A model generated the notes under the pieces. It saw nothing but the letters and a program-made list of their open reading frames with translations. It ran no database searches and was not told where the DNA came from. The translations under genes and the position numbers were made by a program. A DNA stretch of 34,723 bases from Planctomycetota bacterium (GTDB lineage Bacteria; Planctomycetota; UBA11346): positions 1 through 34,723 of the forward strand of contig JANQLF010000307.1 of NCBI GenBank assembly GCA_028280785.1. Reading direction: 5' to 3'. Positions 1 through 34,723 of this stretch are shown here, one piece after another (position 1 is the stretch's first letter; each line of letters opens with the position of its first letter).

Positions 1-1
1 C

Positions 2-106
2 CTCACTGATAATCCAAGCTTTGATATCAACGGCTATTGGACGCGTTTAGCTAATGAGCCACAACGACGACTCGCTACACCAAAGCTTGCTCCAGCTTAT
101 TGCTAG
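2..106 (+). CDS. 3' end of an unidentified protein (partial)
   Basis: An open frame enters from the left edge and runs 34 codons to a TAG at 104-106. The visible tail has aromatic residues (NGYWTRL) and ends in PAYC. It stops one base before the converging sulfatase stop at 107, which fits the abutting 3' ends seen elsewhere in this window. Too little is visible to assign a family; neighbouring sulfatase and glycan genes suggest, but do not show, a role in the same pathway. Confidence 0.5.
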   Translation, partial: LTDNPSFDINGYWTRLANEPQRRLATPKLAPAYC

Positions 107-1582
107 CTAATCCAATAAATACTGTGGATTTGCTCGTGACCAAACTTCGTGGGGGCCGTAACCAACTTCGCGCCCCCACGGCGTCATGACTTGCAAACAC
201 TGTTGTTTTTCAGCAGCAGCAGTACTAACGCGTTCCGCTGTCCAACCATCAGCACCCAATAATCCATGTAATTCTTGAATTAATTCCTGATGCTGTGGTT
301 CATCAATGAGATTATGCTGTTCCTCTGGATCATCATCGAGGTTATGCAGCACTGCTTCCCAATTATCATACCAAATATATTTCCATGGACCGCGCTGAAC
401 CAGGCGACTGGTTGGCAGACCCATTAAATGTATCGCTAATTCTGAATAAATCGGACGCTCAGCCCACGCCGCTTGCTCCTGTAACTCGGGATCTGCTAAA
501 AGCGGTGTTAAAGCATCGCCATCTTGCAATGGTAACGACTGCGCTCCAGCTAATGCGCAGATACTCGGCGCTAAATCAACTAATGAACAGGTCTGCTTAA
601 TTTGTTGCGCACTTTTAATGTTTAAAAGGTCAGCATCTTCAACCTGCAAAGGCGCAATTATAAATGGCACACGTAATGACGGCCTAAAAAAGGTACCCTT
701 CCCTAACATGCCATGATCACAGGCGTGCTCACCGTGGTCAGAAGTATAAATAATTATCGTTGGTCCAGACAATTGTTCGGCAGCAGTGCAAATACGCCCG
801 ATAAAATCATCCGTCGTTTCAATTAAGGCCGCATAATTTGCACGGACCTTGCGCGTATTATCCGCACCAAAAGGATGACCACTGTGATCACTCACTAAAT
901 CGACATGCGGATGGGCATTTTCCGGCTTGCTAATGGGCTGGTCGTTTATTGCAGCTAAACGATCTTCAACAGTTTGGTATTTAGTTTCTTCGGCATTAAA
1001 CGGGTGATGAGGGCTGTACCAACCAACCGTTAAAAATAATGGGCGTTCATCGTCACGCTCTTGTATAAAGCGCTCAGCAGCATTAGTGACATCGTCATCA
1101 TAAGCCGTGACAAAATTATCGCGCGGTCCTGCAAGTTCGGTTGCCTTTTTTAAATTAGACATCGTCGCTGGTAAATCTTCCTGGTCGACTATTGGACCGC
1201 CTGCGTAACAACGACAAATGTCACCGACCAAGCGTTTTTCATAGCCATGACGTTGATCGGCACCATTAAAATGCATGCGTCCTGCTAGGACACTTTCATA
1301 TCCAGCTAAGCCTAAGCTGTGAGCAATGGTCGGAATATCACTGCTCAGTGAATGCTCGTTAATAGTGATATCATTTCGAAATGGTTGACGCCCCGTTAAA
1401 AATGACATGCGCGATGGTCCGCATAAGGGATAATTACAAATCATATCGGTAAAACTAACACCCTGAGCAGCAAGCTTATCCATGTGCGGCGTCTTGGCGT
1501 GCTCGTCACCTAAAAAAGACATCCAATCACCACGGTGCTGGTCACTAACTAATAAAATTATGTTGGGTCGTTGTTCGCTCAT
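107..1582 (-). CDS. Type I sulfatase, choline-sulfatase-like subgroup, cytoplasmic
   Basis: Type I sulfatases hydrolyse sulfate esters using a formylglycine made from Cys or Ser in C/S-x-P-x-R. Here the motif is CGPSR with Cys54 as the modified residue (91-aa-scale spacing from the N-terminal metal motif SDQHRGD at 13-19 is normal). A GRMHFNG segment with DQRHGYE resembles choline-sulfatase relatives, and a TSDHGEH motif supplies the other metal ligands. At 491 aa the length is usual. The frame extends 18 codons upstream, but I chose the ATG at 1582 because MSEQRPNIILL is the classical sulfatase start. No signal peptide is visible, so it should act in the cytoplasm on imported oligosaccharides or monosaccharide sulfates. 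Its substrate is not predictable from the sequence alone. Confidence 0.9.
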   Translation of the reverse strand: MSEQRPNIILLVSDQHRGDWMSFLGDEHAKTPHMDKLAAQGVSFTDMICNYPLCGPSRMSFLTGRQPFRNDITINEHSLSSDIPTIAHSLGLAGYESVLAGRMHFNGADQRHGYEKRLVGDICRCYAGGPIVDQEDLPATMSNLKKATELAGPRDNFVTAYDDDVTNAAERFIQERDDERPLFLTVGWYSPHHPFNAEETKYQTVEDRLAAINDQPISKPENAHPHVDLVSDHSGHPFGADNTRKVRANYAALIETTDDFIGRICTAAEQLSGPTIIIYTSDHGEHACDHGMLGKGTFFRPSLRVPFIIAPLQVEDADLLNIKSAQQIKQTCSLVDLAPSICALAGAQSLPLQDGDALTPLLADPELQEQAAWAERPIYSELAIHLMGLPTSRLVQRGPWKYIWYDNWEAVLHNLDDDPEEQHNLIDEPQHQELIQELHGLLGADGWTAERVSTAAAEKQQCLQVMTPWGREVGYGPHEVWSRANPQYLLD

Positions 1583-1764
1583 AAGCTGAGTATGCGTGAG
1601 CAAGAATCCATGCAATTCGACACAATAGAAACACACAAAATTTGCCAGGCTACTTAGTTACACGCAAACCACTTGTTTATGCCGATCACGTCAGGACAAA
1701 ATGAAGTTCACCCTGGGACATGCGCAGCACGGCCAATGTCCTAGTCTCTTAAACTGGAGATTGT

Positions 1765-2814
1765 ATGCGCGCATTATTTTGTCCTCAGCCAGGCTCTTTG
1801 GAAATTCGTGATATTGCCACACCGAGTGTCGGAGCAGGCCAGGCATTAATACAAGTCGCACGTGCATCGGTGTGTGGAACCGACATTCATAAATACAGAG
1901 CTGAACAAAGTGAAAAACTTGCTGATGGTTCTGATATGATTGTTGGTCATGAGCCAGCTGGTTGGGTAGCTGCAGTTGGTGAAGGCGTGACCCATTTAAA
2001 ACTGGGACAACGTGTTTTAATTGCTGGTGTTTTTAGTTGTGGTGACTGCCATTTTTGCAGACAAGGCTATAATACCTGCTGCGAAGTCAGTCGCTGCGGT
2101 TTGCATTGGGATCACCATGGCTGCAATAGCGATTACACCTTAATTCCTGCGCAAAACGCAATTGCCCTCCCCGATGATTTATCGTTCGATGTCGCTGCTT
2201 TATTAACCTGTGCCGGTGGTACGGCGATAACCATTAATCAAGAATGCGCCGTAACAGCCGATGATGTTGTTGGTATTATTGGCCTCGGCCCAGTCGGTTT
2301 ATCAACCTTATTATTAGCTAAAGCTTATGGCGCTAAAGTTATTGGTATCGATTTAAATGAAGAACGTTTAGCACTTGCTGATGATTTAGGCTGCGATGTC
2401 TGCATTAATGGGAATGATGGCGATGTCGTCTCCAGCGTTCACCAAGTCAATAATGGCCGTGGCTGTGATGTGGTTGCCGAATGCGTTGGTTTAGCCGCAA
2501 CACAAAAACAAGCGGTTGCTATCAGTCGCATGCGCACGCGCATTGGCTTTGCTGGACTCGGTACACAAAACTACGATGACAATATTGCACTCAGTTTAAT
2601 TGATAAAAGCATTCATGGCATCGGAATTGCCGCGACACCAATTAAATATTTTCGTCCCATGGTCGAATTAGTTGCCAGTAAACAATTGGCCTTCGATAAA
2701 ATGATTCACAGTCATTACCCACTCGAACAAGCCAGCGACGCCTTTGCGGCGATGGAATCCGGTTGTCGTGGTAAAGTCCTTATCGATATCGCTGATGAGT
2801 ATACGCCACTGTAA
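1765..2814 (+). CDS. Zinc-dependent alcohol/polyol dehydrogenase (MDR family)
   Basis: A 349-aa medium-chain dehydrogenase of the sorbitol/threonine dehydrogenase type, which oxidises a secondary alcohol with NAD(P)+. Catalytic zinc ligands are Cys37 in SVCGTD and His62-Glu63 in VGHEP. The structural zinc loop has Cys92, Cys95, Cys98 and Cys106 with the standard C-x2-C-x2-C-x7-C spacing. The Rossmann turn GLGPVG lies near residue 176 and is followed by an acidic residue (IGIDLN), favouring NAD+. A ribosome site CTGGAGA lies at 1754-1760. It is divergent from the upstream sulfatase and followed by the FG-GAP gene, so it probably oxidises a sugar, polyol or uronate intermediate of this locus. 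The exact substrate is unknown. Confidence 0.9.
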   Translation: MRALFCPQPGSLEIRDIATPSVGAGQALIQVARASVCGTDIHKYRAEQSEKLADGSDMIVGHEPAGWVAAVGEGVTHLKLGQRVLIAGVFSCGDCHFCRQGYNTCCEVSRCGLHWDHHGCNSDYTLIPAQNAIALPDDLSFDVAALLTCAGGTAITINQECAVTADDVVGIIGLGPVGLSTLLLAKAYGAKVIGIDLNEERLALADDLGCDVCINGNDGDVVSSVHQVNNGRGCDVVAECVGLAATQKQAVAISRMRTRIGFAGLGTQNYDDNIALSLIDKSIHGIGIAATPIKYFRPMVELVASKQLAFDKMIHSHYPLEQASDAFAAMESGCRGKVLIDIADEYTPL

Positions 2815-2879
2815 CATTGGTTCAGTTTTTATTAAATATTCCCTAGACTGGATCTGCACTGCTCAAGAATAGCGGCGCT

Positions 2880-4244
2880 ATGACTCAATTAGAAACTGCT
2901 TCAGAAATCCTCCGTTCACACCCGTTACCTATGAATGCCAACACCGTCAGTGTTATGGCTGTTGGTGACTTAACTGGCGATGGTCAACTTGATACCGTTA
3001 TTAAACATCTGCAAGATGATCGCATTTTCTTAACAGCTTGCTCACATGATGGCGAAACATTGTGGTCATTTGATACCGGACTCCCGGCGAAAGGCGGTTG
3101 GGATGGCAATCCGCATCACTGCCCCTTTGTATGTTGGGATATTGATGGTGATGGGAACATAGAGGTCGCAGCACATAGTGCCGGTGATGCCTGGAATAAT
3201 ATTGATAAAGATTTTTATGATGTTGGTGCAGCCACTGGTGAATCATTAGTTATTTTAGATGGCAAAACTGGAGCCATTAAAAACGCATGTGCCTGGCCTG
3301 CCTGGTGTCCACGCGTCATGATGACGGTTGCCCACTGTGATGGATGGGATCACGCACCTTCTTTAGTTATTTGCGACGAAACCTATGGCCGTGAAATTGT
3401 CACGGTTATTAACGGCAAGGATTTATCGACACGCTGGCGCCAAGTCCAACGCCGACCAGCGGGACACAATGTTGATTGCGCCGATGTCGACGGCGATGGC
3501 AAACAAGAAATTATTATCGGTGGCATTTGTTATAATCCTGATGGCAGCATTTTATGGGAAGCCGAAGACTTCGGTCACACAGACATGTCCAAGCCTGCGA
3601 AAATAAATCCAGACTTACCAGGCCTGCAAACTTATTATTTAGTTGAAAGCGGTAATCCCGGTGTCTATGTCGTCGACCACCAAGGTAAAACATTATGGAA
3701 AGAAGATTTTCGCCATGCTCACTTTGGGTGGATTGGTAAGCAAGATTCATTACTAAACGGTCTCCAACCACACGCCGCTGAAGATGGTCGCGCTGAATAT
3801 GGCGCTCAAGCTGCGGGCATGCGTGAATCTGATCATTTTCCAATTTATAACCATAAAGGCGAATACTGGTGTAAACTCAGTGATCGTCAGCGTAAATCAT
3901 ACGTCCCAGTTGCTTGGTGCGGTGATGGCTTAACTGATTTTATCGACCGTAAACAAAAACGCATCGTACGCATGAACCAAGATGGTGAAGAAACCATACT
4001 TTCAGAAATTCCAAAAGGATTGCGCATTGGCCGTAATTTAATTTGCTACGCTGAAGGTGATGATCAACGCGAAAGCATCATTACCATTGATGAAGAAACC
4101 AATGAATTAATAGTGCTGCGCTGTTCTCAGGCACCTCAGGAAAAAATAATTCCTAAACGCAGCAATGCTTACCGCCACGACCGCTCACAGACCGGCAGTG
4201 GTTATTATATGTACTGCGCGTTTCACCAAGGCTGGGACCATTAG
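2880..4244 (+). CDS. FG-GAP/VCBS beta-propeller protein related to PL11 rhamnogalacturonan lyases
   Basis: A 454-aa protein with repeated calcium-binding loops: DLTGDGQLD at 30-38, DIDGDGNIE at 87-95 and DVDGDGKQE near 202-210. Each is followed by a hydrophobic strand and a 'DGETLW' or 'DGSILWE' turn. This loop spacing and the LDGKTG turn recall the PL11 rhamnogalacturonan lyase propeller. It is shorter than typical PL11 enzymes (about 600 aa) and has no signal peptide, so a cytoplasmic enzyme or sugar-binding propeller is possible. It lies 65 nt after the dehydrogenase, probably in the same transcript, and abuts the converging AraC gene. No strong ribosome site precedes the ATG. I infer glycan processing; catalytic activity cannot be confirmed by eye. 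Confidence 0.7.
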   Translation: MTQLETASEILRSHPLPMNANTVSVMAVGDLTGDGQLDTVIKHLQDDRIFLTACSHDGETLWSFDTGLPAKGGWDGNPHHCPFVCWDIDGDGNIEVAAHSAGDAWNNIDKDFYDVGAATGESLVILDGKTGAIKNACAWPAWCPRVMMTVAHCDGWDHAPSLVICDETYGREIVTVINGKDLSTRWRQVQRRPAGHNVDCADVDGDGKQEIIIGGICYNPDGSILWEAEDFGHTDMSKPAKINPDLPGLQTYYLVESGNPGVYVVDHQGKTLWKEDFRHAHFGWIGKQDSLLNGLQPHAAEDGRAEYGAQAAGMRESDHFPIYNHKGEYWCKLSDRQRKSYVPVAWCGDGLTDFIDRKQKRIVRMNQDGEETILSEIPKGLRIGRNLICYAEGDDQRESIITIDEETNELIVLRCSQAPQEKIIPKRSNAYRHDRSQTGSGYYMYCAFHQGWDH

Positions 4245-5126
4245 TTATTGATCGCGCATGCGAAATTGATGCGGTGAACAATCATAGGCTTCCTGAAAAC
4301 GCCGCTGTAAATGTGCATCATCGGTAAAACCCCAGTTATGGGCGATTGCTTTAATTGGCTTTTCGGATTTTAATAATTCCTGCGCCACACCATTTAAACG
4401 AAAGCGCAATGAAAACTGCGCAAAGCTAATACCCATGACCCGTTGAAAATGCTTGCTGAAAATATTTCGGCTCATCGCACACGATTCGGCCGCCTTTTCT
4501 ACACTGACCGCATAGCGTGTCGAAAAAACTAATTCAATGGCTTGACTAATACGTGAAAAATAATCGCTACTGTCTTTTTGTTTTGCTTCACTTGGCTGCC
4601 AATCCTCACACATACACAGCAATAATTCTAATAAGACAAAGCGTAAACGCATTTTTCCCGGCGCTGATTCATCTGCTTCGGCGAGTATATCCTTACAACG
4701 CTGAGCAAGCGCAATGAGGTCGGGAATACGTTCCCGCGCTACTTGTGGCCGCTGTGCTGGCGCACAGCGAAATGGAGCGAGCCATGGAAAATGCGGGTCC
4801 TCTGGTAGACGCAACGAAGCCAGCAAGGGCGGCCAAATAGTCAGCACGAGGTCTTCGGTCCCCGGCTTGGTCACGCGATAACCATGCGGCTCACAAACTC
4901 CACAAAACCATATACCACCTGTACTTAGCGTATCTTCATGATCACGATAGAGTCGCTGCATCTCACCTGAAATGACCACCCCTAATTCCAGTGGATAGTG
5001 AAAATCAAAGCTCACATCAGTGCAGGTCTCATGCTCCGTACAATGGCCCTCAACCGGTCGCTCCTCCGAGAGCGATAAGTTCATCTGCTTAATGTCGCGA
5101 TTGTCCCAAGTCAGCTGCATGCACAT
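4245..5126 (-). CDS. AraC-family transcriptional regulator
   Basis: The C-terminal ~100 residues form the double helix-turn-helix of AraC/XylS regulators: KAAESCAMSRNIFSKHFQRV is the first helix pair, and IAHNWGFTDDAHLQRRFQEA plus CSPHQFR the second. The N-terminal ~170 residues look like a cupin-type sugar-binding domain (ELGVVISGEM, PHGYRV). The open frame reaches 5195, but its extension overlaps an inverted repeat that looks like an operator. I therefore prefer the ATG at 5126 (or 5120); neither has a clear ribosome site. It is divergent from the GH4 operon and likely activates it in response to a pathway sugar. The inducer is unknown. Confidence 0.88.
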   Translation of the reverse strand: MCMQLTWDNRDIKQMNLSLSEERPVEGHCTEHETCTDVSFDFHYPLELGVVISGEMQRLYRDHEDTLSTGGIWFCGVCEPHGYRVTKPGTEDLVLTIWPPLLASLRLPEDPHFPWLAPFRCAPAQRPQVARERIPDLIALAQRCKDILAEADESAPGKMRLRFVLLELLLCMCEDWQPSEAKQKDSSDYFSRISQAIELVFSTRYAVSVEKAAESCAMSRNIFSKHFQRVMGISFAQFSLRFRLNGVAQELLKSEKPIKAIAHNWGFTDDAHLQRRFQEAYDCSPHQFRMRDQ

Positions 5127-5141
5127 GATCGTACAAAACCA

Positions 5142-5195
5142 GTGCAAATATACAATGAAGGATTGGCCCGATACAACACGATGTATTTGCTGCAC
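5142..5195. promoter_or_regulatory. Candidate AraC-type operator (spaced inverted repeat)
   Basis: Left arm GTGCAAATATACA (5142-5154) and right arm TGTATTTGCTGCAC (5182-5195) are imperfect inverted copies: the right arm reads GTGCAGCAAATACA on the other strand. They lie between the divergent AraC gene and the GH4 operon. The right arm overlaps the -35 of the operon's candidate promoter, the usual position for an AraC-type activator. Assignment to this regulator is inference. Confidence 0.45.
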
Positions 5196-5215
5196 TTAGA
5201 TGCCTTAGCAATAAT
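5187..5215 (+). promoter_or_regulatory. Candidate sigma70-type promoter of the GH4 operon
   Basis: TTGCTG at 5187-5192 and AATAAT at 5210-5215 are separated by 17 bp. Transcription would start near 5222, leaving a short leader that carries GGAG just before the ATG at 5243. The weak -35 overlapping an inverted repeat suggests activation. Confidence 0.45.
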
Positions 5216-5242
5216 GGGCTCATCAATTATTCGGAGTGATCT

Positions 5243-6640
5243 ATGTCAGAGCACGAAAAAGTCGTCATGATCGGTGCTGGTTCTATTTCTTTTACGCGCG
5301 GTTTAATGCACGATATGATTTATCATAAATGGAATTGCACGATCGCTTTAGTCGACATCGATGAAAATGCTTTACGCATCATTGAACGTATCGTGAAAAA
5401 AATGGTCGAAAAATGCAAAGCCTCTATTCAAGTCGAAGCACATACCGATCGGCGCCAAGCATTAACTGATGCCAGTATTGTTATTTGCACTGTTGGCGTT
5501 GGTGGTCGACGTGCTTGGGAGCAGGACGTATTTATTCCTCGCCGTTACGGTATTTATCAGCCTGTCGGTGATTCGGTTATGCCAGGCGGTTCATCACGAG
5601 CGCTGCGCATGATTCATGCAATGATTGGCATTGCGCGTGATGTAGAAGAACTCGCACCGGATGCCTTGTTTTTTAATTACGGCAATCCAATGGCACCAGT
5701 ATGCAGCGCCGTTAATAAATCAGTTGGCATTCCGATGACTGGATTATGTCATGGTGTTTTTCATGTAGCCAATCATCTTGCAAAACTATTAAACATTGAT
5801 GAATCAAGACTCGACTATGACGCTGTCGGTATGAATCATTTAACCTGGTTCACCAAAGTCAGCATCGATGGCCAAGATGCCATGCCACAATTAATAGAAA
5901 AAGCTGATTATTATCTCAATACATTCATCAACGACAGTGAGCGCGGCAAATGTTTTGCCGAAGCAGGTACCTCAGAGGAGAATGATCAACAATTTAATCA
6001 CCCCCTCAGCTGGGAACTGCTGAAAACCTTTAAAGCCTTTCCAGCCGTGCTTGATCGCCACGTCATGGAATTCTTTCCGCAATGTTTTGCCAAAGAACAT
6101 TCCTATTACGGACAAACACCAGGGATCGATGCCTTTTCCTTTGAACAGTGTATCGAATGGGGTGATAAAGATTTCGAAAGAATGTGTAGCATTGCTGACA
6201 GCGATGACGATTTACCTGATTCCTTTATCACCTTCACCGGTGGTGAACACGAACAGGTTATTTCTATAATTAACAGCATTCGCAATGACGACCATGCTAC
6301 TTACTCAGTTAATTTACCCAACACCATCCAATTAGATAACGTCCCACAAGGCATCATTCTCGAGTCACCAGCACAAGCGACCAAGAGTGGCTTATGCCCA
6401 CAAGCCATGGGCAGCTTAGATGCCGGTATTTATGGAACTCTGGCTACTCGCTTTCAATGGGTTGAGTGCATTGTTGAAGCCGCGTTAAAAGGTGATCGCG
6501 ATTTATTTGTACAAGCACTGATTATTGACGGTGCGGTCACTTCGATCGACATGGCTTGCAATTTAGCCGACGATTTATTAGCAGCACAAGCTGCCTATCT
6601 CCCGCAATTTAAACAGCGCATCGTGGAGGCTGTTTCATGA
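5243..6640 (+). CDS. GH4 family NAD-dependent glycosidase, CHGV subgroup (alpha-glucuronidase-like)
   Basis: GH4 enzymes cleave glycosides by a redox mechanism needing NAD+ and a divalent metal. The Rossmann N-terminus is GAGSISFTRG (residues 11-20), followed by a VDIDE acidic strand end, CTVGVGG and the GDSVMPGG loop. Metal ligands are Cys169-His170 in GLCHGV and His199 in GMNHLTW. As established for GH4, CHGx marks alpha-glucuronidases, CHEV alpha-galacturonidases and CHSV alpha-glucosidases or galactosidases, so a uronide substrate is favoured. At 465 aa the length is normal. GGAG precedes the ATG. It opens the operon and overlaps the SIS gene by ATGA. No signal peptide is present, so it works on imported oligosaccharides. 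Confidence 0.9.
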   Translation: MSEHEKVVMIGAGSISFTRGLMHDMIYHKWNCTIALVDIDENALRIIERIVKKMVEKCKASIQVEAHTDRRQALTDASIVICTVGVGGRRAWEQDVFIPRRYGIYQPVGDSVMPGGSSRALRMIHAMIGIARDVEELAPDALFFNYGNPMAPVCSAVNKSVGIPMTGLCHGVFHVANHLAKLLNIDESRLDYDAVGMNHLTWFTKVSIDGQDAMPQLIEKADYYLNTFINDSERGKCFAEAGTSEENDQQFNHPLSWELLKTFKAFPAVLDRHVMEFFPQCFAKEHSYYGQTPGIDAFSFEQCIEWGDKDFERMCSIADSDDDLPDSFITFTGGEHEQVISIINSIRNDDHATYSVNLPNTIQLDNVPQGIILESPAQATKSGLCPQAMGSLDAGIYGTLATRFQWVECIVEAALKGDRDLFVQALIIDGAVTSIDMACNLADDLLAAQAAYLPQFKQRIVEAVS

Positions 6641-7674
6641 CCTCAATAACAGAACAAGAAATTCGCGGCCAAGCTAGTGTAATCGAGAACGCTGTTTCTA
6701 TTTTCGAACTACACCTTGATGCCATTAGCAAACTCTATCAGCAGCGTCAATGCACATCGATATGCTTTATTGGTTCTGGTTCCGGTTATTGCCTTGGCCA
6801 ATCAGCGGCACTCAGCATGCAGATCCACGGCGGTATCAATGCTCAGGCCATTCCTGCTGGTGACTTGCTCATGCATTTCGATAATTACGCACCGTTATTA
6901 AAAAATGCACTTGTCGTATGCAGTACACGTTCGGGTAGTACCAGCGAAGTACTACGCTGCCTCGAACTATGCAATGCCCATTTTATTCCAAGCATTGCAC
7001 TTTGTGGCAGCGCCGATGCGCCGATTAAACAACATGTCGATCTCTACATCGAATGTGCCGGCCTCGCCGAAGAATCTGTCTGTCAAACGCGCGCCATCAC
7101 CAGTTTTTATATTCTACACCTGATGCTTGCCGCTCATTTTGGTAAGCACGCACATATCATTAATGAATTACAGCAAACTATTGCCAATGCACCAACCTTT
7201 ATCGATCATTACTTTGATCAAATAAATAGAATAATTGAATTAAAACATTGGGAATCATTTATTGTATTAGCCGATGGTGAATTATGGGGCCTAGCTGATG
7301 AGGCATCAATGGCTGCGAAAGAAATGGCTCAGATTTACAGCAATACCTACCACGTCCTTGATCTCAGACACGGACCCATGGTTTGCGTGAATGAAAAATC
7401 ATTGGTATTGATGAATGGCATTTCTTCACACCAGGAATTACAAGATAATCTAATAGATGATATCACTAAGAAGGGCGCATCCATTATTAGCTTGGGTCCA
7501 AGTAGCTTTGAACAAACGGCATTGCATTTAAAAACACCTGCCCTTGTTCATCAAGCCGTACAAGGTGTCTATCTAATTGTTGCTGCACAACTAATTGCCC
7601 TGCATCTTGCCGAACAGCGTGATCTTAACCCAGATGCACCCCCTGCATTAAATCCTTGGATTGCCTTAGCATGA
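6637..7674 (+). CDS. Double-SIS sugar isomerase/deaminase (AgaS/GlmS-like)
   Basis: The 345-aa protein has two SIS folds, as in the isomerase half of GlmS and in AgaS. SIS1 (about 30-170) carries GSGSGY and STRSGSTSEV, the phosphosugar-binding loop. SIS2 (about 190-320) carries EMAQIYS and LRHGPM, a GlmS/AgaS signature, and the C-terminus NPDAPPALNPW resembles the NPD.PR segment of AgaS. Such enzymes convert aldose or amino-aldose 6-phosphates to ketose 6-phosphates, sometimes with loss of ammonia. GGAGG at 6625-6629 precedes an ATG that overlaps the GH4 stop. The neighbouring kinases and aldolase support a galactosamine-6-phosphate to tagatose-6-phosphate type step, but a different aldose phosphate is possible. 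Confidence 0.85.
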   Translation: MTSITEQEIRGQASVIENAVSIFELHLDAISKLYQQRQCTSICFIGSGSGYCLGQSAALSMQIHGGINAQAIPAGDLLMHFDNYAPLLKNALVVCSTRSGSTSEVLRCLELCNAHFIPSIALCGSADAPIKQHVDLYIECAGLAEESVCQTRAITSFYILHLMLAAHFGKHAHIINELQQTIANAPTFIDHYFDQINRIIELKHWESFIVLADGELWGLADEASMAAKEMAQIYSNTYHVLDLRHGPMVCVNEKSLVLMNGISSHQELQDNLIDDITKKGASIISLGPSSFEQTALHLKTPALVHQAVQGVYLIVAAQLIALHLAEQRDLNPDAPPALNPWIALA

Positions 7675-8612
7675 AACACTACGATATCATTAGTGTCGCT
7701 GACATGTGCGTCGATTTAATTGTTAGCGGTAATGTGCGCCCTCAATTTTCACAAATTGAACAATTAGTTGATCAGTATCATGTATGTATGGGTGGTTCGA
7801 CTAATATCTTTGCCAGCCAATATGCCAAGCTTGGCGGTAGCATTGCTGTTATTGGTAAAGTAGGACAAGATACTTTTGGTCATACGCTCCTCGACCAGAT
7901 CCAAGCATCAGGCATTAGAACTGAATTTATTCAACAAGATGAACGATTAAATACGGGTCTTGGCATTCATTTAGATGAAATTACCGATCGAGCTATTTTA
8001 ACATTTCTTGGCAGCATTGATGCCGTGCACCTGCATGATTTATGCGAATCGCACATCGAACGCTGCGATCATTGGCATATCGCTAGTTACTTTTTACTTG
8101 AATCATTACAAGCATTTTGGCCCGAGTGGTGTAGACGTCTACGCCAAGCAGGCAAAACGATATCATTGGATTCGAACTGGGCACCGGATGGTAATTGGGA
8201 ACAGGTCAAAGCACTGTTACCCCTTGTTGATGTTTTTTTACCTAATGAGCAAGAAGCATTAGCGATTAGTGGCTGTATTAACATTGAAGATGCAGCACGT
8301 TTCCTCGCGCAATTAACACCAACGGTAGTTATTAAATGTGGTGCTGATGGTGCCATTGCCTGTGTTCATGGTGAATTAACTCGCTGTTCTTCGCTGCAAG
8401 CAAGCGCACCAATAAAAGACTGCATTGGTGCAGGTGATAGTTTTGACGGCGGTTTTTTATACGCGTGGCTACGCAATCGCTCAACCCATGCCTGCCTGAG
8501 CTTAGCCAATGCTTGTGGCGTAGCGAATATTATTGGTACGGGTGGCTGTGAAACGCAGTTAGAACAAACAAGATTTCAGGAGCATCGTCATGATACTGTG
8601 CTGCTGTCCTAA
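7671..8612 (+). CDS. PfkB-family sugar kinase (ribokinase-like)
   Basis: A 313-aa carbohydrate kinase. The N-terminal substrate motif is MGGSTNIFASQYAKLGG with IGKVGQDTFG following, and the C-terminal catalytic signature DCIGAGDSFDGGF spans residues 250-262 with Asp256 as the base. I chose the ATG at 7671 because it overlaps the SIS stop as ATGA; the frame itself extends five codons further upstream. The N-terminus DIISVADMCVDLI is ribokinase-like rather than 1-phosphofructokinase-like. It therefore more likely phosphorylates the free sugar released by the glycosidase, leaving the bisphosphate-forming step to the next gene. Sugar specificity is not visible. Confidence 0.88.
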   Translation: MKHYDIISVADMCVDLIVSGNVRPQFSQIEQLVDQYHVCMGGSTNIFASQYAKLGGSIAVIGKVGQDTFGHTLLDQIQASGIRTEFIQQDERLNTGLGIHLDEITDRAILTFLGSIDAVHLHDLCESHIERCDHWHIASYFLLESLQAFWPEWCRRLRQAGKTISLDSNWAPDGNWEQVKALLPLVDVFLPNEQEALAISGCINIEDAARFLAQLTPTVVIKCGADGAIACVHGELTRCSSLQASAPIKDCIGAGDSFDGGFLYAWLRNRSTHACLSLANACGVANIIGTGGCETQLEQTRFQEHRHDTVLLS

Positions 8613-9516
8613 TCTTTCAGTCGATACCCGGGTACACATTGATGCGCTTCAAATCGGTGCGGTTAATCGAGCGACACATACGGAAGAATTCCCAGGCGGC
8701 AAAGGCGTCCACGTTGCGTTAGCTGCGCATGCATTAGGTGCAGATGTCTGCTTACTTGGCATCTGGGGCGGAAGTGCCGGTGCGTTTATTCGCCAAAACT
8801 GTGAAGCACGCGGTATTCGCTGCATAGGTCCAAACATTAATCAAGAAAACCGACGCTGCCTAAGTTTTACCGACAATGACACTGAAGTATTAATGCCTGG
8901 GCCTCAGATCGATGAATGCATTTTTGATGAATATCTAGCCATTTTAAAAACCGAAGCACAAGCAGCAGACCTTGTCAGCATCAGTGGCTCGTGGCCGCAA
9001 GGCGCACCAAGTGATGCCTATGCACAATGTGTTCAGCTGCTGAATGCATTAGAGAAAGCACACCTCATCGATTGTAGTGGTGAACAATTAACCCAAGCAT
9101 TGGAAGCAAAGCCCTATGCAGTGCATTGTAATTCGGCAGAAATAAAAGATTGCAGCCATAAAACAAATGTTGCAGAACAATTAGATTATTTGAAATCTTT
9201 CTGTCAGCTCAGCGTACTGACCTGCGGCAGCGAAGGATTATTTCTCGCAAAAAACGATACCGTTGTGCATAGCCTCTGCTCAATCGAACACGTTATCAGT
9301 AGCGTTGGTTGTGGCGATGCGGTGTGCGCTGCTGTTGTCGTCTCCCTCGCCAAACAATCAACACTTTCAGAAATGGCATCCTTGGCCAGCGCCTGTGGCG
9401 CAGCTAACTGTTTGAATGCCGACCTTGGCATGATTCATTCATCTGATGTTGAGCGATTCATTACAAGTGCCGAAACCAAAATCATCAAGCAGGAATATAC
9501 TCATGCATTATCTTGA
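8590..9516 (+). CDS. PfkB-family kinase, tagatose-6-phosphate/1-phosphofructokinase type
   Basis: A 308-aa kinase of the LacC/FruK branch: the N-terminus MILCCCPNLSVDTRVHID and FPGGKGVHVALAAHALG are typical of enzymes making ketose 1,6-bisphosphates. The usual GAGD is GCGD here (Gly240-Cys241-Gly242-Asp243), which keeps the anion hole and catalytic Asp. The gene starts 23 bp inside the preceding kinase, with AGGAG at 8579-8583 supporting the ATG. Its position between isomerase and aldolase implies it phosphorylates the ketose 6-phosphate made by the SIS protein. It is unusually Cys-rich for a cytosolic kinase. Tagatose versus fructose or another ketose cannot be distinguished by eye. Confidence 0.87.
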   Translation: MILCCCPNLSVDTRVHIDALQIGAVNRATHTEEFPGGKGVHVALAAHALGADVCLLGIWGGSAGAFIRQNCEARGIRCIGPNINQENRRCLSFTDNDTEVLMPGPQIDECIFDEYLAILKTEAQAADLVSISGSWPQGAPSDAYAQCVQLLNALEKAHLIDCSGEQLTQALEAKPYAVHCNSAEIKDCSHKTNVAEQLDYLKSFCQLSVLTCGSEGLFLAKNDTVVHSLCSIEHVISSVGCGDAVCAAVVVSLAKQSTLSEMASLASACGAANCLNADLGMIHSSDVERFITSAETKIIKQEYTHALS

Positions 9517-10348
9517 TTTTTTACGTTCACAACGTGAACACGGTAAGGGCGTCCTCGCCTGCAATTTTTACAATGCCGAAACACTCAAGGGCGTTTTAGC
9601 TGCTGCAGCCTCTTTACAGTCACCAATAATTTTACAAACCTCTCCAAGCACGATCGACTATCTTGGTTTACAATTATGCGTCTCTATGGCGCGCAGTGCA
9701 GCAGCCGCTTATGATGTCTGCATTTATTTACATTTAGACCATTGTCATGATTTGGAATTACTCGCTGCCTGCGTTGATGCTGGTTATGATTCGGTCATGA
9801 TCGACGCCAGCGAAGCAAATTTTGACGAGAATATTCAAAAAACTCGCGCGACGATTCAAATAGCTCGTGCTAAAAATGTAGCCGTTGAAGCTGAACTTGG
9901 TTATATACCCAAACTTGGACAAGCAGCACTTGAAACCGATGGATTAACCAGTGCCGAGGAAGCTGCAGCATTTGTCGCAGCAACAAACGTTGACACCCTC
10001 GCTGTTTCCATTGGTACAGCACATGGTTTCTATAAACAAGCACCGCTTCTTGATATACCACGCTTAGAACGCATTCGACAGCAAGTCGATACACCTTTAG
10101 TCCTTCATGGGGGTTCTGGCGTTGCTCCGGAACAATGGCAAGCCGCTATCGATCATGGCATTGTAAAAATAAATTTCGCAACTGAAATTAAGAATGCATT
10201 TATGCAGACGATTAAACAACAACTCGCGGACAGTGACAATATCGACTTACGTCAATCATTCCCCGTCGGTATGTATGCAGTCCAAACACTTGTCACTGAA
10301 AAAATGCTCGTTTGTGATAACCGCACCGCAGATGCAACTGTAGCCTAA
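9503..10348 (+). CDS. Class II ketose-1,6-bisphosphate aldolase (GatY/KbaY-like)
   Basis: A 281-aa zinc aldolase, the length of GatY/KbaY rather than the longer FbaA. HLDHCHD carries the catalytic Asp79 and metal ligand His80. DSVMIDASE, EAELGYIPKLG, His174 in GTAHGFYK, His202 in LHGGSGV and KINFATEIKN follow in the usual order. It would split tagatose- or fructose-1,6-bisphosphate to glycerone phosphate and glyceraldehyde 3-phosphate. The ATG at 9503 follows AGGA at 9491 and lies 14 bp inside the kinase gene; the frame extends 19 codons further upstream but lacks aldolase character. No KbaZ/GatZ partner is present. The gene ends the operon, one base from the converging sulfatase stop. Confidence 0.9.
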   Translation: MHYLDFLRSQREHGKGVLACNFYNAETLKGVLAAAASLQSPIILQTSPSTIDYLGLQLCVSMARSAAAAYDVCIYLHLDHCHDLELLAACVDAGYDSVMIDASEANFDENIQKTRATIQIARAKNVAVEAELGYIPKLGQAALETDGLTSAEEAAAFVAATNVDTLAVSIGTAHGFYKQAPLLDIPRLERIRQQVDTPLVLHGGSGVAPEQWQAAIDHGIVKINFATEIKNAFMQTIKQQLADSDNIDLRQSFPVGMYAVQTLVTEKMLVCDNRTADATVA

Positions 10349-10349
10349 T

Positions 10350-11900
10350 TTATTTTATACCCACGAATGGACCGTAGTTGGCCATGGCACAAGGCATGAA
10401 GCCATTGAAGAACATGTCTTCCTCAATTTGCATCTGTCGCCACATTTTCGCCATGTATTCTTTACGCACTGGTTCTAAATTCGGATGTAATTTTGGCCAT
10501 GGCGTATAGGAATCCCGATCAGCAACGACACCCTGATGTGGATCGTCTTGCTGCATGCGATTTGGATGCGCTAAATTAGTCATCTCATAAGGGTCTGCAT
10601 GCAGGTCATAGAGCTCATCGAAATCAAAGGCATTATAAACGTATTTATAATGATCATCGAAAATAATACGCTGAGTAAAATAATTCTCATTACCATTACA
10701 CTGACAGAGTAAAGCATCGCGCCAGTCTGCTGTCGATTCATTCAAAAAAGGCGCTAAGGACTGGCCTGACATAATCTGAGACGAAGGTGCATCACAAATG
10801 TCATTCAGAGTTGGTGCAAAGTCAGCCAAGCTCACCAAAGCATCAACCTCTCGCCCAGGATTGGCAATACCATTTGGCCAACGCACTAAGGCAGGGACAT
10901 GATAGGCTTCACGGAATGGTGGAATACCCATGAAATTCATACCATGGGCGAAATTATAATCGCCATGATCAGCGACGAAAATAACAATCGTATTATCCGC
11001 TTGCCCTGTTGCCTCTAAGGCATCGAGCAACAATCCAAAGTAATGGTCTTCAAGCGAGCAGTTAGCCCAGTAATGAATCATCGATTGTTTAATTTCTTCT
11101 TCGCTTAATTGAGCGAGGTTTTGATAGCGCATACGCTGATAAATGTTGGGCTTGTCATGCATTTTATCATCAAAGCTTGGTGGTAGCTCAACATCATCGA
11201 CCTTATACATTTCTAAAAATTCGCGCAGGCATTCCGAGTTACCTTCCATATCGGTGCTGACATAAAGGCACCACGGCTCAGCCTCGTTTTTTAATTGCTT
11301 TAAACAATCGATCCCAGGTTTGACTGCTTTTTGATACCAAAACATATCTTCAATATGCTCACGGACTTGACCGTAGGTCGTCCACGATGGCCAGCCGGGT
11401 CGCAACATTTCTCCGGCACAGCGCTGAGCTGGAACCTGATCACGATGTTCACCATAATAATTAACGACGTCTTCTTTAAATTGTTTTTCTAAGACACCTT
11501 GGTCAGCAACATACGGCTGTTCGTAAAGTGAGACCTCTTTCCAACCACGATCTTTCGGTGTTTCTTCAGATGAGATATGATATTTACCACTAAAATATAA
11601 ATTATAGCCAACGGCCTCAAGATCCTCTGAGAAACAGCGCACGTCAGGATTAACAAACTTTTGATGGGCAGTTGATGTGCAGACATTATTAAAAACACCG
11701 TGACGCGATGGATATAAACCAGTCATAAACGTTGCACGTGATGGGCAACAATGTGGCGATGGCGTATATGCTTGACTAAAATTGATCCCTTCTTTTTTAA
11801 AGGCATCTAAACGCGGTGTCAGACAAGGGTGATCATCGCGTACAATCTCAGCCTGCACTTCATCAGGCATAAAAATAAGAACGTTTGGTTTATTGCTCAT
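10350..11900 (-). CDS. Type I sulfatase, cytoplasmic
   Basis: A 516-aa sulfatase. The motif CCPSR at residues 51-55 places the formylglycine on Cys51. N-terminal metal ligand Asp13 lies in MPDEVQ, and the VADHGDYN motif gives the second metal pair. The GLYPSRHG segment follows as usual. GGAA before the ATG is a modest ribosome site. No signal peptide is seen, so like the sulfatase at the start of the window it should act inside the cell. The two share the fold but differ in active-site context (CCPSR against CGPSR), implying different substrates. The gene converges on the GH4 operon with a one-base gap. No formylglycine-generating enzyme or anSME is visible in the window. Confidence 0.93.
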   Translation of the reverse strand: MSNKPNVLIFMPDEVQAEIVRDDHPCLTPRLDAFKKEGINFSQAYTPSPHCCPSRATFMTGLYPSRHGVFNNVCTSTAHQKFVNPDVRCFSEDLEAVGYNLYFSGKYHISSEETPKDRGWKEVSLYEQPYVADQGVLEKQFKEDVVNYYGEHRDQVPAQRCAGEMLRPGWPSWTTYGQVREHIEDMFWYQKAVKPGIDCLKQLKNEAEPWCLYVSTDMEGNSECLREFLEMYKVDDVELPPSFDDKMHDKPNIYQRMRYQNLAQLSEEEIKQSMIHYWANCSLEDHYFGLLLDALEATGQADNTIVIFVADHGDYNFAHGMNFMGIPPFREAYHVPALVRWPNGIANPGREVDALVSLADFAPTLNDICDAPSSQIMSGQSLAPFLNESTADWRDALLCQCNGNENYFTQRIIFDDHYKYVYNAFDFDELYDLHADPYEMTNLAHPNRMQQDDPHQGVVADRDSYTPWPKLHPNLEPVRKEYMAKMWRQMQIEEDMFFNGFMPCAMANYGPFVGIK

Positions 11901-11999
11901 AAGAAATTCCGCCGTTATTGAACGAAGAACCTTAGATCATAGCAAACGTCCCACAAGGTCTATTGTAAAATAGTCCTACGCCTTTGTATATTTTTCACC

Positions 12000-13130
12000 T
12001 TAAATCCAACGGTCAAACCAATCAAAGGCAATTTTTTGCATCGGTGCGGTTAATTGATGTCCGCCGTCAAAAAAGTGACCCTGGTATCGATCACTTGCTC
12101 CAGCCTTTTTATAAATGGCCTTCAGTAGTTTATCAGCTTTTTTCATTTCCGGTAAGGTATACAAACCATCCTGGTTACAGTTCAGCACCATGGTTGGTAA
12201 TGGCGCACGCATAGCCAAAATCTCAGGAAAATCTAAATACTTCGGTAACAGCGGAATATAGGCCATCCAGGTATGCGTATGGCATTTATTGAGCATGAAA
12301 TCACGCCAAGTACTCATAAAGCCTGCGCAAAAACATGCTTTAATACGATCATCAGTACCTGCTAGCATAACCGTACGCAGTCCACCTCCCGACAAGCCAC
12401 CAGTGCCAAGGCGATTGGCATCAACGTCTTTTCGCTTGGCTAAAATACCCAGTGCCACTTGGTCTTCGTACAAATAATATGCTGGCCACGTATTACCGCT
12501 GCAAAAAATCGACTTAGCCATGACACTCTCATGCGAACCAGCCCATTGATTATAATGATTCGTCGCTGCCGTAGAATCTTTCTTATACTGCGGGCCTTCG
12601 GCTTGAATGCGTTTATGCACTGAATGAAGCGGTACCTTACGGCTACCAAATAAAAACGTATCGTGAACTAAAACCGCATAACCACGCTTCGCAATTTCAT
12701 TTGCCCAACCGAGACCATCGTAGTCACTCTGTTGGTGTTTTTTCAAGCGTGCATTTTGTTTGGCACCAGTTTTCGATATTTTTTTGTAACCGTAATATTT
12801 AATGCCACCATGGTCGTGCAATGCCAAGACGCCAGGCAATTTACCTTTGGCACCACTTGGCTTCATAAATAGCGCTTCGGTTTTAGGACCGTAAGGCAAT
12901 TGCCATTCCAGTAATTCCATATCCAAGCTATCGTAGGTGAATTTCTTTTTAACCGTTACTTTTACCGATTGATTGGCAGGAAATGGCGATAAGCACTCAT
13001 CAAATACTTGACGTGCTTTTTTCCGCCAAGCGCTGACACTTTTAAATTGTGCATGTAAATAAGACAAGCTACCACGTTTACCTAGCTGCTTGTCAGCCCA
13101 GTCGGCGTACGGTCCCATCATCGTCTTCAT
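12000..13130 (-). CDS. Alpha/beta hydrolase, dienelactone-hydrolase or acetyl-xylan-esterase-like
   Basis: A 376-aa alpha/beta hydrolase. PGVLALHDHGGI is the oxyanion-hole strand, the nucleophile is Ser247 in GGLSGGGL, the acid is likely in NCNQDGLY, and the His in FFDGGHQ. The frame opens at 13196, but the ATG at 13130 has AAGGGA six bases upstream, so I start there. This family includes sugar-ester and dienelactone hydrolases; with sulfatases nearby, removal of acyl groups from imported sugars is plausible, though not shown. The protein is very lysine-rich in its first 200 residues. There is no signal peptide. A small secreted-protein gene lies upstream behind a terminator. Confidence 0.8.
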   Translation of the reverse strand: MKTMMGPYADWADKQLGKRGSLSYLHAQFKSVSAWRKKARQVFDECLSPFPANQSVKVTVKKKFTYDSLDMELLEWQLPYGPKTEALFMKPSGAKGKLPGVLALHDHGGIKYYGYKKISKTGAKQNARLKKHQQSDYDGLGWANEIAKRGYAVLVHDTFLFGSRKVPLHSVHKRIQAEGPQYKKDSTAATNHYNQWAGSHESVMAKSIFCSGNTWPAYYLYEDQVALGILAKRKDVDANRLGTGGLSGGGLRTVMLAGTDDRIKACFCAGFMSTWRDFMLNKCHTHTWMAYIPLLPKYLDFPEILAMRAPLPTMVLNCNQDGLYTLPEMKKADKLLKAIYKKAGASDRYQGHFFDGGHQLTAPMQKIAFDWFDRWI

Positions 13131-13225
13131 AGCATTTCCCTTTTTCATATCAGTGCTGCGCATTTTGTAGCTAATTTTTGAGTACACAAACACCAATCAG
13201 TGTTCTAGGAAAACACATTTGTCCT

Positions 13226-13263
13226 AAACAAAAAACACCGCTAAGCATTCATGCCTAGCGGTG
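13226..13263 (-). terminator. Rho-independent terminator of the small secreted-protein gene
   Basis: CACCGCTAAGC (13236-13246) pairs with GCCTAGCGGTG (13253-13263), with one G-T wobble. On the minus strand the hairpin is followed by TTTTTTGTTT. It lies just after the stop of the gene at 13296-13727. Confidence 0.8.
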
Positions 13264-13295
13264 CTACTACTCCCTTTCCCCACCCAGAGAAAGAT

Positions 13296-13727
13296 TTACT
13301 TAACTTCGTTCGACTTTACCTTGAGCGATTTACCCTTGGCATCTTTTTTATAACTTACGGTTAATCGAAGTGGTCGTTGTTTGTTCATATCCATGGCAAC
13401 TTTAAATGTTGCAGATTTACCCTTCGGTAAGGTAAATTGACCAGCTCCAGTTCCGCACCAACCAAGGGCATTTTCTTTCCAGTCTTTACCATCTTTATAT
13501 TCAAAACTATAAAATGGTGAACATTTCGTAGGATCGACTTTCGGTTTTTGCTGTGGCTTACCGTTAACTACAATTGTTCCCATTCCCAGGCCTTTGCCGT
13601 AGCCATACAGAATTAAGTCGCTGTCTTTAGCTGTGATCGTAGCAGTGCCATCCTTTGCCAATTTCAGTTCGGCATCGGCTGCAGAAAGTGCAAGCATAGT
13701 TATAAATAACAAAGCGATAATACGCAT
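13296..13727 (-). CDS. Small secreted protein of unknown function
   Basis: A 143-aa protein with a clear signal peptide: MRII, a hydrophobic core of about 12 residues and an SAADA cleavage region near residue 19. The mature part is rich in Lys and Gly, with alternating beta-strand pattern and two Cys (in TKCSPF and GWCGTG) that could form a disulfide. AAAGGAG precedes the ATG by a good distance, and a strong terminator follows, so it is probably a single-gene transcript. I do not recognise the family. The tandem hydrophobic strands and basic tail could suit a small periplasmic or surface Ig-like domain. Confidence 0.7.
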   Translation of the reverse strand: MRIIALLFITMLALSAADAELKLAKDGTATITAKDSDLILYGYGKGLGMGTIVVNGKPQQKPKVDPTKCSPFYSFEYKDGKDWKENALGWCGTGAGQFTLPKGKSATFKVAMDMNKQRPLRLTVSYKKDAKGKSLKVKSNEVK

Positions 13728-13815
13728 GCATAGCTCCTTTAGTCTGTGATTACTGATTTAGACGACTAAGGGGCCACTCAGTTCCCAGGTCTTTATCTAT
13801 CTACAAGGCAAGGAC

Positions 13816-14814
13816 TTAGGACACTTCTTGGAAGGAATCGAGTTGGGCCTGTATCCCTGCACGTTGATCGTGATCCAGCCACGCTGCACCAAGCGCATCT
13901 CTTTGAAATGCACATATGTCAGCTTCGTTATATCCAAAGGTTTGACTCAGCATCCATAACTCATCACTCAGACGATGCCCAGTTAGCAACGGGTTATCGG
14001 TATTAATACAGACTGGAACGCCTGCCTCTTTAAACATCCGAAATGAATGTTCTTCTAATGTTTTGACCACCTTTGAACAGATATTTGACCATGGACAGGC
14101 TTCGATGCAGACATGGTGCTCAAGCATATACTCAATTAAAAATGAATCGTATTCGCAATGCGTGGCATGACCGATGCGTTCAGCCTGCAGTAATTTCACC
14201 GCATCGTAAATACTTTGCGAGCCACTCATTTCTCCAGCATGCACATTACAATGAAAACGTGCATGTCGTGCCTCTTCAAACAAACGCTTAAACAATTTCG
14301 CTGGAAATTGATGCTCGCTGCCGCCAAGGCCAATGCCAACCAAATCGCTATCGCTGATACGCATTAATTCCTCAAGCATCCATAAGCATTCACGTTCACC
14401 GTAATCACGGGTTAAGTCAGCAATTAATTTACTCTGCAAGCGAGCTTCGCTGCGCAGTCCTTGTAATATTGCATCAACAACTTGTGGTATCGCCAATCCA
14501 TTTGCTTTTGCCGCAAAAGGAGAAAAAAAGAATTCACAATATATGATTCCATCATCAGCTTGGGCCTGGGCTGCTGATGCCGCTAAATGCTCATAATCCT
14601 CATACGTTTGAATAAATGAACTTTTCCAAGTCCATTTCTCTAAGAAATCATGAACACCCTGATAGCGCAAGGCATCAGCCAACGCCTGCGCATTATTTAA
14701 TGGATCTTCAACGGCTTGTTGATGCAAAGCAAATAAACAATCGATATGCATCGATGATTCGAGATGCACATGCAACTCGATTTTTGGACATTGCTGCAAC
14801 CACTGCTGATCCAT
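13816..14814 (-). CDS. Adenosine/aminodeoxyfutalosine deaminase family metal hydrolase
   Basis: A 332-aa zinc hydrolase of the adenosine deaminase superfamily (COG1816). Metal and catalytic motifs are all present in order: HVH in KIELHVHLES near residue 15-17, HAGE near 205, GHATH near 225 and INTDN near 270. Two family positions vary: HLEG is HLES, and the second Asp of TDDP is Asn. Other COG1816 members with TDN are known. Substrate could be adenosine, adenine or 6-aminodeoxyfutalosine of the menaquinone pathway; the sequence does not settle this. It is 15 bp after the universal stress gene on the same strand and may be co-transcribed. Confidence 0.82.
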   Translation of the reverse strand: MDQQWLQQCPKIELHVHLESSMHIDCLFALHQQAVEDPLNNAQALADALRYQGVHDFLEKWTWKSSFIQTYEDYEHLAASAAQAQADDGIIYCEFFFSPFAAKANGLAIPQVVDAILQGLRSEARLQSKLIADLTRDYGERECLWMLEELMRISDSDLVGIGLGGSEHQFPAKLFKRLFEEARHARFHCNVHAGEMSGSQSIYDAVKLLQAERIGHATHCEYDSFLIEYMLEHHVCIEACPWSNICSKVVKTLEEHSFRMFKEAGVPVCINTDNPLLTGHRLSDELWMLSQTFGYNEADICAFQRDALGAAWLDHDQRAGIQAQLDSFQEVS

Positions 14815-14829
14815 GGTCCTAGACTAACA

Positions 14830-15258
14830 TCAATGGACCAAATAGACATCGCAAGGTGCGTGATGAATTACGCGATCACTAACCGAGCCGAGTAAGAAGC
14901 GCTCTAAAAATCCAGCACCGTGACGACCAATGACAATGGTTTCGACACCGTGCTCTTCAGCGAGTTTTACAATTTTATCAGCAGGTACACCATGACTAAC
15001 GACTCGCTCAAAGGTGATACCGGAATCAGTAACCACACTTTGCACTTCGTTATAAGCTTGATCAGCAAGTTCCTCTTGGTTAGGCAACTTTAATTCGCGA
15101 AATAAATCGCTGGCCTCGTTATAAACCACGGGCTCCATCACCTGCACAACGATCAATTTTGCCCCGCGTGCATCGGCGAGTTCGATCGCTCGTTCAAGGG
15201 TTCGTTTAGAATGCGAAGATCCATCAATAGGAACCAAAAAAGTAGCTTGAGCACTCAT
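14830..15258 (-). CDS. Universal stress protein (UspA family, ATP-binding type)
   Basis: A 142-aa single-domain Usp. FLVPIDGSSHSKRTLERA is the N-terminal strand and Walker-like loop, and GRHGAGFLERFLLGSVS carries the G-x2-G-x9-G-S ATP-binding motif of the ATP-binding subclass. AAGGGGGAAG precedes the ATG. It is divergent from the DUF4003/hemerythrin pair, with a GATAT-N3-TATCC box in the gap and a TATAAT on the minus strand at 15285-15290. This suggests joint regulation with the respiratory genes. Confidence 0.9.
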   Translation of the reverse strand: MSAQATFLVPIDGSSHSKRTLERAIELADARGAKLIVVQVMEPVVYNEASDLFRELKLPNQEELADQAYNEVQSVVTDSGITFERVVSHGVPADKIVKLAEEHGVETIVIGRHGAGFLERFLLGSVSDRVIHHAPCDVYLVH

Positions 15259-15276
15259 AATCTTCCCCCTTTTCCA

Positions 15277-15313
15277 TTGACTTAATTATAGATATCTATA
15301 TCCTTTTATCAAG
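15277..15313. promoter_or_regulatory. Divergent promoter region with a GATAT-N3-TATCC box
   Basis: The box is at 15291-15303, and TATAGATATCTATA at 15287-15300 approximates a perfect palindrome. For the + strand, TTGACT at 15277-15282 and TATCCT at 15299-15304 are 16 bp apart, so the box would cover the -10. For the - strand, TATAAT occupies 15285-15290. A TATCAAG half-site follows at 15308-15314. Similar arrangements occur at 19841 and 30592. Confidence 0.5.
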
Positions 15314-15329
15314 TAATAAGGGGATAGCC

Positions 15330-16370
15330 ATGACCAACATCGAAGAACGTACTATGATTCCAATCCAACGGTTTCGTAACATATTGGGATCTCTTGAGTT
15401 ACCTGAACACAGTGTTGAAGAGCTGTATTGGCTCCGCTTTGCCGCTCAAGCTGCTATTCTGCGCCCCGAAAAGCCAGAAGACATTGCCAGCTTGATTCGT
15501 AAAACAGCTTCGTTGCTTCACGAAAATACTCCGTGGTACGAATCCCTGTCCACCGCGGCGCGATTTGCGGTTGCAGCCTTACTGGTCCAGAACCACGACA
15601 GTCCCTGTGATTTCATAAAAGGCCATCGTCATATTAGTAATTTATTTCGTCAGCAAGAATTACGCCCCGGTGGTATGCATGAAACGCTATCGGTTGTAAT
15701 AATGCGTATGAATGCCGATAAACGCCGCATTCACCATCAAGATATTACGCGCTTTAAAGCTATTTATGAAGAGATGAAGCATTTTCATTGGTGGTTAACC
15801 GGACCTGATGACTTTCCTGCCGTAGCTGCTTTAAGTCACTTAGACGGTTCTTCTAAAGACGTCATAACGCAAACCGAACGCATGTACCAATATCTTGTCG
15901 ATTCAGGTTTTAAATCTGGTGACAATTTACAAAGCGCTGCAAATTTATTACCTTTGCTCGAAATGGATCCCGGAGCAGCTGCAACCAGGTTCATCGGACT
16001 GCGCGAACTAGTAAAAACAGAGAGCGACAACACAGTTCCTTACCACTACGACAGCCTCTTACCGCTCGTGATGTTGAAACAAGATGTTGAACACGTGATC
16101 CAAATGACATTAGCTATTTATAAAGAACTAGAAATGAGTAGTGAAAATCAATTTGGCGCCTCAACCTTTGGCATTGCTGCTGATTTGTGCTTCTTAGATC
16201 TCATCCGCTATGACAAAGATTTAAATAGCCGTGACGATTTTGACGCAGTCAAAGGAATGCTCAGTGATATACATCGCTTCCATATAATTACCGCAGCGAC
16301 ATTAAGCCGCTTTGATCCTACAGCAGAAGGATTATTCGTCAAAGACACCTACGAAGGTTGGTATATTTAA
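15330..16370 (+). CDS. DUF4003-like protein
   Basis: A 346-aa, helix-rich soluble protein with no signal peptide. The segments LTGPDDFPAVAAL and a following QYLVDSGFKSGDNLQ resemble the DUF4003 family, whose function I do not know; the match is by recall of the motif. The N-terminus is amphipathic helical. AAGGGG precedes the ATG at 15330. The hemerythrin-like gene follows after 30 bp, so the two probably form an operon transcribed away from the universal stress gene. Function not assigned; the context implies a redox or stress role. Confidence 0.55.
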   Translation: MTNIEERTMIPIQRFRNILGSLELPEHSVEELYWLRFAAQAAILRPEKPEDIASLIRKTASLLHENTPWYESLSTAARFAVAALLVQNHDSPCDFIKGHRHISNLFRQQELRPGGMHETLSVVIMRMNADKRRIHHQDITRFKAIYEEMKHFHWWLTGPDDFPAVAALSHLDGSSKDVITQTERMYQYLVDSGFKSGDNLQSAANLLPLLEMDPGAAATRFIGLRELVKTESDNTVPYHYDSLLPLVMLKQDVEHVIQMTLAIYKELEMSSENQFGASTFGIAADLCFLDLIRYDKDLNSRDDFDAVKGMLSDIHRFHIITAATLSRFDPTAEGLFVKDTYEGWYI

Positions 16371-16400
16371 TGTGAGCTGCGGCTCAGAAAGGAGTTTCTC

Positions 16401-16913
16401 ATGAACAATAAATTACTCGATACGATTCTCCATCTTATTGAAGCTGAGCATGAGCAATTGTGTAAACGTGATTTCCCAAAAATTACCTCGATTCTGGATG
16501 AACTCATCAACAAACAAGAACCCTATGATGAAGCGTTGATGGAATTATCTAATGAATTTGACGAGCTAAAAACAGAAGTCGAAATTCATGTACTTGAAGA
16601 AAATCAATTTTTACTTCCTTTGAGCAGACGCGTATTAACTGATGCCATTGAGGAACATGACGAACTAGAACTGGTTAAACACACTGTTGAAGCATTCGCA
16701 TCACAGCACGAAAATTTTGAAAATAAATGCAATAAATTAATTGAGACTTCAGAATGCCTCCATGTCCATCAAGATGACATGCTGACCAAAGCTGAGTTAA
16801 CAGATTTGCTTTGTGATATTAAATTATTGTTGCACCGTCACAACGAAAAAGAGCACAACCTCTTATTTCCAGTGCTCCTTCATCATTGCGATGAACTCTT
16901 AGCAAAACCTTAA
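16401..16913 (+). CDS. Hemerythrin/HHE-domain protein (RIC-like)
   Basis: A 170-aa four-helix protein rich in His and Glu. Likely di-iron ligands are the His in IHVLEENQF with its nearby Glu, the His in EEHDELELVKH and HQDDM, and the helix LLLHRHNEKEHNLL. Proteins of this type bind O2 or NO, or repair damaged iron-sulfur clusters (the YtfE/ScdA or RIC group). AAAGGAG precedes the ATG. Its stop shares TTAA with the converging SGNH gene. Diagnostic RIC N-terminal residues were not identified, so general HHE family membership is safer. Confidence 0.75.
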   Translation: MNNKLLDTILHLIEAEHEQLCKRDFPKITSILDELINKQEPYDEALMELSNEFDELKTEVEIHVLEENQFLLPLSRRVLTDAIEEHDELELVKHTVEAFASQHENFENKCNKLIETSECLHVHQDDMLTKAELTDLLCDIKLLLHRHNEKEHNLLFPVLLHHCDELLAKP

Positions 16914-17560
16914 ACCTTGAGCAGAGGTACCAACGCTTGCGCCCACAGGTCATAGCCTGTGGGCGTTAAGTGTAGGAAATCCGGCATTAAGGATTCAGGA
17001 ATATAGCCATCTTCATCAACAAAGGCATCATGCATGTCTAACCAATGCACCTGCGGATCGTCAGCCAAAGGACGCAAGGTGTCATTAATTAATTGTATTT
17101 GTTGGCGGAAATACGTATTGGGTTCGTGATCACGTGGGAACACAGCGTGCAAGATAACCTCTGCGTCTGGCAAGCGCTGTCTAATCTGATTAAAAATATC
17201 AATTATGCCTTCAACGGTATCAGCACCATTATGGTCTTCATTACCTAAGTTATTAGTGCCGATTAATAACGTTACATATTTCGGTGATAGACCATCCAAT
17301 ACGCCATGTTCAATTCGCCATAATACATGCTGCGTTGCATCACCACCAATGCCAAAATTAGCAACACCCATTTTTTCTAATTCACGTTCAAAGGTACCTA
17401 TGCCAGTACCTCCCCATCCCTGGGTTATACTATCACCGACTAATACCACCTGATGCCCACCCTGATCGCGAATGGCCAAATGCTCTTCATGGCGTTTTAA
17501 CCAATCAGCTTTGGATAACCATTCTTTGTCTTGTTCAATCGGCTGGCGGGCTGGATTCAT
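16910..17560 (-). CDS. SGNH/GDSL hydrolase (PAF-acetylhydrolase-like)
   Basis: A 216-aa esterase. Block I GDSIT holds the nucleophilic Ser near residue 43, block II is NFGIGGD, block III is GTNN and block V is DFLHLTP with Asp and His. Order and spacing match the PAF acetylhydrolase IB-type GDSL family, which often deacetylate sugars. There is no signal peptide. AGGAG lies before the ATG. Its 3' end shares stop bases with the hemerythrin gene. Substrate unknown. Confidence 0.9.
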   Translation of the reverse strand: MNPARQPIEQDKEWLSKADWLKRHEEHLAIRDQGGHQVVLVGDSITQGWGGTGIGTFERELEKMGVANFGIGGDATQHVLWRIEHGVLDGLSPKYVTLLIGTNNLGNEDHNGADTVEGIIDIFNQIRQRLPDAEVILHAVFPRDHEPNTYFRQQIQLINDTLRPLADDPQVHWLDMHDAFVDEDGYIPESLMPDFLHLTPTGYDLWAQALVPLLKV

Positions 17561-17732
17561 TTTTGCTCCTAAGGTTGGAGCACTTTGTATTACTTCGATT
17601 TTAGTAAAGGCGTAATTTATATAGTCCCAGCAAACTAGTATGTGTCTTGATCTTAGTATTAAGTCTTAGTTTACGGTGTCGGTAGCTAAGACCAAGACCA
17701 AAGCAAAGACTCATACGAGTTAGCTATATATT

Positions 17733-17755
17733 AAAAAAGGGAGCCTAAGGCTCCC
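17733..17755 (-). terminator. Rho-independent terminator after the hibernation factor gene
   Basis: GGGAGCC pairs with GGCTCCC around a three-base loop. On the minus strand it is followed by TTTTTT. It lies eight bases after the stop of the gene at 17764-18063. The 17561-17732 gap beside it holds no gene that I can see. Confidence 0.85.
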
Positions 17756-17763
17756 TTTCATGC

Positions 17764-18063
17764 TTAATGTTTCTTAACCTGCTTGCTATGTTGACGTCGC
17801 AATTGTTTTCTCACGAGCTCACTGCACTTCTTCAAGGCCTCATACACCGTGTCTTCGGTTGTGTGTGCATTCACAACGGTATCAAGATGATCGTGGTGTA
17901 ATTCAGCAAGCACCTTGTAGCGATCAGCCTCATGGCGAATGGTCACCTTCACTGATTTGGCGTCCGGTTGGTACTTATCCAAGCCACCAAATTTCTCCTG
18001 CGTGAAGTCATCCACATGTTTGGAAATTTTGAAATGGTCTCCGTGCAGTGTTACATCTAACAT
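17764..18063 (-). CDS. hpf: Short ribosome hibernation promoting factor (HPF/RaiA family)
   Basis: A 99-aa protein with the beta-alpha-beta-beta-beta-alpha pattern of the S30AE/HPF domain: GDHFKIS, HVDDFTQEKFGGLDKY, SVKVTIR and TEDTVYEALKK. It has no C-terminal dimerisation domain, so it is a short HPF that binds the 30S channel and dimerises or silences ribosomes in starvation. AAAGGAGG in front of the ATG is the strongest ribosome site in the window. A TATAAT on the minus strand at 18090-18095 may be its -10. It ends at a good terminator and seems monocistronic. Confidence 0.9.
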   Translation of the reverse strand: MLDVTLHGDHFKISKHVDDFTQEKFGGLDKYQPDAKSVKVTIRHEADRYKVLAELHHDHLDTVVNAHTTEDTVYEALKKCSELVRKQLRRQHSKQVKKH

Positions 18064-18212
18064 AGGTCCTCCTTTCGGGATACAGGTGTATTATAAGACC
18101 AATAGCTCTAAGTCCTGCACTCATACCATATTATAGTGATGATATGCATCGTAGTTATGCACGCTCAGGCACTCGAGACATGCTTGTCATCCCTCCCAAG
18201 TGCGTGTAAATC

Positions 18213-18659
18213 ATGCCCATGCAATCGCTGTCATTTAATCAGCAAATAGAAGCCGAGCTCAGTGAGCGCGAATGGCATATGTTCGAATCGCTCAAGCAAT
18301 GGACCGAGCAACAGCGCGACGCCTGGCGCAGCGCATGGCGTAGCTGGCGACAAAAGCAATTATCGGCAATTCACAACGGCCAAGCACAAGTGCAGATTCA
18401 CATTTCATCTGAATGCATCGGTTGTTTCGATTGCGAAATCATGTGTCCTGAAATATTTTACATTACTAAAAAACGCTCGCGCATTAAAAAAGAAGCACTC
18501 GAATTAAATGCGCAACAAAAGGCCTTTATCAATCCAAAAATCATGAGTATTTGTTGGAGTGATTTACAATTAGCTAAAGAAGCATGCCCGGTTGAAGCAA
18601 TTAAACTTCAGACCCTAGATGCAAGTGACCCTGAACCGACACCCGAGCTATTTAATTAG
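18213..18659 (+). CDS. Single-cluster [4Fe-4S] ferredoxin with helical N-terminal extension
   Basis: A 148-aa protein. The first ~60 residues are predicted helical, rich in Trp, Arg, Glu and Gln. The C-terminal part is a ferredoxin: Cys68, Cys71, Cys74 and Cys78 in CIGCFDCEIMCPE, and Cys125 in ACPVEAI. As in Thermotoga-type ferredoxins, three proximal Cys and one distal Cys hold the [4Fe-4S], while Cys78 and the Cys in SICWSD could form a disulfide. No ribosome site is visible before the ATG (18213 or 18219). It lies eight bases before the Rrf2-like gene, so the two are very likely one operon. Partner unknown. Confidence 0.8.
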   Translation: MPMQSLSFNQQIEAELSEREWHMFESLKQWTEQQRDAWRSAWRSWRQKQLSAIHNGQAQVQIHISSECIGCFDCEIMCPEIFYITKKRSRIKKEALELNAQQKAFINPKIMSICWSDLQLAKEACPVEAIKLQTLDASDPEPTPELFN

Positions 18660-18667
18660 GAAATACA

Positions 18668-19084
18668 ATGTTTGCTGAATGCGATGAATTAAGCCTACGT
18701 GTTATAGTCAGTGTTGCAGACGGTGGTTTGAACAGCACAGACATTGAAACCAAGACAAAAATCCCAGCAAGTAAATTAGAGGGCATATGCTCGTTGTTAA
18801 CCGATGCAAAACTCATTAAGCAAAGCGATGGTGTTTTTACTCTCTGCGATGACCCGAATGAATTAACGCTTTACGATGCACTTAATCGCATCACGAACTG
18901 GCAACGTTGGCCCAGTTGCCCTGTCGATATCGACGATCACTCTGATGATTTATGTCCATTACACCGACGCCTAGAAAATATTTCAGTATTTGTAGAACGT
19001 CAGTTACGTGGATCTACAGTCGCTGCATTGTTAAGCGATCCGGAACACTCCAGACCTCTGTGCAATAAACTTCAAGAGTCCTAA
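18668..19084 (+). CDS. Rrf2-like protein with degenerate wing
   Basis: A 138-aa paralogue of the canonical Rrf2 gene at 19242-19676, based on the shared sensory part: SCPVDI..DDLCPLHRRLE (Cys84, Cys96, His99) and the C-terminal RPLC. The N-terminal third has weaker helix-turn-helix character and the wing motif GxxGGF is reduced to DGVF. AGGA precedes the ATG, and it follows the ferredoxin gene by eight bases. It may be a redox sensor that dimerises with or titrates the canonical protein, or binds a different site. Whether it binds DNA is open. Confidence 0.8.
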   Translation: MFAECDELSLRVIVSVADGGLNSTDIETKTKIPASKLEGICSLLTDAKLIKQSDGVFTLCDDPNELTLYDALNRITNWQRWPSCPVDIDDHSDDLCPLHRRLENISVFVERQLRGSTVAALLSDPEHSRPLCNKLQES

Positions 19085-19093
19085 TTTTTTCAA

Positions 19094-19220
19094 GAACCAC
19101 AGATGGACACAGATTCACACAGATGAGTCTAAGGACCACCAAAAATTAATGAGCCTAAACATAACGAAACCTGCTAACAGATTCTAAATATCTGTGTTTA
19201 TCCGTGTCCATCTGTGGTTC
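19094..19220. repeat. 31-bp inverted repeat between the two Rrf2 genes
   Basis: The left arm 19094-19124 begins GAACCACAGATGGACACAGA and the right arm 19190-19220 is its near-perfect inverse, with four mismatches across 31 bases. Internal units (GATGGACAC, CACAGAT) repeat within each arm. Arms of this 'accacagatggacacag' type are scattered repeats in several bacterial genomes. It lies between convergent genes and could fold into a hairpin that ends both transcripts. No transposase is nearby. Confidence 0.8.
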
Positions 19221-19241
19221 AAAATTTAAAACCGTACGATT

Positions 19242-19676
19242 TTAATCTTTGATCCTACCTGAACAGAGTGGTTTATTGGCATTCTTTTCTGCCAAGAGGC
19301 GAGCAATTGTCGTTGAAGTTAACTGTTTCTCGACCATTGCGATCAGATTATCGAGGCGGCGGTGCAGTGGACATAAGTCCGTTCCGTGGTCGCCGATTTC
19401 GAGTGGACAGGAATTAATGCGTGGCAGTGGCTCAAGAATGCGGACGACATCAAGCATCGTGATGTCCTTTGGCTTGCTCACGAGCTTGAATCCACCATGC
19501 AAACCGCGTTGCGAACTGACTAAACCACCTTTGGTCAGTTGTTGCATGACCTTAGCGAGGTAACCAGTCGGCACCTGGGTATGCTCAGAGAGCTGTTCAG
19601 TGGTCATTGGCTGCGGATGCTTATCTGCCAGGGTGACTATGGCACGGAGGGCGTATTCGGTGGTCTGCGAAATCAT
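19242..19676 (-). CDS. Rrf2-family transcriptional regulator (redox/iron-sulfur sensing type)
   Basis: A 144-aa protein with the canonical Rrf2 start (QTTEYALRAIVTLA), a helix-turn-helix around residues 25-55 and a GLHGGFKL wing at 58-65. The sensory loop has Cys90, Cys102 and His105 in NSCPLEI..LCPLHRRLD, with Cys138 at the C-terminus. NsrR, IscR and RsrR use Cys-ligated clusters in this loop, but the C-x11-C-x2-H spacing here is not the classical NsrR or IscR pattern. A GATATC-AA-GATATA element lies 19 bp upstream, overlapping a candidate promoter, which suggests autoregulation. No good ribosome site precedes the ATG. Confidence 0.9.
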   Translation of the reverse strand: MISQTTEYALRAIVTLADKHPQPMTTEQLSEHTQVPTGYLAKVMQQLTKGGLVSSQRGLHGGFKLVSKPKDITMLDVVRILEPLPRINSCPLEIGDHGTDLCPLHRRLDNLIAMVEKQLTSTTIARLLAEKNANKPLCSGRIKD

Positions 19677-19694
19677 AGGTTACTCGGCTATTCG

Positions 19695-19715
19695 GATATC
19701 AAGATATACTATTCT
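19695..19715. promoter_or_regulatory. Candidate Rrf2 operator upstream of its own gene
   Basis: GATATCAAGATATA (19695-19708) is a near palindrome sharing 13 identical bases with 19834-19846. On the minus strand, TTGCAT and a GTATAT-like -10 are 17 bp apart and this element overlaps the -10. 19703-19715 weakly matches GATAT-N3-TATCC. Confidence 0.4.
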
Positions 19716-19826
19716 GCATTCATTTTATGCAAGATGAGGGCATGAGGCTCGTATCAACACGGTGGATACCCCTCCTCAGCATCACGAATCAGCAATAGTC
19801 TTGGATCTGGCAATCGTAAGCATGAT

Positions 19827-19857
19827 TAATTATATATCAAGATATATTTATCCTTTA
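19827..19857. promoter_or_regulatory. GATAT-N3-TATCC box with adjoining palindrome
   Basis: The box is at 19841-19853. TATATCAAGATATA at 19833-19846 is a perfect palindrome with a two-base centre. On the minus strand TATAAT lies beside it. The location is 40-50 bp upstream of the hemerythrin promoter and 150 bp from the Rrf2 start. Confidence 0.5.
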
Positions 19858-19873
19858 TATGCGGCATTTTAAC

Positions 19874-19900
19874 TTGTTGCTGCGACGGAGTCTGTATAAT
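19874..19900 (+). promoter_or_regulatory. Candidate promoter of bacteriohemerythrin, possibly leaderless
   Basis: TATAAT at 19895-19900 is preceded by TG and by TTGTTG at 19874-19879 (15 bp spacer). Transcription would start near 19907, at or next to the ATG at 19908. No ribosome site lies at useful distance. Confidence 0.5.
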
Positions 19901-19907
19901 TCATAAT

Positions 19908-20351
19908 ATGTCAGAACTCACCTGGCACCCAATTTACAACATTGGTATTCACGAAATTGACCTCCAACACAAAACCTTATTTGCCATGTGCAACAACCTC
20001 TTCACGCTCATTGATCAAGGGGCAGAACAACACAAGGTCGAAGAACTCATCAGCGACTTCTTAGGTTATCTGACCTATCATAACAGTTTCGAAGAAAAAT
20101 TGATGAAAGTTTTCGAATATCCGAATTTAAAAACGCACTTGATAGAGCACCATGCCTTTGTAGCGAAAATTCGCGATCTCTTAAAACCACATGACGATTC
20201 TTTTAATTTTGAAGCATCCGCCCAGCAGCGCGTCTTGGAATCACTAACCGAACATATCAGTGGTGATGATCTTGAACTCGGCTCTTTTTTAGCGAAGCAT
20301 ATACCAGAAAATGTGAATCCACGCTCATTTGTGTTTAGCGAACAACGCTAG
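19908..20351 (+). CDS. Bacteriohemerythrin
   Basis: A 147-aa four-helix O2-binding di-iron protein. Ligands occur in the family order: His21 in DLQHKTLF, His and Glu in YHNSFEEKLM, the pair in HLIEHHAF and the HISGDD segment with HxxxxD spacing. W6 in LTWHP and IG at 12-13 are also family marks. It could store or sense O2 or NO for the nearby cbb3 oxidase. A TATAAT ends seven bases before the ATG, so the mRNA may be leaderless. Its stop shares CTAG with the converging ccsA. Confidence 0.9.
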   Translation: MSELTWHPIYNIGIHEIDLQHKTLFAMCNNLFTLIDQGAEQHKVEELISDFLGYLTYHNSFEEKLMKVFEYPNLKTHLIEHHAFVAKIRDLLKPHDDSFNFEASAQQRVLESLTEHISGDDLELGSFLAKHIPENVNPRSFVFSEQR

Positions 20352-22198
20352 ACCGCAGCAGATTGTAGTTCCCGTTGTTTCAACTTGGCCCACGCTGCAG
20401 CAACTGTGACAATGACTAATTCAAGTCCACAGAATAAAAACAATGCAACGGCAGTCTTATCACTAAATCCGTAACTATGTAAACCTACACTGAGTAAATT
20501 GACACCAAACCATGCCAAAGCTACGCAAACGGTGGTTAAAGATAAGAACATTGCAAAACCAATTTGTTTTATTTCACCAGAAATATGTCCATGAATCGCT
20601 ATTAATAACCACAATACAATGAGTAAGGCACCGTTTTCCTTGGGGTCCCAACCCCAAAAGCGACCCCATGATTGGTCAGCCCAAATACCACCCAAAATAG
20701 TACCAAGTGTCGTAAAAAATAGTGCAACCAATGCTATGCCGCGTGCCGTTGTTAGCATTTCTTTATTTTTTTCTTTATCTTCTGGAAATTGAATTAGTTG
20801 AACCAACATCATGTGCCCATATAGACCTGCGATCATCGACACACCATAACCAATAATGATCGTAAGCACGTGCGTCGCTAACCAAAAATCTGAATCTAAT
20901 ACAGCCTCTAGCATACCCATCGTATCACCTTCAGCGGCATAAGAGAAACCGATAAAGCTAAGAACAACAGCAATAAATGAGGCCGCTAATAATCCTGTGG
21001 CATCTTTTCTATAATGCTCAACCAATAATCCTGTAGCCACCGAAATTAATGAGGCGAATAATACTGATTCGTATAATGTTGTAACGGGCGGGCGAGTCAT
21101 GATGTACATACGCATGCCAACACCAGTCAAATGCAATGCAGCACCTGTATACATAAGCACTAGTGCCAATTTACGCCAAGTTGGCTGCTTGGTCATTCCT
21201 AATACCAATATGCACAGAAATGCTCCAATATAAAAATACATAGCTCTATAAAACAAGTCAGCCGAATTGTACGAAACTTCAAGATCAATTCGATCGCGAT
21301 ACTGCACTGCATCCTTATAGGTTTGCACATGTGTATTAAATGCATCTTGGTCACCATCATGTAGTGCCGCAAATGCATCGTTTAATGTACGCATTAATAC
21401 CTGGTCAGCATCGTTCATTGAACTTGCGTTCAAAATATCCCAAGGCGAACGCCACTGTTCTCCACCTTTCGCGGGAGGTAAAACAGCAAAATTCATACCT
21501 GATTCTTGGACTGGACGCTTATCAAGCACCTGCCATAAATCACGCAATGCACTGTCATCGTAATTCTGATCGGCTTCTTTTTTCTTCGATGAATCCAATA
21601 AAACCTGTCTGAGTGTTGCGCGATTATCAGCAAAAAAGAAATAGCTTAATTTCGCACCAGGCTGCACACCAAACTGTTTAGCCAATGCCGCATCGTTTAT
21701 GACAATATCGGGCCAAAAACACGATGTAGATTGAATAAGCATCACGTAAAAGGTCACTTGATTGTACTTCTGAACAAGTTGAGTTTCTGTTTCGTCAAGC
21801 TCACTATCTTCACGCTCGGCTAGGGCGCGGATTAAAGGCTCATGCGTCATAAATGCGTCTTTGAGTTGGGCTAAACTATAACGATTCTCTTTTTCTGCCT
21901 TAACGCCAATTGACTGTACAACCGCAGGACTACGAATGGTAAATACCTTTAATTCGTAAGCTAAATTGCGGTTAGTGAGCACATCCATTAGCCATTCACT
22001 GGCCTGCTGCTTAGCAAAGCGCTGTTTACCATGAAATCCCAACAAGGAACTACGCGCAAATGTATCTATAGGCTTCAAACGACCTTGATGCTGGACCACT
22101 ACCGATGCAAAAGCAGAGGTATCAAATTTCTGTTCAGCCTCTTCGCTGACCAATGTCAAACACATCATCAAACACAAAAATATGCGTATGAACATCAT
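20348..22198 (-). CDS. ccsA: Cytochrome c biogenesis protein CcsA (CcmF/CcsA family, long form)
   Basis: A 616-aa System II heme lyase subunit. The first ~20 residues look like a signal or membrane anchor, followed by a periplasmic region (KFDTSAFASVVVQHQGRLKPIDTF) that recalls the long CcsA proteins of several marine phyla. At least eight membrane segments follow after residue ~320. The heme-handling WWD motif is WGRFWGWDPKENG, at about 525. I chose ATG 22198 because it overlaps the resB stop as ATGA; the frame runs further upstream. With ResB it attaches heme to the c-type subunits CcoO and CcoP. It ends the operon by converging on hemerythrin. Confidence 0.9.
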   Translation of the reverse strand: MMFIRIFLCLMMCLTLVSEEAEQKFDTSAFASVVVQHQGRLKPIDTFARSSLLGFHGKQRFAKQQASEWLMDVLTNRNLAYELKVFTIRSPAVVQSIGVKAEKENRYSLAQLKDAFMTHEPLIRALAEREDSELDETETQLVQKYNQVTFYVMLIQSTSCFWPDIVINDAALAKQFGVQPGAKLSYFFFADNRATLRQVLLDSSKKKEADQNYDDSALRDLWQVLDKRPVQESGMNFAVLPPAKGGEQWRSPWDILNASSMNDADQVLMRTLNDAFAALHDGDQDAFNTHVQTYKDAVQYRDRIDLEVSYNSADLFYRAMYFYIGAFLCILVLGMTKQPTWRKLALVLMYTGAALHLTGVGMRMYIMTRPPVTTLYESVLFASLISVATGLLVEHYRKDATGLLAASFIAVVLSFIGFSYAAEGDTMGMLEAVLDSDFWLATHVLTIIIGYGVSMIAGLYGHMMLVQLIQFPEDKEKNKEMLTTARGIALVALFFTTLGTILGGIWADQSWGRFWGWDPKENGALLIVLWLLIAIHGHISGEIKQIGFAMFLSLTTVCVALAWFGVNLLSVGLHSYGFSDKTAVALFLFCGLELVIVTVAAAWAKLKQRELQSAAV

Positions 22199-23361
22199 GC
22201 CGCCCACATCCTCACAATTCGAGTTAAGTACGCTGGATAATGGAGCAATAAGTGTAAGGCGATCCCTATACAGATAATTATACTTGATATATACGGAAAC
22301 CACTGGCCATAATTTTTCACAACCGATAAAATAGTTGCTTCCTGTCCATCCATTTTTTGTTCAAAGGACGATTGGTAAAAGGTATAGCCGTGCATGCGCA
22401 ATGGTTCATTCATTTGTATGCGTGCTTCACGTAGGGTTCCGTTTTGATGAATACGAATATCCGAAGAAAAGTGACGCGGACGCCTCGTGCCTGGATGATA
22501 TTCAGCAATAAAATCTACTAATTCAAAACGTATATTGTGAGGCAGCTGATAAACACGTGGACCTATAATCAATTGATAAACTTTCCCAGCAGCACGCACT
22601 TCAACCGTTGGCCCTTCTACTTGAGCAACCATATGCCAACCGTTTGAAGATTCGTCGCACCCAGAAACTTTTACCACTAATGCCGCTCGGTTTTTACCAG
22701 ATTCTTTTTCCAGGAGTTTTGGAATAATTGAATGTCGCTTAGCCCAACCACGCCACTCACCTGTGGTTTTTTCATCGGTTAACTCTAAGGCAGCATTGCG
22801 ATGGTAATCTAAAATCTTAATGCTACCTGGAAAATTTTTATGTTTGAGTTCCGAACCAATATGTAGATGTCGGCCAGAAAAAGCCATGACATTATTATAC
22901 TCAACAGGACTCGTATCAATTATCGAAAACGACATCTTCTCATTGTCTATGTAATAACGAGAACTGCCTCCTTCAGGGATATACATACTGCCTTCAATAC
23001 TGAAATAAGCAGTCAACAAAGCACCAACCATCAATAACATCGTTCCAATATGGGCGATGTTTACACCCATGCTTTTTAATCGCCAAACAGATTTGAATAC
23101 TAGTTTACAAAATAAATTAAATGAAATCAGCACTAATATGGTTCGTCCACCTGGGACCGGGACTGCATCAAAACACCAGGTTACCCAAGCCGAAAAATAA
23201 CGTTCCTGTGCCTCATAAATCCCCAACTCAGACTGTGTCAAGGTTCCAGCAACCAAAATGGCCACTAAATAAAATAAAGAATAAAAAAATATTTTTGGAG
23301 TTGATATCCAAAATATCACTTTCTTTACTTGCTCATTTTGTACAGGAGCGTCGTCAGTCAT
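22195..23361 (-). CDS. resB: Cytochrome c biogenesis protein ResB (CcsB)
   Basis: A 388-aa System II heme lyase partner of CcsA. An N-terminal membrane segment begins near residue 25 (FFYSLFYLVAILVAGTLTQ), then another near 75 and one around 105; a large periplasmic domain follows with GSSRYYID, and a final membrane helix at the C-terminus (SSIIICIGIALHLLLHY). FYQSSFEQK near 325 is the usual ResB signature. Overlaps ccsA by four bases. Probably co-transcribed from the cbb3 operon. Confidence 0.88.
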   Translation of the reverse strand: MTDDAPVQNEQVKKVIFWISTPKIFFYSLFYLVAILVAGTLTQSELGIYEAQERYFSAWVTWCFDAVPVPGGRTILVLISFNLFCKLVFKSVWRLKSMGVNIAHIGTMLLMVGALLTAYFSIEGSMYIPEGGSSRYYIDNEKMSFSIIDTSPVEYNNVMAFSGRHLHIGSELKHKNFPGSIKILDYHRNAALELTDEKTTGEWRGWAKRHSIIPKLLEKESGKNRAALVVKVSGCDESSNGWHMVAQVEGPTVEVRAAGKVYQLIIGPRVYQLPHNIRFELVDFIAEYHPGTRRPRHFSSDIRIHQNGTLREARIQMNEPLRMHGYTFYQSSFEQKMDGQEATILSVVKNYGQWFPYISSIIICIGIALHLLLHYPAYLTRIVRMWAA

Positions 23362-23370
23362 AAAACTTTA

Positions 23371-23994
23371 CTATTTAGCCTTATTTGCATTGGCACAAAA
23401 TTGATAAACAGCTTCAGCATTTGCTTCGACACAGGCTTTGCTTGCGGTAAGCTTAACAAACAGCGTAAAACCTTTGCCAGTTAAGACTGCGCCACAAATC
23501 GCTTTATTCGGACTACTGTCATTGACTAAGGTCATCGCCGTAAAGGTACCAACTGCTGACTTCACTTCTTTTACGTGCGCAGCAATGGCATCAGGACCTA
23601 TGGGATCAAGGCCAACTTGATTACGCCAGCGATTAATGTTCGCTAACATACCGCCGCCATCACCGCCTAAACTTATGACTGATAAATCACCATCACCACC
23701 ATCATGTGGAATTTTATAACTAGCCAGACGCATCCCGCCTGCCTGCTCTTGCTTCCATGCTTCTGGCGCTGTCCAGGCGACGTCACCAGGCGCATTTAAA
23801 TCACTCGTTGCAACAGTCGGTGACGTTTGTTGAGTTGGTGCTGGAGCTGGCTCAGTTGTAGTTTCAGCATCAGGCTTCTGAGCCTGCTGTTTCGCCTCAG
23901 TATCTTTAACCATCTGATATTCATTAATGTCGCTATCTCCACATGCTGCTAAGCATAAACAGAGCACAGCAATAAAAATTACTTGTCTTTCCAT
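23371..23994 (-). CDS. Lipoprotein with a planctomycete/verrucomicrobia-type NRWR domain
   Basis: A 207-aa lipoprotein: lipobox LAACG at residues 15-19 puts Cys18 as the lipidated residue, then a Glu/Pro/Thr/Ala linker to ~70. The folded domain begins WTAPEAWK, has glycine-rich turns and NINRWRNQVGLDPI, an element I recall from related marine proteins; function unknown. Three further Cys may form disulfides. It starts 16 bp inside the TPR gene. Position between the TPR gene and resB makes a cytochrome maturation or envelope role plausible. Confidence 0.72.
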   Translation of the reverse strand: MERQVIFIAVLCLCLAACGDSDINEYQMVKDTEAKQQAQKPDAETTTEPAPAPTQQTSPTVATSDLNAPGDVAWTAPEAWKQEQAGGMRLASYKIPHDGGDGDLSVISLGGDGGGMLANINRWRNQVGLDPIGPDAIAAHVKEVKSAVGTFTAMTLVNDSSPNKAICGAVLTGKGFTLFVKLTASKACVEANAEAVYQFCANANKAK

Positions 23995-24659
23995 TCTCTT
24001 AAAATCTCCACTGCGGTTTCTTTGAGTTTTTCACTGTCGCTTTTTTCCATAAAAGCGATCATATCTGCTCGAGCTTTATCAAATTGTTTTAATTCGGCAT
24101 AACACTGAGCACGATTGTATAATGTTGATAATGAATCCGGATTTGTTTGTAATCCACTGGTAAACGAAGTTATTGCTTCTTGATATTGGCCTCGCGCATA
24201 CTGAATCGTCCCCATTAAAAAGTGACCCGATTCGCTGCCAGGATCTGCTTTTAATAAAATTTCAACATCTACGAGAGCCTCGTCTATTTTATGCAAGTCA
24301 CGTAAGCAACGTGCTCGCTGCGCTCGTGCATTGAGATTCTCCGGTTCGGCTTTCACAACGGCATCAAGATCGATCAGGGCGCTTTCCAGCTTACCAATAC
24401 CAATCATCGTATCTGCTCGAATTAAAATTAGGCGCGGGTCATCTCCATGCACCTTGATAGCGTCATGAATTAACAATAACGATTCATCATACTTTGCTCG
24501 GCTCAGCATTTTGCGTAACTCAGCTACGACCTCGTCAAGCTTATTGAGGTCATAGTTTAAAACGACTTCCGGCGGGCGACGTTGTTCTTTGACATAATGT
24601 ACGTCGGCCATTAAGAGGACGCTGAAAATACCGAGAATAACGTAGACTATGCTGCGCAT
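23979..24659 (-). CDS. Membrane-anchored TPR protein
   Basis: A 226-aa protein with one N-terminal membrane segment (SIVYVILGIFSVLLMADV) and about four tetratricopeptide repeats from residue ~60 (LLLIHDAIKVHGDDPRL, ALIDLDAVVKAEPEN, ALVDVEILLKADPGS, AITSFTSGLQTNPDS). Anchored TPR proteins resembling CcmH/NrfG serve as heme-lyase scaffolds in other systems; here a similar role is inferred from position only. I chose the ATG at 24659 (MRSIVY) because earlier Mets precede no ribosome site. Confidence 0.75.
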   Translation of the reverse strand: MRSIVYVILGIFSVLLMADVHYVKEQRRPPEVVLNYDLNKLDEVVAELRKMLSRAKYDESLLLIHDAIKVHGDDPRLILIRADTMIGIGKLESALIDLDAVVKAEPENLNARAQRARCLRDLHKIDEALVDVEILLKADPGSESGHFLMGTIQYARGQYQEAITSFTSGLQTNPDSLSTLYNRAQCYAELKQFDKARADMIAFMEKSDSEKLKETAVEILREWKDK

Positions 24660-24739
24660 GGGCGACACCCTATGAGACATGCAGCACAACAAAAGCGTGA
24701 TTCGTAACAGGAACTATGTGCTTTTCGTATAGCCACGCA

Positions 24740-25513
24740 TCAATCCATACTCGCGTAAACACGCACTGGGATATTCAAACGGCGATCAGCTAAATCTCGC
24801 CAATAATACAATTCTGCTTCTGGCACAGGATAACAGATATGCTTCCCTCCACAGGGTCGATCAATCGTGTACATCTGAATTTCAAGGACATTCATTTGAC
24901 TTACCTGATCCAACCAACGCTGTGCGAGCTCACTGAACTGACGATCGTTTTCCTCGCGATAAATAAACATCGATTGTAGACGCAATTGCTTTATACCCGC
25001 AAACATGGCTAGACGTAATTTTCGTTCCTCACCGGTCATCGATCGCCAAGCACCATCTCGAACACCACAGTCCCACTTAACGTAAATGCGAATACCCAAG
25101 TCATCTATGCAATCTCGCAATTCGGCATCTTTTAGTGCATCACCATTGGTCAAAATAACTAAGGGACGTTTAAATCGCTTGGCAAAAGCATCCATTTTAC
25201 GCAAGGCTGGCACGATATCTGGGTGATCCAAATTTTCTCCAGAACCTGAACAACAGATCACTTCGGCATCACCAGGATGAGAACGCGCCAAAGCCTCGTC
25301 TAATGCATCTAAGCTTGCCCATTCACCAGCTTTGGACTGCGGCCAGTGTCCGAGCTGGCAATACGGACAAGACCACTGACAAGAACGCACGCCGGGATAC
25401 GACATGCTAATGCCAAAACTCCGCCCAAAACGACGACTATTGACTGGACCAAAGACCAAATCGATAGGCTCGTGATCATGAGCTACATCAGAACGTTTAA
25501 TAAACTGCGTCAT
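24740..25513 (-). CDS. Radical SAM protein (COG0731-like)
   Basis: A 257-aa radical SAM protein. FGPVNSRRFGRSFGISM is the N-terminal signature of COG0731 (wyosine-synthesis relatives), and C45-x3-C49-x2-C52 (CQWSCPYC) binds the catalytic cluster. SGSGENLDHP and LTNGDAL follow as expected. No auxiliary-cluster domain is evident. It sits between ccoH and the TPR gene; a role in modifying a cofactor or protein of the oxidase is conceivable but not known. The neighbouring gap to ccoH is six bases. Confidence 0.78.
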   Translation of the reverse strand: MTQFIKRSDVAHDHEPIDLVFGPVNSRRFGRSFGISMSYPGVRSCQWSCPYCQLGHWPQSKAGEWASLDALDEALARSHPGDAEVICCSGSGENLDHPDIVPALRKMDAFAKRFKRPLVILTNGDALKDAELRDCIDDLGIRIYVKWDCGVRDGAWRSMTGEERKLRLAMFAGIKQLRLQSMFIYREENDRQFSELAQRWLDQVSQMNVLEIQMYTIDRPCGGKHICYPVPEAELYYWRDLADRRLNIPVRVYASMD

Positions 25514-25519
25514 GTCTAA

Positions 25520-25945
25520 TCAAGGAACATAAATTTCAGTTTGAGTGCGTACCGGATCCTCACCGTGAAGACCTTTGAATTCTACGTACCAGCGTCCTTT
25601 TAAAGGGAACTGGGCAAGTTGAATGGACTCGCTTGAATTCCATTTAAGTGAAAAATCATCTGCGGCATTACTCGGACGTTTAAATACTAAATCGCCACCA
25701 ACGATAGCGTGCTGAGCCCCCTGTATGCTGAATCGACAGGTATTATTACTCGTTTTACACTCTAATGCCAAACCGAGTTCAACAAATTTTTTACGCTCAA
25801 ACTTCTCTTGATCGAATTGTTTGCTGCGTTCGTAGGCCTGTGTTTCAATTGGTCCTGCATTATGGCTATACGCCACAATGATCATGCACGTATAAGCCGT
25901 TAATGGCAAGGTAATCAAAATGGCCCCGATAATATATTTCTTCAT
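25520..25945 (-). CDS. ccoH: CcoH/FixH family cbb3 assembly protein
   Basis: A 141-aa small membrane protein with one N-terminal segment (YIIGAILITLPLTAYTCMII) and a periplasmic FixH domain. The PLKGRWYVEFKG stretch near the C-terminus is typical of the family. GGAGG sits six bases from the second of two tandem ATGs, so I use 25945; 25948 is possible. Two Cys in the outer domain (ECKTSNNTC) are notable. It follows ccoG with TAATG-style overlap. Confidence 0.85.
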   Translation of the reverse strand: MKKYIIGAILITLPLTAYTCMIIVAYSHNAGPIETQAYERSKQFDQEKFERKKFVELGLALECKTSNNTCRFSIQGAQHAIVGGDLVFKRPSNAADDFSLKWNSSESIQLAQFPLKGRWYVEFKGLHGEDPVRTQTEIYVP

Positions 25946-25947
25946 CA

Positions 25948-27345
25948 TTAACCTCCGTCCACCGCAGGTCGTCGTAATCGCAATGGAATCGTTTTTTGTA
26001 ATGCATCATCGTAATAAATATTTAAATCAGTTTCTAAGGTAAATGTCGAAAACGAAGAGAGCGGTAAGCGCACATAAATAATAGGCTCTACACGCTGACT
26101 CGGCTCTATCGACAAAGGATTATACTGCGTGATTACCTCACCACTCACACCGTCAGGTAGTGTAATGCGCAGAGATTTTTGCTCAGTGGATTTATTTACC
26201 ATTGACAAAGGCACACTGCTCTGAACCCATTTGACATCATCAACCTGAACTAATTGTGATGGTGCGCGTTGACGTAATTTAATAATTTGCACAAGGTCGC
26301 GCTGCAATACCAGAGCAACGGTTACCACGCATAAAATACTTACTAAACAGGAATACATGATAGTTCGTGGGCGGATAAAACGCTGTTTCTCACCTGCCAA
26401 TGCCGCTTCACTCGCATAAGCAATTAAATTCGGTGCTCGTTCGATACGCGACATCACATCGTTACATGCATCAATACATGCAGCGCAATGCAGGCACTCT
26501 AATTGATTACCATTGCGAATATCGATCCCAGTCGGACAGACCTGAATACACCGTTCACAATCAATACAATCACCTTCAGTGGAACCTGGTTTACCCCGTG
26601 GTTCACCGCGCTCTTTATTGTAAGATACCACCAAGGTATCCCGATCGAGCATCGCTGTTTGCAAACGACCATAAGGGCAAACCAAGGTACATGTTTGTTC
26701 ACGAAACCACACAAAATTAAACACATTAATAAAGTAAAAAACCACAAAAAATATAGCTGCATAGGGATGCTCAAACGGATCAAGGATCACGCCACCTATA
26801 AAAGATTCAGTTCCTACAAATAATGCTGTTGCGGCGTTAGCTAAGGCACCAGCAATAATTAGATAGGTGATATTTTTTAGGAACTTGCGCATAAACCGAT
26901 TGTCACCGGTCTTTTTTTCATCATTACGACGGTGACGGTGTGCAGGACCCTCAAAAAAACGCTCGATAGGTCGAAAGACCATTTCCATAAAAACATTATG
27001 CGGACAAAACCAGCCACAGAATACACGTCCAAGCAATGACACCATTAACAAGGTACCTAATAAAAATAACAACACGAATAACAGCGCATAAGCAAAATCT
27101 TGTGGCCAGAATACTTGGCCAAATAAGATATAGGTTCGCGATGGAATATCGATGCGAATGAACGGATTACCATTAATGGTTAGAAATGGCACAGCTAAAT
27201 AAAAAGCAATGAGAAAGAATGCTAAAACTTGACGGCGACGGCGCCATGCACCCTTGACTATATCAACATACAGCCAGCGCCGGTGCCCCTTCCGGTCGAC
27301 GCTATATAAAACACTGCGAAAATCTTCAGGGGCTTCATTGGTCAT
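25948..27345 (-). CDS. ccoG: CcoG/RdxA cbb3 assembly membrane ferredoxin
   Basis: A 465-aa polyferredoxin. Five-ish membrane segments (around 40, 80, 165, 195, 330) and a CGWFCPHNVFM motif precede a [4Fe-4S] pair: CIDCERCIQVCP near 260 and CLHCAACIDAC near 282. A C-terminal Ig-like region follows the last membrane helix. CcoG reduces copper for cbb3 assembly. Standard length. Two bases from ccoP. Confidence 0.93.
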   Translation of the reverse strand: MTNEAPEDFRSVLYSVDRKGHRRWLYVDIVKGAWRRRRQVLAFFLIAFYLAVPFLTINGNPFIRIDIPSRTYILFGQVFWPQDFAYALLFVLLFLLGTLLMVSLLGRVFCGWFCPHNVFMEMVFRPIERFFEGPAHRHRRNDEKKTGDNRFMRKFLKNITYLIIAGALANAATALFVGTESFIGGVILDPFEHPYAAIFFVVFYFINVFNFVWFREQTCTLVCPYGRLQTAMLDRDTLVVSYNKERGEPRGKPGSTEGDCIDCERCIQVCPTGIDIRNGNQLECLHCAACIDACNDVMSRIERAPNLIAYASEAALAGEKQRFIRPRTIMYSCLVSILCVVTVALVLQRDLVQIIKLRQRAPSQLVQVDDVKWVQSSVPLSMVNKSTEQKSLRITLPDGVSGEVITQYNPLSIEPSQRVEPIIYVRLPLSSFSTFTLETDLNIYYDDALQKTIPLRLRRPAVDGG

Positions 27346-27347
27346 GA

Positions 27348-27932
27348 CTAATAGGTGATGGGTGTTATGTCACCCTCTGGCACCTTCCCACTACTCGTTT
27401 TGTTATCAACTTTTGGCGTATTACGATTAAGATCAGCTAAATATGCAGCTAAATTATAAATATCATTAGGTGCAAGTAAGTGACCCTGTGCTGGCATTTG
27501 ATTATTATTACGCCCATCACGAATGGATACTACAATCATGGTCATATCACTACCGTGCAACCAATGATTATCGCGCAAATTCGGACCAACATTTCCATAA
27601 GCGTCAGCGCCATGACACATAGCACAGTTAGCTTTAACATAAATAGCTTTACCCGCTTCGATGCGCCCAGCATCATGAGATAATTCTTGCAACATCTCTT
27701 CGCTTAATTCACCACCACTCATGGCTATTTGTATTTCACGGGCAATACGATTCTCTTCAGCAAGAGCATCTAATCCAATTTTGCCTGTGCCAATCCAATG
27801 ATAATGGAAACCATAAAACACTGCCCAAATAATACAGCCCACAAAAGACCACACCCACCAGGCCGGTAAATTATTATCATACTCTTGAATGCCATCAAAG
27901 GCATGATCGCGTAAATTATTTTCATCAACCAT
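27348..27932 (-). CDS. ccoP: cbb3 oxidase subunit CcoP, monoheme form
   Basis: A 194-aa subunit: FixP-type N-terminal membrane anchor (NLPAWWVWSFVGCIIWAVFYG) and a single cytochrome c domain with Cys103-x2-Cys106-His107 (CAMCHG) and MPAQGH for the Met ligand. Typical CcoP has about 300 aa and two CxxCH; here the second heme domain is missing. I saw no other CxxCH. The ATG at 27932 has AGGGGGAAT before it and lies 2 bp from the ccoQ stop. Confidence 0.92.
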   Translation of the reverse strand: MVDENNLRDHAFDGIQEYDNNLPAWWVWSFVGCIIWAVFYGFHYHWIGTGKIGLDALAEENRIAREIQIAMSGGELSEEMLQELSHDAGRIEAGKAIYVKANCAMCHGADAYGNVGPNLRDNHWLHGSDMTMIVVSIRDGRNNNQMPAQGHLLAPNDIYNLAAYLADLNRNTPKVDNKTSSGKVPEGDITPITY

Positions 27933-27933
27933 T

Positions 27934-28104
27934 TTATTCCCCCTGTTCGTTATCACTGTCTAGAGGTAATTGACTCATGTGCTCTTGAAAATGCGGACGC
28001 CTATCAAAAATCTGATACAAGAGCACAAATAGAAAAATAGAAAAACAAATAACTAATCCAGCGATTGGGCCCCACTGTGCGCCGTGTTCAAGTAGTTGGT
28101 GCAT
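27934..28104 (-). CDS. ccoQ: CcoQ-like small cbb3 oxidase subunit
   Basis: A 56-aa protein with one membrane helix (IAGLVICFSIFLFVLLYQI) followed by an RRPHF and acidic tail, as in CcoQ. A GGAGA ribosome site lies six bases before the ATG at 28104, one base from the ccoNO stop. Identified mainly by size, topology and place between ccoNO and ccoP. Confidence 0.8.
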   Translation of the reverse strand: MHQLLEHGAQWGPIAGLVICFSIFLFVLLYQIFDRRPHFQEHMSQLPLDSDNEQGE

Positions 28105-28105
28105 T

Positions 28106-30379
28106 TTATTTCTCCAAGTCCGTACCAAGGCGTTGTAGATACGCGATCAATGCAATAATTTCCTTGTCTTCCACTTTATCAGGTAAAGCCGGTTCTAAGC
28201 CAACTTTTGTAACTTTTTCCTGCAACATTAACGCTAATTGTTTTGCTTGATCCCGCGCTAATTGTTCTGCATTAGCAATAGTCTCTTTTTCATACGGCGT
28301 ACCCAGTAAATGCAGCGCCGATAATTTTTTGGTCAATGATGCATAATCAGTATCATCCTCATAGAGATAGGCATATGCTGGCATGATTGAATTTTCAGAG
28401 GTGATTTGTGGGTCGTACATATGCTGCCAATGCCACACCGCACCTGCATCACCTGATTTAATAATACCCTCACGCATCAAGTCAGGACCAGTGCGTTTTG
28501 AACCCCACAAGAATGGTCGTTCATAAATGCCTTCACCTGGTCTGGTGTATTCGCCATAACGTGCGGTATCCGCACGCAGCGTGCGCACCATTTGTGTGTG
28601 GCAGGAAACACAGCCTTCACGAATATAAATATCGCGTCCAGCCAATTCGAGTGGAGTATACGGTTTGACCGATTCAATTTTTGGTGTTAAAGCCCCCTGC
28701 ACCATATTCGGTACAATTTCGCAAATACTACCAACCGATAAGGCTAAACCGGTTAAAATAATAAATGTTATTGGCCAACGTTCGATCGCCGCATGGATAA
28801 CATTCATTCGTGCAATCCATGGACGTGCTTCATTTTTAGTTTTGGCTAATTCTACATAAACATCAGGCTCTGGTTCGGTCCATAATGGTAAGGCTTGAAT
28901 TTCATCATCCTCAACGCCCTTCGATGCCTTCACGGTTTTGCAGACATTGACAATTAACAGAACCATACCGGTTATGTAAAGTATACCGCCAAACGCTCGT
29001 ACCCATTGGAAGAGCATGGTGTTATTCAAAATTTCAATCCAGTCAGGATACATCAGACGCGCATCTTCAGTAAAGGCGAACCACATCGCGCCTTGCGTTA
29101 AACCTGATATCCACATACCGATGATATATAAAATAATACCAAAGGTGGCGAGCCAGAAATGATAATTGGCTAAATCTTTTGAAAAGAGTTTGACTTTATA
29201 AACCTGTGGAATCAGCCAGTAAATTACACCAAAGGCCATGCAGCCCACCCAACCAAGAGCACCACTGTGCACGTGACCGATAGTCCAGTCAGTATTGTGA
29301 CTTAATGCATTCACTTCACGCAAAGACATCATTGGACCCTCGAAGGTCGACATGCCATAAAAAGTAACTGCCGCGACAAAGAATTTCAGCACTGGATCAG
29401 CGCGCACTTTATCCCATGCACCACGCAACGTTAATAAGCCGTTGAGCATACCACCCCAACTTGGCATAATTAACATAATACTAAATGTTACACCGAGGCT
29501 TTGCGCCCAACCTGGTAAAGAGGTATGCAATAAGTGATGCGGACCAGCCCAAATATAAATAAAGACCAAAGACCAAAAGTGAATAATACTTAAACGATAG
29601 GAATAAACCGGACGCTCAGCAGCCTTCGGTAAATAATAATACATTAAACCTAAAATTGGTGTGGTTAAGAAAAAGGCCACCGCGTTATGACCATACCACC
29701 ATTGTACCAACGCATCCTGTACGCCAGCATAGGCAGAGTAGGATTTTAAACCATCAACTGGAATCGCGATTGAGTTGACAATATGCAACATCGCAATACC
29801 AGCCCACGTCGCTATGTAAAACCAAATAGCAACATAGAGATGACGTTCGCGGCGTTTAATAATGGTCATGATCATATTCAGACCGAAAATCACCCAGACC
29901 ACAGCGATTGCGATATCAATAGGCCACTCTAATTCGGCATATTCTTTACCACTGGTAATACCCAGCGGTAACGTAATAGCTGCAGCGACTATAATTAATT
30001 GCCAACCCCAGAAATTAATAAACGACATTTTATCACAAAACATGCGCGCTTTAAGCAGGCGTTGTAGTGAATAGTAAACACCGGCAAAAATAATGTTACC
30101 GGTGAATGCAAAAATAACTGCATTCGTATGTAAAGGACGCAAACGGCCGAATGAAAAATATTCGGTATTCAACCAACCGAAGGCGCTGACACCCCAACTC
30201 GTTCCCATACCAGCGAGTTGCAGCGCTAGCAAAATCCCGACGGCAAATCCAACCAGGCCCCATATAATGGAAGCCCATAAAAATTTTGCGACGATTTTAT
30301 TGTCATAGATGACGGTATCGATAATTGGCTTGCCAGTTAACTTATCGACAGGTGCTTGGCTGATATCTTGTTCAGTCAC
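28106..30379 (-). CDS. ccoNO: cbb3 oxidase CcoN-CcoO fusion
   Basis: A 757-aa fusion. Residues ~1-500 form the 12-helix heme-copper subunit: His ligands occur in RPLHTNAV, WYGHNAV, AGPHHLLH and GHVHSG. Residues ~545-757 are CcoO, a membrane-anchored monoheme cytochrome with Cys590-x2-Cys593-His594 (CVSCH). Fusions of this kind occur in Bacteroidetes and the PVC group. The longer frame begins at 30517, but its first 46 residues are not CcoN-like. The GTG at 30379 has AGAGG six bases away and overlaps the ccoS stop by eight bases, so I prefer it. Confidence 0.93.
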   Translation of the reverse strand: MTEQDISQAPVDKLTGKPIIDTVIYDNKIVAKFLWASIIWGLVGFAVGILLALQLAGMGTSWGVSAFGWLNTEYFSFGRLRPLHTNAVIFAFTGNIIFAGVYYSLQRLLKARMFCDKMSFINFWGWQLIIVAAAITLPLGITSGKEYAELEWPIDIAIAVVWVIFGLNMIMTIIKRRERHLYVAIWFYIATWAGIAMLHIVNSIAIPVDGLKSYSAYAGVQDALVQWWYGHNAVAFFLTTPILGLMYYYLPKAAERPVYSYRLSIIHFWSLVFIYIWAGPHHLLHTSLPGWAQSLGVTFSIMLIMPSWGGMLNGLLTLRGAWDKVRADPVLKFFVAAVTFYGMSTFEGPMMSLREVNALSHNTDWTIGHVHSGALGWVGCMAFGVIYWLIPQVYKVKLFSKDLANYHFWLATFGIILYIIGMWISGLTQGAMWFAFTEDARLMYPDWIEILNNTMLFQWVRAFGGILYITGMVLLIVNVCKTVKASKGVEDDEIQALPLWTEPEPDVYVELAKTKNEARPWIARMNVIHAAIERWPITFIILTGLALSVGSICEIVPNMVQGALTPKIESVKPYTPLELAGRDIYIREGCVSCHTQMVRTLRADTARYGEYTRPGEGIYERPFLWGSKRTGPDLMREGIIKSGDAGAVWHWQHMYDPQITSENSIMPAYAYLYEDDTDYASLTKKLSALHLLGTPYEKETIANAEQLARDQAKQLALMLQEKVTKVGLEPALPDKVEDKEIIALIAYLQRLGTDLEK

Positions 30380-30566
30380 GCTGATCCTCTTTTCTGATAA
30401 TTTCTTCCCCTGATCGTGGCGGTAACAACGCGTCACCCCCGAGCATGCGCATCGGTGGTGTGTCGAGATCGTCGAGCTGTCCGGAACGCACTTGGTAGAC
30501 CAAAAGCAGGACTGCACCGAGAAAGACTGTTGCTGCTAAGCCAATAATTAGAAAGAAGATAATCAT
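30372..30566 (-). CDS. ccoS: CcoS cbb3 assembly protein
   Basis: A 64-aa single-helix protein with the CcoS signature VRSGQLDDLDTP after the membrane segment (IIFFLIIGLAATVFLGAVLL). First gene of the leftward cbb3 operon. A TATAAT at 30578-30583 leaves about five bases of leader, and no ribosome site is seen. CcoS helps load cofactors, often with CcoI. Confidence 0.9.
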   Translation of the reverse strand: MIIFFLIIGLAATVFLGAVLLLVYQVRSGQLDDLDTPPMRMLGGDALLPPRSGEEIIRKEDQRD

Positions 30567-30570
30567 GATC

Positions 30571-30619
30571 GACTTGAATTATAGAATAGAGGATATATAT
30601 ATCCATTAATGATCAAGTC
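30571..30619. promoter_or_regulatory. Divergent cbb3 promoter region with a palindromic operator
   Basis: GGATATATATATCC (30591-30604) is a perfect 14-bp palindrome and contains GATAT-N3-TATCC. GACTTGA (30571-30577) and TCAAGTC (30613-30619) form an outer inverted repeat. For the + strand, TTGAAT and TATATA lie 16 bp apart with the -10 inside the palindrome. The minus strand has TATAAT at 30578-30583. Confidence 0.55.
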
Positions 30620-30653
30620 CGATTTCAGGGCTACCAAATGAGTGGTAATTGGC

Positions 30654-31448
30654 ATGAGCAACGACGCCCCTAGCTGCTGCGCAGTAGTGACCGAGCACCT
30701 CGAAACAACGAGTGTGCTCCCGCTCTATATGCAATTGTTGATCCTCGGTTCCATCATGATCATCGGCCACTGCTCAGGGATGTGTGGACCCCTGATGTTA
30801 AGCTTCCGTTTCGGACAAAACGCAGAAAAACGCCCAGTTTTATCGGCTACACGCGAGTTATTGGCTTACCAATTAGGCAAGGCCTGCATCTATATGCTAG
30901 CGGGTGCGCTAGCAGCAGGCCTTGGCTATGGGCTGATCGCCGTTCGCGATTGGGCAGCGTATCTGACCATCGTCATCGCCGTGGTAATCCTCCTTCAGGC
31001 CCTGGCTTGGTGGCTGCCGTGGTCGATCAATCTGATGCCAAAGTCTTGGCAGGCAGCCAGCCAAAATTTAGTGAAGCGACTCCAACGCAGCAGCAGCAAG
31101 CAGCGTCAGCAACACCCCCTGCGCGGATCGTTTCTACTCGGTCTCAGCATGTCACTGCTGCCGTGCATGCTCCCATTCTGGGTCTTAAGTCTGTCTGCTA
31201 GTTCCGCTTCGATTCTACATGGAGCTCTACTCATGGGCTTACTAGTAGTATTGACCACACCCGTTCTATTAATCTTCGCCCTCGCTCCGCATTTACTACC
31301 TGCCTGGCGCAAACGCAGTCCAAAATACATGGCACCGATTGCGCTGACCTGTTCAGCAGTGTGGATGTTATTAATTGGATTGGCTTCTTTAAATTTTATC
31401 GGCCATGTCGGTTTTGAAATCGGCCCAACCCACGTGGTATTTTGGTAA
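30654..31448 (+). CDS. SafE/DsbD-like membrane protein linked to cbb3 assembly
   Basis: A 264-aa, six-segment membrane protein of the TauE/SafE-DsbD_2 type. The first helix holds GHCSGMCGP, a paired-Cys motif suited to metal or thiol exchange; a second Cys pair-like motif is LLPCML near 175. Such genes commonly neighbour ccoI and ccoS, consistent with copper handling. I chose the ATG at 30654; a GTG frame extends four codons upstream. It overlaps ccoI by one base (TAATG). Confidence 0.82.
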   Translation: MSNDAPSCCAVVTEHLETTSVLPLYMQLLILGSIMIIGHCSGMCGPLMLSFRFGQNAEKRPVLSATRELLAYQLGKACIYMLAGALAAGLGYGLIAVRDWAAYLTIVIAVVILLQALAWWLPWSINLMPKSWQAASQNLVKRLQRSSSKQRQQHPLRGSFLLGLSMSLLPCMLPFWVLSLSASSASILHGALLMGLLVVLTTPVLLIFALAPHLLPAWRKRSPKYMAPIALTCSAVWMLLIGLASLNFIGHVGFEIGPTHVVFW

Positions 31449-33859
31449 TGTCTGTCACCTGCTACCACTGCCAAGATATCGTACCTGCAAGTCGCATTCA
31501 AAAAGATGCCGACAAACAATTCTGTTGTCATGGTTGCGAACTAGCCTTTGAAATAATGCAGGAACATGACGCTGCTGCATTTTATCAATTACGTGATCAA
31601 CAAGCGCATTCAATTAATCAACAACAATTAAATGTTGAGACTGATGAATTTACCTATGCATATGACAGTGATGCCTTTAAAGCGCATTACGTCCAAGAGC
31701 TTGGCGATGAGCAACACGCGGTTACTTGGTTTGTCAAAGGTGCACACTGTGCGGCCTGTGTCTGGTTACTCGAACGCCTGCATTTATTCGATCCCGGTAT
31801 CAGCAATAGTCGTATCCACATAGGCAAGCAACAACTCACCACTTATTTTGACCCACAAAAAACCAGTCCTGCTAAAATCGCAGCCATACTCGCGCGCATT
31901 GGCTACCACGTCTATCCATGGCACAGCCCATTGCACCAAGCAGCACAAATCAAAGACCAACGCAGTTTATTTTTACGTCTAGCAGTAGCCTGTGCCTGCA
32001 TGCTTGGCTGCATGCATCTATCGTGGAATATTCTGGCTGGTGAATTCACTTTAGATCTTGATGCAGGTAGCCGTGATTTCTTCGCCTTGCTTGCAGCATT
32101 AATCAGTATTCCAGCAGTAACGTATAGTGCTTGGCCCTGGTATAAATCAGCTTGGCAATCACTAAAATTAAAACACATCAATATCGATGTAAGCATCTCT
32201 TTAATTATTTTTCTTGGCATTGGGGCGAGCACCTATCACTTAATCCTTGGACGCAGCGATTTGTATTTTGATGCTATTTGTATGTTTGTCTGCTTTCTTC
32301 TCGGTGGACGTACATTGTTATATTTGGCACAGCAGCATATCGGCCAAGAGCAAGACACACTTAAACAATTATTGCCATTATTCGTGCAAAAAATAAATCC
32401 TGATGGCGATGTCGACATCTGCATTGATGACATTGCCATTGGCGATCAATTACGCGTCCGCGCTGGTGAACGTGTGCCAGTGGACGCACGCCTGATCAGC
32501 AACTTTGCCATGGTCGACAACGCTTTATTAAATGGTGAATCCCTACCCATTGAAATACATCAAGATGCCAAGATCAGTGCTGGTGCTCAAATCCTAGATC
32601 AAGAAGTGATTATCCAAGCAACGAGTGAATATCAGCAATCACACTTAGCCCGCTTATTAAATAAATCAGTACATGAAAAAGAATGTAAAGATCTCAGTTA
32701 TTATTTAATGCAATGGTTTACGCCAGTAATATCACTACTAGGATTAATCACGTGGCTTATCTGGTCATCGCTTGATCCGACACGCGCTTGGGATCAGGCC
32801 ATCGCAGTCTTTATTGTCGCCTGCCCTTGTGCATTAGGTATTGCCGCGCCCTTGGCCCATGCAGTTTTTATGCGCGCAGCTGCATGCTATGGTATTTTAA
32901 TTCGCAACGCTGCGGTACTGCAAGATCTGCCCAAGGCTAAAAATATTGTCTTTGATAAAACCGGAACGCTGACGCACGGCATTTTACAATGCAAACATAT
33001 ACAGTGGCAATGCGAAAATAAAGATGACATCGTTCCACATCTGCTTGATGCCTGCCGTCAATCACAGCATCCTATCGCTCGCTGTTTAATCGGTCATTTT
33101 GCAGAACATGCCGATGCATCCACCTCTAGCGTAAATGCTATAAAACTTATTCCGAATGGCATCTTTTACGAGAGTTCAATTGGTGAATTAATTCTACGCA
33201 AAGCACAAGCAACGCATGACGATGGATTTAATACCAGTGAGCTACTATTAAATAATAACGTTGTTGCCCTATTTAGCTTTAGCGATCAGATACGCGAATC
33301 ACTGCATCCATTTATTCAAGCACATAAAGATACCATCAGTATTTGCTCTGGGGATCATCAACACAGCGTCAATCACATCGCCGCGCAATTGGACATCGCC
33401 CGCAGTGTCGGCGACCAAAGTCCAGAGGATAAGCAAAACTATATTAATTCGTTACCTGGACCACAAATCATGATTGGTGACGGCGTCAACGATGCGCTCG
33501 CCCTACGTACAGCTGCTATCGGTGTCGGTGTACGCGGTGGCTTAGAAGCCGCCATGCACAACAGCGATGTCTACATCAGTAATGATATTGAAGCAAATAT
33601 TCCGCGTCTATGGCAGCTCAGCGACAAACACAACAGCTGCTTACGCACCTGCCTTGGCATCTCGATTATCTATAACCTCGTCGGTATCGCCTGCGCGATG
33701 GCCGGCTTATGGGGCCCATTTATTTGTGCAATTGCCATGCCATTGAGCTCACTCACCGTTATGGCGATCGCTTGGTATTGGCCCTTCCATGATTCCAAAC
33801 AACAAGAATCACTTGCACTTAAACGTGCCCATGAATTTCCACAAGCGAGCATGTTATGA
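31448..33859 (+). CDS. ccoI: Cu-transporting P1B-type ATPase CcoI
   Basis: An 803-aa CcoI/FixI-type exporter delivering copper to cbb3 assembly. The N-terminus has CYHC and CCHGC (Cys5, 8, 26, 27, 30), a Zn- or Cu-binding domain of this branch, and an HMA domain with Cys101 and Cys104 in HCAACV. Then come the A-domain loop NGES (TGES in most), the CPC metal site at 459-461, phosphorylated Asp503 in DKTGT, HP in QHPIAR and the hinge GDGVNDALAL, where the usual Pro is Leu684. YN and MPLSS in the last helices fit P1B-1. It starts at 31448 by a TAATG overlap with the SafE-like gene. Confidence 0.92.
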   Translation: MSVTCYHCQDIVPASRIQKDADKQFCCHGCELAFEIMQEHDAAAFYQLRDQQAHSINQQQLNVETDEFTYAYDSDAFKAHYVQELGDEQHAVTWFVKGAHCAACVWLLERLHLFDPGISNSRIHIGKQQLTTYFDPQKTSPAKIAAILARIGYHVYPWHSPLHQAAQIKDQRSLFLRLAVACACMLGCMHLSWNILAGEFTLDLDAGSRDFFALLAALISIPAVTYSAWPWYKSAWQSLKLKHINIDVSISLIIFLGIGASTYHLILGRSDLYFDAICMFVCFLLGGRTLLYLAQQHIGQEQDTLKQLLPLFVQKINPDGDVDICIDDIAIGDQLRVRAGERVPVDARLISNFAMVDNALLNGESLPIEIHQDAKISAGAQILDQEVIIQATSEYQQSHLARLLNKSVHEKECKDLSYYLMQWFTPVISLLGLITWLIWSSLDPTRAWDQAIAVFIVACPCALGIAAPLAHAVFMRAAACYGILIRNAAVLQDLPKAKNIVFDKTGTLTHGILQCKHIQWQCENKDDIVPHLLDACRQSQHPIARCLIGHFAEHADASTSSVNAIKLIPNGIFYESSIGELILRKAQATHDDGFNTSELLLNNNVVALFSFSDQIRESLHPFIQAHKDTISICSGDHQHSVNHIAAQLDIARSVGDQSPEDKQNYINSLPGPQIMIGDGVNDALALRTAAIGVGVRGGLEAAMHNSDVYISNDIEANIPRLWQLSDKHNSCLRTCLGISIIYNLVGIACAMAGLWGPFICAIAMPLSSLTVMAIAWYWPFHDSKQQESLALKRAHEFPQASML

Positions 33860-34723
33860 AACGTCCGCAATTTAATTTAAATAAAAGTCCATTTATCGTT
33901 ATTTGGGAAATTACTCGTAGCTGCGATCTGGTATGCAAACACTGTCGTGCCGACGCTTTTCACGAGGCCGATCCGCAACAATTAAGCACTGAAGAAGGCA
34001 AAAATCTGCTTAAACAAATTCGTGATGAATTCGGACCCGTATTAATGGTTTTAACTGGTGGTGATCCTCTTAAACGCACTGATGTCTATGAATTAATCGA
34101 ATACGGCACTGAGCTTGGTTTGCGCATGACCATAACTCCTTCTGCGACACCGTTATTAACAACTGAAGTTGTTGATAAATTACAAACAGCAGGCATCCAA
34201 CGTATTGCTATCAGCATTGACGGAAAAGATGCAGAAACGCACGACGCTTTCCGTGGCTTCGAAGGCACTTTTGAACGTAGCTGCAAAATACTCGAGCATT
34301 GCAAATCAATTGGGCTCGAAACCCAAATAAATACGTCAATTAACAAAGCCAATCAAGATCAAATAGACGATCTGGCTAAATTAGGATCGTGGTTTGATAT
34401 CACCTTATGGTCAGTATTTATTACCGTTCCCACTGGCCGTGCCCAAGCTGATTCCATCATGAGTGCTGGTGAACATGAAAAAGTGTATCGCAAGTTAGCA
34501 CAGATATCCTTTGCACCGGAAACGAACTTCGATATTAAAACAACTGCTGGTCAACCTTATTACCGTGTGCGTTATCAACTCGAACAAAAGTTGCCCGAAG
34601 AACAAAAACCAGATCGCCTGAGTTCACTACGTGCCGCTGGTAAAATTAATGATGGCAAAGGTATTGTTTTCATCAGCCACATTGGCGACATTAATCCGAG
34701 CGGCTTTATGCCGATCGACTGCG
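33856..34723 (+). CDS. Radical SAM/SPASM protein (TIGR04053-like), partial
   Basis: 289 codons are visible before the window ends. Cys23, Cys27 and Cys30 in RSCDLVCKHC bind the radical SAM cluster, and LTGGDPLKRTD, TPSATPLLT and LWSVFITVPTGRA match the TIGR04053 (BA_1875-type) radical SAM/SPASM family, by recall. The C-terminal SPASM cluster domain begins near the edge. The ATG at 33856 overlaps the ccoI stop as ATGA. Related proteins include heme-modifying AhbD and NirJ, so a heme-related role near a heme-rich operon is plausible, but its substrate is unknown. Confidence 0.8.
   Translation, partial: MKRPQFNLNKSPFIVIWEITRSCDLVCKHCRADAFHEADPQQLSTEEGKNLLKQIRDEFGPVLMVLTGGDPLKRTDVYELIEYGTELGLRMTITPSATPLLTTEVVDKLQTAGIQRIAISIDGKDAETHDAFRGFEGTFERSCKILEHCKSIGLETQINTSINKANQDQIDDLAKLGSWFDITLWSVFITVPTGRAQADSIMSAGEHEKVYRKLAQISFAPETNFDIKTTAGQPYYRVRYQLEQKLPEEQKPDRLSSLRAAGKINDGKGIVFISHIGDINPSGFMPIDC

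Follow-up and report, generated by a model that had tools for sequence, protein, structure and literature searches.

The window analysed here is a contig of 34,723 nucleotides, and the locus of interest comprises three genes near its middle. P0001 (18213–18659, + strand, 148 aa) encodes a single-cluster [4Fe-4S] ferredoxin and is followed, after a spacing of 8 bases (18660–18667), by P0002 (18668–19084, + strand, 138 aa), which encodes an Rrf2-derived protein with a deleted wing loop. Direct reading of the junction (18655–18670, + strand; TTAGGAAATACAATG) revealed a Shine-Dalgarno-like AGGA that overlaps the ferredoxin stop codon. P0003, the gene for a canonical Rrf2 regulator (19242–19676, − strand, 144 aa), is convergent with the pair. 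P0001 and P0002 are presumably co-transcribed, and translational coupling from the first to the second is probable. Our re-reading of the sequence bore out the coordinates, the strands, the 8-base gap and the residues Cys84, Cys96 and His99 given in the initial annotation. A dispersed palindromic repeat with 31-nt arms, 90% complementary, occupies the space between the convergent 3′ ends of P0002 and P0003 (19094–19220, no strand assigned). It contains GAACCACAGATGGACACAGAT; its core has 29 matches in the genome against 0 for a reversed control, and several of these form facing pairs ~100–165 bp apart.

P0001 scores 32.7 bits against Pfam Fer4_13, above the cut-off of 24.5, and this score, combined with the CxxCxxC...CP ligands C68, C71, C74 and C125, identifies it as a single-cluster ferredoxin. 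Its cysteines are arranged as C68xxC71xxC74, C78P, C114 and C125P, with C78 and C114 lying beyond the cluster set. The protein carries a Trp-rich N-terminal extension of ~58 residues that has no match among 58 related genomes, where P0001 as a whole matches generic Fer4 domains alone. No match was found in 392 genomes of the phylum at E ≤ 1e-8, in phage families or in plasmids, and no ferredoxin near the relatives' Rrf2 genes is like P0001. A single-sequence structure model was poor (pLDDT 58) and was used for helix propensity alone.

P0002 and P0003 are the only full-length Rrf2 matches in their own genome. P0002 falls below both curated family cut-offs, marginally so for Rrf2 PF02082 (29.9 bits; cut-off 30) and clearly for TIGR00738 (28; cut-off 73.3). 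By structure prediction it nevertheless has the Rrf2 fold (AF2 pLDDT 89.5): Foldseek found 34 PDB structures that match it at E ≤ 0.001, with RsrR and CymR at the top and IscR and NsrR also among them. Its reading frame is intact and its codon statistics are normal.

Conservation in P0002 was scored against 110 canonical sequences, with conserved defined as at least 90%. Retention is uneven (Fisher p = 0.017): of the conserved residues, 11 of 13 survive in the sensor half but 10 of 24 in the DNA-binding half. Those retained include E7, L10, R11, R80, C84, P85, H91, L95, C96, L98, H99, E110, P130 and L131, and C132 (81% conserved) is kept as well. All candidate Fe-S ligands, E7, C84, H91, C96 and H99, are present.

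The losses fall in helix 1, the recognition helix and the wing. Helix 1 is changed at S3, Q4, T5, Y8 and A9, and the recognition helix has lost its Tyr and Lys (K36 and G39 instead) and its Gln (now S42); the helix-1 SQT and helix-3 K/Q that are gone are 94–99% conserved in the canonical set. The helix 3/wing motif of the family, Lx3Gx6Gx2GGx2L (PMC9338935), is absent, with L44, G55 and L59 alone left, the first G replaced by K48 and the GG deleted. The wing itself reads DGV---F for RGLHGGF, a 3-residue deletion as read from a single metagenome-assembled contig. Structures of NsrR and IscR place the wing Arg in the minor groove, and in IscR the wing glycines contact DNA (PMC9338935); in P0002 this Arg has become Asp54. 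Net charge of the DNA-binding half is −7, against a canonical mean of +2.0 and minimum of −2. Since the GxxGG wing is present in 166 of 166 canonical sequences examined, and conservation is skewed between the halves, loss of the P0002 wing is not a chance observation. The initial annotation had described a lost GGF wing: the wing loop and its GG are indeed gone, but the F, the first G and the beta-hairpin stay, with strands 50–53 and 56–59 joined by a two-residue turn in the model. Sequence and model alike give good support for P0002 as an Rrf2-derived sensor that has given up DNA binding of the usual kind.

P0003, by contrast with its neighbor, is canonical. It scores 100 bits against PF02082 and 108.9 against TIGR00738 (cut-off 73.3), and carries E7, C90, H97, C102 and H105 together with an intact HTH and wing. 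From the upstream regions of 114 P0003-type genes, nearly all from other genomes, we derived a palindromic operator, TGGATaTtaAtATCCA (consensus AAAcTGGATaTtaAtATCCAgTTT), that occurs in 76 of these regions against 1.3 after shuffling. The window holds just four sites above 13 bits, where 0.2 would be expected; each lies in a promoter, and the result stands when the window is excluded from the matrix. These predicted operators, given without strand, lie in P0003's own promoter (19689–19712; 13.9 bits); 49 bp 5′ of a hemerythrin gene at 19908–20351 (19835–19858; 14.9 bits, 14.4 with the window left out); between ccoNO of the cbb3 oxidase and a divergent DsbD_2-family gene (30586–30609; 19.2 bits, 18.9 left out); and between usp and divergent DUF4003-hemerythrin genes (15285–15308; 18.7 bits, 18.4 left out).

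Beyond the window, the operator adjoins RIC, NnrS and NarK genes in the same genome, each above its curated cut-off, and also occurs near genes for cytochromes c and for a molybdoenzyme that is NapA-like but scores below cut-offs; in relatives it lies 5′ of genes for NorB-type NO reductase and RIC/ScdA hemerythrins. The 24-bp model is weak genome-wide, with single matches at E 0.28–5, so the sites outside the window (loci L266, L267, L268 and L269) rest on the type of the adjacent gene. Because the operator stands beside NO and nitrate genes, P0003 is predicted to be an NO/nitrate-responsive regulator, also of the cbb3 oxidase. At the level of prediction, its targets match the NO/nitrate regulon expected of NsrR: RIC, NnrS, NarK, a NapA-like enzyme, cbb3 and hemerythrins, with NorB in relatives. 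The DUF4003 gene (15330–16370), which lies 5′ of a hemerythrin gene under a predicted operator and also adjoins a P0003 relative at L128 and L186, is a candidate new NO-response gene.

The 5′ region of the ferredoxin-P0002 operon (18064–18212, + strand) holds no predicted P0003 operator. Its best score, 4.4 bits, is within background, and we rejected P0003 control of the pair through the derived operator; a half-site-like CTTGTCATCC near 18190 likewise scores at background level.

Three further observations concern the window or the genome at large. One operator match, among the strongest genome-wide (L265:2504–2527), lies 5′ of a URO-D-family methyltransferase gene whose link to NO is not evident. 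Within the cbb3/cytochrome maturation cluster, 24740–25513 encodes a radical-SAM-like protein with no confident family match. By eye, sulfatase-like, sugar kinase, SIS-domain and aldolase-like genes with an AraC-like regulator at 107–11900 resemble a sugar-sulfate catabolic cluster.

The ferredoxin-P0002 pair is so far from one genome alone. Orthologues of P0002 number 0 in 58 relatives and 0 in 392 genomes of the phylum, and its matches in other genomes are winged P0003-type proteins. A scan of genome contigs with P0002 as sole query likewise returned zero orthologues; an alignment-based contig scan was seeded by HTH stretches missing from P0002 and could retrieve canonical relatives only. 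Phage families gave zero matches, and plasmids distant Deinococcus Rrf2 proteins alone. In the relatives G009, G021 and G005 a P0003-type gene lies near cbb3 genes, and the pair is absent there. Conservation of the three genes together across genomes, which the initial annotation had proposed as a check, failed to appear, the pair being absent from all other genomes searched (58 relatives and 392 from the phylum).

Trees give P0002 a very long branch, about 4–7.6 substitutions per site, and an ambiguous placement; a clade uniting P0002 and P0003 is weakly disfavored (AU p = 0.036). With placement ambiguous and the clade at that value, a local duplication of P0003 is no more than a possible origin. 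When 110 sequences are compared with P0002 over the variable columns of its sensor half, none matches better than P0003, which is first or tied for first; over the variable columns of the DNA-binding half P0003 ranks 73 of 110. The sensor-half excess, modest and in regions picked post hoc, fits a duplicate with a constrained sensor half.

In the NsrR of Streptomyces coelicolor, three Cys from one subunit and Asp8 from its partner bind the cluster, and Asp8 forms a bridge with Arg12 (PMC5411485). In P0002 as in P0003, E7 and R11 align with this pair, and a mixed dimer could for that reason hold clusters across subunits. The anatomy of the two proteins, the selective loss in P0002 and the predicted regulon of P0003 are established by computation; cluster binding, heterodimerization and the role of the ferredoxin are what we infer. 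Our preferred reading, held tentatively and with somewhat less than even confidence, is that P0002, disabled in DNA binding, acts as a partner or modulator of P0003, while the ferredoxin serves the cluster as redox partner. P0003, bearing a cluster, would control NO/nitrate metabolism and the cbb3 oxidase. P0002 would be a fast-diverging Rrf2 paralogue that has lost its DNA surface and retains the cluster loop, the Glu7-Arg11 cross-subunit position and the dimer helix. It most likely does not bind operators by itself, and would tune P0003 post-translationally through mixed dimers in which only one of the two arms is competent for DNA and each subunit lends ligands to the other's cluster. Alternatively, it might act by competition for clusters or for NO. 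The ferredoxin, translated along with P0002, would set the redox state of the cluster. Stated most fully, with P0002 a cluster-bearing anti-regulator that has lost DNA binding and pairs in mixed dimers with a regulator of the Rrf2 family responsive to NO, and a dedicated ferredoxin that tunes the redox state of a shared cluster, the proposal is rather unlikely. Modulation of the neighboring regulator by P0002, as the initial annotation suggested, is plausible given the retained E7/R11, Cys/His loop and dimer helix and the P0003-like sensor columns. Of its two roles for the ferredoxin, that of redox partner draws on operon position, and nothing specific points to a cluster donor.

P0002 may instead act independently of P0003, outside transcription control and with the ferredoxin as its partner, as a homodimer that senses redox state through an Fe-S cluster or thiols or serves as an electron-carrier module. 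It shares its operon with the ferredoxin rather than with P0003, without a P0003 operator; the ferredoxin bears its own novel N-terminal extension, and every candidate ligand is retained. Against this stand a sensor half nearer to P0003 than to nearly all other relatives and the adjacent, convergent placement of the two genes, and we consider independent action doubtful. P0002 could also remain a DNA-binding regulator whose remodelled recognition helix (SKLEG) reads a new operator without wing contacts. The HTH fold is kept in the model with high confidence, which means that altered DNA binding may persist, and Lys at position 36 could touch phosphate; the negative charge of the domain, the Arg-to-Asp change in the wing and the disappearance of the GxxGG wing, helix-1 SQT and helix-3 K/Q make this a rather improbable outcome. 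That P0002 is a functionless, decaying duplicate briefly retained behind the ferredoxin gene would suit its long branch and its absence elsewhere, but the intact frame, normal codon statistics, SD-like site and a sensor half selectively conserved where decay would be uniform leave it equally improbable.

If P0002 does modulate P0003, the preferred reading would add a post-translational layer to an Fe-S regulator, made from the regulator's own fold. A text search of the open literature found no DNA-binding-disabled Rrf2 protein and no Rrf2 heterodimer with such a role. The NO/nitrate/cbb3 regulon predicted for the P0003 clade, in its own and related genomes, stands apart from the ferredoxin-P0002 finding: the predicted operator links a widespread Rrf2 clade to NO reductase, RIC, NnrS and cbb3 oxidase genes.

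Among known systems, P0003 can be compared with NsrR of S. coelicolor and E. coli, with which it shares the Rrf2 fold and a cross-subunit carboxylate with its paired Arg. NsrR regulons hold NO and nitrate genes (PMC1274295), and the predicted P0003 regulon resembles them in NorB, RIC/YtfE, NnrS and NarK. The loop ligands differ, however, with two Cys (C90, C102) plus H97/H105 in the P0003 clade against three Cys in NsrR, as do the operators, TGGATaTtaAtATCCA against gATGyAT-N5-ATrCATc, and P0003 scores only 58 on the NsrR model NF008240 (cut-off 182). P0003 is thus predicted to act like NsrR yet falls outside it by Cys count, operator and cut-off; P0002 departs further from NsrR in additionally missing the parts that grip DNA. 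RsrR of Streptomyces venezuelae is the closest solved structure to P0003 by sequence and the top fold match of P0002; it has an N-terminal Glu and a pair of Cys in the loop, but it binds DNA and keeps the wing that P0002 has lost. IscR shares the Rrf2 fold, and the CxxH spacing of P0003 (C102-H105) resembles its C104-H107; it differs in its three Cys, its retained wing and its control of Fe-S assembly. In eukaryotes, Id proteins are HLH dominant-negative partners of transcription factors. Should the P0002–P0003 heterodimer be real, it would follow the same logic, pairing with a subunit whose DNA-binding part does not function, in a protein unrelated to Id.
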